A stretch of DNA of 64,000 nucleotides. It comes from Tardiphaga robiniae. GTDB taxonomy: Bacteria > Pseudomonadota > Alphaproteobacteria > Rhizobiales > Xanthobacteraceae. A model generated the notes under the pieces. That model saw nothing but the letters and a program-made list of their open reading frames with translations, searched no databases and was not told where the DNA came from. The stretch is from positions 186,001-250,000 of the forward strand of contig NZ_LVYV01000053.1 in the NCBI RefSeq assembly GCF_001618955.1, read 5' to 3'. The position numbers were made by a program, and so were the translations under genes. This document shows positions 1-64,000 of the stretch, piece after piece. How positions within the stretch are numbered: position 1 is the first letter of the stretch; every line of letters starts with the position of its first letter.

Positions 1-669
1 CGGATCCGGTTGGACCTGGAACTGCTTGACGAAGCCGCCTATGGCGTCCGCGCCGGCGACGCCCCGCACGCTCCTCATCTGCGGCCGGATGATCCAATCC
101 TGCACGGTGCGGAGGTAGACTGTCCGATTGAACTCGTCGGCCAGGCGCTCTCCCTCGGGTGTGAGATAGCTGCCGTCGCTCTGCCAACCCGGCTCGCCGT
201 CGCGGACCGGCGCGCCGGTCCCCGGTTTCTCGAACTCCACGGCCCACCAGTAGATCTCGCCGAGGCCGGTCGAGACTGGCCCGAGACGCACGTCCACGTT
301 GGGCGGCAGAAGCGACCTCGCGTCGTTGACGCGCTCGTTCACCATCTGCCGGGCGAAATAGATATTGGTGCGGTCCGCGAAGACCACGGTAATCTGCGCG
401 AAGCCGTTGCGCGAGAACGATCGCGTCGCTTCCATGCCGGGGATCCCGGCCAGCGCCGTCTCGAGCGCGACCGTGACCTGCTTTTCGATCTCGAGCGGCG
501 TCAGTGCGGGCGCCACCGCGTTCACCTGGACCTGGACGTTGGTGACGTCCGGCACGGCATCGATGGGCAGGCGGGTCAGGGACCAGATCCCCGACAGCGT
601 GGCTGCGAGCACCAGGAACAGGACCAGCCAACGGCGGCGGACCGAGAATTCGACGATGCGTTCGATCAT
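1..669 (-). CDS. CzcA/CusA-type heavy-metal RND efflux permease, N-terminal part only
   Basis: Inner-membrane proton-driven pump subunit of a tripartite heavy-metal efflux system. The reading frame opens with MIERIVEFSVRRRWLVLF, a first membrane helix, and runs open to the window edge, giving 223 codons of a protein that is normally about 1,030-1,080 residues. The periplasmic part has the family signature LPIDAVPDVTNVQVQV and later STGLGEIYWW, which is more CzcA-like than CusA-like. Its ATG overlaps the stop of the adaptor gene upstream (ATGA), so the two are probably translationally coupled. A DmeR-like sensor heads the operon, so nickel, cobalt or zinc is the likely substrate; this is inference. 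The central and C-terminal parts, and any outer-membrane partner, lie outside the window. Confidence 0.93.
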   Translation of the reverse strand, partial: MIERIVEFSVRRRWLVLFLVLAATLSGIWSLTRLPIDAVPDVTNVQVQVNAVAPALTPLEIEKQVTVALETALAGIPGMEATRSFSRNGFAQITVVFADRTNIYFARQMVNERVNDARSLLPPNVDVRLGPVSTGLGEIYWWAVEFEKPGTGAPVRDGEPGWQSDGSYLTPEGERLADEFNRTVYLRTVQDWIIRPQMRSVRGVAGADAIGGFVKQFQVQPDP

Positions 670-1874
670 CAATCCTCGTCCGTCGGCTTGGAGAGCTCCG
701 CCTTGAGTGAGAACGAGTTGGAAGTCGCGACCCGCTCGCCGGGCTTCAGGCCGGACGACACCTCGACCGACGCGCCGTCACGCTGGCCGAGCACGACGTC
801 CCGCTTCCGGAAGCCGTCCGCGGTCCTGACGAAGACGGCCTTTCGGCCCGCCACGCTCTGGACGGCCGTCATCGGCACGACCACCGGCACCGCACGCTCT
901 TCGACGGCGATCGCCGCGGTCACGAAAGCACCCGGCCGCCACATCCGCTCCGGGTTGTCGATTTCCGCCACGACCCGCGCGGACCGGGTTTCCTTGTCCA
1001 GCACCGGGTTCACGAACCTGACCTTCGCCGTCCCCACGACTGAACCGCCGGCGACGGAGATGCGAACGTTCTGGCCTTCATGGACGCTCGCGAGGTCGTT
1101 CGCTGCAACGCTCATCTCGATCCAGACCTTGCCCAGATCGACGAGGACGAACAGTTCGGGCGACTGGCTGTCCCGTCCGATGGCCGTGCCGATCTCGACC
1201 TTGCGCTCGACCACGCGTCCCGAGATCGGCGCACGCACGGCCTGAAGCCGCAACGTTCCCTCCGGCGCCGTCGGCGTGGCGGCGACCTCGGTGTCATCCA
1301 GACCGAGAGCGAGGAGTTTCTGACGGGCAATGTCGAAACGCATACGGCTCTGCGCGGCGGCGCTGCGCGACTTGATATACTGCTGCTCGGGAATGGCACG
1401 TCCCTCGGCTAGCCCTTTGTCGCGGCCCGTCAGTTCCTGCTGAAGATCGTCGGAGAGTTTCGAAGCGAGGTATTCGCTCCTCGCCTCGGCGACCTCCCTG
1501 CTTTCGATCATGCCGAGAACTTCGCCGCGCGCCACCTCGTCGCCGATGTTCTTGCGGAGCTCCGAGACCGTGCCGGCCAGCTTGACGGTCACCCGCGCGA
1601 CGCGATCGGTATCGGGAATGATCGCGCCCGGCACAACCAGCCTCTTCGCCACAGTGCCGGGGCCTGCATCGCCCAGCCCGATCTCCGCGGCCTGGATGCG
1701 TTCGTCGTCCATGGGAACGTCGCTTCGGTCCAGTGTCTTGGCTTCGCTCTTCGCGGCAACGGGAGCGTCGGTCTTTCCCGTGCTTACGGGCGCGCGCAGC
1801 ACCAGCATTGCGAATGCGATGCCTGCGGCGAACACGACGCCGGTGATGCCGAGTCTGTAGATGTTGCGCGCCAT
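669..1874 (-). CDS. RND efflux periplasmic adaptor (HlyD/CzcB family)
   Basis: Membrane-fusion subunit linking an RND pump to an outer-membrane channel. The 401 residues start with an N-terminal membrane anchor (about residues 8-28), followed by the lipoyl-like half (VTVKLAGTVSELRKNIGDEV), an alpha-hairpin rich in Arg/Glu/Gln (about 125-190), the second lipoyl half (APISGRVVERKVEIGTAI), a beta-barrel and a membrane-proximal domain ending LKPGERVATSNSF. It has no N-terminal metal-binding Cys or His domain, unlike the CusB-like adaptor at 12.8-14.2 kb. It starts 21 bases after the sensor gene and overlaps the pump gene by four bases, so the order is sensor, adaptor, pump. Metal specificity is not readable from the adaptor itself. 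Confidence 0.93.
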   Translation of the reverse strand: MARNIYRLGITGVVFAAGIAFAMLVLRAPVSTGKTDAPVAAKSEAKTLDRSDVPMDDERIQAAEIGLGDAGPGTVAKRLVVPGAIIPDTDRVARVTVKLAGTVSELRKNIGDEVARGEVLGMIESREVAEARSEYLASKLSDDLQQELTGRDKGLAEGRAIPEQQYIKSRSAAAQSRMRFDIARQKLLALGLDDTEVAATPTAPEGTLRLQAVRAPISGRVVERKVEIGTAIGRDSQSPELFVLVDLGKVWIEMSVAANDLASVHEGQNVRISVAGGSVVGTAKVRFVNPVLDKETRSARVVAEIDNPERMWRPGAFVTAAIAVEERAVPVVVPMTAVQSVAGRKAVFVRTADGFRKRDVVLGQRDGASVEVSSGLKPGERVATSNSFSLKAELSKPTDED

Positions 1875-1895
1875 CGGTGGTCCCTAGATCCGGCG

Positions 1896-2174
1896 TCAGA
1901 GGTATCGCGAGATCGACTTGAATTCGGCGAGCGACACATCCGTCGGCCGCCCCTTCCCGTTCGTCGCCGCGTCCAGGCAATGATCAATGTGATCGTGGAT
2001 AAGGGTCCGCTTGGCCTCCCCGACCGCCTTCTCGACGGCATGAAGCTGCTGCGCGAGATCGACGCAGGATCGCCCCTCATCGAACATCTCGATGACGCGC
2101 CGCAGATGCCCCTCGGCGCGCTTCAGCCGTTTGACGATGTCCGGATGGCTGTCGTGCAAATGCTCTTTGCCCAT
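1896..2174 (-). CDS. CsoR/RcnR-family metal-sensing repressor (DmeR/InrS-like)
   Basis: All-helical DNA-binding repressor of the CsoR/FrmR family, 92 residues from the ATG at 2174. The frame stays open further upstream, but that extension would run through the operator and is not protein-like. The start region MGKEHLHDSHPDIVKRL has several histidines before the first helix. Cys37, His62 and Cys66 have the spacing C-x24-H-x3-C. His near the N terminus plus C-H-C is the pattern of nickel/cobalt sensors such as InrS and DmeR, whereas copper CsoR lacks the N-terminal His. It leads the operon with the RND adaptor and pump and faces a His-tailed MFS exporter. The expected role is metal-relieved repression of both units; the nickel/cobalt assignment is inferred. 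Confidence 0.88.
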   Translation of the reverse strand: MGKEHLHDSHPDIVKRLKRAEGHLRRVIEMFDEGRSCVDLAQQLHAVEKAVGEAKRTLIHDHIDHCLDAATNGKGRPTDVSLAEFKSISRYL

Positions 2175-2240
2175 ACGACTCGACCTCCAGAAGGAGGCTC
2201 CTTTGCGCACGACGCCCGCCCAGTTCGCGGCGGTCGTCAA

Positions 2241-2270
2241 TTTGACCCCTATAGGGGGATACCCTATATT
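2241..2270. promoter_or_regulatory. candidate operator for the CsoR/RcnR-family repressor
   Basis: The divergent region between the repressor (start 2174, minus) and the MFS exporter (start 2374, plus) contains ACCCCTATAGGGGGATACCC followed by TATATT. This G/C-tract element flanked by A/T matches the kind of site bound by CsoR/RcnR-family tetramers. Similar elements lie at 6131-6158 and 25484-25500, each beside another gene of this repressor family. Binding is inferred. Confidence 0.6.
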
Positions 2271-2373
2271 AGGATCCTGTCGCATGTGCTGCCCGGCAAG
2301 TCAAAGCTGATGCGCACTTTTTCGCCCATCGCGACAACTCGACGCGGACCGCAGGAGCGCCTCGCCTGCGGAT

Positions 2374-3726
2374 ATGGACGCCACATCAGAATGGATGATG
2401 CCAATGCTGCGCGTGTTTGCGAACCGGACGTACCGTCATCTATTCGCCGCCCAGGTTGTCGCGCTCATCGGCACCGGGCTCGCCACGGTCGCACTCGGAT
2501 TGCTGGCGTACGATCTCGCCGGAGCCGAGGCCGGTGCCGTGCTCGGGACCGCGCTGGCCATCAAGATGGTGGCCTATGTCGGCGTGTCGCCGATCGCCGC
2601 CGCCTTCGCCGAACGCTTTCCCCGCCGCGGCATGCTGGTCGCACTCGACCTCGTCAGGGCCGTCGTGGCGCTCGCGCTGCCGTTCGTCGACCAGATCTGG
2701 CAGGTCTATGTTCTTATCTTCGTGCTGCAGTCCGCCTCGGCTTCCTTCACGCCCACGTTCCAGGCCACCATTCCGGACGTCCTTCCGGAAGAACGCGACT
2801 ACACGCGAGCGCTATCCCTCTCGCGCCTCGCTTACGACCTGGAAAGCGTCGTCAGCCCGATGCTCGCAGCGGCCCTGCTCACCGTCATCGGCTTCCATAC
2901 GCTGTTCGCGGGAACAGTCGTCGGCTTCCTCGCCTCCGCGGCCCTCGTCGTATCCGTCGTGCTGCCGAGTCCAAAGCCAACCGAGCGCCGCGGCATCTAC
3001 GACCGCACCACCCGCGGCATGCGCATCTACCTCGCCACGCCGCGTCTGCGCGGACTGCTGGCGCTCAACCTCGCCGCTGCCGCCGCAAGCGCGATAGTCA
3101 TTGTCAACACGGTCGTACTCGTTCAGGCCGGGTTCGGCCTCGCGCAGCGGGAGACGGCCTTCGCCCTCGCAGCCTTCGGAGCCGGGTCCATGGTCGCCGC
3201 GTTCCTTCTGCCCCGGCTGCTGGACAGCATCACCGATCGCCGGGCGATGGCGACCGGCGCAGTGACGCTCGTCCTTTGCCTGGCCGCCGGCAGCGTCCTT
3301 CCGAGCTACACGCTGCTGCTCCCCCTATGGTTCGTCCTGGGTCTTGGATATTCGCTCACCCAGACGCCGTCCGGACGCCTGCTGCGCCGATCGAGCCAGG
3401 CCGAGGACCGGCCGGCGCTGTTCGCCGCCCAGTTCGCCCTCTCCCACGCATGCTGGCTCGTCACCTATCCCGTTGCGGGATGGGTCGGCGCCAAGGCCGG
3501 CATGCCGATCGCCTTTCTGCTTCTTGCCACAATCGCCGCGGCTGCCGTCATCGTCGCCCTCGCTCTCTGGCCGGCCACCGATCCGGAGAAGCTCGAGCAC
3601 GTCCACGACCAGCTTCCACCCGACCATCCGCACGTCGCCGGCGCGGGACGCTCCGACACCGGCTACCGGCATGCGCATGCCTTCGTGATCGACAGCCATC
3701 ACCCCGAATGGCCCCGCCCGGCCTGA
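2374..3726 (+). CDS. MFS transporter with His-rich C-terminal tail, probable metal exporter
   Basis: Major facilitator protein of 450 residues with about twelve hydrophobic segments from residue 18 to 405. The cytoplasmic loop between helices 2 and 3 carries AERFPRRG, a variant of the MFS A-motif. The C-terminal tail (about 410-450) is rich in His (HVHDQLPPDHPHV, RHAHAF, DSHHPEWP), which suits binding of nickel, cobalt or zinc, as in NreB-type nickel exporters. The gene is divergent from the DmeR-like repressor and shares the 2241-2270 operator region, so metal-induced expression is likely. The N terminus is ambiguous, because in-frame ATGs follow at 2395, 2398 and 2404. The substrate is inferred. 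Confidence 0.85.
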   Translation: MDATSEWMMPMLRVFANRTYRHLFAAQVVALIGTGLATVALGLLAYDLAGAEAGAVLGTALAIKMVAYVGVSPIAAAFAERFPRRGMLVALDLVRAVVALALPFVDQIWQVYVLIFVLQSASASFTPTFQATIPDVLPEERDYTRALSLSRLAYDLESVVSPMLAAALLTVIGFHTLFAGTVVGFLASAALVVSVVLPSPKPTERRGIYDRTTRGMRIYLATPRLRGLLALNLAAAAASAIVIVNTVVLVQAGFGLAQRETAFALAAFGAGSMVAAFLLPRLLDSITDRRAMATGAVTLVLCLAAGSVLPSYTLLLPLWFVLGLGYSLTQTPSGRLLRRSSQAEDRPALFAAQFALSHACWLVTYPVAGWVGAKAGMPIAFLLLATIAAAAVIVALALWPATDPEKLEHVHDQLPPDHPHVAGAGRSDTGYRHAHAFVIDSHHPEWPRPA

Positions 3727-3871
3727 TCGGTCCTTGCGAAAATCGGCATCACCTCGATGGGAGTGGACATCGAATTCAGCGCGGGCGGAAGCGCGATCAA
3801 GCGGCGGCATTCGCTCCCGTGACGAACGGACCGTACGCGGGACCGATTTGGGAGGTATCCGACCGTACCCG

Positions 3872-4072
3872 TCATGACCGCTGCCCGCGCTTTGCGACGC
3901 GTTCCAGCAGCTTCGCCTCACGCCGGGGACGGTCTGACAGGATCTCACGTCGGCGATGATCGGTCATCTTCCGCCAAAGACGGATTTCGTCGGTGGTGCG
4001 GAAGCAGCCGGTGCACATGTCCCTCCTGCGGTCGAATTGGCAGACGTCGATACAGGGGGATGCGACGCTCAT
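3872..4072 (-). CDS. DUF1289 family protein
   Basis: A 66-residue protein with the complete DUF1289 signature: SPCIDVCQFDRRRDMCTGC followed by RTTDEIRLWRKM. The four cysteines look like a small metal or Fe-S binding knuckle. The family is common in proteobacteria and has no established function. The start overlaps the stop of the P-type ATPase gene by four bases (ATGA at 4069-4072), so it is the distal gene of that operon. Whether it helps metal export is unknown. Confidence 0.85.
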   Translation of the reverse strand: MSVASPCIDVCQFDRRRDMCTGCFRTTDEIRLWRKMTDHRRREILSDRPRREAKLLERVAKRGQRS

Positions 4073-6078
4073 GTGCCGGTCTTGCGCTGGGCGCCCCTGT
4101 CATCGGCCTTTTGAGGCGCCGGAAGCAGGCGCGCCGAATTCAGGATGAACGCCAGTTCCGAGACGACGTGAATTGCCGCCGCGAGCAACGGGTTCAGGAA
4201 TCCGAAGGCTGCCAGCACGATGCCAAGTGTGTCTACGCCGATGGTGCCGGCGAAATTTTGCCAGATGATGCCGCGTGTCCGACGCGCGACCGCGAGAGTT
4301 TCGACGAAACGAACGAGATCATTGCCCAGCAGCACGACGTCGGCGCTTTCCTGCGCCACGTCAGTCCCTGACCCCATGGCGACGCCAACGCTGGCCTCCG
4401 CGAGTGCCGGAGCGTCGTTGACTCCGTCACCTACCATGGCGACCGTCCGCTTCGACGAGACGAGATTCCGGACGAAGGCCAGCTTCTGCTCCGGAAGCAT
4501 CTCAGCCTCGATCTCGGTGATGCCAAGGGCCGCGCCGACGCCCTTGGCCACAGCCGCCGCGTCGCCCGATAGCAGGACCGTCCGGATACCCATCGCCCGC
4601 AGCGCGTCGATTGCACGCTTCGCCTCCGGACGCACGGTGTCGGCCACCTCGATCCGACCAAGGAAGCGGCCGTCATGCGACACGTAGATTTCGGACGATG
4701 TGCCATCACTTCCGGATGACGACGGCATGACGACGCCGTTTTCCTCCAGCCACAGACGGTTTCCGACGAGGGTGTGAAAGCCGTCGCTGCCGGTTCGAAT
4801 GCCACGTCCGGGGCTGTACGAGAACTCCTGCGGTTCGGCGACCGTCCGCCCTGCCTTCAGGGCGTAATCGACGATGGCCTTGCCCAGCGGATGCTCCGAG
4901 CGCGATTCGGCTGCGGCAGCCACGTCCAGCAACTCGCTTTCCGTGATGCCGCTTGCGGGAGCGAGGCGCTGCACCTCCGGACGCCCAAACGTCAGGGTCC
5001 CGGTTTTATCGAGAACGACGGTATCGACCTTGCCCAGCGTCTCCAGGTGGACACCGCCCTTCACGATGGCCCCCAGACGCGCGGACCGACCGATGCCGCC
5101 GAGGATCGCGAGCGGCGTGCCTGCGGCAATTCCACAGGCGCCAGCGACGATGATGACCGAGATCGTCGCATACATGTCTCGCGTCAACACGTAAGTTAGT
5201 ACGGCGGCGCCGAGCGCGAAATAAACGAGATAACCAGCCAGTCGGTCCGCAAGGCGCTGAACGGGGGCGCGGGACTTCTCGGCTCGCTCCACCGCTTCGA
5301 TGATCTTGCCGTAAGACGTGTCACGGCCAATCCGTTCTGCGGCGACTTCGAGAGCCCCCGACTGGTTGATCGTTCCAGCGAAGACCCTCGTCCCGGCGAC
5401 CTTCTCGACCGGCATGGATTCTCCGGTGATGGAAGATTCATTGACGAACGAATTTCCGGAAACGACCGTCCCATCGACCGGGATACGGCCTCCAGGAGCA
5501 ACCAGAATGGCGTCGCCGACCGCAAGGGTCTCGGATGCGACCGTCTGAATCGAGCCAGCGCGCCGCACGGACACGTCTCGCGGCAGAAATTCCAGCAAAT
5601 CTCGGATAGCCTTACGCCCGCGTCCTACGGTCAGCCCCTCCAGGACTTCAGCAACTAGCACGAAAAGGGTGATGACCAGCGCCGTAAAGAACTCGCCTAT
5701 CGCCGCCGCCGCGACGATCGCAATCGTCATCGACAATTCCATCGTCATGCGGCGTTGGAGGACGTTTTCTAAAGCTTCTTTCAAGATTGGCCAGCCTCCG
5801 ATCAGGAGGCCCAGAACGCCGATCACGCTGACGGCGGGGAACGGCTCCCAAGCTCGGAACCAAACTGCCGCCGATGCCACGGCAACGACGGCGATCCGGA
5901 CCATCTCGGTCCGCTCGAACGCATCATGGTGGTCATGGCCGTGATGATCGTGGTCGTCATGGTCATGATCATGGTGATCATGATGATGCAGACCGCTACC
6001 GGTCGCCGCACCGGGGGCGGTCGTGCGCGCGTCTGCGGCATCCGCCAAAGTAGACCGCGCCTGTCCGATGTTTGCCAT
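4069..6078 (-). CDS. P1B-type heavy-metal-translocating ATPase with atypical membrane motif
   Basis: ATP-driven inner-membrane metal exporter of 669 residues. A His/Asp-rich stretch (residues 31-52) replaces the usual N-terminal CxxC domain. Catalytic parts are intact: TGES (218-221) in the actuator domain, DKTGT with phosphorylated Asp357, SEHPLGKA (394-401) in the nucleotide-binding domain, and GDGVND (550-555). The metal-binding helix reads ACGIAAGTPLAI (Cys315) where copper and zinc pumps have CPC and cobalt pumps SPC, so both the proline and the second cysteine are missing. The divergent RcnR-type sensor and the His-rich head suggest nickel or cobalt; that is inference. The DUF1289 gene is co-transcribed downstream. 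Confidence 0.93.
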   Translation of the reverse strand: MANIGQARSTLADAADARTTAPGAATGSGLHHHDHHDHDHDDHDHHGHDHHDAFERTEMVRIAVVAVASAAVWFRAWEPFPAVSVIGVLGLLIGGWPILKEALENVLQRRMTMELSMTIAIVAAAAIGEFFTALVITLFVLVAEVLEGLTVGRGRKAIRDLLEFLPRDVSVRRAGSIQTVASETLAVGDAILVAPGGRIPVDGTVVSGNSFVNESSITGESMPVEKVAGTRVFAGTINQSGALEVAAERIGRDTSYGKIIEAVERAEKSRAPVQRLADRLAGYLVYFALGAAVLTYVLTRDMYATISVIIVAGACGIAAGTPLAILGGIGRSARLGAIVKGGVHLETLGKVDTVVLDKTGTLTFGRPEVQRLAPASGITESELLDVAAAAESRSEHPLGKAIVDYALKAGRTVAEPQEFSYSPGRGIRTGSDGFHTLVGNRLWLEENGVVMPSSSGSDGTSSEIYVSHDGRFLGRIEVADTVRPEAKRAIDALRAMGIRTVLLSGDAAAVAKGVGAALGITEIEAEMLPEQKLAFVRNLVSSKRTVAMVGDGVNDAPALAEASVGVAMGSGTDVAQESADVVLLGNDLVRFVETLAVARRTRGIIWQNFAGTIGVDTLGIVLAAFGFLNPLLAAAIHVVSELAFILNSARLLPAPQKADDRGAQRKTGT

Positions 6079-6130
6079 GTCCTCTTACTCTCCTGGTACC
6101 GAGATGCGCAAACGGCCTATCGATCTCTTG

Positions 6131-6158
6131 TAATATAACCCCCTACCCTATATAACTC
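6131..6158. promoter_or_regulatory. candidate operator in the ATPase/RcnR-like divergent region
   Basis: Between the ATPase (start 6078, minus) and the RcnR-like gene (start 6228, plus) lies TAATATAACCCCCTACCCTA followed by TATAACTC, a C-tract flanked by A/T. It resembles the element at 2241-2270, and the ACCCTATAT core is shared. It probably holds the promoters of both genes and the site of the repressor. Confidence 0.55.
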
Positions 6159-6227
6159 CAGACGACAAGTTCCGCGATTTCTATGTTATCGTCAGTTCAA
6201 GTACTGGAACCCACGGAGCGCGACCGC

Positions 6228-6500
6228 GTGCATACGATTAAGGACAAGAACAAGCTTCTGGCGCGCGTGCGTCGGATCAAAGGTCAGGCTGAGGCGCTGG
6301 AACGAGCGCTGGAAGCAGAGCTTGGCTGCGCCGACGTACTGATGCTGGTCTCGTCCATGCGTGGAGCAGTAAACGGTCTGACGGCGGAGGTCATGGAGGA
6401 CCATATCCGCAACCACATCGTCGATCCGGATAAGGAAAACACGAAGCGCGCCCAAGGCGCGGCGGAGCTCATCGAGGTTCTACGAACCTATCTCAAGTAA
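6228..6500 (+). CDS. RcnR-type nickel/cobalt-responsive repressor (CsoR/FrmR family)
   Basis: A 90-residue repressor read from GTG at 6228, preceded by GGAG at 6215-6218. An ATG at 6183 would add 15 residues but has no ribosome site and would displace the metal ligand from the N terminus. With the GTG start, His2, Cys34, His59 and His63 match the RcnR ligand set (His3, Cys35, His60, His64) with the same spacing. The body LLARVRRIKGQAEALERAL and the tail AAELIEVLRTYLK are typical of FrmR/RcnR proteins. It is divergent from the P1B ATPase, which it probably represses until nickel or cobalt binds. The ligand match is visible in the sequence; the metal is inferred from RcnR. Confidence 0.85.
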   Translation: MHTIKDKNKLLARVRRIKGQAEALERALEAELGCADVLMLVSSMRGAVNGLTAEVMEDHIRNHIVDPDKENTKRAQGAAELIEVLRTYLK

Positions 6501-7088
6501 CAGCGAGCACCCGATAGTCCAGGCATCATTTCGCGTGCGGTCCACCCGTGACTGTCGTCGTGACGACAGTCACCGTTAGGCGGGCAGAGAAAGATGGCGA
6601 CGCCTCAGATCCTGAACGGCGGGCTTTGTTGGTCGCGCGGCAGAACAGAGTGAGCGAGGGCTTCGCGCGACTGTCTCCGACGTAGAATAGACTCGTTTGT
6701 AAATCGTGTTCGAGAACGATTGCTTATCGCACAACATCACCAGCGAATTGTCGCATTCGAGTCCTTTTGATTTGTGAACCGTGCTGGGGCTTCGGGGAGC
6801 TGGTTGGGGGCGTGAACGAGCGATGGCGTGAACCTCTGCGCAAGTCCACGCGGCAACCGCCCTGTTAAATCTATCGTTCCACCGTCAAAGGATACGGCGA
6901 AATTCGTTCTCCGGCGCCGGATCAGCGCGGCCCTTTCTCCGCGTCGGACATCAACGGCCTTTTGGGCCGCCTGGCACTGGGATACTGGGGCCGTGGTCGT
7001 CTTTGGACAAAGCGCGCACAGAGGCGGAGCGTGACTACGAGGCGAAGAACGGCACCCCGTTTGATCCAAGTGAACCGGAAGAAGAAAA
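6501..7088. other. non-coding or decayed stretch
   Basis: About 590 bases without a credible intact gene. Apart from the palindrome at 6548-6573, the only recognisable item is on the minus strand at 6949-7027, where a short frame ends in GPSIPVPGGPKGR and a stop. That ending resembles the C terminus of the small exported protein at 7895-8161 (WRYQGGPKGR), and the matching DNA segments are 6949-6974 and 7893-7918. It may be a relic of a duplicated gene. The rest looks like decayed sequence leading into the MFS remnant. Confidence 0.4.
6548..6573. repeat. 12-bp perfect inverted repeat
   Basis: GTGACTGTCGTC and GACGACAGTCAC are separated by two bases, 48 bases downstream of the RcnR-like gene. 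No T-run follows on either side, so it is not a standard intrinsic terminator. It may stop or stabilise the transcript, or it may be a protein-binding palindrome. Confidence 0.6.
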
Positions 7089-7721
7089 CGTCGCCAGCGC
7101 AAGGTTCGCTCGCCCCTCAGCATCGCGGAACTCAGGCGGTTGGGGCCGACCTTCTGGTGGGTCACAGTCGTCGCCACGGTATTCACGCTTGCGCGATTCA
7201 GCGAGGCATTTCTGATCCTGAAGGCGCAAGCAGTCGGACTTCCGGTCTTTCTCATCCCCCTGGTGCTGGTGGTGATGAACATTGCCTATGCGGTCATCTC
7301 GTATCCGGTGGGAGCTCTTTCGGATCGCATGGAACGCACGACTTTGCTGATCATCGGCTTTGCGCTGCTGATCGCGGCGGACCATGTTCTCGGGTTTGCG
7401 ACCGGCCTGTTCGGCGTCGTGGTTGGCGTGATCCTGTGGGGCGCGCATATGGGATTTACGCAAGGATTACTCGCCGCCTTGATTGCCGACAGCGCGCCAG
7501 CCGAATTGCGTGGGACCGCGTAAGGCGTTTTCAACCTGTTTGGTGGCGTTGCCCTGCTCGCTGCGAGTGTGGTGGCCGGTGCACTTTGGGATGCCGTTGG
7601 CTCACGCGGCACTTTCCTTGTGGGTGCATCCATCACAGCGCTCGCACTCGCCGGGCTGGTCACGATCCGGCATCGCCTGCAGCCTCAAAGCGGGGCTACC
7701 GTCGTGTGCGCCGACCCCTGA
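7089..7721 (+). pseudogene. remnant of an MFS transporter, C-terminal half with an in-frame stop
   Basis: The frame reads RSPLSIAELRRLGPTFWWVT and continues through several membrane helices, typical of the second half of an MFS protein beginning at helix 7. At 7521-7523 a TAA interrupts the usual RGTAYGVFNL motif exactly where the Tyr codon should be (RGTA-stop-GVFNLFGG). The same frame then continues with plausible helices to a stop at 7719-7721. The N-terminal half is absent upstream. Both the truncation and the nonsense codon indicate a dead gene, probably a relic of an earlier transporter in this resistance region. Confidence 0.75.
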
Positions 7722-7796
7722 GATTTTCTCGAGACCAAAGGAGGCAAGGCGAGCGTCACAACCATCGCGAAGACGAGATACGACGACGGAAGGGAC

Positions 7797-7883
7797 ATGC
7801 CGATCATCGCGGCGGCGGCACCGGCGCTATCCTCCGTGACCCTGGTGAGCAAGGCTCTGAGGCTGCGGGCAGTCCGCCTGTAG
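7797..7883 (+). pseudogene. C-terminal remnant of a copper-type P1B ATPase
   Basis: The 28 codons MPIIAAAAPALSSVTLVSKA LRLRAVRL and a stop match the last residues of the intact copper ATPase at 25528-27990 ([28 protein letters not shown]). Nothing upstream resembles the rest of the ATPase. This is the tail of a deleted gene, and it marks a past rearrangement next to the MFS remnant. Confidence 0.7.
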
Positions 7884-7894
7884 CGGCGCCCCCA

Positions 7895-8161
7895 TCAACG
7901 GCCTTTCGGGCCGCCCTGATAGCGCCAGGATGATGGAACGCGGTCCGCGCTCGGCTCTTCCTGCGCACTGGACCGTGCGCCGCCATAGGCGAAAGCGGAA
8001 CTCAGATCAGGCTGCGTGGCGACGATACGGGATTGAGTGCTCCGCCGTGCTTCATTCGGCCAGTAGCTCTTGTCCGAGATCGTTGAGCCTGCGTGCGCTA
8101 CGGCGGATATCGCAGCGAGCGGCAGCAAGAGTGAAATCGTAAGGATGCTTTTCTTCAACAT
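7895..8161 (-). CDS. small exported protein of unknown function, probable ECF sigma target
   Basis: An 88-residue protein with a clear signal peptide: MLKKS, a hydrophobic stretch of about 15 residues, then AVAHAGS with likely cleavage after AHA. The mature part is about 64 residues, polar and without Cys (SYWPNEARRSTQSRIVATQP to WRYQGGPKGR). No family is recognised. A GTAACC-N16-CGAA promoter lies 54-79 bases upstream of its start and is the same as the one before the ECF sigma gene. It therefore probably belongs to that sigma factor's regulon. Confidence 0.7.
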   Translation of the reverse strand: MLKKSILTISLLLPLAAISAVAHAGSTISDKSYWPNEARRSTQSRIVATQPDLSSAFAYGGARSSAQEEPSADRVPSSWRYQGGPKGR

Positions 8162-8214
8162 TGTCGAACTCCATTATGTGATCAAAGCGCTTCGAATGCG
8201 CTTCTGATAATGAG

Positions 8215-8240
8215 TTCGGAGCTGATGCTCTGCCGGTTAC
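8215..8240 (-). promoter_or_regulatory. SigF-type ECF promoter upstream of the small exported protein
   Basis: Read on the minus strand, GTAACC (8240-8235) is followed after exactly 16 bases by CGAA (8218-8215). This is the consensus of the Caulobacter ECF factor SigF. The copy before the sigma gene has the same spacing, and both extend to CGAACTC. Confidence 0.75.
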
Positions 8241-8269
8241 AGGCTCACGGTGACGTGAAGAATGACGTA

Positions 8270-8911
8270 TTACCAACGCAACAGCCGCGGTCCCAATGCC
8301 GCGCCTGCGAGGGTGCACAGCGCAATCGTGCCGCCATACCACACCGCGACAAACGGCAATGAATCGTCCGTGCAATGAAGAGCGTACGCCATCGCGCTCA
8401 CCCCGCCTGCAACGAGGCCCGCGACGGCCCCCGTTCGTGCGAGATCTGTCGGCGCTCCTCTTCGCACCGCCCAGATGGAGATCGCGAAAGGAACGATCGC
8501 AATGATCGGAACGGAGAGAAGGCATTCCAGCCATTCGTCTCCGAGAATCATCGTGTCCCAGTGCGACCGGGGCGCAAGCCCAAGGCTTATCGCGGCAAGC
8601 GCGATGATGGCCAGGAACGGTAACGCGACTAGGAAGGGCTGCGTCCTTCGTTCGCCGCCCGGGCGCACTAGCTTCGTCAGATAGACCAACGCCAGACCGA
8701 CGATTCCTACCGTGAAAGCGAGCTTCACGAAGAGGAAGGTCAATGCACGTTCCTCCATCAAATCGGCGCGAACGCCGAACACTACGCATGCGATGACCAG
8801 CGCCGCAATCCCGCTTGCCGCACCGGCCAAGCTCAGCGTGCGAACGAGCGTGGTGCGGGCGACCGGCTTTGCGTCGATGCTTAGCATTTCCACCAATTCG
8901 TCGGTTTTCAT
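8270..8911 (-). CDS. nrsF: NrsF (DUF1109) family membrane anti-sigma factor
   Basis: An integral membrane protein of 213 residues with about six helices beginning near residue 25, after a short cytoplasmic head (MKTDELVEMLSIDAKPVART). This is the size and layout of the DUF1109/NrsF family, which binds and inhibits SigF-type ECF sigma factors. The family's conserved cysteines in membrane segments or loops (WLECLLSV, ALHCTDD) are thought to sense metal or oxidative stress. Its start overlaps the stop of the sigma gene by four bases (ATGA), so the two are translationally coupled. In Caulobacter the pair responds to chromate and cadmium stress, which suits this neighbourhood. Confidence 0.88.
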   Translation of the reverse strand: MKTDELVEMLSIDAKPVARTTLVRTLSLAGAASGIAALVIACVVFGVRADLMEERALTFLFVKLAFTVGIVGLALVYLTKLVRPGGERRTQPFLVALPFLAIIALAAISLGLAPRSHWDTMILGDEWLECLLSVPIIAIVPFAISIWAVRRGAPTDLARTGAVAGLVAGGVSAMAYALHCTDDSLPFVAVWYGGTIALCTLAGAALGPRLLRW

Positions 8912-9465
8912 GCCCGCGTCTCCTTAGCGATCAGGGCCGCCAGCGTTTTCAGGCCACGGTGAATGTTCACCTTGACCCCAGACTCCGATATGCCGCATCG
9001 TTCCGCGGCCTCGGCAACACTCTGCCCGTCCAATTTCACAGCCACGATGGAGCATCGCGTCTTCTCAGGCAGCCGTTGCATGAGCCGTTTGAGATCGAAG
9101 CTGCTCTCGGCGCTGAGATTGTCGTCGTGTGCCATGACCTCGTCCGCTTCGTCGATCGGAACGTCGGTCAGCGAAGTGCGGTTCCTTCGCAGGAAGTCGA
9201 TCAACTTGTATCGGGCGATCGCGTGCACCCACGGCGTCAGCGGCTCGAGGGGATCATAGGTGTGCCTCTTGAAGTGGACCGCCAATACCGCCTCCTGGAC
9301 CAGATCCTCCGCCTCCGCAGCCCCCCTCCCTATTCTGGCGAGCTTGCCCTTGTAGTAAGCGCGTAAATGCCGACTCAACCGATCGAGCAGGACGCGGTGC
9401 GAGGCCGCGTCGCCGTTGAGGCTAGCCAACATAAGAACTTTGAGCTCGATTTCGGGGCTCGTCAT
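8908..9465 (-). CDS. sigF: ECF RNA polymerase sigma factor (SigF-like, NrsF partner)
   Basis: Sigma factor of 185 residues with region 2 at about residues 20-95 (AEAEDLVQEAVLAVHFKR, WVHAIARYKLIDFLRR) and region 4 at about 125-180 (LPEKTRCSIVAVKLDGQSVA, GISESGVKVNIHRGLKTL). Its own promoter at 9486-9511 matches the SigF consensus, so positive autoregulation is likely. The downstream gene encodes its anti-sigma factor, and the next one has the same promoter type. It would be held at the membrane by NrsF and released under metal or redox stress. The SigF name rests on partner and promoter match; no alignment was run. Confidence 0.9.
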   Translation of the reverse strand: MTSPEIELKVLMLASLNGDAASHRVLLDRLSRHLRAYYKGKLARIGRGAAEAEDLVQEAVLAVHFKRHTYDPLEPLTPWVHAIARYKLIDFLRRNRTSLTDVPIDEADEVMAHDDNLSAESSFDLKRLMQRLPEKTRCSIVAVKLDGQSVAEAAERCGISESGVKVNIHRGLKTLAALIAKETRA

Positions 9466-9485
9466 GAGCGCGCCTTCATCATGAG

Positions 9486-9511
9486 TTCGCAGCGCCGACG
9501 GTTCCGGTTAC
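9486..9511 (-). promoter_or_regulatory. SigF-type ECF promoter upstream of the sigma gene
   Basis: On the minus strand, GTAACC (9511-9506), 16 bases, then CGAA (9489-9486), about 20 bases before the sigma start codon. It is identical in boxes and spacing to the promoter at 8215-8240. The expected transcript has a short leader. Confidence 0.78.
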
Positions 9512-9580
9512 AGGCGACGGCGTAGAAACCGAAAAAATTGCACCGAAGCGAATCCGAGTTCGGCCGGGGTAGTTTTCCGT

Positions 9581-12500
9581 TCATTCTGCTGCCTGCGAGC
9601 GGTGCAATTCGTCCACTCCCGTACCATCATGCAGGGCTTCCGGAACCTCGGCGCCCGGGCCACGGGGCAGCCTGAATCCCTTGATCAAGGCATAGACGGC
9701 CGGGATCACGATGAGCGTCAGGATGGTCGACGAGATCATGCCGCCGATCATCGGCACCGCGATGCGCTGCATGACCTCCGACCCGGTTCCAGTGCTCCAC
9801 AAGATCGGGATCAGGCCTGCCATGATGGCGACGACGGTCATCATTTTTGGGCGAACCCGCTCAACCGCGCCCAGCATGATCGCGGCATTCAGGTCGGAAC
9901 GCGTGAACGGTTTGCCTTCCGCGGCCCGCGCGGCCTGAATCTCCTTCATCGCATGATCGAGATAGATCAGCATGATGACGCCGGTCTCCGCAGCGACTCC
10001 GGCCAGCGCGATAAAGCCGACGGCGACGGCGACGGAGAAATTGAAGCCGAGCCACCACATCAGCCACAGTCCGCCGACGAGGGCGAATGGCAGCGACAGC
10101 ATCACGATCAGGGTCTCGGTCAACCGGCGGAAATTCAAATAGAGCAGCAGGAAGATGATCAGCAGCGTGACGGGCACCACGATCTTCAGCCGCGCCGTCG
10201 CACGCTCCAGATACTCAAACTGGCCGCTCCAGACGACGTAGTTTCCGGGCGGAAACTGGACGCTGGCGGCCACGGCCGCCTTGGCATCGGCGACGTAGCC
10301 GCCGAGATCGCGGTCGCGGATATCGACGAAGATGTAGACCGCGAGCTGACCATTTTCGGTCCGGATCGATGTGGGTCCACGCGTCAGTTTGATCGCGGCG
10401 ACTTCGCCCAGGGGAACGGTCCCTCCGCCCGGCATCGCCACCAATACGTCGCGGGCGATCGACTGCGGATCGCTGCGCAGATCGCGCGGATATCGCAGAT
10501 TGACGCCATAACGCTCGCGGCCTTCCACGGTGGTGGTGATGGTTTCGCCGCCCAAGGCGGACGACACTGTGTCCTGCACATCGCTGATCATGAGGCCGTA
10601 TCGCGCAAGCGCTTCACGATCGGGCACGACGTCGAGGTAGTAGCCGCCGATGACGCGTTCGGCATAGGCGCTCGACGTGCCCGGAACCGCCTTCACGACG
10701 GTCTCGATCTGCCGTGCGAGTTTTTCCATTTCAACGAGATCGGTGCCGAGAACCTTGATTCCGACCGGTGTGCGAATCCCGGTCGCAAGCATGTCGGTGC
10801 GAGCCTTGATCGGCATGGTCCAGGCATTGGAGACGCCAGGAAACTGCAAAGCTTTATCCAGTTCGGCAATGAGACCATCGACGGTCAGACCAGGACGCCA
10901 TTGCTCCTTCGGCTTGAGATTGACGATCGTCTCGAACATCTCGGTCGGAGCCGGATCTGTCGCGGTCTCGGCCCGGCCTGCCTTGCCATAGACCGAAGCC
11001 ACTTCCGGAAACGTCTTGATGATCTTGTTCTGGGTCTGCAGGATTTCCGCCGCCTTGGTCACCGAGAGACCCGGCAACGTCGTCGGCATGTACATCAGCG
11101 TGCCCTCGTTCAGGCTCGGCATGAATTCTGTCCCGAGCTGCCGCGCTGGCCAGAGGCTTACCGCCAAAGCCACGAGCGCCAGAACGATTGTCAGAGTCTT
11201 GGCCTTCAGCACGCCGCGGATCAGCGGACGGTACACCCAGATCAGGAAACGATTAATCGGGTTCTTGTGCTCCGGAACGATCTTGCCGCGCACGAACAGC
11301 ACCATGAGCGCCGGAACCAACGTGATCGAGAGGATCGCCGCCGCCGCCATAGAGAACGTCTTGGTGAATGCGAGTGGGCTGAACAGACGCCCTTCCTGGG
11401 ATTCCATGGTGAAGATCGGCAGGAACGACACCGTGATGATCAGCAGGCTGAAAAACAAGGCGGGCCCGACTTCGCTCGCCGCCTCGATGAGCACTTCAAG
11501 GCGCGGCTTGTCGGGTGGCGCCCGTTCGAGATGCTTGTGAGCATTCTCGATCATGACGATGGCGCCGTCGATCATGGCGCCGATCGCAATCGCAATTCCC
11601 CCGAGGCTCATGATGTTCGAGCCGATACCAAGCACCTTCATGGCGCCGAACGCCATCAGGATCCCGACCGGCAGCATGACGATGGCGACGAGCGCGCTGC
11701 GCACGTGCAGCAGGAACACGATGCAGACGAGCGCGACGACGATGCTTTCCTCCGTGAGGGTCCGCTTCAGCGTCTCGATCGCGCTATGGATCAGGTTGGA
11801 GCGATCGTAGACCGGTATGATCTCGACGCCCTTCGGCAGCGCCGACGCCATTTCCGCCAGGCGCGCCTTCACGTTGTCGATGACATCCAGCGCGTTCTGC
11901 CCAAAGCGTTGCAAGGCGATGCCGCTGGCGACCTCGCCTTCCCCGTTAAGTTCGGTGATGCCGCGTCGCTCGTCCGGACCGAGTTCGACCCGCGCCACGT
12001 CCTTCAGCAGCACCGGTGTACCCTTATCGACCTTCAGCACGATGTTGGAGAGATCGGAGAGGCTTTTGACGTAGCCCCTGCCCCGCACGACGAATTCGAA
12101 CTCCGAGAGTTCGACGGTGCGTCCGCCAACGTCCATGTTGCTACCACGGACCGCATCGCGCACCTTCGCGAGCGGGATGCCGAGCGACCTTAAACGGTTC
12201 GGATCGACGACAATGTTATATTGCTTGACGAAGCCGCCGACGCTGGCCACCTCCGCGACGCCCTCCGCCTTGGAAATGCCGTAGCGGATGGTCCAGTCCT
12301 GGATGGATCGCAGGTCGGCCAGCGACTTATCCTTGGACTGCAATGCGTACTGATAGACCCAGCCGACGCCTGTGGCATCGGGTCCCAATGTCGGCGTCAC
12401 GCCAGCGGGAAGCTTGCGCGCCGCAGCGTTGAGGTATTCGAGAACACGCGAGCGCGCCCAGTAGATGTCTGTGCCGTCCTCGAAGATGATGTAGACAAAC

Positions 12501-12772
12501 GAGACACCGAAGAACGAGAACCCACGGACTACCTTCGACTTCGGCACCGTTAGCATGGCCGTCGTCAGCGGATAGGTGACCTGGTCCTCGATGACCTGCG
12601 GCGCCTGGCCTTTGTATTCGGTATAGACGATCACCTGGGTGTCGGAGAGGTCGGGGATCGCGTCGAGCGCCGAGTGTTGCAGGGCGTAAATGCCGCCGGC
12701 TACGGCGAAGACCGTGCCGATCAGGACCAGCATCAGGTTGCGGGCCGACCAGTCGATGAGGCGCGCGATCAT
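9581..12772 (-). CDS. cusA: CusA-type copper/silver RND efflux permease
   Basis: Full-length inner-membrane pump of 1,063 residues that drives Cu(I)/Ag(I) out of the periplasm using the proton gradient. The three methionines of the E. coli CusA metal site (573, 623, 672) correspond by constant offset to Met562, Met612 and Met661 here. Asp402 in AIGAMIDGAIVMIEN is the proton-relay aspartate. The N-terminal part has LDAIPDLSDTQVIV and the C-terminal part the usual second set of helices, ending in a cytoplasmic tail. The start overlaps the cusB stop (12769-12772). It is the last gene of a cusC-cusB-cusA run. The conserved Met triad makes copper/silver more likely than zinc or cobalt. Confidence 0.95.
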   Translation of the reverse strand: MIARLIDWSARNLMLVLIGTVFAVAGGIYALQHSALDAIPDLSDTQVIVYTEYKGQAPQVIEDQVTYPLTTAMLTVPKSKVVRGFSFFGVSFVYIIFEDGTDIYWARSRVLEYLNAAARKLPAGVTPTLGPDATGVGWVYQYALQSKDKSLADLRSIQDWTIRYGISKAEGVAEVASVGGFVKQYNIVVDPNRLRSLGIPLAKVRDAVRGSNMDVGGRTVELSEFEFVVRGRGYVKSLSDLSNIVLKVDKGTPVLLKDVARVELGPDERRGITELNGEGEVASGIALQRFGQNALDVIDNVKARLAEMASALPKGVEIIPVYDRSNLIHSAIETLKRTLTEESIVVALVCIVFLLHVRSALVAIVMLPVGILMAFGAMKVLGIGSNIMSLGGIAIAIGAMIDGAIVMIENAHKHLERAPPDKPRLEVLIEAASEVGPALFFSLLIITVSFLPIFTMESQEGRLFSPLAFTKTFSMAAAAILSITLVPALMVLFVRGKIVPEHKNPINRFLIWVYRPLIRGVLKAKTLTIVLALVALAVSLWPARQLGTEFMPSLNEGTLMYMPTTLPGLSVTKAAEILQTQNKIIKTFPEVASVYGKAGRAETATDPAPTEMFETIVNLKPKEQWRPGLTVDGLIAELDKALQFPGVSNAWTMPIKARTDMLATGIRTPVGIKVLGTDLVEMEKLARQIETVVKAVPGTSSAYAERVIGGYYLDVVPDREALARYGLMISDVQDTVSSALGGETITTTVEGRERYGVNLRYPRDLRSDPQSIARDVLVAMPGGGTVPLGEVAAIKLTRGPTSIRTENGQLAVYIFVDIRDRDLGGYVADAKAAVAASVQFPPGNYVVWSGQFEYLERATARLKIVVPVTLLIIFLLLYLNFRRLTETLIVMLSLPFALVGGLWLMWWLGFNFSVAVAVGFIALAGVAAETGVIMLIYLDHAMKEIQAARAAEGKPFTRSDLNAAIMLGAVERVRPKMMTVVAIMAGLIPILWSTGTGSEVMQRIAVPMIGGMISSTILTLIVIPAVYALIKGFRLPRGPGAEVPEALHDGTGVDELHRSQAAE

Positions 12773-14202
12773 TGCGGTTTCTCCCCGGTATCGAGGCCCT
12801 TGAGCGCGGCCTTCAGGTTGCTCTCGGCATCGATCAGGAAGTTTGCGGAGACGACGACTTTTTCGTTTTCGGCAAGACCCTCCTTGATCTCAATCCACCC
12901 CCCACCTCGGCGCCCCAGCTTCACGGGGCGCGGTTCGAACCGGCCATCGCCCTTGTCGAGAAGGACGAGCTGTCGCTCGCCGCTGTCGAGGACGGCGCTG
13001 CTGGACACGGTCACGACAGGAGCTTCCGTCCCCGTGGCGATTTCGACGTCCGCATACATGTCCGGCCGCAGCACCTCGTCCGGATTAGGAAGTTCAATCC
13101 TGATCCGCGCGGTACGCGTTTCTGCCTTAAGGTGTGGATAGATGACAGTGACCTTGCCGATGAAGGGGCGATCGGGATAGGCGCGCGGACGCACGGTGAC
13201 CTTTTGCCCGACTTCGATGAGTGCCAGATCGCGTTCGGCGACATCGACCATCACCCAGACCACGTTATGATCGGCAATCCGGAACAGAACCTCGCCCGGT
13301 GCTGCTCGCATGCCGTTAACCGCAGTACGTTCCACGATCTCGCCATCTTGCGGTGCAGGCCAGATGACATAGACCGGCACCTCGCGCGCACGCTCTATGT
13401 CAGCAATAAACGTTTCCGGCGCACCGAGGTTCTCAAGACGACGACGCGCGCCTTTCAATGCTTGAATTGGAAGTGCACCGGTCGCCCGCCCATCGAGTGC
13501 TGACAAATATTCAGCGGCGGCGCTTGACAGGTTTGGACCATAAATCCGCATCAACGGCTGGCCCTTGTGAACATGAGTGCCGGTGGTGACGTTCTCGACG
13601 GTGTCGATGAAACCTTCGAATCGCAGCGACACCACCGATTTGCGGCGCTCGTCTTCTTCAACCGTGCCGGGCGCCCGAACCATCGTGTTCAAGGTGCGGA
13701 GCTCCGCTACCTCGGTCTGAACGCCTGCTTTCTGAAGCTTGCCAGCACTGACTTTGACGGACGAGTCATCATCCTGCTCGCCCTCATAGACAGGGAGATA
13801 GTCCATCCCCATGGAATCTTTCTTCGGGGTCGGCGATGTATCCGGAAGGCCCATCGGATTGCGGTAGAAGCGGATGCGCCCCGGCTGACCGCCTTTCGCA
13901 GTCATGGTCTCGGGAGCCTTCTCCTCGAAGCTCACGTCTTCGCTGCTTCTGATGGCTAGATATTCCCTGCCGGAGGCTGTCTTCTTGGGTGCAGGGGAAT
14001 AGTTCGGTGCACCGTCCGGATCACGGTAGTAGACGATCGGTTCCGTCGCTGCCGGCTGGGCGGGACTTGGATCTGCCGTTGCAGGAAAGATGGCGGAAAA
14101 CCATCCGGGAAGCGGACCGTTCGACCGTCCGACGGCCACTCCCGCCACTCCGGCAACCAGGACTGCGGACACGATCAATAGAGCACTTACAGGACGTCTC
14201 AT
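12769..14202 (-). CDS. cusB: CusB-type periplasmic adaptor with two heavy-metal-binding motifs
   Basis: Adaptor of 477 residues. After an N-terminal membrane segment (about 5-25) come two copies of the short heavy-metal-binding fold: YYRDPDGAPNYSPAPKK at about 58-74 and RFYRNPMGLPDTSPTPKK to MGMDYLPVYE at about 110-139. The second copy keeps the Met-rich MGMDYLP signature seen in CusB/SilB relatives. Then follow the adaptor domains (GFIDTVENVTTGTHVHKGQP, YGPNLSSAAAEYL, LRPDMYADVEIATG). It takes metal from periplasmic chaperones and passes it to CusA. It overlaps both neighbours by four bases, consistent with tight coupling in the operon. Confidence 0.94.
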   Translation of the reverse strand: MRRPVSALLIVSAVLVAGVAGVAVGRSNGPLPGWFSAIFPATADPSPAQPAATEPIVYYRDPDGAPNYSPAPKKTASGREYLAIRSSEDVSFEEKAPETMTAKGGQPGRIRFYRNPMGLPDTSPTPKKDSMGMDYLPVYEGEQDDDSSVKVSAGKLQKAGVQTEVAELRTLNTMVRAPGTVEEDERRKSVVSLRFEGFIDTVENVTTGTHVHKGQPLMRIYGPNLSSAAAEYLSALDGRATGALPIQALKGARRRLENLGAPETFIADIERAREVPVYVIWPAPQDGEIVERTAVNGMRAAPGEVLFRIADHNVVWVMVDVAERDLALIEVGQKVTVRPRAYPDRPFIGKVTVIYPHLKAETRTARIRIELPNPDEVLRPDMYADVEIATGTEAPVVTVSSSAVLDSGERQLVLLDKGDGRFEPRPVKLGRRGGGWIEIKEGLAENEKVVVSANFLIDAESNLKAALKGLDTGEKPQ

Positions 14203-15443
14203 AGCGAGCCTCCCGCCAGACGTTCCATGTCGGCGTATTTGGTTTGCAATTCCACCTTGAGCTTCAGTAAGTCGAGCTGGATCGCCCGATACCTTCGCTC
14301 CGACTCGAAGACCGACGAGAGATCGGACGAGCCTGCCTGGAAACCATTGCGGGCGTTGTCGATCGAGGAGCGAGCTGGGGGCAACAGGCGCGACGTGTAG
14401 ATCTGCACGACCTTGCGCAGCGCATCGACGCCGAACCAGGCGTCGGCGATCTGCCCGTCAATCCGCAGCCGCAGCGCTTCGTTGCGGGCTTGCGCGGCGC
14501 CGAGGCGCGCTCCTGCCGCACGCTGCTCGGCGTCCTTGACCTCATAGTGCAGCGGCAGCTTGACGCCGAGCGTGAACTCGCCGGTATCCTCGGTGCCGGG
14601 CCGCTGCACGTATTTTGCGCCGACATTCACGTCGGGATAGTAGTTGAGGTCGGTGAGCGATTTGATCTGGGCCGCGGAATTGCTTTGCGCCCCGGCCAGA
14701 GCCAGCATCGGGTTTGCCGATCGTCCGAGAGCCTGGGCTTGCGCGAGGCTGACGGGCCTGACCGTCCGGAAGCCGGTCGGCGCCGCCAACGGGGCCAGCG
14801 CAGGACGCCCGATCAGTGCATTGAGCCGCGCTGCGGCGGACTTCTGTTCGCCCTGCCGCCGGACGACGTCGCCCTCCGCGGTGGCAGCTTCCATCTCGGC
14901 CTTGATGACGTCCTGCCGGTCGACCGATGTCGTGCCGTACCGCGATCGCAGCAGACCGAGCAACTCGTCATATCGCCGTTTGATCTCGGTCGCTATCCCG
15001 ACAGCTTCATAGGCGGCATTGTATTCGCCATGTGCGGCAACGACCTGCGCGATGAGTTCGGTCACGGTCGCGCGCCCCTGGAATTTTGCGGCGTCCGCGT
15101 CCGACTGCGCGATATTGCGTTCGAGGCCGTATTTGCCCCAGAGCTTGATCTCCTGGTCGAAGCCGATGCGGCGCTGTCCGACGCCCTGCCGGTTGACGTC
15201 CCAAGCCTCCAGAATGAGGGTCGGGTCGGCCATGACGCCCGCCGTTCCGACCTTGCGGACCGCGGCGTCGAAGTCGAGCGAGGCGGCAGCCACCGTCGGA
15301 TTGAGACGTTTGGCGATTGCGACGACGCTCTCCACCGTCGCTCCAGGCATAGTTTGCTCGGCAGCCGCCACAGGATGCGACCACAGTAATGCTGTGGCCG
15401 CTCCGATGGCTACAAACCGCATGATTACCGCCGGGCGGATCAC
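14199..15443 (-). CDS. cusC: CusC-type outer-membrane efflux channel (TolC superfamily)
   Basis: Outer-membrane channel subunit of 414 residues with a signal peptide (hydrophobic stretch, cleavage near VAAAEQT) and no lipobox. It has two OEP repeats with long amphipathic helices (SLDFDAAVRKVGTAGV, QSDADAAKFQGRATVTELIAQ, AAGARLGAAQARNEALRLRI, SSDLSSVFESERRYRAIQLDL). It completes the CusCBA tripartite pump. It overlaps the upstream FixH-like gene and downstream cusB by four bases each. Classical CusC is lipidated, whereas this one seems not to be. Confidence 0.92.
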   Translation of the reverse strand: MIRPAVIMRFVAIGAATALLWSHPVAAAEQTMPGATVESVVAIAKRLNPTVAAASLDFDAAVRKVGTAGVMADPTLILEAWDVNRQGVGQRRIGFDQEIKLWGKYGLERNIAQSDADAAKFQGRATVTELIAQVVAAHGEYNAAYEAVGIATEIKRRYDELLGLLRSRYGTTSVDRQDVIKAEMEAATAEGDVVRRQGEQKSAAARLNALIGRPALAPLAAPTGFRTVRPVSLAQAQALGRSANPMLALAGAQSNSAAQIKSLTDLNYYPDVNVGAKYVQRPGTEDTGEFTLGVKLPLHYEVKDAEQRAAGARLGAAQARNEALRLRIDGQIADAWFGVDALRKVVQIYTSRLLPPARSSIDNARNGFQAGSSDLSSVFESERRYRAIQLDLLKLKVELQTKYADMERLAGGSL

Positions 15444-15844
15444 GGCGTGGCCTTGAGGATGAGCTTGTTTTCGACCGTCCCGGTCTCGCCCTGGACCTTG
15501 GCGCCCAAGGACAGTTGCCAGCCGCCTTCCATCGTCACGGCGGCCTTGAACTTGTAGACGCCGGGTTCGGTGCTCGGCATCGCGTCGATCGTGGTCTTCA
15601 TCGACTCCATGCCGTCCGGCGCCATGTCCAGCCTCTTGGCGAAGATCACGGCGTCGGAGACCGGTTTTCCGTCCGGCTTATGGACAAGGCGCACTGAAAT
15701 GACCACCTCGCCTTTCTTCACGGTTTTGTCGACGAGCTGGAATTCGTAGTCCTTGATGTCGGCGCGAGCGGCTGTTGCCGAAGCGATCATGGCAACGCCG
15801 ATGAGCACGGCCCGGAGGGCGCGCGCGCAAGTGTAGCTCTTCAT
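15440..15844 (-). CDS. periplasmic FixH/YtkA-like protein of the copper operon
   Basis: A 134-residue exported protein starting at MKSYTCARALRAVLIG (15844); upstream in-frame codons are not protein-like. After the signal peptide (cleavage near ARA) there is a single immunoglobulin-like beta domain (YEFQLVDKTVKKGEVVISVR, LDMAPDGMESMKTTI, PGVYKFKAAVTMEGGWQLSL) typical of FixH/YtkA-like proteins. Such proteins are frequent beside cusCBA genes, and their role in metal handling is not established. It overlaps cusC by four bases, so it belongs to the same transcript. Confidence 0.82.
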   Translation of the reverse strand: MKSYTCARALRAVLIGVAMIASATAARADIKDYEFQLVDKTVKKGEVVISVRLVHKPDGKPVSDAVIFAKRLDMAPDGMESMKTTIDAMPSTEPGVYKFKAAVTMEGGWQLSLGAKVQGETGTVENKLILKATP

Positions 15845-15944
15845 TTTGAAATCCTCGATGTCCTGATGTACCGCGCAGGGCGGCATGCATGTTCATCCGC
15901 ACGGCTTTAGGCCGATGCGGCAGCAGACGGCGTGGTGACGCCGA

Positions 15945-16301
15945 TCAGATCGAGATTCGAGGAGGATGGTCCGGAGGGACGCCGACCAAGCCGTCAGCGG
16001 TCAAGTCGTCAAAGCCAAAGAACAGCCTGCGGATCTGGAATGGAGCCTGAATACCATCCGACGGGGACGGCACGACCTGAGCAACCGTCAGCATGCACAT
16101 CGCAATGAGCGGGCAATCCTTGCAGTCGTCGGTCTTGTTTCCGTCAGGACAACACGGCATGTCCGCGGACATCGCCGACATGTCTGTCAATTCCGCCGCA
16201 GCAAGCCGCTTCGCCGCCGCAGGCGCGGCCAGCGGTGCAAACGAAAGCCCGACGATCACGAAGACCGCAAGCACTTGACCGATGGTGCGGCGAAGATTCA
16301 T
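15945..16301 (-). CDS. small Cys-containing exported protein of unknown function
   Basis: A 118-residue protein read from MNLRRTIGQVLAVFVIVG (16301), with a signal peptide ending near AAAKR. The mature part contains a compact cysteine cluster, PCCPDGNKTDDCKDCPLIAM followed by C, with Met residues around it (DMSAMSADM). The pattern suggests metal binding at the periplasmic side. Proteins of this kind occur between the cus genes and DUF411 genes in related bacteria. I do not recognise a named family. It probably belongs to the cus transcript. Confidence 0.75.
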   Translation of the reverse strand: MNLRRTIGQVLAVFVIVGLSFAPLAAPAAAKRLAAAELTDMSAMSADMPCCPDGNKTDDCKDCPLIAMCMLTVAQVVPSPSDGIQAPFQIRRLFFGFDDLTADGLVGVPPDHPPRISI

Positions 16302-16399
16302 GAGTTCACCATCACACGAAGACGGGAACTTTGGAAGGACTGCCACTTCACATGTTCGCCAGCCGTCTCGGATCACTCATTTTTCGTTAATACACCTGC

Positions 16400-16877
16400 T
16401 CAGAGAGCGATTTCTGTCCCAAGAAACCGCAGAAAGATCTGCTGTCCAGCTGTTCCAAAGAGCACCACCTCGTACTTCCGCGGCTTTCCGCCCTCCACCG
16501 GGGGAACCGGCCGGCATTCCCGGAACCGCCAGGCCGACGGCGGTGGGGCGCGTCTCAAGCAGACGTCGTATAGCCGCAGCGGGTACGTGGCCTTCGATGA
16601 CGTAACCTGCGATTTTGGCGGTATGGCACGCACCGAGATCCGCCGGTACGCCAAGCCGGGTCCGGAGTGACTGCAGATCAGCCGTCTCCTCGACGGATAC
16701 CGTAAAACCACTGCTCCGCAGATGGCGTATCCAGCCTTCGCAACAGCCGCAGTTCGGATCTTTATGAACGAGAACGGTGGAGGCCTCGGCAGCGCTCGAG
16801 AAATCCGGCGCGACTGCTCCCGCTGCGAAAATCGCGAGCAAGCTGCGTCGTGTCAAAGTCATCGGTACATCCATCAT
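16400..16877 (-). pseudogene. DUF411 metal-binding protein with a C-terminal frameshift
   Basis: The frame starts at MMDVPMTLTRRSLLAIF (16877) with GAGG eight bases upstream and a signal sequence. The DUF411 core is intact: VLVHKDPNCGCCEGWIRHL, GACHTAKIAGYVIEGHVPA and VGLAVPGMPAGSPG. At about 16485-16495 the frame is lost. The expected continuation (EGGKPRKYEVVLFG) is present in another frame and ends at 16400, so a net gain of one base (or loss of two) has occurred near GGTTCCCCCGGTGGAGG. As read, translation would continue in the wrong frame to 16377. DUF411 proteins are small copper-linked periplasmic proteins. The lesion spares the CGCC site, so partial function or a sequencing error is possible. 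Confidence 0.75.
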
Positions 16878-16945
16878 CGATATTACCTCAGCGAATCGGC
16901 TTTCAAAAATTGCTCTTGAGCAAATATTAAGCATCGGGTCACGCT

Positions 16946-17473
16946 TCAGTTATGGTGGTGAGAGATCGGTTGATCGCCATAACCGCGGAGTTGGGCATAT
17001 CGGGTCATCTGATCGCCAGTTAACAAAGCGGCTGTCGACAGGTGATATTTGAGGTGGGTTTCGCGGAGTGCGCCTTGCGTGGCGGAGATAGACGCCGTCG
17101 AGACCGCCAGACTTTCCAACGTGACGGTGCGGGACGAGAATTGCCTGTCCAATTCCAATTCCTGTTGGATCAAATTCGAGCCAAGAGGAAGTGCTTCAGA
17201 CTTCATACGATCAAACAACGCTTTGATGCCACCGCGTTGATCAGAAGTCAGTTCGAGCTTGTCGGCCAACTCCAGGACGTGGGAAGGACCCGGATACCCG
17301 TTCAATTCGGCTGCGAGTGCCAGTCCCATTCCGCGACCAGCGTTCAAGTCCGCAACCTCCCGGTCCGAAAGTGCCTTTATGGAGCGCTTCTGCATTCCGG
17401 AATAAAGCGTCTGCGAGAAAGCTGCCGTCGATGCAAATAATAGAAGTGCGGTTAGTACAATTGCGCGGCGCAT
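16946..17473 (-). CDS. Spy/CpxP-like periplasmic protein
   Basis: A 175-residue exported protein with a clear signal peptide (MRRAIVLTALLLFASTAAFS). The mature part is helical, with LELTSDQRGGIKALFDRMKS, which fits the LTxxQ motif of the Spy/CpxP/CnrR superfamily. A second such element, LTGDQMTRYAQLRGYG, lies near the end, and the protein finishes with SHHHN. Family members act as periplasmic chaperones or metal sensors under envelope stress. It is the first gene of the minus-strand run leading to cusCBA, so a copper-stress role is likely. Confidence 0.8.
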   Translation of the reverse strand: MRRAIVLTALLLFASTAAFSQTLYSGMQKRSIKALSDREVADLNAGRGMGLALAAELNGYPGPSHVLELADKLELTSDQRGGIKALFDRMKSEALPLGSNLIQQELELDRQFSSRTVTLESLAVSTASISATQGALRETHLKYHLSTAALLTGDQMTRYAQLRGYGDQPISHHHN

Positions 17474-17573
17474 GGATTACGTCCTCCCTTATGTGTGAAC
17501 AGTGTCGATGAGGTTGAAAAACCCAAAATCACAAGAGCGTACTGATCCTCCGCTCCATGATAGAATTTACGTT

Positions 17574-17699
17574 TCAGATGTGTGCCTCAAGTAGCGACGA
17601 AGTTTGCAACGTGGGACCATCTCCATGTAGGTCTCCCGAGACCACGTAGAAGACCGAGGCGCCCGACGCGATCAGGACGGCGACCAAGCTGCGATCCAT
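17574..17699 (-). CDS. possible 41-residue membrane or exported peptide
   Basis: A short frame directly downstream of opgC: MDRSLVAVLIASGASVFYVV then SGDLHGDGPTLQTSSLLEAHI. One hydrophobic segment (residues 5-20) could be a membrane anchor or signal. The start lies 7 bases beyond the opgC stop; a GGAGG occurs slightly too far upstream. It may be a real small gene at the end of the copper/opgC operon. No homologue is known to me. Confidence 0.4.
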   Translation of the reverse strand: MDRSLVAVLIASGASVFYVVSGDLHGDGPTLQTSSLLEAHI

Positions 17700-17706
17700 C
17701 TCATTC

Positions 17707-18873
17707 TCATCCGATTCCTCCCTGAGTTGCGCGGTTGCCCGCCGAAGCTTTTCCAGCGGGCGCCGGCGCGTCGAGCGCGCGCGACCATGTCCGGTAGAAG
17801 GCCACGGCGGTCATCACCGAGATTCCGATGACGCTCACCGCGATCTGGGCGATCAGGGCGTTGGAGTACATCTCGAGGATGAAGTGTCCGACGAATGACA
17901 GGAAAATGCCCACGCAGAACACCTCCAGCGAACGCTGTCCGCAGACGATGAGCGGCCTCAGCGCATCGGAACGCAACACGTCCCAATCCTCGGGAACGAT
18001 GCGCACCAGAACGATCATGAGGGCGAGCAGATGAAGGACCCGATAGGGCGCCAGGTTCGTCTTGTCGTTGGGATCGAACAGGTCCACCAGTCCGGACGGG
18101 AGCATCCAGGTCGAAGCGAAACGGACTGCGAGCGTCACGACCATCGCGAAGATCAAGTATATCAAACTGATCGATACCATCAGCTTCGACATGACGAGTG
18201 ACTTCACGCGCTCTCCTCCGCCCATCGCCACCCAGGCTCCGATCGTGAACAGGAACTGCCAGGCGAAGGGATTGAAGTACCACTCTCCCGACGGCCATGC
18301 CGGGAGGTTCAGGCCGAACCAACGGCTCGCGAGATAGACGCCAGCCGAGGCCGCTAGGGCCGAATCCGGATGGCGCATCATGACGGCCAGAAGCGGCGGG
18401 AAGCCCGCCATCAGCACGATGTAGAGCGGCAGCACATCGAGATTCAGCGGCTTGAACTTCAAGGCCAGCCCCTGCGTGAGAGTGGCGACCGGCTGCTCGA
18501 TCAGCCACTTGACGTTGAATTCGTCGAGAAGGTGCGAATGGCCGCGCTGCGCGATGAAACCGATGGCGACCGCATAGAACACGAACAGCAGGATGTGCGC
18601 GACGTAGAGTTGCCAGACGCGCCTCAACAGAAGCGCTGCCCCCGCGAGCACACCCTGCCTCGCCATCCTACGCGAGTAGACAAAGGCCGCCGTGTACCCC
18701 GAGATGAACACGAAGATATCCGCGGCGTCGCTGAAGCCGTAGTTCCTCGTCGTCAGCCAAGCGACGGCGTTGTTCGGAATGTGGTCGAGGAAGATCGCCC
18801 AGTTCGCGAGGCCGCGGAACAGGTCGAGACGCAGATCGCGCCCCTTCGTAGCTTTGTCGGCCGTGATCGTCAT
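17707..18873 (-). CDS. opgC: OpgC family membrane succinyltransferase for periplasmic glucans
   Basis: A polytopic inner-membrane protein of 388 residues with about ten helices and the OpgC start signature RDLRLDLFRGLANWAIFLDH, followed by NYGFSDAADIFVFISGYTAA. OpgC proteins transfer succinyl groups to osmoregulated periplasmic glucans, making them anionic. It lies on the same strand as the copper genes, 112 bases after copD, so it may be read from the same transcript. A link between glucan charge and copper binding in the periplasm is possible but unproven. Confidence 0.88.
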   Translation of the reverse strand: MTITADKATKGRDLRLDLFRGLANWAIFLDHIPNNAVAWLTTRNYGFSDAADIFVFISGYTAAFVYSRRMARQGVLAGAALLLRRVWQLYVAHILLFVFYAVAIGFIAQRGHSHLLDEFNVKWLIEQPVATLTQGLALKFKPLNLDVLPLYIVLMAGFPPLLAVMMRHPDSALAASAGVYLASRWFGLNLPAWPSGEWYFNPFAWQFLFTIGAWVAMGGGERVKSLVMSKLMVSISLIYLIFAMVVTLAVRFASTWMLPSGLVDLFDPNDKTNLAPYRVLHLLALMIVLVRIVPEDWDVLRSDALRPLIVCGQRSLEVFCVGIFLSFVGHFILEMYSNALIAQIAVSVIGISVMTAVAFYRTWSRALDAPAPAGKASAGNRATQGGIG

Positions 18874-18985
18874 GAATCGCCTTGTTTGAAGAAAGGACCG
18901 GCCGAAGCACTTCGCCGGAAGCCGCGCACGATGGGTCCAACCGATCCGACCGGTCCCTTCGTCGGGTTCAGGCCGCTTTCGCCGG

Positions 18986-19921
18986 TCATTGTCCGATCGC
19001 CGGCCGGATCGTTCCGAGGACGCTCACGCTCAAGAGAACAAGCAGGCCCAGGCCCTGCTCGCTGAGCACGTGCGTCCGCAATTTGCTCCGCCAGACGTCG
19101 GAGGCACCAACGCCTCCGCGTCCGGACGCTTCCAAGGCTGGCACCAGCCAGAACCGGTTTGCCGCAGCGAGCGCCAGCATCCCCGCAAAGAACGCCAGTT
19201 TCGCCATGAGGATCTGCCCGTAGGCGCTGTGGAGCAGGCTGGATACCGAGCCGACGAGGAGCCAGCTATTCACCAGACCGGTGCCCACCAGCGTCGCCAC
19301 GGCGGCGTATCCCATGCCCGAAAAGCGCATCAGCACGCCATCGATGTCGGAGGCGGCACGGCCCGCCCTGATCCCGGCGTAGCCGAGCAGGATGAAGCCG
19401 AGCGGCGCCAGCCCACCCAGCCACGCGCCGGCGGCGAGCAGATGCGCGGCGTCGGCCGCCACATGCACCAGGCCTTCCCAGCCTTCTTCGATCTGGGAGT
19501 GCCCGGCACCGGCGAGTGAAGCTAGAAGTCCGGCGGCGAGGAAGGACGTCACCAAATCCCGACTTACGCTCGGCCGCGACGCGACCTGCAGGAGCGTGAC
19601 GGCGACGAGTACGGTCGCAACGAACATGCGCACCGTCCAGACGACGCCGAAGCCGGTCTCACGGACGACCGAACCGACGATCTCGGGATCGACGACGTCC
19701 GCCAGCCCGCCGCTCATGTTGGCGACGGCGAGGACGAACCAGGCGAGGCCGCTCACCAGGGCGAGGACCGCCGACCAGAGAAGGACCCGCCTCCTCCACC
19801 GGCCGAGCGTCTCGGGCTCGGCGCCGGCGTAGGCGTAGAGTGGAAAGAACGCCGCTCCAGCCAGCGTGGTCGACGCCACGTAATGCAAGAAGCGTGCGAC
19901 GACGAGCCCGAGATCGATCAT
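18986..19921 (-). CDS. copD: CopD-type copper resistance membrane protein
   Basis: A 311-residue integral membrane protein with about eight helices from MIDLGLVVARFLHYVAST. The domain matches the CopD family, with conserved His and Met in or near helices (RFLHYV, AGHSQIEEGWEGLVHVAADAAHLLAAG). The frame is open further upstream through copC, but the real start at 19921 overlaps the copC stop. CopD works with periplasmic CopC in copper handling, probably import or transfer across the inner membrane. Confidence 0.9.
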   Translation of the reverse strand: MIDLGLVVARFLHYVASTTLAGAAFFPLYAYAGAEPETLGRWRRRVLLWSAVLALVSGLAWFVLAVANMSGGLADVVDPEIVGSVVRETGFGVVWTVRMFVATVLVAVTLLQVASRPSVSRDLVTSFLAAGLLASLAGAGHSQIEEGWEGLVHVAADAAHLLAAGAWLGGLAPLGFILLGYAGIRAGRAASDIDGVLMRFSGMGYAAVATLVGTGLVNSWLLVGSVSSLLHSAYGQILMAKLAFFAGMLALAAANRFWLVPALEASGRGGVGASDVWRSKLRTHVLSEQGLGLLVLLSVSVLGTIRPAIGQ

Positions 19922-20289
19922 CAGCGCGCCACGCCGAAAGTGTAGCTGCCCTTCACTTTGTGGGTATCGTCGGACACGGCATGCCATTCGACCCTGTAGT
20001 CGCCAGGCGTCAACTGATCCTTGAGGGGCACGATCATCAGCTTCTTGTTGGTCGGATCGGTCGTCGCCTTCCCGGTCGCGATCGCCTTCCCGTCCTGGTC
20101 CTTCAGTTCGATGCCGGAAAACTGCGGGATGACGCTTTCGTTGAACAGGATGCGGATCTGCTTCGGTGGCGCCGAAGACTTCCCGGCGGCGGGCTCGGCC
20201 GACTGAAACTCCGGATGGGCGTAGGCGACGCCGGCGCCGAGGGTTGCTGCAATTAACGTGACGGCAGCGATCGAGGTCTTGTTGAACAT
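19921..20289 (-). CDS. copC: CopC periplasmic copper-binding protein
   Basis: A 122-residue protein with a 24-residue signal peptide ending AYA, leaving His25 as the new N terminus (HPEFQSAEPAAG). An N-terminal His forms the Cu(II) histidine brace in CopC proteins, completed by Asp and His in SDDTHKVKG. The body is the usual beta-barrel (IRILFNESVIPQFSGIELKD). No Met-rich Cu(I) site is seen, so this is the Cu(II)-only type. It is coupled to copD by overlap. Confidence 0.92.
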   Translation of the reverse strand: MFNKTSIAAVTLIAATLGAGVAYAHPEFQSAEPAAGKSSAPPKQIRILFNESVIPQFSGIELKDQDGKAIATGKATTDPTNKKLMIVPLKDQLTPGDYRVEWHAVSDDTHKVKGSYTFGVAR

Positions 20290-20471
20290 TGGTCTTCCTT
20301 TTGGTGATGCGGATTTTGTGTGTGGGTTTCAGTGGACGTCCAGAACGAGCACGGCGAGCTTCCGGGACCGGCACCGCTCAGCCTTCCGTTGCCGCGATCG
20401 TACGTGAGCGACGGTTCTGCGCAGGCAAGTCCTTCCTGGCTCCGTTTCCTTTGCACGGCGACGACGATGGC

Positions 20472-20507
20472 CCCTCCGCCGCCGGGCCATCGGCCGGTGG
20501 CGGAGGG
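20472..20507. repeat. GC-rich hairpin between cusF-like gene and copC
   Basis: CCCTCCGCC and GGCGGAGGG form 9-bp arms, with a nested GCCG/CGGC inside. It sits just after the CusF-like stop in the 229-base gap before copC on the minus strand. There is no T-run, so it may be a transcript-stabilising or attenuating hairpin. The remainder of the gap shows nothing else clear. Confidence 0.5.
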
Positions 20508-20518
20508 CGTCCGTCGGG

Positions 20519-20821
20519 TTACTTGCTCTTCTGGATCTTTGTGATGGCGATGCCGTCGCTGCCGCGCTCGGCCGTGAACTGGACCTTGTCGCCGACCTTG
20601 ACCTGCTTGAGCATCGCGGAATCCTGAACCTTGAAGACCATCGTCATGCCGTCCTCGTCCATGCCGAGGTTCTTGATCGCGCCGTGCTTGAGCGTGATCT
20701 TCTTGGCGGTCTCGTCGACCTTCTTCACTTCACCGTTGACCATCGCGTCCTGGGCGAAGACGGCGGACGAAGCGACGAGCGAGAGCGAGAGGATGCATGC
20801 TGCGAGTTGGTTGTTGGTCAT
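20519..20821 (-). CDS. cusF: CusF-like periplasmic copper-binding protein
   Basis: A 100-residue protein with signal peptide (cleavage near VFAQD) and a small OB-like barrel. The metal site of E. coli CusF is His36, Trp44, Met47, Met49. Here His46, Met59 and Met61 are present (LKHGAIKNLGMDEDGMTMVF), but the stacking Trp is replaced, with Met54 near its place. It would carry Cu(I)/Ag(I) to the CusB adaptor or hand it to other periplasmic proteins. It lies in the copper operon rather than directly next to cusCBA. Confidence 0.86.
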   Translation of the reverse strand: MTNNQLAACILSLSLVASSAVFAQDAMVNGEVKKVDETAKKITLKHGAIKNLGMDEDGMTMVFKVQDSAMLKQVKVGDKVQFTAERGSDGIAITKIQKSK

Positions 20822-20843
20822 TTTCTTTCCTTTCGGGGTTGGA

Positions 20844-21329
20844 CTACTTGACGACGACAGTGCCGATCATTCCCGCTTCGCGGTGACCGGGTATCAGGCA
20901 GGAGTATTCGAACTCGCCCGCCTTGGTGAACTTCCAGACGAGATCGCCTGTCTTCTTGGGAGCCAGCTTCTTGGCGTTGGGATCGTCGTGCTCCATGTCA
21001 GGAGCCTTCTTCATGGACTCGGCGTGCTTGAGGTTCTCTTCGGTAGTGGCCAGAACGAATTCGTGATCGAGCTCGCCGCTGTTGCGCAGCACGAACTTGA
21101 TCTGTTCGTCCTTTCTGACCTCAACCCTGCTCGGAGTGAACAGCATCTTGCCGCCGGCTTCGGTCATGGTGACCTGCACGATCCGCGCGGGCTTCTTTGC
21201 GTCGCCCGGCTCGCCGGTCGAAAACGTTTCATCGTGCGCGTGACTTCCGTGATCCGCCTCCGCCACGACGGGGGCGGAAGCCAGCAACGCGGCCAGCGCC
21301 ACTGCTCCCGCGGTCAATATTGCTTTCAT
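20844..21329 (-). CDS. exported cupredoxin
   Basis: A 161-residue protein with signal peptide (MKAILTAGAVALAALLASAP) and a His-rich mature N terminus (ADHGSHAHDE). The cupredoxin copper ligands are visible: His89 in LDHEFVL, Cys144 and His149 in YSCLIPGHREAGM, and Met154. The Met-Glu-His-rich insertion (EENLKHAESMKKAPDMEHDD) is common in CopI-like proteins associated with copper resistance. It probably buffers copper in the periplasm or serves as electron partner of the multicopper oxidase encoded next. Confidence 0.88.
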   Translation of the reverse strand: MKAILTAGAVALAALLASAPVVAEADHGSHAHDETFSTGEPGDAKKPARIVQVTMTEAGGKMLFTPSRVEVRKDEQIKFVLRNSGELDHEFVLATTEENLKHAESMKKAPDMEHDDPNAKKLAPKKTGDLVWKFTKAGEFEYSCLIPGHREAGMIGTVVVK

Positions 21330-21378
21330 CGTCTTCTCCTTCTGTGTGAAGCCTTGCGTTCCACCTATTCGGAAGCGC

Positions 21379-22773
21379 CTACATTCCCTTCATCCCCTTC
21401 ATGTTCATTCCCTTCATGGGCTTCGGTTCGGTCGCCTTGGTCTTCGTCTTGTCGTTGACCTGGCGCGGCGCCTCCTTTTGCGGCGCCGCGACTTCGTAGG
21501 CGACCGTTCCGGGGGGATGCTTGTAGGGACCGGGATCCCTGTAGTCGTCGCGCGCGAGGCCTTCCCGGATCTTCATGACGGTGAACATGCCGCCCATCTC
21601 GATAGGGCCGAACTGCCCGGAGCCGGTCATCATCGGCAGCGTGTTGTCGGGCATCGGCATCTCCATCTCGCCCATGGCACCGCCGGTCGTTCCCATCACC
21701 ATCGCGTCGGGAGCGAGCTTGCCCAGGACCTTCGCCAGATCCTTCTTATTGACCCCGATGAGATTGCGGACGTCGTGTCCCATGGAGTTCATGGTGTGAT
21801 GCGACTTGTGGCAGTGGAACGCCCAGTCGCCGGGATTGTCGGCGGTGAAGTCGAATGCGCGGATCGATCCGACCGGGATGTCCGTCGTCACCTCGGGCCA
21901 CTGCGCGCTCTCGGGCACCCAGCCGCCATCGGTGCAACTGACCGCGAAGCTGTGGCCGTGCAGATGGATCGGATGGTTCGTCATGGTGAGGTTGCCGACC
22001 CGGACGCGGACCCGGTCGCCGAGACGCACGGCCAACGGATCGATGCCCGGGAAGACCCGGCTGTTCCACGCCCACATGTTAAAGTCGGTCATCTCGGTGA
22101 CCTTCGGCAGATAGGTGCCGGGATCGATGAGATAGCTGCTCATGATGAAGACGAAGTCGCGGTCGACGGGCCGGAAGGATCTGTCGCGCGGATGCACGAC
22201 GATCATACCCATCATGCCCATCGCCATCTGGACCATCTCGTCCGAATGCGGGTGGTACATGAACGATCCGCTGTGCTTCATCTCGAATTCGTAGACGAAG
22301 GTCTTGCCAGGCGGGATGTGCGGCTGGCTCAGGCCGCCGACGCCGTCCATGCCGCTCGGCAGGATGACGCCGTGCCAATGGACCGTGGTATGCTCGGGCA
22401 GCTTGTTGGTGACGAAGATCCGGACTTTGTCGCCTTCGACCGTCTCGATCGTCGGCCCCGGAGACTGGCCGTTATAGCCCCACAGGTACGCCTTCATTCC
22501 TTCCGCGAACTCGCGCTCGACCGGCTCGGCGACCAGATGGAATTCCTTCCAGTCGCCGTTCATGCGCCACGGCAGCGTCCAGCCGTTCAGCGTGACCACG
22601 GGATTGTAGTCGGGGCCGCTGGTCGGATACAGCGGTGGCTGCATCGTGACCTTCTCCATCATCGGCGCTTCGGGAATGGTCACCGCCTGGGCGCGGCCGG
22701 TGACGGCGGCCGCGCTGGCGAGCGCCGTAGCGGTGCCGAGGAAGTTTCGTCGGGACAACATCGGAGTCTCCAT
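21379..22773 (-). CDS. multicopper oxidase of the copper-resistance type
   Basis: A 464-residue periplasmic oxidase starting at METPMLSRRNFLGTATALAS (22773) with a Tat signal (SRRNFLG). All four copper-binding blocks are present: HWHG (132-135), HPHSD (174-178), HPIHLHGH (267-274) and HCHKSHHTMNSMGH (320-333) with type-1 Cys321. The C-terminal tail is Met/Lys-rich (MKGMNMKGMKGM). Such enzymes oxidise Cu(I) to less toxic Cu(II) using oxygen. At 464 residues it is smaller than PcoA-type CopA (about 600). Its start overlaps the end region of the TolC-like gene. Confidence 0.92.
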   Translation of the reverse strand: METPMLSRRNFLGTATALASAAAVTGRAQAVTIPEAPMMEKVTMQPPLYPTSGPDYNPVVTLNGWTLPWRMNGDWKEFHLVAEPVEREFAEGMKAYLWGYNGQSPGPTIETVEGDKVRIFVTNKLPEHTTVHWHGVILPSGMDGVGGLSQPHIPPGKTFVYEFEMKHSGSFMYHPHSDEMVQMAMGMMGMIVVHPRDRSFRPVDRDFVFIMSSYLIDPGTYLPKVTEMTDFNMWAWNSRVFPGIDPLAVRLGDRVRVRVGNLTMTNHPIHLHGHSFAVSCTDGGWVPESAQWPEVTTDIPVGSIRAFDFTADNPGDWAFHCHKSHHTMNSMGHDVRNLIGVNKKDLAKVLGKLAPDAMVMGTTGGAMGEMEMPMPDNTLPMMTGSGQFGPIEMGGMFTVMKIREGLARDDYRDPGPYKHPPGTVAYEVAAPQKEAPRQVNDKTKTKATEPKPMKGMNMKGMKGM

Positions 22774-22774
22774 T

Positions 22775-24241
22775 TTAATGCCCTCCGCCGCCGGAAGCCT
22801 GGGCGGTCGTCGAAGATTTGGACTGGGATTGCGCTTCGCCGCCGCCGCCGCCGTTGACCGCGGTCTGTAGTTCGGATTGTGCGAGCCAGAAGTCGCGCTT
22901 GGCCTCGATGGCGGCCCGCAGCGCTGCGATGCGCTGCCGCGCCTCCGTGAGGAGCGCGAACACGTCGACCTGCATGCTGCTGAAGCGCAACTGCATCTCC
23001 TCGGAGATGATTTTGCGCAGAGGCAGCACTTCGCGCTGGTAGTGCCCCGCGATGTCGTAGGTCGAGCGGTAGACCCGGAATGCATCGCGCGCTTCGGAGC
23101 GGACGTTGACCGCCTTCTCCGTCAGCAGGTTGAAGGACTGGTTGTAAGTCTCGGCGGCCTGGCGCACGCGCACCTCTCCGCCATCGTAGATCGGAATCTG
23201 GAACTGGATGTCGAAGCCCCGTTCGCGGAACGGCGCACCTTCGGGATCGCGGGTCTTGCGGTCGATCCCCGCGACGTCCAGCATCGTCACGAAGCGGCTG
23301 GCCTGGGTGAGGTTCAGCGACTTCGCCAGCGCGGCGAGTTCGATGCGCGCGATCTGCAGATCGATGCGGTGGGTAACGGCGTCGACCTCAATGCCGGGTA
23401 GTGACAGCGGACGGCGCGGCAGAGTTGGAAGCCGCTGCGGCAGCTTGATGCCGATGTCGCCGTCCCAGAGCCCCAGAAGCCGGATCAGCCGCTCGCGGGA
23501 GCTCGTCGCGTCCTGACGGACCGTCGCCAGATCGGCCGTCGTCTCCGCGTAGAAGACCTGCTCGCGGGCTTGGTCGAGCTTGTTAAGCGACCCGGTCTCG
23601 CCGAGCTTCTGTGCGAGCTGGGCGGTGGATTCGGCCGTCGACTTGGCGTCGTTCAGAAGACCGATGAGTTCGTTGGCCGCCACCGCCCGGTAGTAGGCCC
23701 TGCGGACGTCGGCGGCGAGCCGCAGCGTTTCTTCGGCGGCGCGCAATTGGGCCTTCCGGAAGCGTTGGCGGGCGATCTCCGACCGAAACGGCAGCGTCGC
23801 CAGCGCCAGGATGTCTCCGACGATCTGCCGCTCGATCTCGACCGCTCCGCTTCCGGAGATGCGGGATATGGAAAAGGTCGGGTTCGGCGGGAGACTATCG
23901 GCGACGAGATCCGTCTCGGCGAGCGCCAGTTCGTTGTAGGCGGCCTGAAGACCCCGGTTGCTCAGCAGCGCGACCTGCACCGCGCTGTCCACGGTGAGCG
24001 TCCGACGGAGGAGTTCTTTCACGGCACCATCGGCGCGCTGCGCGTCGTCCTGGGTCCTGATCGAGATGACGTCCTTCTTGATGGTCTCGCCGGCGACACC
24101 GGCGACCACGCCCATGCCTGCATCAGGTGAGAAGGTGGCGCACCCGGACAGGAAGAGTGAGGAGAACAGGAAGGCGGCCGCTGCGGGCTTGCAGCCGCGG
24201 CGCACGGTCGGAATCTGCGAGATGTGATGCTTCTTCGGCAT
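22775..24241 (-). CDS. TolC-family outer-membrane lipoprotein (copper operon)
   Basis: A 488-residue outer-membrane efflux-type protein starting at MPKKHHISQIPTVRRG (24241); the open frame further upstream is not credible. A lipoprotein signal with lipobox LSGC follows (FLFSSLFLSGCATFS). Long helical repeats (QVALLSNRGLQAAYNELALA, RQRFRKAQLRAAEETLRLAA) fit the OEP domain. The C-terminal tail is Gly/Ser/Gln-rich (NGGGGGEAQSQSKSSTTAQA). No RND partner is adjacent, so it may serve the copper operon in another way, for example as a channel used by the cus pump. Confidence 0.87.
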   Translation of the reverse strand: MPKKHHISQIPTVRRGCKPAAAAFLFSSLFLSGCATFSPDAGMGVVAGVAGETIKKDVISIRTQDDAQRADGAVKELLRRTLTVDSAVQVALLSNRGLQAAYNELALAETDLVADSLPPNPTFSISRISGSGAVEIERQIVGDILALATLPFRSEIARQRFRKAQLRAAEETLRLAADVRRAYYRAVAANELIGLLNDAKSTAESTAQLAQKLGETGSLNKLDQAREQVFYAETTADLATVRQDATSSRERLIRLLGLWDGDIGIKLPQRLPTLPRRPLSLPGIEVDAVTHRIDLQIARIELAALAKSLNLTQASRFVTMLDVAGIDRKTRDPEGAPFRERGFDIQFQIPIYDGGEVRVRQAAETYNQSFNLLTEKAVNVRSEARDAFRVYRSTYDIAGHYQREVLPLRKIISEEMQLRFSSMQVDVFALLTEARQRIAALRAAIEAKRDFWLAQSELQTAVNGGGGGEAQSQSKSSTTAQASGGGGH

Positions 24242-24249
24242 GTTCACTC

Positions 24250-24543
24250 CTACTGGCCGGACTTCGGCGCGGGAGCGACACGGTCGTTCTGCTCCCTCCA
24301 TGACGACGGAGCGACCGGACGAAGGCTGGTATAGGGAGCAACAGTCGAGCGGTAGCCGACTCCCGCCACCCTTGCCGAAGGATCTGCCGGATCGGCACCG
24401 GCCAAGGGCACCGTCGTCGGCAGGCAGCCCCCCAGAGTGAGAACGCCTGCGGACGCAGCGACCAACACCGATTGTCGTCTATCGAATAGTCTCGCGGCCA
24501 CCGAACGAACGGCGGCGAGCTTCGCCCCAAACTGCGCAAACAT
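24250..24543 (-). CDS. small lipoprotein
   Basis: A 97-residue protein whose N-terminal hydrophobic segment ends in a lipobox, VLTLGGCLPTT. The mature part is Pro/Ala/Ser-rich (about 57 residues) with no recognised domain. It ends eight bases before the TolC-like lipoprotein gene, so the two are probably co-translated. Its role is unknown. Confidence 0.6.
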   Translation of the reverse strand: MFAQFGAKLAAVRSVAARLFDRRQSVLVAASAGVLTLGGCLPTTVPLAGADPADPSARVAGVGYRSTVAPYTSLRPVAPSSWREQNDRVAPAPKSGQ

Positions 24544-24620
24544 GTTATTTTCCCGAAATGACGATGGACCACAGGCGCGCTCACCCTCGTCGGGTGCGGC
24601 ACCGCGTCGAAGCGATCAAA

Positions 24621-25079
24621 TCAGGCGATGGGGGGACGGTAGTGTTCGGCGGGGGCGTTATCGGCCACAGCACGGTAGCTGGTCACGATGCGGACCACGG
24701 TCGGCATCGAAGGCATCGCGATATCGAATAGGGGCGCAGGCATCGCGGAGACGCACATCAGCGCGCAGCACTGGCCGCTGGTCGTGTGCGGGCCATTCTT
24801 GGATGGAGCTTTGTCGCCGTCCATGGCGGCCGACATCGATGACTGTTCGTCGTCGTCGAACATCGCCATCGAATGTGCCGACGAGTGACCGTCCATCTGT
24901 CCGTCGATATGGGCGTGCATCGGCTGAACGGCTTCATCGTGCATATGCATCGAGCCCGACACGACGCCTTCCATGGTCATGCAGGGCACCACGGCGTGCT
25001 CGCCCGGCAAGGCGTAAGACAGCGTCGGCGCCATGATACACAACAGATAGACCAGGGCGACAATCCACCCTGCTTTCAT
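24621..25079 (-). CDS. Met/His/Cys-rich exported protein of unknown function
   Basis: A 152-residue protein from MKAGWIVALVYLLCIMAPTL (25079), which includes a signal segment. The mature part is rich in potential copper ligands: SGSMHMHDEAVQPMHAHIDG, MDGHSSAHSMAMFD and GQCCALMCVSAM. It heads the minus-strand copper run and sits near csoR. A periplasmic copper-binding or sensing role is likely, but no family is recognised. Confidence 0.7.
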   Translation of the reverse strand: MKAGWIVALVYLLCIMAPTLSYALPGEHAVVPCMTMEGVVSGSMHMHDEAVQPMHAHIDGQMDGHSSAHSMAMFDDDEQSSMSAAMDGDKAPSKNGPHTTSGQCCALMCVSAMPAPLFDIAMPSMPTVVRIVTSYRAVADNAPAEHYRPPIA

Positions 25080-25198
25080 CCGCCGGTTCCTGGTGAGCCT
25101 GACGAGCATTTCGTGTCAGTTGCTTTCGATCATTCGAGTCGATCCGCGAACCTTATCCGCGAATGTCTGGCACGCCAAGCCGGAAGACGTCCCGCAGG

Positions 25199-25474
25199 TC
25201 ATCGTTCCGCCCTTCCGACGACGGCCATCAGTTCCGCGATTTTCCGGCGCTGATCGGCCTTGTCGCCGCTCGCGATCGCGTGCTCCACGCAATGGGAGAC
25301 GTGGTCCTTAAGTACCTCTTCCTCGACGCGGCGGAGCGCGGCACGGACCGCCGAAATCTGCGTCACGATGTCGATGCAGTAACGGTCCTCCTCTACCATC
25401 TTAGAAAGGCCGCGTACCTGTCCCTCGATCCGGCTGAGACGCTTCTGGCAGGAAATCTTGATGTCTTTACGCAT
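25199..25474 (-). CDS. csoR: CsoR-type Cu(I)-sensing repressor
   Basis: A 91-residue repressor with the Cu(I) triad Cys33, His58, Cys62, in the exact CsoR spacing C-x24-H-x3-C (RYCID, DHVSHC). It has no N-terminal His ligand, unlike the nickel/cobalt-type relatives at 1896-2174 and 6228-6500. It is divergent from the copper ATPase gene, and an operator-like inverted repeat lies between them. Copper binding should release DNA and switch on the ATPase and possibly the minus-strand copper genes. Confidence 0.92.
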   Translation of the reverse strand: MRKDIKISCQKRLSRIEGQVRGLSKMVEEDRYCIDIVTQISAVRAALRRVEEEVLKDHVSHCVEHAIASGDKADQRRKIAELMAVVGRAER

Positions 25475-25483
25475 CGGGCCTAT

Positions 25484-25500
25484 ATACCCCTACAGGGTAT
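25484..25500. promoter_or_regulatory. candidate CsoR operator
   Basis: ATACCC, five bases, GGGTAT forms a perfect 6-bp inverted repeat ten bases upstream of the csoR start and 28 bases before the copper ATPase start. It is similar to the elements at 2241-2270 and 6131-6158. Confidence 0.68.
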
Positions 25501-25527
25501 GGGTTGCAAGTTACGAAGGAGACCTAG

Positions 25528-27990
25528 ATGACCGCGACGGAAAAAGCAAATTCGACCGGTGGCTGCGGTTGTTCACCGAAAGCATCGGCCGTTCCGGAAG
25601 CGGCGGCTCCCAGTGCGGAATGTTGCGGCGGCGCCTCGGGACATGGCGCTCATAGCCACGACGCACATGATCACCATCCCGCTTCTGTCGGCGACAATAA
25701 GGCGGTCGACCCGGTCTGTGGCATGACCGTTAATCCGGAGACGAGCAAGCACCGGTTCGGGCACGGCGGCGAGACCTACCATTTCTGTTCCGCAGGCTGC
25801 CGGACCAAATTCGCCGCCGCTCCGGAACAATACCTTCATAAGTCCTCGATAGGACAGCAGCCGGCCGCCGCACCGGTGGGGACCATCTACACCTGCCCGA
25901 TGCATCCGCAGATCCGTCAGGTCGGACCTGGAAGCTGTCCGATCTGCGGAATGGCGCTCGAACCCGAAACCATCAGCCTTGACGATCAGCCGAACCCCGA
26001 ACTGGCGGACATGACGCGACGTTTCTGGATCGGTCTCGCGTTGGCGTTGCCCGCAGTCGTCCTGGAGATGGGCGGCCACCTCATGGGAGATCACGGTTGG
26101 GTCGATCCGACGCTGTCGAATTGGATCCAGCTTGCATTCGCCACGCCGGTCGTGCTGTGGGCTGGGTGGCCGTTCTTCGTGCGCGGCTGGCAATCGCTCG
26201 TCACCCGCAACCTCAACATGTTCACGTTGGTCGCGATGGGGACCGGCGTCGCCTACGTCTACAGCCTGGTCGCCACCGTCGCCCCTGCCGTCTTCCCGCC
26301 GGCGTTCCGGATGCATGGTGGCGCGGTCGCCGTCTACTTTGAGGCCGCAGCGGTGATTACTGTCCTGGTCCTTCTCGGCCAGGTGCTCGAACTGCGCGCA
26401 CGCGAGGCGACGTCTGGGGCGATCAAGGCTCTCCTCGATCTCGCGCCGAAGACGGCGAGATTGGTGGACGAAACCGGCCAAGACCATGAGGTCGCGCTGG
26501 ACAGCCTCACCGTCGGTGACAGACTGCGTGTGCGACCCGGCGAGAAAGTGCCTGTCGATGGCGTCATGATCGAAGGCCGATCCTCGCTCGATGAATCCTT
26601 GGTGACCGGCGAGTCCATGCCCGTCACCAAGGACGTCGGCGCCAAGGTCATTGCAGGCACGCTGAACCAATCCGGCGGGTTCGTGATGCGCGCTGAGAAG
26701 GTAGGCCGTGACACGCTGCTTTCCCAGATCGTGCAGATGGTGGCGCAGGCCCAGCGATCCCGCGCCCCGATCCAGCGATTGGCCGACCACGTGGCAGGAT
26801 GGTTCGTGCCGGCCGTGATCGTCGTGGCCATCGTCGCCTTCGCTGCATGGGCTTGGTTCGGTCCGGAGCCGCACTTCGCGTTCGGTCTCGTCGCCGCCGT
26901 GAGCGTTCTGATCATCGCCTGCCCATGTGCCCTCGGCCTTGCCACGCCGATGTCGATCATGGTCGGCGTGGGACGTGGCGCCCAGGCCGGCGTCCTCATC
27001 AAGAACGCCGAGGCACTGGAACGGATGGAAAAGGTCGACACGTTGGTGGTCGACAAGACGGGAACGTTGACTGAGGGCAAGCCGAAGGTGGTTGCGATCG
27101 TCCCTGCTTCCGGCTTTGAAGAAACTGAGATTCTGAAGCTCGCAGCGAGCGTGGAGCGATCAAGCGAGCACCCGCTCGCTGACGCCATCGTGCGGGCGGC
27201 GAAAGAACGAAACCTGGACCTCATCAATGTCGCGGAGTTCGACTCCCCGACGGGCAAGGGCGTCACGGGCAAGATCGACGGCAAGGTGGTGTTACTCGGC
27301 AACGCCAAGTTCATGGCGTCGTCGGGTATCGAAACCGAGTCAATGGAGGAGCAGGCAGAAAAGCTGCGCGGTGACGGCGCGACCGTCGTCAACATCGCGG
27401 TCGACGGCAAGCTCGCCGGTATCCTCGCCATTGCCGACCCGGTCAAAGCCTCGACGCCGGAAGCGTTGAAAGCGCTGGCGGTCGAGGGCATCAAGGTCAT
27501 CATGCTGACCGGCGACAACCAGACCACGGCGAACGCGGTCGCGAAGCACCTTGGCATCTCCGAGGTCGAAGCTGAAGTCCTGCCGGATCAGAAGAGCGCG
27601 GTTGTCACAAAGCTGCAGAAGGCCGGGCGGGTCGTCGCGATGGCGGGGGACGGGGTGAACGACGCCCCTGCCCTTGCCGCAGCGGACGTCGGGATCGCGA
27701 TGGGAACGGGAACGGACGTCGCGATGGAGAGCGCCGGCGTGACACTTCTAAAGGGAGATCTCGGTGGGATCATTCGCGCTCGCCGTCTTTCGCAAGCGAC
27801 CATGAGCAACATCCGGCAGAACCTATTCTTTGCATTCATCTACAATGCGGCGGGCATTCCAATCGCCGCAGGCGTCCTCTACCCGACGTTTGGCATGCTA
27901 CTCTCGCCGATCATCGCGGCAGCGGCTATGGCCTTGTCTTCTGTGACGGTGGTTGGAAATGCCCTGCGATTGCGCTCGACGCACCTGTGA
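25528..27990 (+). CDS. copA: copper-exporting P1B-type ATPase with YHS and heavy-metal-binding domains
   Basis: An 820-residue inner-membrane Cu(I) exporter. The N terminus has a Cys/His-rich leader ([24 protein letters not shown]), then a YHS domain (DPVCGMTV 61-68, FCSAGC 86-91) and a short metal-binding motif (YTCPMHP 121-127, [10 protein letters not shown]). The core shows TGES (360-363), the membrane CPC motif (465-467, [12 protein letters not shown]), the phosphorylated Asp509 in DKTGT, and GDGVND. The ribosome site GAAGGAG precedes the ATG. The classical CxxC ferredoxin-like domains are replaced by the YHS unit, as in one branch of bacterial CopA/CtpV-type pumps. It is regulated from the csoR operator. 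Confidence 0.95.
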
Positions 27991-28067
27991 CAGGTCTGGG
28001 ACGAGACGTGCCACATCGACGGGATTCTCGCCCAACATGATCACGCCCTTCAAGTCGGCGTCACTCG

Positions 28068-29252
28068 TTAGGCCTTGGCAACGGTCGAAACGTCGCTCGC
28101 CCGAGGAAGCATCGATAATGCGATCAGGGCGGCCAAACTCATCAGCGATGAGACAACGACGACCGACCTGCCCATAGGTTCGAGGAGCAAGCCGAATCCG
28201 AGCGGAGCCAACGCCTGAGCAATTCTTGAAGGAGCGCCGATCAGGCCCAGCCGATATGCGTAGTCCTTCGGACCGAAGATCGCCAACGGCAAGGTCCCGC
28301 GCGCGATCGTGAGAATGCCGTTGCCGGCGCCGTGAAGCAGTGCGAATGCCGCCGCCGCTCCTCCACCGAATGCACCGATCACGCATGCTCCGATGGGATG
28401 CGTGATACAGGCAAGACGGGTCGAGACCAGAGGATGGAAACGGTTGAGCAATCCGGCTTCCATGATGCGGGCCACAACCTGAGCGGGACCGATCATCATG
28501 CCCGCGAAGACGGCCTGGGCCGGTGTGGCGCCGAATGCTTCGACGATGCGTGGAAGATGCGCCGCCATCGCCGATGTCACCGTCCAGGCAGCAGCGAAGG
28601 CAAACGACAGAAGAACCATCGTCCGATCGATGGCAATGTGAGGCTTTACGGCTGGACCTTGCATCCGAAGTGTCGGAGTTTCTTTCGGTAGGAAGATGAA
28701 ATTGAGCGGTAGCCCGATTAGAATATGGGCAGCCGCCCAAGCGTAGCACGTGCCGCGCCATCCGATGGTCTCCAGCCCCCATGCGCTCAGGGGCCAGCCG
28801 ACGGTGCTCGCAAAACCAGCTATTAGAGTGATTCCCGTGATGGCCCGGCGGGCTTTGTCCCCGTAGATGCGACCGAGAGCTCCGAAGGCAGCGTCGTAGA
28901 GACCAAGACCCATACCTATTCCGAGCAACAGCCAGGCGATTCCTAGAAACCACAGCGATGTCGAAGCACCGAGCAGAGCAAGTCCGCCAGCAAACAGGAC
29001 GTTCGATATGCAAAGGATCTGCCTCCCACCGACCCGGTCGATCTGCCGCCCGACGCGGGGTCCCAACAATCCAGAGATGACGAGCGACGCCGAGAACGCC
29101 GCGAAGAACCAGTTGTTGGATATGCCGAGATCGCGCGCGATAGGGTCGGCGAGGATCGCGGGCAAGTAGTAGCTGGACGCCCAGGCGAGCGTCTGCGACG
29201 TACCGAGCGAAAAGATGATAGGAAGCTGACGATCGCTCATGCCGACTTTCAT
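28068..29252 (-). CDS. MFS transporter in an ArsR-led operon
   Basis: A 394-residue twelve-helix MFS protein starting at MKVGMSDRQLPIIFSLGTSQ (29252) in an ATGA overlap with the preceding transporter gene. It has GLLGPRVGRQIDRVGGRQ as A-motif and a repeat of it in the second half. It is the last gene of the run arsR, flavoprotein, MFS, MFS. The context implies export of an arsenic species or of the flavoprotein's product. Known arsenic MFS exporters (ArsJ, ArsK, ArsP-associated) cannot be distinguished here by eye, so no symbol is given. Confidence 0.85.
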   Translation of the reverse strand: MKVGMSDRQLPIIFSLGTSQTLAWASSYYLPAILADPIARDLGISNNWFFAAFSASLVISGLLGPRVGRQIDRVGGRQILCISNVLFAGGLALLGASTSLWFLGIAWLLLGIGMGLGLYDAAFGALGRIYGDKARRAITGITLIAGFASTVGWPLSAWGLETIGWRGTCYAWAAAHILIGLPLNFIFLPKETPTLRMQGPAVKPHIAIDRTMVLLSFAFAAAWTVTSAMAAHLPRIVEAFGATPAQAVFAGMMIGPAQVVARIMEAGLLNRFHPLVSTRLACITHPIGACVIGAFGGGAAAAFALLHGAGNGILTIARGTLPLAIFGPKDYAYRLGLIGAPSRIAQALAPLGFGLLLEPMGRSVVVVSSLMSLAALIALSMLPRASDVSTVAKA

Positions 29253-30532
29253 TTCTGAATTGCTTGGTGATTTGCGCTTGCTGTCCGCGACCACGCCAGA
29301 GCCACGGGTCCCAGCAGTATGCCCGCCGCTAGAACTCCGAATGCGGGCAACCATGCCGACGCCACGTGCGGTCCCCCGGCCGCGTCGAGCGCGGCACCGA
29401 CGGCCCATGCTCCCAGCGCCGAGAACCCGAATCCGACCGTCGAGTGAACGGCCATTGTTGCACCACGGTTCTCGGGATTGGCCGACATCGCCATGCCAGC
29501 AGTCAGCGCGCCGGAGTCGGCGGGGACAGTGATCGCATAGAGCAAAATCAGCGGCAGCAGTAGCCAAGGAGAGCCGTCCGCGCAAATACCTATCAGGAGC
29601 GCAACTGCGGCCGATGCGAACATGATGGTCGTTAGGGCGCGGCGGCGACCGACGCGCAAGGCGACTTCGTTGCCCAAGACGCTGGACGGCATCGCCAATA
29701 TCGAGAATGCGAAGCTGATGGCGATCGGGGTGAGCAGCGTACCGCCTCCCCCCTTGGCCGCAACGAACGTCCAGAAAGCAACGAGCCACGTTCTGATACC
29801 ATAGAGCTCGAAGCAATGGGCGCCGTAGCCAAGTATGAAACCCATGGCAGATCTGTTCTGGAAGACTGGTCCGAAATTCAGTAAACGCCCTTTGCTAGGC
29901 GTCGGAGTCATCGGCTTCAGGAGCAGACAGACAAACATCATCGCCAACGGACCGGCCGCCGTAACGTAAAACGCCGCTCGCCAGCCGAAGCTCTCGGCCA
30001 CTAACTGCGAGACCAGAAAGGAAAGCCCAACGCCGAGCGAGAAGCTCGACGTGTAGAACGTGACAGCGCGGGACGAGTCGCCCGGATCCAGTCTGTCGGT
30101 CAGCGCCTTGAGGCCCGGCATGTAGGCACCCGCAAAGCCGATGCCTGCCAACGCCCAAAGTGCGGCACCGGACCACAGCCCCTCCGCGAACAATCCGAAC
30201 ATCAGCGTCGCGAGGGCACTTAAGGCCGAGCCGGCAATCAAAACGATGCGGGCATCGATCCTGTCCGTCAGCGTAGCCAGGAACGGGACCGCGAGCATGT
30301 AGCCCGCCGCATAGCTGCCCGCCAACGATCCGGCGTTCGCCCCGGTCAATCGCCACTCGGGAATCAGGAACTGCGCAAGAATGGAAGGCACCACGACGTG
30401 CGGCAGCAAACTACCGAGCTGCCCCAGACACATCGCGATGATGGCGGGACGCCCCCGCAAGTTGCCGAGACGGATCACTCCCTGCGATCCACAAACAATG
30501 AGCGCGTCCCGCGCGGCAGGCCGTGAACGCAC
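29249..30532 (-). CDS. MFS transporter in an ArsR-led operon
   Basis: A 427-residue MFS protein, twelve helices, with the A-motif-like FLATLTDRIDARIVL after helix 2. It is a different subfamily from its downstream neighbour, so they are not simple duplicates. The gene starts 10 bases after the flavoprotein stop and overlaps the next gene by four. Two consecutive MFS genes behind one flavoprotein suggest export of more than one species. The N-terminal 30 residues (MRSRPAARDALIVCGSQGVI) may include a mis-called start. Confidence 0.83.
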   Translation of the reverse strand: MRSRPAARDALIVCGSQGVIRLGNLRGRPAIIAMCLGQLGSLLPHVVVPSILAQFLIPEWRLTGANAGSLAGSYAAGYMLAVPFLATLTDRIDARIVLIAGSALSALATLMFGLFAEGLWSGAALWALAGIGFAGAYMPGLKALTDRLDPGDSSRAVTFYTSSFSLGVGLSFLVSQLVAESFGWRAAFYVTAAGPLAMMFVCLLLKPMTPTPSKGRLLNFGPVFQNRSAMGFILGYGAHCFELYGIRTWLVAFWTFVAAKGGGGTLLTPIAISFAFSILAMPSSVLGNEVALRVGRRRALTTIMFASAAVALLIGICADGSPWLLLPLILLYAITVPADSGALTAGMAMSANPENRGATMAVHSTVGFGFSALGAWAVGAALDAAGGPHVASAWLPAFGVLAAGILLGPVALAWSRTASANHQAIQK

Positions 30533-30542
30533 CCGCTAACGA

Positions 30543-31916
30543 TCATGAACATCCGCACCCCGATTTACCGTCCTGCTTCGCGACGGCATCGGCGACGCAG
30601 CAAGCATTGTCTACTGTCGGTGCGGGCCCGCCGCAACACGTGGTGACGTCGGCCGACGAACGTGAACACACGCCGGTTTCCGGAAGGACAAGTTCAACCC
30701 GTCCAGCGGCGTCATGGTCCCCCGCGATCTGCGCCGTGATCGAACGCAACTGTTCGTAGCCTGTAATCATCAGGAACGTCGGCGCGCGTCCGTAGCTTTT
30801 GATGCCGGCAAAATAAAACCCAGGTTCGTCTTGCGCCAGCTCACGCGCGCCATGAGGACGAACGGTGCCGCAACTATGCTCGTTCGGATCGATCAATGGT
30901 GCCAGAGCGATCGGACATTCGATGGCGGGGTCGAGTTGGATGCGCAACTCGCGCACAAAAGCCAAGTCGGGACGGAAGCCTGTCGCTACGATAAGCTCGT
31001 CGGCGACGATCTTACGCCCGCAGCACGCCGATCCGGCTGCGATCCGGAGGCCCCCGTTTTCCAGGCTAATATGGGTCGTCTGGAAGGCTGGCTCGACCTT
31101 GATGTCACCCGCCGCGACCAAAGCCGCAAACGCGACTCCCAATTCTCCACGAGCCGCGAGCTTATCGTTGGCGCCGCCGCCGAAGGCCTTGGCCGGATCC
31201 GCGCCACGCAGGAGCCAGATGACTTCCGTCCCCGGTGCCTCAGCTTTCAGACGCGCGAGGTCCGTCAGGGTGCCGATCGCGGAGTGGCCCGCCCCCAGCA
31301 CAGCAACCGTCTTGCCAGCATAACGGGCCCGGTCTGCTCCGAGCACGTCGGGCATCGCATACGCGATCTTGCCGGCTGCCTCCTTTTCGCCAATGGCAGC
31401 GAGACCGTTGGCACCCGCCGGGTTCGGCGAGGCCCATGTTCCGGAAGCGTCGATCACGGCGTCGGCCCGGGCGACCCGCTCTCCCAGCCCTTCCGGATAT
31501 CCAGTGTTCTGATAGTGGATCTCGAATGGCGCGAGGTCGCGGCCCTTGGTCTTGAGCTTGTCGAAGCCCTGGCGACTGATATCGGTGACTTTGCTTGACG
31601 TCAGAATATGCGACTTCAACGGCGTCTTCGTCGCCAGGGGCTCAAGGTACCGCTCAACCAGTTCGGATCCCGTCGGATATTGATCGGGAGCCGGCGAATT
31701 CCACCCGGTTGCCTCAAGCAGACGTCCTGCTGCGCGATCGACGTTGTACTCCCACGGCGAGAACAATTGCACGTGGCCCCATTGCCGGATCGCATGACCC
31801 ACCTCAGCGCCTGCTTCGAAGACGATCGGCGTCATGCCTCGTTCCAGTACATGAGCGGCAGCGGCAAGCCCAACTGGACCTGCGCCGATGACCGCGACAG
31901 TCTTTGGTTCAGTCAT
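30543..31916 (-). CDS. FAD/NAD(P)-dependent flavoprotein with Cys-rich C-terminal tail
   Basis: A 457-residue two-dinucleotide-domain flavoprotein. The FAD motif is VAVIGAGPVGLAAAA (Gly11, 13, 16) and the NAD(P) motif VAVLGAGHSAIG (Gly208, 210, 215); ATGFRP (311-316) is also typical. The last 40 residues carry Cys417, a pair at 427-428 (CCGG), a pair at 439-440 and CGC at 454-456, which look like a soft-metal binding tail. It follows an ArsR gene by 49 bases and precedes two MFS genes. Flavin monooxygenases related to ArsO occur in arsenic operons; the reaction here is unknown and could be oxidation of trivalent arsenic or an organoarsenical. Confidence 0.85.
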   Translation of the reverse strand: MTEPKTVAVIGAGPVGLAAAAHVLERGMTPIVFEAGAEVGHAIRQWGHVQLFSPWEYNVDRAAGRLLEATGWNSPAPDQYPTGSELVERYLEPLATKTPLKSHILTSSKVTDISRQGFDKLKTKGRDLAPFEIHYQNTGYPEGLGERVARADAVIDASGTWASPNPAGANGLAAIGEKEAAGKIAYAMPDVLGADRARYAGKTVAVLGAGHSAIGTLTDLARLKAEAPGTEVIWLLRGADPAKAFGGGANDKLAARGELGVAFAALVAAGDIKVEPAFQTTHISLENGGLRIAAGSACCGRKIVADELIVATGFRPDLAFVRELRIQLDPAIECPIALAPLIDPNEHSCGTVRPHGARELAQDEPGFYFAGIKSYGRAPTFLMITGYEQLRSITAQIAGDHDAAGRVELVLPETGVCSRSSADVTTCCGGPAPTVDNACCVADAVAKQDGKSGCGCS

Positions 31917-31965
31917 TCATTCCTCCCATAATACCAGAATTATAGAATTAAAGGTCTTTGATAGA

Positions 31966-32283
31966 TCAAGCGGCGTCTTTTGCATCCTTGCATTCGACGG
32001 CGTCGGCGCAGCACTCGGCAACGAGAAAATCCACCAAGCCGCGCATCACGTCGTAGTTTGCATGACAAACGAGCGTCGTCGCCTCCCGGACCTGGGTGAT
32101 CAGCCCGGCAGCCACCAGCGTCTTGATGTGATGCGACAGCGTCGAAGGCGCTACCTTCAGCTTGTCTTGAAGGCGACCGACCGGCAAACCGACCTCGCCC
32201 GCTCTAACCAGCGCGCGATAGATCTTTAACCTGGTCGGGTTGCCCAGCGCCTCAAGGCGATTTGCAGCATCATCAATTTTCAT
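31966..32283 (-). CDS. arsR: ArsR-family repressor heading the flavoprotein/MFS operon
   Basis: A 105-residue winged-helix repressor. The DNA-reading helix is KVAPSTLSHHIKTLVAAGLI, and the beta-wing contains REATTLVCHANY. Unlike classical ArsR with ELCVCDL, the metalloid site is probably formed by wing Cys plus C-terminal cysteines (LVAECCADAVECKD). It is the first gene of a four-gene minus-strand operon. It should release its operator on arsenite or an organoarsenical. A symmetric operator was not clearly found in the 100-base gap upstream, which contains an A/T-rich stretch at 32320-32350. Confidence 0.88.
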   Translation of the reverse strand: MKIDDAANRLEALGNPTRLKIYRALVRAGEVGLPVGRLQDKLKVAPSTLSHHIKTLVAAGLITQVREATTLVCHANYDVMRGLVDFLVAECCADAVECKDAKDAA

Positions 32284-32383
32284 CTGATAAATGTCCGCCT
32301 TTTCCGAACCGCAGTCAACTATTATTCTAGAAAGACAGAAATTATATATCTGGTTGAGTATTCCTTCGTGTGAACCGTTCAGT

Positions 32384-33472
32384 TCAAATCTCTACCAGCG
32401 TTTTTCTCAGCGCGGCCTCGATTTCCAGCGCCGTCTGGCGCGCTCCGCGCATTACTCCAATGAGGGTAGCCGAGGCGAAGCCGGTCCACTCCCCGTAGCC
32501 GACGAGCCACAGGCGCGGCTCGGAGATCGATCGCGTCCCCTTTACAGCAACCTTGCCGTCGCTTTCGATGATGTTCAGCGGCCGCAAGTGCTCAAGCGCC
32601 GGAGCGAAGCCCGTGCACCAGATCACGGCATCGACCTGGCTTTCGGTGCCGTCGTCCCAGACCACGCCCGACGCTGTGAAGCGGACAAACGGTCTCACCG
32701 AGGTCAGGACTCCCCTCGCCCGGGCCACCTTCACCGCTGGGATCATGACGACGTCGCCGAGGCCTCTGGTCGGAGTCGCTGCCGCCCCGTTGTCCTGCAA
32801 CGCCTCCCATCTGGCGGTCGCCCGCTCGAAGAGGACCCGCCCATCCACGTCGTCCGGAAGGAAGGTAGGCTCCCGCAAAGTGACCCAAGTCGCCCGCGCC
32901 ACCTGAGAGACCTCGGCGAGGATTTGAGCTCCGCTGTTGCCGCCGCCGACGACCAGGATGCTTTTACCTGCAAACTCCTCGGGTCCTTTGTAGTTGGCGG
33001 AATGGAGTTGAGACCCTTGGAATCGCGTCTGGTCGGGATAGTCCGGCACGACCGGTGCCCGCCAAGTACCCGTCGCGCTGACCACGGATCGCGCCTTCCA
33101 TTCCCCGCGGTCGGTGACTGCGGTCAGGTAGTCTGGCGCAGAAAGCACGGCCTTCACCTGGACTGGGCGCTCGACGGGCAACTTGTAGCGCTCTTCGTAT
33201 TGCGAGAGGTACCGAACTACTTCGCCCCGCCCGGGATAGGTCTGATCCCCTACGGGCATCGGCCAACCGGGCAGCGAACTCCACTGCGCCGGAGAGAACA
33301 GCGTCAGCGATGGCCAGGCATGCGTCCACGCTCCACCAGGCTCGGTCTCGCCGTCGAGGATCGAAAACGACAGGCCGCTGCGCCGGAGGAAGTATCCCAC
33401 CGCGAGACCCGACTGGCCGCCGCCGATGATGAGTACGTCCTGCATCTGGCCTTGCGGCCCGTGGGTCTCCAC
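32384..33472 (-). CDS. arsO: ArsO-type flavin-dependent monooxygenase
   Basis: A 362-residue single-component flavoprotein with an FAD motif at the N terminus ([20 protein letters not shown]) and an NADPH motif ([13 protein letters not shown]), in the ArsO/YUCCA-like class. The GTG at 33472 has GGGAG six bases before it; an ATG at 33445 would give [10 protein letters not shown] and is an alternative. ArsO genes are repeatedly found in ars operons, but their reaction is not settled. It stands alone between arsR (downstream, same strand) and aioX (divergent). Confidence 0.86.
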
Positions 33473-33567
33473 CCGGAACTCCCGTCTGGTGTCAGATTAT
33501 ATTGCAGTAAGACCGAACATTGCTGCTAGATTTAGAACCACAATAAAGAAGAAAAACGGGGAGGTTC

Positions 33568-34452
33568 ATGGATCAACATCCGGACCGTCGCTTTGGCAGG
33601 CGAGAAATACTTCTTGCCTCCGCCGGCATGCTCTTGGGAGCCGTGACGAGCTCCGCCGCCGAAAGTCGGTCGCGGGCACCTATCCGATTCGGCCTCACCC
33701 CGGTCTTCCTCACCTCGGACCTCGAGTTGTTGGGACGCCTCCAGTCTTATCTGCAGCAGGCGACCGGTTACCCCGTCGACTTGGTTATGCGGCGGACCTA
33801 TCAGGAAATAACAGCGTTGCTGACGTCGGGGCAACTCGACGCCGCGTGGATCTGCGGCTTCCCCTTCGTCATGCATCGCAGCGAACTTCAACTGGTCGCG
33901 GTGCCGCTCTGGCAGGAGAAGCCGCTCTATCAATCGTACCTGATCGTCGACCGCGACCGGCAGGCCGAGGGCCTGTCAGACCTTCGCGGAGACGTACACG
34001 CATTTTCCGATCCAGACTCCAATTCCGGGTTCCTGGTGACGCGCGCGGCGCTCGCAGAGCAACGCGTTCGGCCTGAGGCATTCTTCTCGAAGTCGATGTT
34101 CACCTACGGGCACCGCGACGTTATCCGCGCCGTTGCTTCCGGTCTGGCCGGTTCGGGATCGGTCGATGGCTATGTCTACGATGTCGTCGCTCAGATGGAG
34201 CCGGAGCTCACGGCGGGAACGCGTGTTCTGAAGGCTTCAGAGTGGCTGGGCTTTCCGCCGATTGCGGCGCCCAGACTCCCCACCGACGCCGACCGCCTTA
34301 AAGAACTGACGCGGGCCCTGCATCGCATGCGTCACGACCCCGAGGGCCGGGCCGTGCTTGGACTGCTGAAACTCGATGGCTTCGAAGCCCAAGAGGCCAA
34401 GCTCTATGATCCGATCGCCGCCAAGGCAGCCTTGATAGCTGAGGCAGGTTAG
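33568..34452 (+). CDS. aioX: AioX, periplasmic arsenite-binding sensor protein
   Basis: A 294-residue PhnD-like periplasmic solute-binding protein with an Arg-rich start and hydrophobic export segment (RRFGRREILLASAGMLLGAV). In Agrobacterium, AioX binds As(III) through a cysteine (Cys108) and signals to the AioS kinase. This protein has only one cysteine, Cys96 in DAAWICGFPF, at the equivalent place. Gene order aioX-aioS-aioR supports the assignment. GGGAGG precedes the ATG. A phosphonate transport role is unlikely, as no permease follows. It acts upstream of the sensor kinase, probably by contacting its periplasmic domain. Confidence 0.92.
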   Translation: MDQHPDRRFGRREILLASAGMLLGAVTSSAAESRSRAPIRFGLTPVFLTSDLELLGRLQSYLQQATGYPVDLVMRRTYQEITALLTSGQLDAAWICGFPFVMHRSELQLVAVPLWQEKPLYQSYLIVDRDRQAEGLSDLRGDVHAFSDPDSNSGFLVTRAALAEQRVRPEAFFSKSMFTYGHRDVIRAVASGLAGSGSVDGYVYDVVAQMEPELTAGTRVLKASEWLGFPPIAAPRLPTDADRLKELTRALHRMRHDPEGRAVLGLLKLDGFEAQEAKLYDPIAAKAALIAEAG

Positions 34453-34454
34453 CC

Positions 34455-35897
34455 ATGCTTACGCTGCAGCCCTCCTTGCCGATCACGTTGAAAGTGCCGC
34501 TTGCGGTAGCAGCACTGATGATGCTGGTCGGTGCGGTCATCTCCGAGCAAGTACTTTCCAGGCTCGCGGAGACACAGGAACGCCATCTGGCCGAACTCTC
34601 GCAGAGCTATCTCGACGGACTGTCTTCTGCGATTGCCCCCTCCATTCTGCGCGAAGACAATTGGGAAGTGTTCGACGCCATCGAACGTACCCAGGCGGTC
34701 AACAAAAGTTTGCACCCCAAAGAGACGATCGTCACCAACGCCGACGGGGCGGTGATCGCCGCTTCGAACCCGAAGGTTCATCCCATCGGCACAGTTATCC
34801 CTGTGTGGCGCGCACGGGATGCGAGCAACGAAAGCTTCAGCTTCAGGGCGGGCGCCGACGACGCCAAAGCCGTCCGGACCCTTTCCTACCCTGGACGGGT
34901 CGCCGGTATCATCTACGCGACATTCGACACACGCCACCTCGCCTCCGAACGGCGAGACGTCGTGCTTGCGCTTTTGCTGACGAACGGGATTCTGACATCG
35001 CTACTGGCTGCGGCCGGCTGGCTTCTCGTCACGCGGATGATGCGGCCTGTTCGTGTGTTGTCCGAACACCTGGGAGTCGCGCATGCGACGTCCGCGTTGC
35101 CTATTTCGGACGAGATCGTCGCCAAAACGCGAGGTGAATTCGGCCACCTCTTCCGCGCATACAACTCACTTGTCCGCTCCATGAAGGAGAAAGAAGAACT
35201 AGCCAAGCGGCTCGCCGAGGAAAAACGCCTCAACAGCCTGGGACGGCTTGCGTCAGCGGTGGCGCATGAGATTAACAATCCTCTTGGCGGGATGTTCAAC
35301 GCGCTGTCCACCCTGAAAGCTCATGGCCATCTGAAGAACGTCCGCGACGTCAGCCTGGGACTGCTGAACCGTGGCCTGGTGGGAATTCGCGACGTCGTCC
35401 GGACTACGCTCACCGTCTACCGCTCCGACGGCGCGACCCGCGACCTCCAACATGCGGACATCGACGACCTCGGCTTGCTGATCGGTCCGGAAGCGCGGCG
35501 AAAGTCCGTCGAGATCGTCATCGCAAATTCGTTGAACGGCGCAATGCCGCTGCCGAGCACGCCAATACGGCAAATCGTGCTTAATCTCGTTCTGAATGCT
35601 GTCGCTGCTGCGCCCGCGGGGTCGGTCGTGAACGTGGCCGCGGCGGCCGATGACACGGGCCTCTCGATCGTCGTGACGGACCGCGGCCCCGGGATGCCTC
35701 CGGAAGCCGCCGATATCCTTCTGAGCAGTTCAGGGTCACCGCCGCCCTACGACGGCGGAGGCCTGGGTCTGTGGACGATCAGCAGGCTGATCGCGGATCT
35801 GGGGGGAACTGCCGTCGTGCAGAATCCAGCGATCGGCGGCACTGTGGTTTCCGTGAACATCCCGACGGCAACGGCGGAGTTATCCAATGTCGCTTGA
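34455..35897 (+). CDS. aioS: AioS sensor histidine kinase
   Basis: A 480-residue membrane kinase: N-terminal helix (about 12-30), a periplasmic sensor region (31-165), second helix (170-193), HAMP-like linker, then a dimerisation domain with phospho-acceptor His271 in AHEINNPLGG. The ATPase domain shows the N-box (IVLNLVLNAVAAAP) and G-boxes (DRGPGMPPEA, GGGLGLWTI). It starts two bases after the aioX stop and overlaps aioR by 11 bases. It should receive the arsenite signal from AioX and phosphorylate AioR. Confidence 0.94.
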   Translation: MLTLQPSLPITLKVPLAVAALMMLVGAVISEQVLSRLAETQERHLAELSQSYLDGLSSAIAPSILREDNWEVFDAIERTQAVNKSLHPKETIVTNADGAVIAASNPKVHPIGTVIPVWRARDASNESFSFRAGADDAKAVRTLSYPGRVAGIIYATFDTRHLASERRDVVLALLLTNGILTSLLAAAGWLLVTRMMRPVRVLSEHLGVAHATSALPISDEIVAKTRGEFGHLFRAYNSLVRSMKEKEELAKRLAEEKRLNSLGRLASAVAHEINNPLGGMFNALSTLKAHGHLKNVRDVSLGLLNRGLVGIRDVVRTTLTVYRSDGATRDLQHADIDDLGLLIGPEARRKSVEIVIANSLNGAMPLPSTPIRQIVLNLVLNAVAAAPAGSVVNVAAAADDTGLSIVVTDRGPGMPPEAADILLSSSGSPPPYDGGGLGLWTISRLIADLGGTAVVQNPAIGGTVVSVNIPTATAELSNVA

Positions 35898-37224
35898 AAC
35901 ACGCATGGTCGGGCTGGTCGAGGACGATCAGATCATGGGCGAGAGCATCGTCCAGCGGCTTTCCCTCGAAGGCGTGACCGTAAAATGGTGGCAGCGCGGC
36001 AAGGACGCGGTGCGGGAGATGCCCGACAGCAAGCTGGAAGCCGTGATCTGCGACATCAGGCTCCCGGATCTGAATGGTGAGGACGTCTTCCGTGCGGCTG
36101 CCCGGTCGTCACACGTGCCGCCATTCCTGTTCATCACGGGCTATGGCGACATCGATCAGGCGGTCAGGTTGATGCGCGCAGGCGCCGCGGACTATTTCAT
36201 GAAGCCCTTCGAAATGGATGACTTCCTCGTCCGGATCGGGGAATTGATGGGTCCGAGCGAAGTTGCGGGCGCGAACGTTCTGGGCGTGTCCCCCAAGATG
36301 AAGGATCTCGAACGACTGTTAGCCCGCGTCGCCAAACTCAGGTCGACGGTACTGATCTCAGGGGAAACCGGGAGCGGCAAGGAAATCTCCGCCAGATTCC
36401 TCCACGCGATGTCTGGAGTTGAAGGCCTACCTTTCATGGCGGTGAACTGTGCGGCCATTCCTGCGGACCTTCTCGAAAGCGAATTGCTCGGTCACGAAAA
36501 GGGCGCGTTCACCGGCGCCTCGCAGCGGCACCTCGGATACGCCGAACGCGCCGCCGAAGGCGTATTATTTCTCGACGAAATCGGAGAACTGCGACCGGAG
36601 TTGCAGGCAAAACTGCTGCGGCTGATCGAACAGAAAACTTTCTTCCGCGTCGGAGGCGAGAAGCCCGTCCCGTTTTCCGGCCGCCTCATCGTCGCGACGA
36701 ACGCAGACCTGTCGAAAATGGTGAAGGATGGTCGGTTTCGCGAGGACCTCTATTACAGGATCAACGTGGTGTCGGTGAAGATTCCGTCGCTGCGGGAGCG
36801 GCCCGAGGACATACCGTGGTTGATGGATCTCTTTTTCTCGGAATTTGCGAACCGGATGGAAACGCCCCTGAAGGGCATTAGCAGTTTGGCAGAAGAAGCG
36901 GCGCTCTCCTATGACTGGCCGGGCAACGTTCGAGAACTGCGCAACCGGATGGAGCGCGCGGTCGGCCTCGCACTCGGGCAATGGGTCATGCCAGGAGACA
37001 TGTTTCCGGAGCACGGCATCGACTTTGCAGGCGAAGAAAGGCAGATGGGATCTCTGGAGGACATCCGGTCCAACGCCGAAAAGCGCCATATCATTCGCGC
37101 GCTGTCGGCCACCAGTGGCGAGGTTGGCGCGGCTTCGCGGCTCCTCGGCATCGGCCGCACGACGCTTTGGGAAAAGATGCGGCGACTTGGTTTGAATGGC
37201 AACAATCTCGACGTCACCTTGTGA
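35887..37224 (+). CDS. aioR: AioR sigma-54-dependent response regulator
   Basis: A 445-residue NtrC-class activator. The receiver domain (about 1-120) has the acidic pair in VEDDQ and the phosphorylated Asp56 (VICDIRLPD). The AAA+ domain holds Walker A GETGSGKE (159-166), the sigma-54 contact GAFTGA (206-211) and FLDEIGEL. The C terminus is a Fis-type helix-turn-helix (AASRLLGIGRTTLWEKMRRL). It would activate the aioBA promoter at 39371-39388. Two ars genes lie between aioR and aioBA, unlike the contiguous Agrobacterium order. Confidence 0.95.
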   Translation: MSLETRMVGLVEDDQIMGESIVQRLSLEGVTVKWWQRGKDAVREMPDSKLEAVICDIRLPDLNGEDVFRAAARSSHVPPFLFITGYGDIDQAVRLMRAGAADYFMKPFEMDDFLVRIGELMGPSEVAGANVLGVSPKMKDLERLLARVAKLRSTVLISGETGSGKEISARFLHAMSGVEGLPFMAVNCAAIPADLLESELLGHEKGAFTGASQRHLGYAERAAEGVLFLDEIGELRPELQAKLLRLIEQKTFFRVGGEKPVPFSGRLIVATNADLSKMVKDGRFREDLYYRINVVSVKIPSLRERPEDIPWLMDLFFSEFANRMETPLKGISSLAEEAALSYDWPGNVRELRNRMERAVGLALGQWVMPGDMFPEHGIDFAGEERQMGSLEDIRSNAEKRHIIRALSATSGEVGAASRLLGIGRTTLWEKMRRLGLNGNNLDVTL

Positions 37225-37297
37225 CAAAGGCAACATGTGAACCTTCACGCAACGTCGAATTTCATATACGGTGTGTGACAGACCGTGGGAGTTGAAC

Positions 37298-37465
37298 ATG
37301 CAAGATCGTACCCAAGTCTCAATGACTCCGCGCGAGCGTTTCATGCGAATGGCTCAGGATGAAATGTTGGAGTTCGAGAAGCGCGAAGGCGCGCTTCGTA
37401 GAAAGGACCGCGAAGAACGCGCGGCCCAACTGAAACTCCCTCTCGACGTAGACGATTTGCATTAG
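37298..37465 (+). CDS. small hypothetical protein after aioR
   Basis: A 55-residue charged protein, MQDRTQVSMTPRERFMRMAQ then a helical Glu/Arg-rich body and LKLPLDVDDLH. The ATG at 37298 has GGGAG 8 bases upstream; an earlier start at 37271 has none. It is 73 bases after aioR on the same strand. No domain is recognised; the charge pattern suggests one long helix. It may be an accessory of the aio operon. Confidence 0.5.
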   Translation: MQDRTQVSMTPRERFMRMAQDEMLEFEKREGALRRKDREERAAQLKLPLDVDDLH

Positions 37466-37556
37466 GCGTCAGAGCCTCCTCAGTGGGCGGTTTTCGTGTT
37501 TTGAAAGGTCCACCGAGACACTACCGACAATTACCCCGAACGGGTGTTGCGCAGTG

Positions 37557-38846
37557 TCATGGTGCCACGCTCAGCCTGATAGCCAGTGCCGCAAGCGTCA
37601 CCAGCAAGACGGGAAGCGTCAGCAATACTCCTACCTTGAAATAGTAACCCCATCCGATCTTGATGCCCTTCTTCGCAAGGACGTGAAGCCATAGCAGCGT
37701 CGCAAGCGATCCTATCGGCGTGATCTTGGGTCCGAGATCGCTTCCTATGACGTTGGCATAGATCATCGCCTCCTTCACCAGGCCGGTCGCCTTCGATGCA
37801 TCGATCGAAAGAGCCCCGACGAGCACGGTAGGCATGTTGTTCATGACCGAGGAAAGCAAGGCTGTCAGGATGCCAGTCCCGAACGCGGCGCCCCATACGC
37901 CTCCGTCCGCAAACCGATCCAGGATGCCAGCGATGTACGCCGTCAATCCGGCGTTGCGTAGTCCGTAGACGACGAGATACATGCCGAGCGAAAAGATAAC
38001 GACCTGCCACGGAGCATCGCGGAGGACCTTTTTCGTGCTGATGACGTGGCCATGGGCGGCGATCGCCAGGAGCAAGATTGCACCGGCCGCCGCCACTGCA
38101 CTCACGGGTACCCCTAGCGGCTCAAGTCCGAAGAAACCCAACAGGAGAAGCGCGAGCACGACCCAACCCGCCCGGAAGGTCGCACGGTCGCGTACTGCGT
38201 CCGCGGGCTTTCTAAGTTGAGCGACATCGTAACCGGCAGGGATGTCCCGCCCGAAGAACAACAGCAGCACAGCCAAGGTGGCGACGATGGACGCGATATC
38301 GACCGGCACCATCACCGCTGCATAGCGACCAAATCCGACCTTGAAGAAGTCGGCCGAGACGATGTTGACCAGATTGGAAACCACCAATGGAAGGCTGGCG
38401 GTATCGGCAATGAATCCCGCCGCCATCACGAAAGCCAAGGTGGCTTTGTCACTATATCCAAGAGCAAGCAGCATCGCGATCACGATCGGGGTCAGGATCA
38501 ACGCTGCGCCGTCGTTCGCGAACAGAGCGGACACAGCGGCACCTAGCAGCACGAAGAGGATGAAGAGCTTGCAGCCGCGTCCGCCGCCCCACCGCGCGAC
38601 ATGAAGGGCAGCCCACTCGAAGAACCCTGCCTCGTCCAGAAGGAGACTGATGATGATGATCGCGACAAAGGCGGCGGTCGCATTCCAGACGATGTGCCAG
38701 ACCACAGGAATATCGCCTAAGGATACGACGCCGGTCAGCAACGCGACCGCCGCGCCGGCCGCCGCGCTCCAGCCGATGCCTAATCCCCTGGGCTGCCAGA
38801 TCACCAGACCGATGGTCGCGAGGAAGATGAGAAGAGCAGCGATCAT
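37557..38846 (-). CDS. arsB: ArsB arsenite efflux permease
   Basis: A 429-residue membrane protein with about twelve helices in the ArsB/NhaD ion-transporter fold. Typical stretches are [58 protein letters not shown] and [17 protein letters not shown]. It extrudes As(III)/Sb(III) using the membrane potential. The start overlaps the arsR stop by four bases, so the two form an arsR-arsB operon. No arsA ATPase is nearby. Confidence 0.94.
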
Positions 38847-39175
38847 CGGGTAGCCGCGACGTTAGGAACCCGGAGCACGCCGAGGAAGTGTCGCAATGGC
38901 CCCAAGGCGGCGACATTGAGCGAATAGCACACCCTGGGCCGCTCGATCTCACCGACGATGATGCCCGCGGCCTTGAGGATTCTCAGGTGTTCAGACGTGG
39001 TTGACTGCGCCAGCCCAATTTCTTCGACGATATCGCAGCCGACGCAGGTGTCGCGTCGGGCGAGCAATTGCAGAATGGCGATGCGTGCAGGATGAGAAAG
39101 TGCCTTCGCCACGGCGGCGATCACTGCGTTTTCATCAGTTTCCGGTTCGCTCCGGGCGCGCGCGGCGGTCATCAT
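38843..39175 (-). CDS. arsR: ArsR-family repressor of arsB
   Basis: A 110-residue winged-helix regulator. The recognition region is [20 protein letters not shown]. The likely metalloid site is in the helix before it, [13 protein letters not shown], two cysteines spaced C-x2-C, with another Cys in the wing (PRVCYSL). It is transcribed with arsB and diverges from aioBA, whose promoter lies in the same 258-base region. It may therefore influence aioBA as well; that is inference. Confidence 0.9.
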
Positions 39176-39291
39176 GTGGTCGCTCCAATCGTCAATCGTC
39201 GATCAACGATATAAATCAGGTTTCTGTATTTGCAAGCGCGATAGCGCCCTCGCGTTGCCGTCGGAATCGCGAACGGACGGCGCCGCACCAT

Positions 39292-39307
39292 GTTCGGATT
39301 TCGGAAC
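39292..39307. promoter_or_regulatory. imperfect inverted repeat, candidate AioR enhancer site
   Basis: GTTCGGATTTCGGAAC is an imperfect palindrome (GTTC/GAAC ends with further symmetric positions), about 65 bases before the -24 element of the aioB promoter. That distance suits an upstream activator site for an NtrC-class protein. Binding by AioR is inferred. Confidence 0.45.
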
Positions 39308-39370
39308 GTCTAACAGCGCTGTTTCACGTCGTGCGTCGGCGGGGCCGTTGAAATGATGCACGTTTCGCTA

Positions 39371-39388
39371 CTGGCCCGTGGCGTGCAG
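39371..39388 (+). promoter_or_regulatory. sigma-54 promoter of aioBA
   Basis: CTGGCCCGTGGCGTGCAG has the invariant GG at 39373-39374 and GC at 39385-39386, ten bases apart, in TGGC-N8-TGCA form, close to the RpoN consensus. It lies 46 bases before aioB. AioR is a sigma-54 activator, so the match is functionally consistent. Confidence 0.78.
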
Positions 39389-39433
39389 TAGCGAGGATGT
39401 CCGACCGGATAAAAGATCATCGGGAGAAAACAA

Positions 39434-39955
39434 ATGAAAAGGTGCGACAACCTTGTGGATGCGGGCCGCCGCCGGTTCTTGAGCGGCGCCGGCGCTGCGA
39501 CAGCCGCGGTGGCGGTGACGTCGCTGGTCGCCTCCAAGGCTGAGGCCGACACTCCTTCGGCTCTCGTCAAATATCCAGCCAACCGCTTGGCGAACGTCAA
39601 AGATCTCAAGCTCAACGAACCGCTCGACGTCGCTTACCCCGACGAAAATGCGCCCGGCGTTCTGCTGAAGATCGGCCAGCGCGTCCAGGGCGGCGTCGGC
39701 CCCGACGGCGACATCGTCGGCTTCACGACGCTCTGTCCCCACAAGGGCTACCCGCTCACATTCAACGGCGCCGACAAGACGATGAACTGTCCTGGCCACT
39801 ACTCACGCTTCGACTGTGAAAAGGGCGGCCAGCAGGTCTGGGGGCACGCAACCCAGAACCTGCCGCAGTACGCACTCCGCGTCGACGAGAAAGGCGACGT
39901 CTACGCGGAAGGCGTGGACGAACTGATCTACGGCCGTCTTTCGAACACCCTCTGA
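39434..39955 (+). CDS. aioB: AioB, arsenite oxidase Rieske small subunit
   Basis: A 173-residue exported Rieske protein. The Tat signal is DAGRRRFLSGAG followed by a hydrophobic stretch. The [2Fe-2S] ligands are Cys101 and His103 (LCPHKGY) and Cys119 and His122 (NCPGHYS). The residue that forms a disulfide cysteine in bc1 Rieske proteins is Tyr106 here, as in arsenite oxidases lacking that bridge. It passes electrons from the molybdenum subunit to a periplasmic acceptor and carries the large subunit through the Tat pathway. It is 12 bases before aioA. Confidence 0.95.
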   Translation: MKRCDNLVDAGRRRFLSGAGAATAAVAVTSLVASKAEADTPSALVKYPANRLANVKDLKLNEPLDVAYPDENAPGVLLKIGQRVQGGVGPDGDIVGFTTLCPHKGYPLTFNGADKTMNCPGHYSRFDCEKGGQQVWGHATQNLPQYALRVDEKGDVYAEGVDELIYGRLSNTL

Positions 39956-39967
39956 AGGAGAGCAGAC

Positions 39968-42442
39968 ATGAGCTACAAGCGCCAGATCGGCCGCCTGCCC
40001 ATCATTCCCGCCGACGCCAAGGAACACAACGTTGTCTGCCACTACTGCATCGTGGGGTGCGGCTATAAGGCCTATTCCTGGGACGCCCGGTACGAAGGCG
40101 GGAGCAAACCCGACCAGAACAAATTCGGCGTCGATCTTTCAAAGCAGCAGGAGGCCGACACGCCAGCGTGGTATTCGCCGTCGATGTACAATGTCGTCAA
40201 GCAGGACGGCCGGGACGTGCATATCGTCATCAAGCCCGACAAGGAGTGCGTCGTAAATTCCGGACTCGGCTCGGCGCGTGGCTCCCGGATCGCCGAGATG
40301 AGCCATTCCCGCCAACGCAATACCCAGCTCCAACGACTGACGGATCCGCTTGTCTGGCGCTACGGTCAAATGCAGCCCACCAGTTGGGATGATGCGCTTG
40401 ATCTGGTCGCGCGCGTCACCGCCGCGGTGATCGCCGATCAAGGCGAGGACGGCCTGATCGTATCGGCGTTCGATCATGGCGGCGCCGGTGGCGGCTATGA
40501 AAACACTTGGGGGACCGGCAAGCTCTACTTCGGCGCGATGAAGGTCAAGAACATCCGCATCCACAACCGGCCTGCGTACAATTCGGAGGTTCACGGCTCC
40601 CGTGACATGGGTGTCGGCGAACTCAACAATTGCTACGAAGACGCCGAACTCGCCGACACCATTCTCGCGGTCGGAACGAACGCTCTCGAAACCCAGACGA
40701 ACTACTTCCTGAATCACTGGGTGCCCAACCTGCGCGGCACCTCTATCGACAAGAAGAAAGCTGAGTTCGGAACGGAGCCCGTGGACAAGGCACGTATCGT
40801 GATTGTCGATCCGCGGCGGACCGTGACCGTCAACGCGTGCGAGGTCGAGGCTGGCAAGGACAACGTGCTGCATCTGGCGATCAACTCCGGCACGGACCTC
40901 ATCCTGTTCAACGCCTGGCTTACCTACGCCGTCGACAAGGGCTGGATCGACAAGCCTTTCATCGCCGCGTCCACGAAGGACTTCGACAAAGCCATTGCAG
41001 CCAACAAGGTCTCGGTGGCCGATGCCGCCAAAACCACCGGCCTCAGCGAGGCAGAGATCATCAAGGCGATCACATGGATGGCGGAACCAAAGGCTGGGGG
41101 CGCCCGACGCCGTACCATGTTTGCCTATGAGAAGGGGCTGATCTGGGGCAACGACAATTACCGGACCAACCAGTCGCTGGTGAACCTCGCGCTGGCGACC
41201 GGCAATATCGGCCGCCCCGGCGGCGGCTGTGTCCGGATGGGCGGCCACCAAGAGGGCTATTCCAGACCCTCGGACGCCCATGTGGGCAAGCCCGCCGTGT
41301 ATGTCGATCAGTTGCTGATCAATGGCAAGGGAGGTGTCCATCACATCTGGGGGTGCGACCACTACAAGACGACCCTGAACGCGATGGAATTCAAGCGGGT
41401 CTACAAAAAACGCACCGACATCGTGAAGGATGCGATGAATGCCGTTCCTTACGGAGACCGCCCGGCCATGGTGAAGGCGATTGCCGATGCCATCAAAAAC
41501 GGCGGTTTGTTCGCGGTCGATGTTGATATCGTCCCGACGAAGATTGGCGAGGCATGTCATGTGATGCTGCCCGCCGCGACGTCAGGCGAAATGAACCTGA
41601 CCTCGATGAATGGTGAGCGCCGTATGAGGCTCACGGAGCGCTACATGGACCCGCCGGGCAACGCCGTGCCGGACTGCCTGATCGCGGCGCGCATCGCCAA
41701 CAACATGGAGCGCGTGTGGCGCGAATTGGGTAAGAGCGACATCGCCGACAAGTTCAAGGGCTTCGACTGGAAGACAGAAGAAGACGCCTTCATGGACGGC
41801 TATGCCAAGAACGAAAAGGGCGGCGAGTTTGTAACCTACGCGCGACTGCGGGCCATGGGCACTAACGGCTTCCAGGAACCCGCCGTGCGCGTGGATTCAA
41901 GCGACGGGAAAGAAAAGATCGTCGGAACAAAGCGCCTTTTTGCAGATGGCAAGTTCAACTCGAAGGACGGGAAAGCCACGTTCGCTTCGGCTCAGTGGCG
42001 CGGACTTCAGGCTTCCGGAAAGCAGGCCGAGAAGGACAAGTTCGCCTTCCTGATCAACAACGGACGCGCGAACCTTATCTGGCAGAGCGCCTATCTGGAC
42101 AAGGAAAATGAATTCGTGATGGACCGCTGGCCATATCCATTCATCGAAATGAACCCTCAAGACATGTCGGATCTCAAGCTCAAGAACGGAGACCTGGTGG
42201 AAGTGTTCAACGACAACGGCTCGACCCAGGCAATGGCCTATCCGACCCCAACTGCCAAGCGGAAGCAGGCCTTCATGCTATTCGGATTTCCGACCGGCGT
42301 CCAAGGTAACGTGGTGTCGAAGGGCGTGAACGAACTCGTTATTCCAAACTACAAGCAGACCTGGGGCAACATCCGGAAGATCTCGGATGCTCCGGAAGGA
42401 GTCCGGCATCTGACGTTCAAGTCGAAGGAGTATTCGGTCTGA
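39968..42442 (+). CDS. aioA: AioA, arsenite oxidase molybdopterin large subunit
   Basis: An 824-residue catalytic subunit of the DMSO-reductase superfamily that oxidises As(III) to As(V) at a bis-MGD molybdenum centre. The [3Fe-4S] ligands are Cys24, Cys27 and Cys31 (VVCHYCIVGCGYKAYSWD), in the spacing found in arsenite oxidase. Other family regions are GSARGSRIAEMSHSRQRNTQ, AFDHGGAGGGYENTWGTGKL and GRPGGGCVRMGGHQEGYSRP. It has no signal of its own and would be co-exported with AioB. Full length for the family. A strong hairpin terminator follows directly. Confidence 0.97.
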   Translation: MSYKRQIGRLPIIPADAKEHNVVCHYCIVGCGYKAYSWDARYEGGSKPDQNKFGVDLSKQQEADTPAWYSPSMYNVVKQDGRDVHIVIKPDKECVVNSGLGSARGSRIAEMSHSRQRNTQLQRLTDPLVWRYGQMQPTSWDDALDLVARVTAAVIADQGEDGLIVSAFDHGGAGGGYENTWGTGKLYFGAMKVKNIRIHNRPAYNSEVHGSRDMGVGELNNCYEDAELADTILAVGTNALETQTNYFLNHWVPNLRGTSIDKKKAEFGTEPVDKARIVIVDPRRTVTVNACEVEAGKDNVLHLAINSGTDLILFNAWLTYAVDKGWIDKPFIAASTKDFDKAIAANKVSVADAAKTTGLSEAEIIKAITWMAEPKAGGARRRTMFAYEKGLIWGNDNYRTNQSLVNLALATGNIGRPGGGCVRMGGHQEGYSRPSDAHVGKPAVYVDQLLINGKGGVHHIWGCDHYKTTLNAMEFKRVYKKRTDIVKDAMNAVPYGDRPAMVKAIADAIKNGGLFAVDVDIVPTKIGEACHVMLPAATSGEMNLTSMNGERRMRLTERYMDPPGNAVPDCLIAARIANNMERVWRELGKSDIADKFKGFDWKTEEDAFMDGYAKNEKGGEFVTYARLRAMGTNGFQEPAVRVDSSDGKEKIVGTKRLFADGKFNSKDGKATFASAQWRGLQASGKQAEKDKFAFLINNGRANLIWQSAYLDKENEFVMDRWPYPFIEMNPQDMSDLKLKNGDLVEVFNDNGSTQAMAYPTPTAKRKQAFMLFGFPTGVQGNVVSKGVNELVIPNYKQTWGNIRKISDAPEGVRHLTFKSKEYSV

Positions 42443-42444
42443 CA

Positions 42445-42474
42445 GCAAGGCGGGGTCTCCGGACCCCGCCTTGC
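42445..42474 (+). terminator. strong hairpin terminator after aioA
   Basis: Perfect 13-bp arms, GCAAGGCGGGGTC and GACCCCGCCTTGC, with a 4-base loop, start three bases after the aioA stop. A short CTTTGA follows rather than a long T-run. It probably separates aioBA from moeA, or reduces read-through. Confidence 0.75.
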
Positions 42475-42490
42475 CTTTGAACTCCAATCC

Positions 42491-43777
42491 ATGATTGCTC
42501 AAATTCACAATACATCCCGCCGCGCTTCAGAAGATTGTCTCGCCGATCTGAGCGCCCTGCTCTCACCGTCGGAAGCATTGGAGAACATTCTCGCTGGCTT
42601 GCGTCCGATACACGGTGACGAAATCGTCCTAACGTCGCAGGCGACGGGTAGGATTGTCGCTGTCGATGTCGTCTCCGACATCGCGCTACCTCGTTTCGAC
42701 AATTCCGCGGTCGATGGCTTCGGTGTCCATGCTGCAGATCTCGACCGTGACGGAGGCCTATCGTTACGGCTGGATGGAGCGGTTCATGCAGGCCGCACTG
42801 GACCTGCTGTTCTCGTTCCGGGAAGAACCATCCGGGTCCTGACGGGAGCCGAGGTGCCGCCAGGTGTCGCCGCCATCGCCATGGAAGAGCACACCCACCA
42901 CCACGGAACCGCGATCGCGTTCGATGCCGCTCCAGAGATCGGCAGCAATATCCGCCGTGCGGGCGAGGACGTGGCGGCGGGCACGATCGTGCTGCGCCGC
43001 GGATCGATCGTCGATTCTCGGCATCTGGCCATGCTCGCCGCCTGCGGCGTGCGGCAGGTTCGCGTGCTTCGCCGCTTGCGGGTCGGCGTCATGTCTACCG
43101 GAAACGAACTCGTCGAACCCGGACCTGGAATTGCCCCAGGTCTGATCACCGACAGCAATCGCCCGATGTTGCTCTCCCTGCTTTCCAGCCCCGCCATGGA
43201 CGTCGCCGATCTCGGCATCACGGCCGACGATCCCGACCGTTTATCGGGCGAACTAACCCGAGCAAGCGCCCGTTTCGATCTGCTCATCTCAACTGGCGGT
43301 GTGTCCGGCAGCGAGGCCGATTACATGCATCCCGCCCTCCTCTCTGCTGGTGGCCGCTGCAGGGCCATGCGCCTTGCGTTGCGGCCGGGCAAACCGATCT
43401 CGGCAGGATCCTTGGGAGCGATGCGCGTGATCTGCCTGCCCGGAAATCCAGTGGCTGCGCTTGTCGGCTATCTTCTCTTCGTACGCCCTCTCGTTCGCAG
43501 ACTAATCGGAGCGCCACCTGGAGCCCCGTCGCCGCCGGCGCGAACGGCAGAGACGTTCTTTCACAAGCTGGGGCGCACGGAATTCGTGCCGGTTTCCGTG
43601 GTCGGATACGCTGACGACGGAATGCCCCTCTTGCGAAAGCTAGGACGCGGAGGATCCGCTCGTTTACTTCCGATCGTTCAGTCAGACGGATTCGCCCAGA
43701 TAGCCGCCGACGTCGGTCACGTTCCGGAAGGCGGACTGGTGATCTACCATCGCTTCGACTCCATCCTTCAACTCTGA
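42491..43777 (+). CDS. moeA: MoeA molybdopterin molybdenumtransferase
   Basis: A 428-residue cytoplasmic enzyme inserting molybdate into adenylated molybdopterin. The family motifs are ALPRFDNSAVDGFGV, TGAEVPPGVAAIAMEEHT, VGVMSTGNELVEPG with TDSNRPML, STGGVSGSEADYM and LRPGKPISAG followed by CLPGNPVAALV. A moeA next to aioBA also occurs in other arsenite oxidisers, as a dedicated cofactor supply. The cytochrome c gene often found between aioA and moeA is absent here. It converges with pstS. Confidence 0.93.
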   Translation: MIAQIHNTSRRASEDCLADLSALLSPSEALENILAGLRPIHGDEIVLTSQATGRIVAVDVVSDIALPRFDNSAVDGFGVHAADLDRDGGLSLRLDGAVHAGRTGPAVLVPGRTIRVLTGAEVPPGVAAIAMEEHTHHHGTAIAFDAAPEIGSNIRRAGEDVAAGTIVLRRGSIVDSRHLAMLAACGVRQVRVLRRLRVGVMSTGNELVEPGPGIAPGLITDSNRPMLLSLLSSPAMDVADLGITADDPDRLSGELTRASARFDLLISTGGVSGSEADYMHPALLSAGGRCRAMRLALRPGKPISAGSLGAMRVICLPGNPVAALVGYLLFVRPLVRRLIGAPPGAPSPPARTAETFFHKLGRTEFVPVSVVGYADDGMPLLRKLGRGGSARLLPIVQSDGFAQIAADVGHVPEGGLVIYHRFDSILQL

Positions 43778-43814
43778 GAAATCAACATGATAAGGAGCGT
43801 TGCGATGGCGACCG

Positions 43815-44831
43815 TCAGGCACCAAAGTCGCTCTTCAGATACTTTCCGATCCTGTCGATGAGACTTGCTGGAAGCGGCACGTAGTTCAGAGCCGCGGCTT
43901 CGGCACCACCGTTCTCAAGAGACCACCTGAAGAAGTCGATCGCTACCTTGGATCTGACATGCTCCTTCGGCTGCTTCGGCAACAGGATGAAGGATGTCGC
44001 CGTGATCGGATAGGCATTGTCGCCGGGTGCGTCGGTCATGATCTGATAGAAGTCCTTTGCACTTCCCCAATCCGCGCTGTCCGCAGCGGCTTGGAACGAC
44101 TGAGCATCCGGCTGCACGAAACGTCCGGCACGATTCTGGACGAGACCGTAGGCGAGCTTGTTCCGTACGGCGTACGCATACTCGACGTAGCTGATGGTGT
44201 TCTTGGACAGGCCGACGTAAGCCGCAACCCCCTCGTTTCCCTTGCCACCGACTCCTACGGGCCAATCGAGAGCGACACCTTGGCCTACGGTGGCCTTCCA
44301 TTCCGGACTTACCTTGGAGAGGTAGTTAGCGAAATTGAAGGTCGTGCCGGATCCATCGGTTCTGTGGACCACCGTGATCGCCGAGGTCGGTAGTTGCAGA
44401 TTAGGATTGAGGGCCTTCAACGCCGGATCGTTCCAGTTCTTGATCTTGCCCATGAAGATGTCGGCCAGAACGCTTCCCGTGAAATGCATCGCGCCCGGCG
44501 CGACGCCTTCGAGATTCACGACCGGGACCACCGCACCTATCACCAGCGGAAATTGGCCAAGGCCAGCCTTCGCCAGTTCATCTGGCTGCAGCGGCATGTC
44601 GGAGGCTCCGAAATCCACCGTGCCCGCCTTCACCTGCTGCAATCCAGCGCCCGAACCATTGGAGACGTAGTTGATCTTGTTGCCGGTCTTCGCCTGATAC
44701 TCCGAGGCCCACTTTGCGAGGATCGGATACACGAACGTCGATCCGGATCCGTTGCTTTCCGCCGCGAGGGCAGCACTTCCCGAGTGGACAAGGACTGCGC
44801 CGACAGCCATGGCCCGAAACAGCTTGATCAT
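43815..44831 (-). CDS. pstS: PstS-type phosphate-binding protein, solitary
   Basis: A 338-residue periplasmic phosphate-binding protein starting at MIKLFRAMAVGAVLVHSGSA (44831) with a signal peptide. Phosphate-site segments are visible: NGSGSTFVYPILAKWASEYQ, NGSGAGLQQVKAGTVDFGAS and VHRTDGSGTTFNFANYLSKV. No pstC, pstA or pstB gene is nearby. It is divergent from the ArsR-ArsC fusion gene across an inverted repeat, so it is probably arsenic-regulated. A second phosphate-binding protein with low arsenate affinity would limit arsenate uptake; this is inferred. Confidence 0.93.
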   Translation of the reverse strand: MIKLFRAMAVGAVLVHSGSAALAAESNGSGSTFVYPILAKWASEYQAKTGNKINYVSNGSGAGLQQVKAGTVDFGASDMPLQPDELAKAGLGQFPLVIGAVVPVVNLEGVAPGAMHFTGSVLADIFMGKIKNWNDPALKALNPNLQLPTSAITVVHRTDGSGTTFNFANYLSKVSPEWKATVGQGVALDWPVGVGGKGNEGVAAYVGLSKNTISYVEYAYAVRNKLAYGLVQNRAGRFVQPDAQSFQAAADSADWGSAKDFYQIMTDAPGDNAYPITATSFILLPKQPKEHVRSKVAIDFFRWSLENGGAEAAALNYVPLPASLIDRIGKYLKSDFGA

Positions 44832-44847
44832 GAGACGATCCTCCCTT

Positions 44848-44871
44848 ATATGTCGATATGTCTCGACATAT
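44848..44871. promoter_or_regulatory. 9-bp inverted repeat, candidate ArsR operator
   Basis: ATATGTCGA, six bases, TCGACATAT lies in the divergent region 17 bases upstream of pstS and 42 bases before the arsR-arsC fusion. The A/T-rich palindrome with ATATG/CATAT ends is like ArsR/SmtB-family operators. It could coordinate both genes. Confidence 0.65.
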
Positions 44872-44912
44872 ATACACATCATGACAACCCTTTGACAATC
44901 GGAGTCTGAACG

Positions 44913-45779
44913 GTGGCGATACTGGAGCCCGATCCAAGCGAAGTCGCCGTGGAACGCTTCGCGTCGATCGCTCAGCCGACCAGGTTGCAGGCGCTCCGGC
45001 TGCTGCTTTCCGTTTATCCGGAAAGCCTCGGCGCGGGCGAAGTCGCCAGGCGTTGCGAGGTGCCGCACAATACGATGTCGACCCATCTTGCGACGCTGAT
45101 GCGCGCCGGAATGATCGAGGCGGCCAAGGACGGCCGGGCGATGAACTATCGCGCCGACCTGACCGGCTATCGCGGCCTCATCGATTATCTCACCCGAGAC
45201 TGCTGCGGCGGACATCCAGAACTTTGCGCCCCGACGGCACCGCCGTTCGAAGAAACCCCTACACCTGACGTCCTTACGCCTGCCTTCAACGTCCTTTTTC
45301 TCTGCACCCATAACTCCGCGCGGTCGATCATCGCTGAAGCGGTCCTCGAACGTATGGGCAAGGGCAAATTCAGGGCCTATTCCGCGGGATCGGACCCCGG
45401 AAAGGCGCCTCTTCCGGAAGTGATCGAACGGCTTCGCCAGTTAGGCCACGATGTTGGCGGGCTCCACTGCAAATCGCTCGACGATTTCTCGGGCCCGGAT
45501 GCGCCGAGGATGGATTTCGTCATCGCCCTCTGCGACACGCCGGAGGGTCAGTTCTGTCCGGACATCGACAGCCGGTTCGTGACGGGCGCATGGCCCCTTC
45601 CGGACCCCGCGCGCTTCGACGGCTCTCCCGTCGAGAAGACCACCCTCCTCAACGAACTGTACGCGATGATCCGCCGTCGCATCGAAATCTTCGTGAGCCT
45701 TCCGTTCGCCGCCCTCGACCGCATGGCGCTCAAGGCGCGCTTGGACGAGATCGGCGATAGCACGCGCATATCAATCTAG
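44913..45779 (+). CDS. ArsR-ArsC fusion: repressor plus low-molecular-weight-phosphatase arsenate reductase
   Basis: A 288-residue two-domain protein. Residues 1-110 are an ArsR winged helix ([20 protein letters not shown]) with a Cys site at the domain end ([11 protein letters not shown], Cys97, 98, 105). Residues 124-288 are an LMW protein phosphatase-like ArsC with P-loop LCTHNSARS (Cys131, Arg137). The catalytic domain reduces arsenate to arsenite with thiol co-substrate; the N-terminal domain would sense arsenite and repress the operon. Such fusions are known in arsenic loci. It is followed after 11 bases by GAPDH and then arsJ. Confidence 0.93.
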
Positions 45780-45790
45780 AAGGCATCGAA

Positions 45791-46834
45791 ATGAAAATCG
45801 GCATCAACGGAATGGGCCGGATCGGCCGCCTTGCTCTGCGGGCGGGGCTTGGCGGCATGTATCGCCCCGATGGCGATCCACACCGTTCCAACCGGCTGGA
45901 CGTCGTTCACGTCAATGAACTCAAGGGTGGCATCGACGCGACAGCCCATCTACTGGAATTCGACAGCGTCCATGGCAGGTGGCATGGCGAGATTGGCGTA
46001 CACGGCGGCCGGTCGATCAGCGTGGCCGACAGGCGTATCAGCTTCTCCGAAGCGGCTGCTCCGGGCGATGTGCCTTGGGGCGACCTCGGATGCGACGTCG
46101 TGCTCGAATGCACCGGCAAATTCCTGAAGCCGGACCAGTTGCAGGGGTACTTCGATCGTGGCGTCAAACGCGTCATCGTTGCAGCACCGGTCAAGGATGA
46201 TGCGGCTTTGAACGTCGTGGTCGGCGTAAATCACAAGACCTACGACCCGGCACGTCATCGGCTCCTCACCGCCGCATCCTGCACAACCAACTGTCTCGCC
46301 CCGGTCGTCAAGGTCATCCACGAAGCCATCGGTATACGTCACGGGCAGATTACGACGATCCATAACCCCACCAATACCAACGTCGTCGTCGATGCGCCCC
46401 ACAAGGACCTTCGCCGGGCCCGGTCGTCAATGCTGTCGATGCAACCGACCACGACGGGTAGCGCAACCGCGATATCGCTCATCTACCCCGACCTAAAGGG
46501 CAAGTTGAACGGTCACGCCGTCCGCGTTCCTGTTCTCAACGCCAGCCTGACAGATTGCGTGTTCGAGATGGCCCGGGAGACGACGTCCGTTGAAGTCAAT
46601 ACGCTCTTCGAGGGGGCCGCGAAGACCGTGCTTGCGGGCATCTTAGGCATCGAACACCGCCCTCTTGTCTCCGCAGACTACACGAACGATACGCGAAGTT
46701 CGATCGTCGATGCCCAGAGCACGCTGGTCACCGACGGGACCCTGCTGAAGATCTACGCCTGGTATGACAACGAGGTCGGCTACGCCTGCCGCATGGTCGA
46801 TCTCGCCAACATCGTGCGGAAGGCAGGATTCTGA
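45791..46834 (+). CDS. glyceraldehyde-3-phosphate dehydrogenase of the ArsJ pathway
   Basis: A 347-residue type I GAPDH: the N-terminal NAD motif is [20 protein letters not shown], and the catalytic cysteine is Cys164 in [13 protein letters not shown]. The C-terminal part ends with [19 protein letters not shown]. In ars operons this enzyme uses arsenate in place of phosphate to make unstable 1-arseno-3-phosphoglycerate, which ArsJ exports. It is two bases from arsJ, consistent with the pairing. Length and insert ([17 protein letters not shown]) fit the ars-linked branch rather than glycolytic GAPDH. Confidence 0.94.
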
Positions 46835-46836
46835 TC

Positions 46837-48099
46837 ATGGTGCGCAACTACATCATAGTCACCGCTTCGTATTGGGGATTTACCCTCGTCGATGGCGCGT
46901 TGCGCATGCTCGTCCTGTTTCATTTCTTCAGGCTTGGATATACGCCATTTACCCTCGCGTTCCTGTTCCTGCTCTATGAAGCCGCCGGCATAGCCGCCAA
47001 TCTTGCTGGCGGCTATTTTGCCTCCCGCTTCGGCATTCCGCGCATGCTGGCAATCGGACAAGGACTGCAGATCGCCGGGCTCCTCATGTTGTCGGCTCTT
47101 GATCCCGGTTGGGGCGCAGTCGCGTCCGTTGCGTGGGTCGTCGTCGCACAGGGCATCGCCGGCGTCGCAAAGGACCTGACGAAGACCGCCTCGAAGTCCG
47201 CCATCAAGGCCACTTCCGCTGAAGGTAGCGGCCAGCTTTTCAGATGGGTGGCCTGGTTCACGGGTTCGAAGAACGCGATGAAGGGCATCGGCTTCTTCGT
47301 CGGCGGCCTGCTGCTCGATCTTGTCGGCTTTTCGCATTCGCTGTGGTTGATGGCCGGTCTTCTCGCCATCATCTTCGTTGCAGGCCTGCTTCTGCTGCCT
47401 TCCGAACTCGGCAAGGCCAAGTCATCCAAGACAATCCGTGAGCTCTTCGGCAAGTCCAGGGGCGTCAACCTCCTGGCTGCTGCACGAATCTTCATGTTCG
47501 GCGCGAGAGACGTGTGGTTCGTGGTCGGACTACCCGTTTTCCTTTACGCCAATGGATGGAAATTTCTGCAGGTCGGCGGCTTTCTCGCAGCGTGGACCGT
47601 CGCTTACGGCTTCGTGCAGGCCGTCGCGCCATCATTGGTGACCCGGAGTCCCGACGGCCTCAGCCGCGAAGTGCCGTCCGCACGATTGTGGTCAGCGATT
47701 CTTGCGGCAGTCCCCATCATTCTTGCGGTCATCATGAACTCGACCGACGTTGCGAGGCCGGATCTCATTCTTGTAGTCGGACTCGCGCTGTTCGGGATTC
47801 CGTTCGCGGTCAACTCGTCGCTTCATTCCTACCTGATCCTGGCCTATGCCGGGTCTGAGAAGGCGGCTGAAGATGTCGGCTTTTACTACGCCGCGAACGC
47901 GGCTGGCCGCCTGCTCGGCATCACGCTGTCAGGCGTCCTCTATCAGGCTGGCGGCATTACTGGATGCCTCGTCGGATCGGCGATCATGCTGCTGCTTTGT
48001 TGCTTCATCACCTTCCTCATCCCGCTGAATCCAGTTCCTCTCGCCGAGCGCGCCGCGGCGACGAAGGACGGTGGACTGCCCACATCTTCAGCTTCATAA
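46837..48099 (+). CDS. arsJ: ArsJ organoarsenical efflux MFS permease
   Basis: A 420-residue MFS protein that exports 1-arseno-3-phosphoglycerate. It opens MVRNYIIVTASYWGFTLVDG, with LVDGALRMLVLFHFFRLGYT typical of ArsJ, and later AKDLTKTASKSAIK and TGSKNAMKGIGFF, which are also conserved in ArsJ. Coupling to GAPDH two bases upstream confirms the assignment. Together they give an arsenate resistance route needing no reduction to arsenite. Confidence 0.95.
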   Translation: MVRNYIIVTASYWGFTLVDGALRMLVLFHFFRLGYTPFTLAFLFLLYEAAGIAANLAGGYFASRFGIPRMLAIGQGLQIAGLLMLSALDPGWGAVASVAWVVVAQGIAGVAKDLTKTASKSAIKATSAEGSGQLFRWVAWFTGSKNAMKGIGFFVGGLLLDLVGFSHSLWLMAGLLAIIFVAGLLLLPSELGKAKSSKTIRELFGKSRGVNLLAAARIFMFGARDVWFVVGLPVFLYANGWKFLQVGGFLAAWTVAYGFVQAVAPSLVTRSPDGLSREVPSARLWSAILAAVPIILAVIMNSTDVARPDLILVVGLALFGIPFAVNSSLHSYLILAYAGSEKAAEDVGFYYAANAAGRLLGITLSGVLYQAGGITGCLVGSAIMLLLCCFITFLIPLNPVPLAERAAATKDGGLPTSSAS

Positions 48100-48127
48100 C
48101 GACGGTCCCGTCATCTGCTCGTCACCA

Positions 48128-48153
48128 AAGTTGTCGATAATTCTAGACAACTT
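48128..48153. promoter_or_regulatory. 8-bp inverted repeat upstream of phnD-like gene
   Basis: AAGTTGTC, ten bases, GACAACTT sits in the 69-base gap between arsJ and the PhnD-like gene, 15 bases before that start. No T-run follows, so it may be an operator for a separate promoter rather than a terminator. Confidence 0.5.
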
Positions 48154-48168
48154 GAACAGGAGCAGAAA

Positions 48169-49104
48169 ATGAACATGCGTCTCGCTTTGTCTGCAGTCAG
48201 CATCGGTGCTTGCCTGGCGACCTTTCCCGCAATGGCCGAGTCGTGGAAGGACAAGTACCCGGAGATCGTGCTGGCCATGGTGCCGAACGAGAATGCCACC
48301 GGCAAAAATGACCGGGTCACGTCGTTCGCGGACTATCTCTCGAAAGAACTCGGCGTGAAAGTCGTGCTGCGCATCGCCAACGACTACACGGCAGTGATCG
48401 AAGGCCAGAAGAACAAGCAGATCCATATCGGGCTTTACGGCCCTGGCTCCTATGCCCGTGCCAACACGGTCTCCGGCGGCAACGTGATTCCGTTCGTCAC
48501 CACCCGAAACGCGGATCAATCCATCGGCTACTATTCGGTGATGTACGTGCGCGCGGACTCGCCCTACAAAACGGTGGAAGACCTCAAGGGTAAGGTCCTT
48601 GGCACCGTGGACGTAGAATCCACCTCCGGCTTTAAGGCTCCGAACTACTTCCTTACCGAACAAGGCTTTCCGATCGACAAGCACTTCAAGCTCGTGCAGA
48701 CCACAGGCAGCCACGAAAACGCGGTTCTGGCGCTTGCGTCCGGTACGGTCGATGCAGCCGTCAATTGGTGGAATTCCGACGACGACTCCAATCTGACGCG
48801 CATGCTCAACAAGGGCATGGTCAAGAAGCTGGACGGCTCCCCCATGAAGAAGGAGGACTTCCGCCTGCTCTGGAAGTCTCCGCTGCTCCCCGGCCCGCCC
48901 TATGCATATCTGGCTGACATGCCCGACGACATGAAGAAGGCGATCGCGAAAGCGTTCCTGGACGCCCCGACCAAAGACAAGGAAGCATTCTCCAAGCTTT
49001 CGGACGGTAAGGACATCGAATTCGTGCCGGTGACGACCAAGGACTACGAAGAGTCGGTGAAGATGAACCTTTGGCTCGACGCTCAGCGGAAAAAGAAGAC
49101 CTGA
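48169..49104 (+). CDS. phnD: PhnD-like phosphate/phosphonate-type ABC solute-binding protein
   Basis: A 311-residue periplasmic protein with a signal peptide (cleavage near AMAESW). The PhnD-fold signatures are VLAMVPNENATGKNDRVTSF, HIGLYGPGSYARA and VDVESTSGFKAPNYFLTEQG. It is followed by two permease genes. In an arsenic island the likely ligand is phosphate, phosphite or another oxyanion. The TSGFK loop that contacts the ligand in PhnD-type proteins is present. Confidence 0.9.
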   Translation: MNMRLALSAVSIGACLATFPAMAESWKDKYPEIVLAMVPNENATGKNDRVTSFADYLSKELGVKVVLRIANDYTAVIEGQKNKQIHIGLYGPGSYARANTVSGGNVIPFVTTRNADQSIGYYSVMYVRADSPYKTVEDLKGKVLGTVDVESTSGFKAPNYFLTEQGFPIDKHFKLVQTTGSHENAVLALASGTVDAAVNWWNSDDDSNLTRMLNKGMVKKLDGSPMKKEDFRLLWKSPLLPGPPYAYLADMPDDMKKAIAKAFLDAPTKDKEAFSKLSDGKDIEFVPVTTKDYEESVKMNLWLDAQRKKKT

Positions 49105-49136
49105 TCTCGATCCACTCGTCGAACGAGGCCATTTCG

Positions 49137-50018
49137 GTGACCGTAGACACCGCAGACGTCACGCGGCAGCGAGCCATCTTGCTGCTGCGTGACTACAAGG
49201 CTGCCGTCCGTAGCAAGCGCATCCGCGCGGCGCTGCTCGCCGCCGCTGTGCTGATTTGCGCTGTGGCTGCCGCCTGGTCTGGAGAAGTCGACGTAAAGAA
49301 ATTCGTCGAAGGTCTCCCCCGCTTCGGGTCCTATTTCCGCGACATCATGCCGACCTTGCGTCCAGCGACCTTCTGGTCGGACGTCGCCGAATGGTATTGG
49401 AATTTTCCGACCTGGATCGAGCTCCTGTTGGAAACCTTGTTGGTTGCCTACGTCGGCACGTTGACAGGCGCGACCGTCGGCTTTGCTTTGTGCTTCCTGA
49501 CCAGCGCAAACATCTTCAGGAACCACGTGGTTGCCTTCGTCGTGAAGCGCACCCTGGAATTCTGCCGCACGGTGCCGGATATCGTCTTCGCACTGCTGTT
49601 CGTTTACGCGATTGGCTTGGGACCCGTTCCGGGCGTCCTTGCAATCGCCATTCATACCGTCGGCGCTTTGGGCAAACAATTCGCCGAGGTCGTCGAGAAT
49701 ATCGATCTCAAGCCAGTCGAGGGGCTCCGCTCCACAGGCGCGAATTGGGTTGAACAAATACGATTTGCAGTTCTGCCTCAGGTCATGTCGAACTTCGTCA
49801 GCTACGTCCTGTTGCGGTTCGAGATCAACGTCCGCGGTGCGACGGTGATGGGCTTCGTCGGCGCCGGGGGGATCGGTAAGGAACTCCTGAGCTCAATTCG
49901 ACAGTTCTACTATTCGGACGTGAGCGCGATCCTCCTGATGGTCATCGCGACGGTCTTTGTGATCGACCTGCTGACCGAACGCCTGCGGCATCGGCTTCTC
50001 GGGCTGACGGGACACTGA
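49137..50018 (+). CDS. phnE: PhnE-type ABC permease
   Basis: A 293-residue inner-membrane permease read from GTG at 49137 with GAGG nine bases upstream; a TTG further up would overlap phnD by 34 bases. About six helices, with the permease-ATPase contact segment EVVENIDLKPVEGLRSTGAN and the GAGGIGKELLSSIRQF end typical of PhnE. It pairs with the next permease to form the channel. No ATPase gene is present. Confidence 0.9.
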   Translation: MTVDTADVTRQRAILLLRDYKAAVRSKRIRAALLAAAVLICAVAAAWSGEVDVKKFVEGLPRFGSYFRDIMPTLRPATFWSDVAEWYWNFPTWIELLLETLLVAYVGTLTGATVGFALCFLTSANIFRNHVVAFVVKRTLEFCRTVPDIVFALLFVYAIGLGPVPGVLAIAIHTVGALGKQFAEVVENIDLKPVEGLRSTGANWVEQIRFAVLPQVMSNFVSYVLLRFEINVRGATVMGFVGAGGIGKELLSSIRQFYYSDVSAILLMVIATVFVIDLLTERLRHRLLGLTGH

Positions 50019-50022
50019 GCGA

Positions 50023-50877
50023 ATGCGCTTGCAGAACATCGATGGTCCGGAACGCGAACGTATCTTGGCATCCTACCCGAAGGTGTTCGCTCCCGACTAT
50101 GGGCGGCGGGCGGCGACGATTCTCGCTACGGCAGGCATCGTCGGCCTTTTCGTCTTCGGGCTTGTTTGGCTCGGCTTTTCGCCTAGTGCATTGCTCCGCG
50201 GCGTCTCGAGGCTCGGCATCATCCTGCAAGCCATGTTTCCGCCGACGGCAGGGCAGCAGTTGCCGGTCTATATCACTGCGCTCGGCCAGACGCTTTCGAT
50301 CGCATTCCTGGGGACAATGCTGGCGGCGGCGTTGGCGTTCCCCCTGGCCTTCTTCGCTGCCAAAAACGTAGCAGGCATGTGGGTCGTCCGTTTCTTGACC
50401 AAGCGCAGCTTCGACGTCATGCGAGGCATCGACACGCTGATCTGGGCGCTGATCTTCATCAACGTGGTGGGCCTTGGTCCGTTTTCCGGCATCCTGGCGG
50501 TCGCCATGTCGGACCTGGGATCCTTCGGAAAATTGTTCTCAGAGGCCATCGAGACCGCGAGCCGGAAGCAAGTAGAGGGCGTCCTATCGACCGGGGCATC
50601 CAAAGTGCAAGAAGTTCGCTTCGCCATCATCCCCCAGGTTCTTCCGATTTTTCTCAGTCAGGTCCTGTACTATTTTGAATCCAACGTGCGGTCGGCGACC
50701 GTAATCGGCATCGTCGGCGCTGGCGGCATCGGGCTCTATCTCTCCAACGAGATCAGTCAGCAAAGTTGGGATCATGTGTCATTTATCATCCTGATGATCC
50801 TGGGAACGGTCGCGGCCATCGATTTCGTGTCGGCACGGGTTCGGCGGTCCATCATTGGCATGCCGGTCCGGGCCTGA
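50023..50877 (+). CDS. phnE: second PhnE-type ABC permease
   Basis: A 284-residue permease, homologous to the preceding one, with SEAIETASRKQVEGVLSTGA as the EAA-like loop and GAGGIGLYLSNEISQQSWDH near the end. It starts four bases after the first permease. The order phnD-phnE-phnE without phnC is complete within the window, so the pair must borrow an ATPase from elsewhere or be incomplete. Confidence 0.9.
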   Translation: MRLQNIDGPERERILASYPKVFAPDYGRRAATILATAGIVGLFVFGLVWLGFSPSALLRGVSRLGIILQAMFPPTAGQQLPVYITALGQTLSIAFLGTMLAAALAFPLAFFAAKNVAGMWVVRFLTKRSFDVMRGIDTLIWALIFINVVGLGPFSGILAVAMSDLGSFGKLFSEAIETASRKQVEGVLSTGASKVQEVRFAIIPQVLPIFLSQVLYYFESNVRSATVIGIVGAGGIGLYLSNEISQQSWDHVSFIILMILGTVAAIDFVSARVRRSIIGMPVRA

Positions 50878-50916
50878 ACTGCCGAACTTGGGGCACTCTG
50901 AAGTCGCGACACGGGC

Positions 50917-50945
50917 TTGACAGCGGCAGAATACATCCATAATTC
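50917..50945 (+). promoter_or_regulatory. sigma-70 promoter of arsR-arsC-arsH, probable leaderless transcript
   Basis: TTGACA (50917-50922), 17 bases, TAATTC (50940-50945). The predicted transcription start falls at about 50951-50953, at the ATG of arsR (50953), so the message would have little or no leader. An apparent open frame beginning at TTG 50917 merely reads through this promoter. Confidence 0.65.
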
Positions 50946-50952
50946 CGGATGC

Positions 50953-51315
50953 ATGGATTATGATGGTGCACTTCTCGCTTTTGCCGCCTTATCGCAGGGG
51001 ACGCGCCTCGACACGTTCCGGCTGCTTGTGAGCAATGAGCCCGACGGTATTGCCGCGGGAGACCTCGCGCGAAAGGTCGGTGTTCCTCAGAATACGATGT
51101 CATCGCATCTAGCGATACTTTCGCGCGCCGGGCTGATCATAGGCGAGCGACAGAGCCGCTCGATCGTCTACCGCGCGAATCTTGCAACTTTCCAGGCTTT
51201 GACCATCTTCATGGTCCAGGACTGCTGCGGTGGACGGCGTGAATTCTGCGAGCCGCTTCTTGAGAGTCTCACGCACCGTCCTGCCAAGTCCCGAAAGAGC
51301 AAGACACGTGCTTGA
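50953..51315 (+). CDS. arsR: ArsR-family repressor of the arsC-arsH operon
   Basis: A 120-residue winged-helix repressor starting MDYDGALLAFAALSQGTRLD. The recognition helix is GVPQNTMSSHLAILSRAGLI. The C-terminal Cys motif DCCGGRREFC is nearly the same as in the ArsR domain of the fusion protein ([10 protein letters not shown]), so both belong to one ArsR subtype with the metalloid site near the C terminus. It is followed by arsC and arsH on the same strand. Confidence 0.9.
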   Translation: MDYDGALLAFAALSQGTRLDTFRLLVSNEPDGIAAGDLARKVGVPQNTMSSHLAILSRAGLIIGERQSRSIVYRANLATFQALTIFMVQDCCGGRREFCEPLLESLTHRPAKSRKSKTRA

Positions 51316-51357
51316 CCAAAATTGCATTTCAACATCCCCCGCTTTGGAGGTCCGCCC

Positions 51358-51762
51358 GTGACCGTCACCATCTATCACAACCCCGACTGCGGCACCTCCC
51401 GGAACACGCTCGCCATGATCCGCCAGAGCGGCGTCGAGCCCGAGGTGATCGAGTATCTCAAGAACCCGCCGTCCCGTGGCAAGCTCGTCGAATTGATCGC
51501 CGCCATGGGCATCTCCGTCCGCGACGTCCTGCGCGAGAAGGGCACCCCTTACAAGGATCTCGGCCTAGCCGATCCGAAATGGACCGATGACGAGCTGATC
51601 GAGTTCATGCTGGCCCATCCCATCCTGATCAACCGGCCGATCGTGGTGACCGACAAGGGCGCGAAGCTCTGCCGTCCATCGGAGGCTGTTCTCGATATTC
51701 TGCCGAACCCGCATATCGGCCGTTTCGTTAAGGAAGACGGCGAGGTCATCGATGCTGGCTGA
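51358..51762 (+). CDS. arsC: ArsC arsenate reductase, glutaredoxin-dependent thioredoxin-fold type
   Basis: A 134-residue protein from GTG at 51358 with GGAGG at 51346-51350. The start [20 protein letters not shown] has catalytic Cys11 in the HNPxCGTSRN motif. The body ([45 protein letters not shown]) is the E. coli R773-type ArsC. This is a second, unrelated arsenate reductase next to the phosphatase-type one in the fusion. It overlaps arsH by 11 bases. Confidence 0.95.
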
Positions 51763-52468
51763 TCTCCCGAACATCGACTCTGCCGCCTTCCGGCTTCCGG
51801 ATGCGACCGTCCTGCAGCATGGCCCGCTCGTCGGTCACCGGCCCCGTATCCTGTTGCTTTACGGCTCGTTGCGCGAGCGGTCGTTCAGCCGGTTTGCGAT
51901 CGAGGAAACAGCCCGCCTGCTGAACGCTTTCGGCGCGGAGACACGCATTTTCAACCCCACAGGCCTGCCCCTTCCGGACGACGCGCCGGCGACGCATCCG
52001 AAGGTCGAGGAATTGCGTGAACTGTCCGCCTGGTCGGAAGGTCAGGTGTGGTGCAGTCCGGAACGCCACGGCGCCATGACCGGCATCATGAAGGCCCAAA
52101 TCGACTGGATTCCGCTCTCCATTGGCGCGGTTCGTCCGACGCAGGGCAAGACGCTGGCAGTGATGCAGGTCAGCGGCGGTTCGCAATCGTTTAATGCCGT
52201 CAATCAGCTCCGCGTCCTTGGGCGTTGGATGCGGATGGTCACCATCCCTAATCAAAGTTCGGTTGCGAAAGCCTACGAACAATTCGACGACAATGGCCGG
52301 ATGAAGCCGTCTCCGTATTACGATCGCATCGTGGATGTCGCCGAGGAGTTAGTGAAGTTCACACTGCTCACTCGGGACATCTCGGCGCATCTAACAGACC
52401 GCTACAGCGAAAGGAAGGAAGCCGCGATTGACTTAGCAAACCGGCTCAAACTGGAACAAGCCCTCTAA
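51752..52468 (+). CDS. arsH: ArsH NADPH-dependent flavin oxidoreductase
   Basis: A 238-residue flavodoxin-like protein with [20 protein letters not shown] (FMN phosphate loop), [20 protein letters not shown] and [20 protein letters not shown], which are ArsH hallmarks. ArsH oxidises trivalent methylated and aromatic arsenicals to the less toxic pentavalent forms. Last gene of the arsR-arsC-arsH operon; the following 220 bases show no gene. Confidence 0.95.
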
Positions 52469-52688
52469 GATGGGCGCCGACCCGAACGCGGTGCGCCTCA
52501 AGCCCCGCAGACTGGAAGTTCGCCGCGGATAGGGGCAAAGTTTGGAGCCGACACACACTAAGAAATCTGAAACTTCGGTCTAGGTCATCTCCAAACGAGC
52601 TAAGAAGAACATTTCGACTAACGGACAGTAGGATTCTAAGTGCGGCTGGTGCACATTCCGAAAAAATAAGGATCGGGGGCGCCTTTGC

Positions 52689-54248
52689 ATGACCAAGCAG
52701 CGATCATTGACCGATAGTGAGATCGCCTTCGTCAAAGCGATGCTACGCAAAGGTTGGCGCAACGACGCGATCCATTACTACTTCAACCGCTCTGACCGTC
52801 TGATCAGCTCCGGCCGTATTGCACAGATCAAGGCCGAGAAATATGGCGCGAACGTCGAAGAGGCACTTCCTGAGGAGCTGGACGCGTTTCTCGCATCCTG
52901 GGGCGACGGGAGCGCTGAAAGACCCCCCGCCCCTTCGCCGGTAGATCAGCGCGTCTTGCGAGCTATGTTCGTGCGCGCGGGCGGTGGATGGAAGCTCATC
53001 GGAGGTGAAACTGATCGTGCGGAGTGCAAGGCAAGCTTTCGCCTTCGGCCCGAAGACCACTTCTCGAAAATCCTGCGCGCCGTAGCCGGCCTCGCCAATA
53101 ACAGAGGCGGCTACATCCTGTTGGGCATAACAGACGGAAGCTTCCAGGCCGAAGGGTTACGGGATGCCACTTTTACGAACACCGACGTGGGGTTGATCAA
53201 TAGAGCCTTGGCAAGTTCTCTCGACCCTGTCCCTCATGTCACCAAGGCGTCACTTGATCTCGGAGGTCGATTGGTCGGCGTGTTGTATGTAGAGAAGCAC
53301 GCCGATGCCCCCGTTCTTGCCATCAAAAATGTTGGTCAAGATATAAAGGAAGGGGGTATTTACTTCCGATATGTCGGCGAGACCAGGCTCATCAAGCCCG
53401 GAGAACTTCGCCAGATCATTGCCGCGCGAGAGCAACGCGCGATTGCAGAGTTCGGCGCGCGCGTCAGACGCGTAGCATCAGGTAAAGACGCGACGATCGA
53501 CCTCGACAGTGGCGAGGTTTCCGGCGCCAGTGGCAGATTTGTAATAGACAAGTCCCTGCTCGCCTCCATCCAATTCGTTCGAGAAGGAGACTTTACGCAG
53601 CAGAAAGGATCACCCGCGCTCAAACTTATCGGCAACGTGGAGCCCGTGTCTGAAGCCGAGAAAGAACGTACACACGTTATCAGGCAGCACGTAACTCCAG
53701 ATGCCGTGGTGCGCAACTTTCTTTTAAATGAAAAAATCGCTGAGCCGCTTTCATATATCCACTTTCAAGCATTCAATCAAAGACGTTGGATGCCGATTTG
53801 GTTCTATATCAATCAAACAACGCAAACAGCGTCGAAGATCGCTGACGATCTTCGATCAAGTGTTGCAACCCATCCCTCTTCACGCGACGCAGTCGTTAGA
53901 CGTATCGAGGGTAAAGACTTGGCATTTCGTTCAGCTTCTGGAAAGCCTGGAGCGCTCGCGAAACAACTGATAAGAGGCGAAATTTCCGAACCGACCACAA
54001 TCGAAGAAGACGTCGTCTTTGCTGGTGCGGTTCAGTCTTTGCCGGACACCGTCAAGAAAAAAGACGTCGAAACCATTCGGAAGATCCTTACTGCATGCCT
54101 GGACCGGGCCGAAAACGATATGAAGGGCAGCCGCAGGGGGATGATCTATCGTGCCGCTTGTCGCGTCGACGAACTCTTGAATGCGGCGAAGCAAATCGCA
54201 CCTGAAAGCGTCGCAACGGTAGGGCAACCCGAGGCGAGCGGACGGTGA
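52689..54248 (+). CDS. Schlafen/AlbA_2-domain protein (divergent AAA_4), accessory gene
   Basis: A 519-residue cytoplasmic protein. The N terminus (about 5-55) looks like a small helical DNA-binding unit (SLTDSEIAFVKAMLRKGWRN, SSGRIAQIKAEKYG). Residues 100-250 carry the AlbA_2/Schlafen core: ECKASFRL (112-119), AVAGLANNRGGYILLGITDG (131-150) and GGIYFRYVGETRLIKPGEL. The C-terminal half has no family that I recognise. Such proteins act as nucleic-acid binding regulators or nucleases and are frequent in defence and mobile contexts. Its function here is unknown. Confidence 0.8.
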   Translation: MTKQRSLTDSEIAFVKAMLRKGWRNDAIHYYFNRSDRLISSGRIAQIKAEKYGANVEEALPEELDAFLASWGDGSAERPPAPSPVDQRVLRAMFVRAGGGWKLIGGETDRAECKASFRLRPEDHFSKILRAVAGLANNRGGYILLGITDGSFQAEGLRDATFTNTDVGLINRALASSLDPVPHVTKASLDLGGRLVGVLYVEKHADAPVLAIKNVGQDIKEGGIYFRYVGETRLIKPGELRQIIAAREQRAIAEFGARVRRVASGKDATIDLDSGEVSGASGRFVIDKSLLASIQFVREGDFTQQKGSPALKLIGNVEPVSEAEKERTHVIRQHVTPDAVVRNFLLNEKIAEPLSYIHFQAFNQRRWMPIWFYINQTTQTASKIADDLRSSVATHPSSRDAVVRRIEGKDLAFRSASGKPGALAKQLIRGEISEPTTIEEDVVFAGAVQSLPDTVKKKDVETIRKILTACLDRAENDMKGSRRGMIYRAACRVDELLNAAKQIAPESVATVGQPEASGR

Positions 54249-54303
54249 CGTTCATCAGTGAAGTTGAATAAGCTTGCTGCCGCCCCGAAGCAGTACCGGC
54301 CAA

Positions 54304-54510
54304 TCAGGTAAATGCTACGCCATCATTCATGAAAGCGAAGTAGACGGCTTCGTCTTTGTCATTGAACCTGACGTGAATAATGGAGCTGCCCCACACTTCG
54401 TAAGCCCAACCCGAGTTTCCCCAATAGGAAACTCGGTCGAGCATGTAACGTAGCCCGTCCGTCTGACAATCTACTAAAACGCCGTAGGGATAATCCCAGA
54501 ATTCCCGCAT
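54304..54510 (-). CDS. hypothetical protein
   Basis: A 68-residue protein rich in Trp and Tyr (MREFWDYPYGVLVDCQTDGL, SYWGNSGWAYEVWG), with an amino-acid content typical of a folded domain. No signal or membrane segment. It lies 55 bases beyond the AlbA_2 gene in the opposite orientation and 59 bases from another small minus-strand gene. No family is recognised. Confidence 0.5.
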   Translation of the reverse strand: MREFWDYPYGVLVDCQTDGLRYMLDRVSYWGNSGWAYEVWGSSIIHVRFNDKDEAVYFAFMNDGVAFT

Positions 54511-54569
54511 TCAAATCTGCTTGGCATTCAAGTTGTAACTTGTGCAGCATTCGGCATGTACTTCCCCAG

Positions 54570-54848
54570 CTAATTGTTCGGTGGGCCCAGGTAGTCCTCT
54601 CTCAGTTGAGCCGCGACGCCGTGATCGTCCGGCATATGCATCCCAGAAACGATCGCAGTGTAGCTGAGGTATCGCGCCAATTCCTGAAGCACCCCCATCA
54701 TTCTCTGCCCGGAAAACTTGTTCGTCCCCTTGGCGCACAGCACGGTGAACTCGGTGGACGTAAACGCCAGCTCGTAGACTTCTGAGCCCTCGATTCTCAC
54801 TTTGTCCCCTATACTTGGCACCCTTAGTAAAGGCCAAAATCTGGCCAT
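54570..54848 (-). CDS. hypothetical protein
   Basis: A 92-residue protein, MARFWPLLRVPSIGDKVRIE then YELAFTSTEFTVLCAKGTNK FSGQ and a helical end. A longer frame in the same stretch (54511-54867) has poor composition and was rejected. Preceded by GGGGAT upstream of the ATG. It may form a unit with the 68-residue gene downstream. No family is recognised. Confidence 0.5.
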   Translation of the reverse strand: MARFWPLLRVPSIGDKVRIEGSEVYELAFTSTEFTVLCAKGTNKFSGQRMMGVLQELARYLSYTAIVSGMHMPDDHGVAAQLREDYLGPPNN

Positions 54849-54929
54849 TTATCCCCATTCCACACAAGATAAGGTATTAACAAGAAAATAAACGACACTT
54901 CGCCCCTAGCTCTTGTATATTTCTGGAAT

Positions 54930-54947
54930 AGCGATTTGCGAATCGCT
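54930..54947. promoter_or_regulatory. inverted repeat upstream of the Cys-cluster protein
   Basis: AGCGATTTGCGAATCGCT has 7-bp arms (AGCGATT/AATCGCT) around a 4-base centre. It is 75 bases before the start of the gene at 55022 and could be an operator in the divergent region with the gene at 54570-54848. Confidence 0.4.
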
Positions 54948-55021
54948 CAACCACGGCCTGCGGGCTCACAACGATAAGAACAAAATGAGTCTTCTGGGTT
55001 CGTTCTCATAAGGGGCTTTGG

Positions 55022-56146
55022 ATGGCAAATGGCAAACCTGCCGTTTCCAGTACCGTAAAGCGTAAGAGTTCAGACCAGCAGCAGCTACCCTGGCGCCCGT
55101 TCAAGGACAGGCCGTCAGGGATTTGGATCGACGAGACGGTGGCGCGGATCAAAGAGACCGCCCAGCCGGAGCTGATCGATTCCCTGTTCCGAAACCACAT
55201 CCCCAAGGACGCAAAGTTCAGGGTACTCAAGCATCTCATCACGGTAGACGGCCGGAAACGGCCGGAGGGCGACAACTGCCCCTGTCCCATGTGCACGCCG
55301 AACCGCTTCCTGACCGGGTCGCTGGTCTGGTTCTACGAACTCCAGTGCTGCGCCTTCATCGGCAACTGCTGCGCCAACGATGACGTCCTGGCCGAGGCGG
55401 AGAAGGAAAGGAAGTGGCGCGACCGGCGCGACAGCGAGGAGGGCTACCTTCTCGATGCTTTGCCCCTGGTGGCGCCAAGACTGAATGTCTTGGAAAGCCT
55501 GAAGTCAGTCGCGGCCGAAGCGGTCAGAGCTTATCGGAAATTCCGCAACACTATCCCGGAAGTCCATGAGCTGCTCCGCCAGATGAAGCACCATCATGGT
55601 GGGCAGCTCACCCTAACCGAAATCATCCGGGACGAATCTCAGGAACAGGACGACGACTATTTCGGCCCGGCTGGTTTCAAGGGGCGCGGCAAGGATGGCG
55701 TAGAGAGCCGTGACCACGTCCTTGGAACTTTCAGCGGTCAGATCGCCGTTCAGAAAGACTACAATCCGACGAAAGAGCTGGAAGATATGCACCGCATGCT
55801 TTTGTCGGTCGCGTCGGACTCATACAGCCAGGATGCCTTGAACTTCATCGTCGGCATGTCTGAAAACCAACGGCACGCCGCCGTTGTCATTCTTCGCGAC
55901 GTCGAGGAGCGCATCGTCAAGTTCAAGGCCAGGCTTCAGGATCTAGCTTCTTTCTACACGGCCGAGAATGCTCAGACCTTGCATGAGTTTTTTACCCATG
56001 ACCTCAATAGGCTCTACTTCCGGGTCGAGTTCTCCAATGGGCGGGACGGGCCGACACTTAAGTTCAAGCGCGGAGCCAGCATCTACACCCTGATCCGGGG
56101 GACGTGGGCCAACAAGCTGGAGTTCGATTGGCCAAGGGCGGAATAA
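55022..56146 (+). CDS. unknown protein with an N-terminal cysteine cluster
   Basis: A 374-residue cytoplasmic protein without signal or membrane segments. Residues 86-117 contain CPCPMC (86, 88, 91) and then CC (109-110) and CC (116-117), probably a zinc or Fe-S site in NCPCPMCTPNRF...LQCCAFIGNCC. The rest is charged and helical (PRLNVLESLKSVAAEAVRAY, LRDVEERIVKFKARLQDLAS). I do not recognise any family. It is the last gene before the tRNA-derived attachment site, so it is accessory DNA, perhaps linked to the element's own maintenance. Confidence 0.7.
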   Translation: MANGKPAVSSTVKRKSSDQQQLPWRPFKDRPSGIWIDETVARIKETAQPELIDSLFRNHIPKDAKFRVLKHLITVDGRKRPEGDNCPCPMCTPNRFLTGSLVWFYELQCCAFIGNCCANDDVLAEAEKERKWRDRRDSEEGYLLDALPLVAPRLNVLESLKSVAAEAVRAYRKFRNTIPEVHELLRQMKHHHGGQLTLTEIIRDESQEQDDDYFGPAGFKGRGKDGVESRDHVLGTFSGQIAVQKDYNPTKELEDMHRMLLSVASDSYSQDALNFIVGMSENQRHAAVVILRDVEERIVKFKARLQDLASFYTAENAQTLHEFFTHDLNRLYFRVEFSNGRDGPTLKFKRGASIYTLIRGTWANKLEFDWPRAE

Positions 56147-56641
56147 GGGGGTTATCTAAGTCCGTCTGCCTTCGGCGAACCTCCCCACGGCCTCCCGCCC
56201 AAGGGCTTGTCAAAGGCCGCTTGGAGACACCGGGCATCGTCGATAGGCCGGAGATCGGCATGGGCACCCGTCGCCCAGCCAGAGAGTCTAATTCGTCGCA
56301 GGGTTGAACCTTATCTTCACATCGGTGCTCTCTGAGTGGAAGACGCATGGGACGGGCCGGAGCCGGCAGGCCGGGGGCCTGAACGCGTTGCGGGTTTCTA
56401 ACGCAGCTCCACTACGGCAACGAGGGCACACAAATACGGCCTGGCCGCCACGGGGCATTTGGCACAATCTCGCTTATGGCGCCGTCGCGATAGCTGTCGG
56501 CCACTCCATTGTGGGAGTTTGGTTCGCACGCCGCGCCGTTATTGCTGCTCTCACCTGACAGCGGAAAAACTGCGGAAAACACCGCAAAGCCCCGATAACA
56601 TGCTGATTTTATTACGGTAGGTGTCGCCTTCACACGGGAGA
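56147..56641. other. non-coding stretch before the attachment site
   Basis: About 495 bases with only short open frames of poor composition. No promoter, repeat or RNA could be recognised with confidence. The last part (56590-56641) does not fold into the 5' half of a tRNA, although it runs directly into the tRNA 3' remnant. Confidence 0.5.
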
Positions 56642-56673
56642 GGTCCAAGGTTCGATCCCTTGTGCGCCCACCA
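56642..56673 (+). other. tRNA 3'-end remnant, candidate attachment site of the island
   Basis: GGTCCAAGGTTCGATCCCTT GTGCGCCCACCA is the variable-loop end, T-arm (CAAGG, loop TTCGATC, CCTTG), acceptor strand (TGCGCCC) and CCA of a tRNA. The matching 5' acceptor strand (GGGCGCA), D-arm and anticodon arm are not present upstream, so this is not a tRNA gene. Such a fragment is what remains at one junction when an integrase inserts an element into a tRNA 3' end. The intact tRNA gene should lie at the other end of the island, outside the window. No integrase is seen in the window. Confidence 0.68.
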
Positions 56674-56872
56674 TTTAAAGCCTGTGATTGCTGGGCTTTT
56701 TTCGACCCTCCGAAAATCCGATCGGCAAGTCGGCATAAAACGATGCGCAAACCGCGCACGTCGATCCGTGGAAAATCCGTGGAATGCGTTCCCCTCTCGT
56801 CCGCTCGGGGGCTGGGATGAAGATCGCATGGGAAGAATGGTGCGGCTCGTTTGATGACCGCCCGTCGATGTT

Positions 56873-57060
56873 GATCCAACGTCTGCTGGATCGCTGGGGC
56901 TGGCGTGTGTGGGAATAGAGCACGTGGACAGGTAATGGCGGTGGCAGAAAGTCGGTAAGCACCTCGACCAGCGCGTTTTTCGGCGACCTTGCCCAAGCGA
57001 GATCTCCGACATGCTCGGGAATATCCGCAATCCGCACGCGACCTCATAAGGCCCCATGCG
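56873..57060 (-). pseudogene. C-terminal remnant of a LysR-type regulator
   Basis: On the minus strand IADIPEHVGDLAW and then ALVEVLTDFLPPPLPVHVLY SHTRQPQRSSRR resemble the end of the LysR effector domain (GIALLPE..., LVPVLPDWxPPPLPVxxxYP..R). The frame has a stop just upstream (57050 region), and no DNA-binding domain is nearby. It is probably a relic of a chromosomal gene beside the attachment site. The rest of 56674-57226 shows nothing else. Confidence 0.5.
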
Positions 57061-57226
57061 GCAACCGGGACGTCACATCGGAAAAGTGCGCTGACGCGCC
57101 CCATTCAAGTCTGGAGACCGCTATTGCCGTGCGCGTCGCGTTGCAGCTTCATGTTAAAAATATCAGCGTGGATTCGCGATGCAGCCTTTCACCCTGCCCC
57201 CTATGAACACTTAAGCAGACCAGCTC

Positions 57227-58219
57227 ATGGACCCGCTCGACAGCCCCAATTCCAGGCCAGCGCGCCTGGCAGCGCATTCATCGCCGCAAGGAATTGCGGC
57301 TGATCTTGTTGCAGTGCTGGTAGCCGTGACCTCGGGTGAGCCTCGTGTTCTAACGATTCAGGATCAGCGCGCCCTGCCCTCCGGGCCTTTCGAACTCGCC
57401 CATCGTTCGCTGCAATCGGGGCTACGTGCCTGGGTCGAACGGCAGACACGGTTGCCGCTCGGTTATGTCGAACAGCTCTACACCTTTGCCGATCGTGATC
57501 GCGCGGGCACCACTGGGCAGCATGTCATCTCGATCAGCTATCTTGGCCTGACACGAGAACAACCGGCATTCGGCGAACACGAGGCCAGATGGCGCGGCTG
57601 GTATGATTACTTCCCCTGGGAGGATCATCGCGACGGCCCACCGCTGCTGATGGAGAAAGCTCTGCAGCCAGGGCTCAAAGCCTGGGCTTCTGCAGCATCC
57701 GACCGGGCGGCGCAGCGCGCCCGTCGGCAGCGCGCCGCAATGCTCTTCGGTTTCGAAGAGCACAGCTGGAACGAGGAACTGGTTCTGCAACGGTACGAGC
57801 TATTATATGAGGCGAAACTGATCCCGGAGGCGACACGCGGAAATTCCTCAACATCCACGTCGACCCGTGCGGCCTTATCGAACACGCCGGGTCACCCCAT
57901 GATCCTGGACCATCGCCGGATTCTGGCCACTGGAATTGCAAGACTCAGGGCCAAGATCAAATATCATCCTGTCGTATTTGAATTGATGCCGGACACATTC
58001 ACGCTGCTGCAATTGCAACGCTGTGTTGAGGCGCTGGCGGGACGGCAAGTGCACAAGCCGAATTTCCGCCGCCTGATCGAGCAGCAGGAACTCGTTGAGG
58101 AAACTGGCGAAACCAGCCAGGACACCGGCGGACGTCCTGCAAAGCTTTTCCGCTTTCGCCGTGCCGTCCTTGCGGAACGCGCCATTGCCGGAACCAAACT
58201 TCCCGTCTCGGGGGCTTGA
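57227..58219 (+). CDS. nadQ: NadQ/NrtR-like transcriptional regulator of NAD synthesis
   Basis: A 330-residue protein with a Nudix-like N-terminal domain (about 20-160; [34 protein letters not shown]) lacking a clear catalytic Nudix box, and a C-terminal winged helix (about 245-320; [34 protein letters not shown]). This is the architecture of NAD-responsive repressors; NadQ is the version in Rhizobiales beside nadABC. It lies directly upstream of nadA and overlaps its promoter region. It should repress nadABC when the NAD-derived effector is abundant. Confidence 0.85.
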
Positions 58220-58271
58220 CAAGACTTATACTCGATTACAGTATAATATATGCTCAACGAGAGTATATATC
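58216..58271 (+). promoter_or_regulatory. nadABC promoter with candidate NadQ operator
   Basis: The 52-base gap between nadQ and nadA holds TTGACA (58216-58221) and TATAAT (58242-58247). Over it lies the inverted repeat TATACT (58227-58232), seven bases, AGTATA (58240-58245), and a further half-site GAGTATATATC (58261-58271) next to the nadA ATG. Repeated TATACT/AGTATA half-sites covering a promoter suit a repressor site for NadQ. The two boxes are 20 bases apart, which is longer than usual. Confidence 0.65.
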
Positions 58272-59255
58272 ATGCTGTCGATACCCGAACTGCGTCCTTC
58301 GGAACATCTCTATGCGAAAGTGCGCCACGCGATCCCTGCGATCGAATGGTCGATGCTGTCAGAAGATATCGACGCGATCATCGCGTTGAAGAAGAGCCGC
58401 AACGCGGTCATCCTTGCCCACAATTATCAGACACCGGACATCTTCCATTGCGTCGCGGACATAGTCGGCGACAGTCTCGCACTGGCGCGCGAAGCGATGC
58501 ATGTGCAGGCGGATGTCATCGTTCTCGCCGGCGTTCACTTCATGGCCGAGACGGCCAAATTACTCAATCCGTCGAAGACCGTGCTGATTCCCGATCGCGG
58601 CGCCGGCTGCTCGCTTGCCGACTCCATCACGCCCGAGGACGTGAGGCTGCTGCGGCAAAAGTATCCTGGCGTGCCGATCGTGACTTATGTGAACACCTCG
58701 GCAGCGGTGAAGGCCGAGTCGGATATCTGCTGCACCTCGGGCAATGCCAAGGCGGTGATCGAGTCGCTTGGCGTTGAACGCGTGATCATGCTGCCGGACG
58801 AATATCTGGCCAGGAACATCGCTGCCGAGACCAAGGTTAAAGTGATTACCTGGACCGGGCATTGCGAGGTACATGAGCGATTTACCGCCGAAGAGGTGCG
58901 CCAATTGCGCGAGAACCACCCCGGTGTCGTCGTACTGGCGCACCCGGAATGCCCGCCGGACGTCCTGGCGGAGGCCGATTTCGCCGGCTCGACGGCCGCC
59001 ATGTCATCCTACGTCGCAAGCAAACGACCACCGCGGGTCGTGCTTCTGACGGAATGCTCGATGAGCGACAATGTCGCCATCCAGTACCCGGACCTCGAAT
59101 TCATTCGTCCGTGCAATCTTTGTCCGCACATGAAGACGATCACGCTCGGCAACATCCGTCACGCGTTGGAGACGATGCAGCATCAGGTCACGATCGACGA
59201 CAGTGTCGCAGCGCGCGCACGCCTCGCGGTCGAACGAATGCTGGCCGTCACATGA
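58272..59255 (+). CDS. nadA: NadA quinolinate synthase
   Basis: A 327-residue [4Fe-4S] enzyme condensing iminoaspartate with dihydroxyacetone phosphate to quinolinate. It starts at [20 protein letters not shown] (58272); the frame open upstream runs through nadQ. Family motifs: [34 protein letters not shown], cluster cysteine regions [14 protein letters not shown] and CNLCPHMK. The stop overlaps the nadB start (ATGA). Confidence 0.96.
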
Positions 59256-60781
59256 CAGCATTACACGATACGGACGGCGCTCCCGTCATTATCGGCGGCG
59301 GCATCGCCGGCCTCATGACCGCCCTGGCGCTGGCGCCGCGGCCAGTATTGCTTCTGACCGGCGCGCCGCTGGGCTCGGAATCGTCGAGCGCACTCGCGCA
59401 AGGCGGCATCGCTGCCAGTATCGGGGCGGATGATAGTGCTTCGCTGCATCTGGCAGACACACTCACCGCCGGTGACGGCTTGTGCGACGAAACCATCGCG
59501 GCCTCAATCCTCGCCGCAGCGCCCGCCGCGATCGAACAGTTGGCGCGGCTCGGCGTCCTTTTCGATCGGGATGCCAGCGGCAAGATCATCCTCGGCCTCG
59601 AGGCCGCGCATTCGCGCCGCCGGATCGTCCATGCCGGGGGTGATGCAACAGGCCGGGACGTCATCCGAGCCCTGGTCCGCAAGGTCCGTGAGACGCCTTC
59701 GATCACGGTGGTCGAGGGAGCCACGGCACAGCGCCTGGTCGTCGAAGACAATGCGGTGGTGGGTCTTCTTGGCCTTACCGGTCGAGGACCCGTGTTTTTT
59801 GCCACCGATCGTGTCGCCATCGCGACCGGTGGCATCGGAGGTCTGTTTCTGCATGGGACAAATCCGGCTGGATCCTTTGGCCAGGGCCTCGCGCTCGCAG
59901 CACGCGCCGGCGCCGTCATGGCCGATCTTGAATTCATCCAGTTCCACCCGACGGCGCTCGACAGCAAGTCCTCTCCACTGAAGCTCATCAGTGAGGCGGT
60001 GCGTGGAGAAGGCGCGATCCTGGTCGACGGAAATGGCGATCGCTTCATGGCCGGTGCCCCCGGCGCCGAGCTTGCGTCCCGCGATATCGTTGCACGTGCC
60101 GTCTGGCGGCACATCGCGGCAGGGCATCGGGTTTTTCTCGACGCAAGGGGCGTGAAGGGCCTCGACTTTACGCGGCGTTTCCCAGCCATCACGGCACTTT
60201 GTCGCGACGCAGGAATCGATCCGGTTACGCAGCCGATCCCCGTCCGTCCCGCTGCGCACTACCACATGGGCGGCATACTGGTTGACCGGACCGGGCGGAG
60301 CTCCGTCGACGGTCTGTGGGCCTGCGGCGAAGCCGCCTGCACCGGTCTCCATGGGGCAAACCGGCTCGCCAGTAATTCACTCCTCGAGGCGGCCGTGTGT
60401 GGCGGCTGGGTTGCCCAGAATATTGCCGCAACGACCTCCATCCGGCGGCGTCAGCCAATGTTGCCCGGTGGAGTAACGGACAGCGACCCAAGTTCGGTGC
60501 GCCCTATTCTGGCGCGTGCCGCAGGCGTGTTGCGCGATGGCGAAGGCCTGCGTGCCGCCGCCCGCTCGCTCTATCCCCTCGCGATCTCGCAGCAAGCTGC
60601 AAGCGATCCCGCAATTGTCGGCCTGATGATCGTGATCGCTGCCTTGCGCCGCCAAGAAAGCCGCGGCGCGCATGCACGCACCGACTTCCCGAAGCACACG
60701 AGTCTGGCACAGCGTTCGACGCTGCGCCTTGATGATGCGCTTCAAGCCGCGCGAGACGACATCCCGGAACTCGTCGCCTAA
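59252..60781 (+). CDS. nadB: NadB L-aspartate oxidase
   Basis: A 509-residue flavoprotein oxidising L-aspartate to iminoaspartate for NadA. Starts [20 protein letters not shown] with the FAD motif; [14 protein letters not shown] and [12 protein letters not shown] are typical, as is the C-terminal [40 protein letters not shown]. The start overlaps nadA by four bases. The helical C-terminal domain is rather short, but the protein is in the normal size range. Confidence 0.96.
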
Positions 60782-60795
60782 CCCAAAGGATCGCC

Positions 60796-61662
60796 ATGAC
60801 GCCCTCACCGCTCCCCCATGTCATAATCGAGCCACTGGTTCGCATGGCATTGCTCGAAGATCTCGGACGAGCCGGCGATCTCACGACCAATGCGATCGTG
60901 CCAGCCGACCGACGCGCCACGACTCTTCTTGTTGCGCGCCAGCCCGGCGTGGTGGCCGGGCTCGACCTCGCTCGACTCGCCTTTCAACTGATCGATCCCG
61001 CGATCGAGGTGCATATCGAGCGCAACGACGGCGCAGTCCTGGCGCCCGGCGACGTGATCGCCACGATCACCAGCCCGGCGCGCGGTATTTTGACCGCTGA
61101 GCGGGTCGCATTGAATTTCCTGTGCCGCCTGAGCGGAATCGCGACGGCGACTGCTTCTGTGGTTGCAGCGGTCCGAGACTACCAGACGAAAATTGTCTGC
61201 ACGCGCAAGACAACGCCAGGGCTGCGCGCCATCGAAAAATATGCGATCCGCGTTGGCGGTGGCAGCAATCACCGGTTCGGCCTCGACGATGCTGTACTCA
61301 TCAAGGACAATCACGTCGCCATCGCCGGCAGCGTAACCGAGGCGCTGAAGCGGGCAAGAAATGGCGTCGGCCATCTGGTCAAGATCGAACTCGAAGTCGA
61401 CACGCTCGATCAGCTGCGCGAGGCGCTCGATCACGGTGTAGACGCGGTACTCCTTGACAATATGGATCCACCCACGCTCACGGAAGCCGTCGCGATGGTC
61501 GCAGGTCGGGCGGTCACCGAAGCCTCCGGCCGCATCACGCCCGCTACAGCGCCACACATCGCTGCGACCGGCGTCGATCTGATCTCAATCGGATGGCTCA
61601 CCCATAGCGTCGGCGTTCTCGACATCGGGCTCGATTTCAAACGGGACGATTTGAAGATGTGA
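60796..61662 (+). CDS. nadC: NadC nicotinate-nucleotide pyrophosphorylase
   Basis: A 288-residue quinolinate phosphoribosyltransferase: [20 protein letters not shown] at the N terminus, [43 protein letters not shown] with active-site Arg/Lys/His, and [13 protein letters not shown]. Completes the aspartate-to-NaMN pathway with nadA and nadB in one operon, 14 bases after nadB. Confidence 0.96.
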
Positions 61663-61844
61663 GTCAAGCTACTGATGTCGTTGCGGTCGAACTCAATATC
61701 AGCAGAATGCCTTAGCAACTATCTCGATTGCAACTTTGTACCAGTCTGTTTGCAGGGACAGGCGAACTAAGCACCTCGACGATGATGGCGGAAGCCTGCT
61801 GGACTTTACCGGGCGTGCCCGATCGGTAAAGGCATCGTCACGTT

Positions 61845-62549
61845 CTAACTTCGCGTGGCGATGTTCCTCAACGCCTGAGCATTGAGAAGGACAAGTGTAC
61901 GATTCTTGACCAGAACCCAGCCGCGCTCGGCCCAACCGGATATGATTTTATTTGCGCGCTCCCGCGAAATGCCCACCATCTCGCTGACGTTCTGTTGCGT
62001 CATATTCACTACTAGGGATCCATCCATTTGCAGATTCGGCTCCGCAAATTTTATGACGATATGGGCAAGACGAGCCTCAAGGCCGTGAAGAATTACCTCT
62101 TCCAGATGCTCGCTCGTCCATCTCAGGCGGGCGCATAACAAATCAATGAACTTGGCAGCCAAAGCCGGCTCGGTTCTAACCAGGGGGATCAGATCGCGCC
62201 GCGCAATTCCCCAGATTTCACAATCGCTGTTTGCAATTGCATCCGTTGTTCGGTCGAGGCCATCCAAAACAGCAATCTCGCCAAATGTCTGACCGGCACC
62301 GATCAGATTTAACACCGCGCTCTTACCGTCAGGAGAGGATGTACACATCCTCACCGAGCCTTCCACAACTCCGAACAGGCACGTCCCAGGGTCTCCGCGT
62401 CGAAAAATGTAGTCTCCGCGTTCGAAGGTCTGGAAAGACGCGCGGTGAAACAGCTGGGTAATCGTCTCTGGCGCAAGGTCGCTGAAGATCGCGTTCATGC
62501 GCATTGCCGCCTGACGGCTCGCTGAGCTCGCTGCCTTCGCTTTCGACAC
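61845..62549 (-). CDS. Crp/Fnr-family transcriptional regulator
   Basis: A 234-residue regulator from GTG at 62549 (VSKAKAASSASRQAAMRMNA), preceded by AGGGGA; a longer frame to 62717 would overlap the upstream protease gene. The cyclic-nucleotide-binding domain (about 25-145) contains FERGDYIFRRGDPGTCLFGV and GQTFGEIAVLDGLDRTTDAI. The helix-turn-helix is MTQQNVSEMVGISRERANKI. No Fe-S cysteine set of Fnr is present, so cAMP or another ligand is likely. It converges with nadC across 182 bases. Confidence 0.88.
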   Translation of the reverse strand: MSKAKAASSASRQAAMRMNAIFSDLAPETITQLFHRASFQTFERGDYIFRRGDPGTCLFGVVEGSVRMCTSSPDGKSAVLNLIGAGQTFGEIAVLDGLDRTTDAIANSDCEIWGIARRDLIPLVRTEPALAAKFIDLLCARLRWTSEHLEEVILHGLEARLAHIVIKFAEPNLQMDGSLVVNMTQQNVSEMVGISRERANKIISGWAERGWVLVKNRTLVLLNAQALRNIATRS

Positions 62550-62583
62550 CGCGATGTCCCCTGTGCTCCACACGGGTCCAAAA

Positions 62584-64000
62584 TCAAGGTCTGTTTGGAC
62601 GTCCGCACCGATCGAGCCGGCCAGCCCCGATCCGCACGGCCAATGGTGAGCCGGGACCTGGCGCCTTTGTGTCTCCTGTTTTCGCGATGCGCTGTACGTC
62701 CAGACGATCGCAAGCAAGCTGCGAGATCATCAATTCCGAGATCAACCGTGTCACCTGCGGAGCCGCGACACTTGTCCCATTCATCATCACAACAGATCCG
62801 CTGCGCGTACCCGCGGCAAGCAAATTCCTGTGTACTGGCGACTCGTCTCCAACTGCCGACACATCGGGGCTTCGGATTGGGGACGCGCCATTTGTGGTCG
62901 TGCGCCCTCCAGCTCCCGAATACTCACTGACGGCTTTGTCACTGCGAAGATAAGCACCCACGACGATTGCGTGCGTCCCTGTTGCCAACGCGTTGATCGT
63001 ACTTTCCCTCCGGACCGGGCTGGAGCCCCTGTCATCTTGCTCCGGTCGCCCGGCAAGATCGAAGCGCACGTAATTCTCGTCTTCAAGCCGAGATTGTCGC
63101 CCTGACAACGGATAGCCAAATGGCGTGTCGCCGCGCTGAACCCAGACATCGACTGTCGTGGCTACCCCTTTGTTTTTGAGTTCGATCAGCCACGTCCCGG
63201 ACGGCGCAGTCAACGAGGGCATTGCGAGATCAGCCGTGGGGGCCATAGCAAGGAGTATCTGCGATCGCTCCCCGACTGCAGTATAGTATTTCGCGAAAAA
63301 CCGGAGCTGGCCTGATATGCGCCACTGCCAGTTCTGGTTAGCCCCAATCCAAGGGCTGCGCTGGTTCGTCGGGGTGGTAATCCTGATGGCGATTTCGGGC
63401 TGGGACTTCTCTGTTGCCTGTTTGGGCAGCCACAGCTCCATAAAGCTGTTGGCTTTATTGTCGGGCTGCACGCGCCACCGCAAGCGCTTGGGCAGCTGGC
63501 CAGGGACTGATGCCTGAGACAGTTCGACCAAGGCATGACATCGCGCCAGATAGTGATTTCCGGCTGGCAGAACGACCCTGAGCGGCGCGGTGCGTGACGC
63601 TATCAACTGATCGATCGCAGCTTCCAGCTGTGACGTACCATCGTGCGGGCCGGCAATGGTCCCATAACTCAAATTGATGACCACAGGGATCGGCCCCGTT
63701 CCCTCGGCGGCGGAGATCTGATCCGCACGACTGAGCACATAGGAGATGGCGGCGTAGACATTCGGAGTCAGGAATGCGCCCGACGTCTCCTCTGTCACCC
63801 ACTTCGGCAATTGAACGCCGATGATATAGGGAAGGTTGGGATCTTCGGGAACCGCATGTTTCGGGTCGAGCCCGCAAGCGATATCCATGACGTGCGTACC
63901 GTGCTTGGCGCGGCGAGCAGCCAGATTCTGGCCGGCCAACCGATAGAACTCATCCTCATCCAGCAATCCAGTATGCGTGCAGGACGCCAGCAGCTGATTG
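62584..64000 (-). CDS. subtilisin-like serine peptidase (S8), N-terminus outside the window
   Basis: The frame is open to the window edge (…QLLASCTHTGLLDEDEFYRL), so the N terminus is missing. The catalytic His is in RRAKHGTHVMDIACG, the oxyanion Asn in VVLPAGNHYLARCH and the nucleophile Ser in MMNGTSVAAPQVTRLI; the Asp block must lie beyond the edge. A beta-rich region of about 150 residues (QWRISGQLRFFAKYY, GTWLIELKNKGVATTVDVWV) is inserted between the Asn and Ser blocks. No signal can be judged. The neighbouring Crp/Fnr gene follows after 34 bases and may be co-transcribed. Confidence 0.85.
   Translation of the reverse strand, partial: NQLLASCTHTGLLDEDEFYRLAGQNLAARRAKHGTHVMDIACGLDPKHAVPEDPNLPYIIGVQLPKWVTEETSGAFLTPNVYAAISYVLSRADQISAAEGTGPIPVVINLSYGTIAGPHDGTSQLEAAIDQLIASRTAPLRVVLPAGNHYLARCHALVELSQASVPGQLPKRLRWRVQPDNKANSFMELWLPKQATEKSQPEIAIRITTPTNQRSPWIGANQNWQWRISGQLRFFAKYYTAVGERSQILLAMAPTADLAMPSLTAPSGTWLIELKNKGVATTVDVWVQRGDTPFGYPLSGRQSRLEDENYVRFDLAGRPEQDDRGSSPVRRESTINALATGTHAIVVGAYLRSDKAVSEYSGAGGRTTTNGASPIRSPDVSAVGDESPVHRNLLAAGTRSGSVVMMNGTSVAAPQVTRLISELMISQLACDRLDVQRIAKTGDTKAPGPGSPLAVRIGAGRLDRCGRPNRP

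Follow-up and report, generated by a model that had tools for sequence, protein, structure and literature searches.

Why should a gene for an 88-residue exported protein carry the same kind of promoter as the ECF sigma factor gene beside it, and what is its product for? The question is raised by a locus of Tardiphaga robiniae, in a stretch of 64,000 nucleotides that we call the window (contig NZ_LVYV01000053.1, positions 186,001 to 250,000). Here a sigma factor gene, sigF, is followed by nrsF, for a membrane anti-sigma factor, and then by the small gene (Table 1). A first-pass annotation had described identical SigF-type promoters, GTAACC-N16-CGAA, before sigF and before the small gene, and had proposed that the small protein belongs to the sigma factor's regulon and that the unit is a metal or redox stress module within a resistance region. 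We call the small protein and its relatives YWP, a family name coined in this analysis.

The sigma factor and its anti-sigma factor

The assignment of the sigma factor to the ECF type stands, and can be made more specific: it is of the ECF16, or SigF, type with an NrsF anti-sigma factor, and promoters of the kind found here have been mapped for the ECF16 group. Window SigF has regions 2 and 4 only. The adjoining nrsF gene overlaps sigF, and its product scores 222.5 bits against PF06532 (cut-off 26.8). NrsF has two cysteines, Cys130 and Cys180, which correspond in position to Caulobacter C131 and C181 and to OsrA C129 and C179. A putative autoregulatory promoter, tGTAACc-N16-CGAA, recognized by sequence match and conservation, precedes sigF. 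Against the Caulobacter-type NrsF equivalog, NF042994, window NrsF reaches 105.7 bits, below the cut-off of 300.

Table 1. Features of the sigF unit and neighbouring genes (window positions)
Feature	Position	Strand	Remarks
Small exported protein (YWP), 88 aa	7895..8161	-	signal peptide 1-24; N-terminal motif GSTISDKSYWPNEA; C-terminal WRYQGGPKGR
Leader stem-loop, near predicted 5' end of small-protein mRNA	8181..8208	-	47 aligned leaders
SigF-type promoter of small exported protein gene	8215..8240	-	GTAACCGGCAGAGCATCAGCTCCGAA; in 108-base gap after nrsF
nrsF, membrane anti-sigma factor, 213 aa	8270..8911	-	PF06532, 6.3e-66
sigF, ECF sigma factor, 185 aa	8908..9465	-	Sigma70_r2, Sigma70_r4_2; NF009191 above cut-off
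SigF-type promoter of sigF (GTAACC-N16-CGAA)	9486..9511	-	GTAACCGGAACCGTCGGCGCTGCGAA; conserved before sigF in relatives
CusA/CzcA-family RND efflux pump gene	9581..12772	-	directly upstream of sigF; TIGR00914 above cut-off
CusB-like adaptor gene	12769..14202	-	passes the RND adaptor model; the CusB model matches best but falls under its cut-off
TolC-family outer membrane protein gene (CusC position)	14199..15443	-	best match TolC-family model, below its cut-off
YtkA-like exported protein gene	15440..15886	-	PF13115

Which described system is the closest relative? One of the genomes compared, G391, is Bradyrhizobium diazoefficiens USDA110, because its features match EcfS, EcfF and OsrA as far as the published account describes them (PMC3420878): two genes for NrsF lie on its plus strand, one of the products having cysteines at 129 and 179 together with a methionine cluster, and its pair of ECF16 sigma factors share 35% identity. 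The window sigma factor, anti-sigma factor and small protein are 79%, 64% and 57% identical to EcfS, TmrS and their small protein, and the pair is nearer to EcfS/TmrS than to EcfF/OsrA (79% versus 37% for the sigma factor, 64% versus 37% for the anti-sigma factor). Judged by identity, gene order and promoters, the window unit is orthologous to EcfS-TmrS (Blr4928-Blr4929, ECF16), which shares both promoters and has a small exported protein encoded behind the anti-sigma gene. The two units differ in that the Cus genes lie downstream in USDA110 and upstream of sigF in the window. Soybean symbiosis is reported to depend critically on EcfS (PMC3420878). The EcfS-TmrS and ECF16 literature covered by our search, outside which the original EcfS study falls, gives in the parts available no inducer, no description of the small gene, and no statement of the target through which EcfS serves symbiosis.

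The twin promoters

Both promoter sites lie exactly where they had been placed, on the minus strand. Are they identical? The two elements and the spacing are, and agreement extends further than had been claimed, to CCTGTAACCGG-N14-CGAACTCAT; the 14 spacer bases differ. In the window GTAACC-N16-CGAA is matched twice where 0.08 matches are expected, and two or more matches arose in 1 of 100 shuffles. The genome scan that the first-pass annotation had suggested gave no enrichment of this bare pattern, with 6 sites in 6.36 Mb against 13 for the reversed control, and the four sites elsewhere all lie inside open frames of at least 202 aa. As proof of a regulon the bare pattern is accordingly rejected, and because it is rarer than its reversed control we give weight only to a tighter motif and to conservation.

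The tighter motif, TGTAACC-N16-CGAACT, occurs exactly twice in the 6.36-Mb genome, both times at the sigF unit, and its reversed control does not occur. With one mismatch allowed there are 5 sites against 7 in the control, the three extra ones all within open frames of at least 202 aa, and a form with variable spacing, GTAAC-N15/16-CGAA, is found 39 times against 163, far less often than its control. When the window was scored with a matrix trained on relatives' sites, the window itself being left out, both sites reached 27.0 and the next best in the 64 kb 14.2; the matrix found no additional SigF site in the window, for example before the cus genes or opgC. In USDA110, TGTAACC-N16-CGAAC is present exactly twice in 9.1 Mb (control 0), once before ecfS and once before the small gene behind tmrS, and a 13-base form with one mismatch adds two sites. 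The second window promoter has 53 bases between its -10 element and the ATG of the small gene, which is preceded by GGAG.

How widely is this arrangement kept? A profile of nine YWP proteins finds matches in 64 of 391 family genomes and 10 of 47 genera, and a protein scan of the genome contigs gave 52 loci, nearly all from Bradyrhizobium, Afipia, Tardiphaga or relatives. We counted the 49 loci that have distinct upstream sequence and were fetched by protein sequence, taking as a site GTAAC-N15-17-CGA[AC] within 260 bases upstream of the small gene. Such a site is present in 44 of them; the other five (L039, L073, L078, L080 and L081) score 8-9, the random level. The proposal that the small exported protein belongs to the regulon is borne out to this extent, and its regulation by SigF, a prediction from sequence, is strongly supported. 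The genes sigF and nrsF lie directly upstream on the same strand in 37 loci, all of which have the small-gene site and 32 of which also have a site before sigF, and in 492 kb of YWP loci the tight motif appears 74 times and the reversed motif never. A count that includes loci fetched by site, in which 62 of 72 GGPK proteins have one, is partly circular and is set aside in favour of the protein-fetched loci. Three loci from other fetches that have no exact site (L008, L089, L103) have one that matches at 12 of 13 bases. Among the protein-fetched loci, L067, L069, L079 and L082 have a variant site, GTAACT or GTAACG, with no sigF nearby. On plasmid pBBta01 of Bradyrhizobium sp. BTAi1 (L036) the nrsF frame is interrupted and the YWP promoter is intact. 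A match to the three letters YWP downstream of nrsF in L204 lies in a chance frame and was dropped.

Could the second motif nevertheless be accidental, or the frame at 7895-8161 be no real gene? The bare pattern is common enough genome-wide to arise by chance; against this, the protein is conserved across the family genomes just counted and shows the codon pattern of purifying selection, and promoter, spacing, leader and ribosome site are all conserved. The upstream sites of the protein-fetched loci refute an accident for practical purposes, and we find it scarcely credible.

Over 296 family genomes, a hand count finds the tight motif at 127 sites, spread over 46 genomes, and its reversed control at 23. 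In 14 of these 46 there are only two sites, 1,262-1,279 bases apart, which is the spacing of the sigF-YWP unit. The regulon is larger in other relatives, where cusB-, YtkA-, CusF-, OpgC-, methyltransferase- and cytochrome-like genes are preceded by sites, as are further small exported proteins that end in a YxGGPK tail, the gene names having been assigned by eye except where homologues of window genes were profile-tested. One genome, G230, has an expanded SigF regulon: eight tight SigF-type sites lie on four contigs (L174-L177), several of them before other small exported proteins.

The interval between promoter and gene has a conserved element of its own. Behind the promoter, 47 distinct leaders align on GAAGCGC...GCGCTTC, with 95.7% of cells paired and changes on both sides in three of the seven pairs; the score for pairing and covariation was reached by 4 of 500 shuffles, and slid versions of the alignment pair at 37-60%. 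The case for the hairpin is made by these 47 leaders, since the window leader by itself folds no better than its shuffles (z -1.28, not significant). Rfam has no match to it. The stem may instead be an operator palindrome that works in the DNA. The ecfF transcription start has been mapped about 6 bases after the -10 element (PMC3420878), and with a start so placed the mRNA of the small gene would open with the hairpin.

The small exported protein

What kind of protein is YWP? The 88-residue protein scores below the cut-off of every Pfam and NCBIfam family, and YWP is an undescribed family of exported proteins with an entry in neither collection. The mature window protein consists of the two terminal motifs of Table 1 joined by a variable linker; across the family the conserved motifs are GSTI-DK-YWPNEA at the mature N-terminus and YxGGPK at the C-terminus. 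In 33 sequences A24, at the end of the signal peptide, T27, I28, YWP and YxGGP are invariant, and in 59 sequences the stretch between the end motifs varies from 31 to 55 residues. Within the motifs the divergence by codon position is 0.128/0.053/0.470, a pattern that argues for a real protein under purifying selection. AlphaFold2, given 33 sequences, found no fold (mean pLDDT 56.8, pTM 0.12), and we read the mature protein as probably disordered, a result that a failed prediction would resemble. A peptide of this build, disordered and with a fixed motif at either end, would suit binding better than catalysis or metal chelation.

Might YWP nonetheless be a sacrificial or chelating peptide, in the manner of the copper-binding bufferins or of methionine-rich MrpX of other SigF/NrsF systems? 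Small exported or membrane proteins do occur in other ECF16 regulons, such as the DUF2282 proteins of Caulobacter, mrpX lies beside sigF/nrsF in perchlorate reducers, and an EcfF-type site in USDA110 precedes a methionine-rich exported protein (see below). However, Cys, Met and His are all absent from the mature window protein, which therefore lacks both the conserved cysteines of a bufferin and the methionines of an MrpX-type peptide; and though at least one of the three residues is present in 40 of 59 relatives, none forms a conserved column. Nor does the whole genome contain a match to the MNIO enzyme family, PF05114, for which the Caulobacter control was positive, and on this ground a bufferin-type output of window SigF is rejected. 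A chelating or sacrificial role in general strikes us as improbable.

Several further observations concern YWP-like sequences. A tail of the form CxYxGGPKxxx(W/R)xC is present in 10 of 72 proteins, relatives in other lineages, and absent from the window protein. A 23-base direct repeat (window 6949-6971 and 7893-7915, 95.7% identity) reproduces the end of the small-gene coding sequence, GGPKGR plus stop on the minus strand, 0.94 kb away; the copy at 6949-6971 is perhaps the end of a decayed second YWP gene. Small exported proteins with repeated HHYxGGPK...PHHM units, found near SigF-type sites or YWP genes in L178, L187 and L040, are rich in His and Met and possibly bind metal, and the one tested has no family above the Pfam or NCBIfam cut-offs. 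Behind the YWP unit of L023, at 6917-8032, there are a Met-rich small protein and an NrsF-like gene, whose product is 39% identical to window NrsF, with no adjacent sigma gene.

Neighbouring genes and the signal

What would the unit respond to? The earlier proposal that it answers metal or redox stress is plausible. Genes of the Cus type (CusA/CusB) stand before sigF in 34 of 40 loci, and after the unit in USDA110 and in L071/L074. The Cus genes beside sigF favour a metal-linked envelope signal, and a copper-linked one is likely. YtkA-like genes, identified by eye, have a SigF-type site in L074, L185 and L186. Caulobacter SigF is reported to answer chromate and cadmium, and the available account describes its gene as without strong autoregulation and as dispensable for survival of Cr or Cd (PMC3511200); a sinorhizobial ECF16 system is reported, in the part of the source at hand, to give no response to H2O2, Cd or chromate (PMC6180224). 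As to the surrounding resistance region, frames at 39434-42442 on the plus strand look by eye like the small and large subunits of arsenite oxidase, so that the region would also cover arsenic. On the other side of the small gene, at 7140-7720 on the plus strand, is the remnant of an MFS-type transporter gene which, as read from its frame, has an in-frame stop at 7521-7523 and no intact 5' part.

Does YWP, then, serve as a small partner to the CusCBA pump or to another copper-handling envelope protein encoded next to it? The linkage just described speaks for this, as do the sites before cusB-, CusF- and YtkA-like genes elsewhere. But the linkage may reflect no more than a shared mobile island, and the window's mature protein contains neither Cys nor Met nor His, and no metal ligands can be recognized in it. 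We hold such a role to be possible and put it forward tentatively.

A second SigF-NrsF system

The genome has a second SigF-NrsF pair, on contig C55 (G000:C55:11436-12662), with GTAACA-N15-CGAA before its sigma gene. At 77% and 61% identity this pair is the orthologue of EcfF/OsrA. The EcfF-OsrA system of B. japonicum (ECF16) resembles the window unit in architecture and cysteine positions, and differs from it in a Met-rich periplasmic loop, a 15-base promoter spacing and targets that include methionine sulfoxide reductases. The redox-type system, EcfF/OsrA, is this other locus, distinct from the window unit.

Do these differences hold beyond the two genomes? Among EcfF/OsrA-type systems, the Met-rich loop precedes the first cysteine in all 13 NrsF proteins examined, and all 13 sigF promoters are of the GTAACA-N15 form, in which the six-base element stands 15 bases from CGAA or CGTA. 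Among EcfS-type systems with a YWP gene and a detectable sigF promoter, all 38 have a loop ending in WLEC and a 16-base spacing; left out of the 38 are L036 and L097, where NrsF is interrupted or divergent, duplicate rows for L052 and L107, and L050, L051, L053, L059, L064 and L103, where no sigF promoter was found. As a universal rule the association of sensor class with spacing is rejected, since distant NrsF genes break it: eight of nine such genes (L197, L214, L215, L218 and L220-L224) come with a sigF site, which in six cases departs from the spacing pattern, while L219 has the 15-base spacing without a Met-rich loop. In USDA110 an 84-aa Met-rich exported protein is preceded by an EcfF-type site where bsr4431 is expected to lie, the gene number being deduced from position; bsr4431 is listed among EcfF-dependent genes (PMC3420878).

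Could the sigma factor of contig C55 be the main user of the twin sites? It belongs to the same ECF group, and deletion of osrA in B. japonicum raised ecfS 3.8-fold (PMC3420878), which may hint at cross-talk and at incomplete insulation of EcfS from EcfF. Set against this are the promoter and loop differences, without exception in the 13 and the 38 systems, and sigma proteins only 34-37% identical between the types where orthologues share 77-79%. We judge that use of the twin sites mainly by the C55 sigma factor is most improbable.

A model for the unit

We think it probable that the unit is an autoregulated ECF16 switch with, by promoter motif, one other target, the exported and partner-binding YWP peptide. 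The sequence features of the proteins, the orthology to EcfS-TmrS, the promoter conservation and the two-site distribution of the motif are the contribution of the present analysis; the anti-sigma mechanism, the role of the cysteines and the autoregulation are taken from work on relatives, cysteine-controlled sigma release and mapped promoters having been reported for Caulobacter SigF and B. japonicum EcfF (PMC3511200, PMC3420878). NrsF, in the inner membrane, would hold SigF until an envelope signal acts through Cys130 and Cys180 and frees it; we infer that copper, or some other metal or oxidant that reacts with thiols, is the most likely signal. Free SigF would act at the promoter of the sigF-nrsF operon, giving both amplification and a built-in shut-off, and at the promoter of the gene right after nrsF, whose transcript would begin with a short stem-loop and encode a protein exported by Sec, with about 64 residues in its mature form. 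The regulatory part of this scheme, that is the hold by NrsF, the cysteine-dependent release, the autoregulation and the activation of the neighbouring gene, is likely, given family knowledge and conservation. For YWP itself we suggest a periplasmic peptide that binds a partner, probably the adjacent envelope metal-stress machinery, and is neither an enzyme nor a metal chelator.

An alternative is that YWP acts on the periplasmic loops of NrsF and tunes or shuts off the switch. CpxP acts back on Cpx in like manner. The small gene sits directly behind nrsF in the 37 complete units, the peptide appears disordered with two conserved end motifs, and the window genome and USDA110 have no other tight site, so that regulation itself may be the purpose of YWP. 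In some loci, however, YWP relatives occur with no nrsF in the flanking sequence that was fetched (L039, L067, L069, L073, L078, L079), and feedback of this kind seems to us rather doubtful.

If we return to the switch with an exported, partner-binding output, how private might it be? If the promoter evidence is right, the strict EcfS regulon is EcfS itself and one small exported protein. In the boldest form, which we offer as a speculation with some chance of being right, the direct targets of the sigma factor would be only its own operon and one disordered, two-ended peptide whose mRNA has a hairpin of its own. The twin ECF16 systems would be insulated by a one-base difference in spacing, each matched to its sensor loop and peptide type: Met-rich loop, Met-rich peptide and Msr in one, HW...GDxWLEC loop and YWP peptide in the other. 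The reported need for EcfS in soybean symbiosis would then run through the YWP peptide alone. Two co-resident SigF/NrsF systems, each with its own matched set of sensor loop, promoter spacing and peptide output, would also be a case of natural insulation between paralogous sigma factors.

Comparison with known systems

How does the unit compare with systems already described? The gigPABT-rpoQ-rsqA region of Cupriavidus metallidurans likewise has an ECF sigma factor and a membrane anti-sigma factor beside the gene of a small putative periplasmic protein; it differs in that its operon is divergent and made up of other genes. Copper and gold induce the gig genes next to rpoQ, and for control of gig by RpoQ the authors, in the part of their report available, had no direct evidence (PMC10304878). 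The SigF/NrsF-MrpX system of perchlorate reducers, as described, also has a small periplasmic peptide as its output (PMC4623255), but MrpX is methionine-rich and works with YedYZ, whereas the window protein has no Met after its signal peptide. Caulobacter crescentus SigF-NrsF (ECF16) is reported to have a small regulon, with small proteins of the DUF2282 type among its members (PMC3511200). Its targets, DUF2282-DUF692-DUF2063-DoxX operons of the bufferin type and YedY, set it apart from the window unit, in whose genome no DUF692-family enzyme was found; like the window unit it has a sigma factor with a six-helix NrsF, two key cysteines and a GTAACC-type promoter (PMC3511200). The arrangement of sigma and anti-sigma factor is itself of the already known ECF16 kind, and what is new here is that an ECF16 system of the EcfS type has a small exported protein dedicated to it, from a family not described before.
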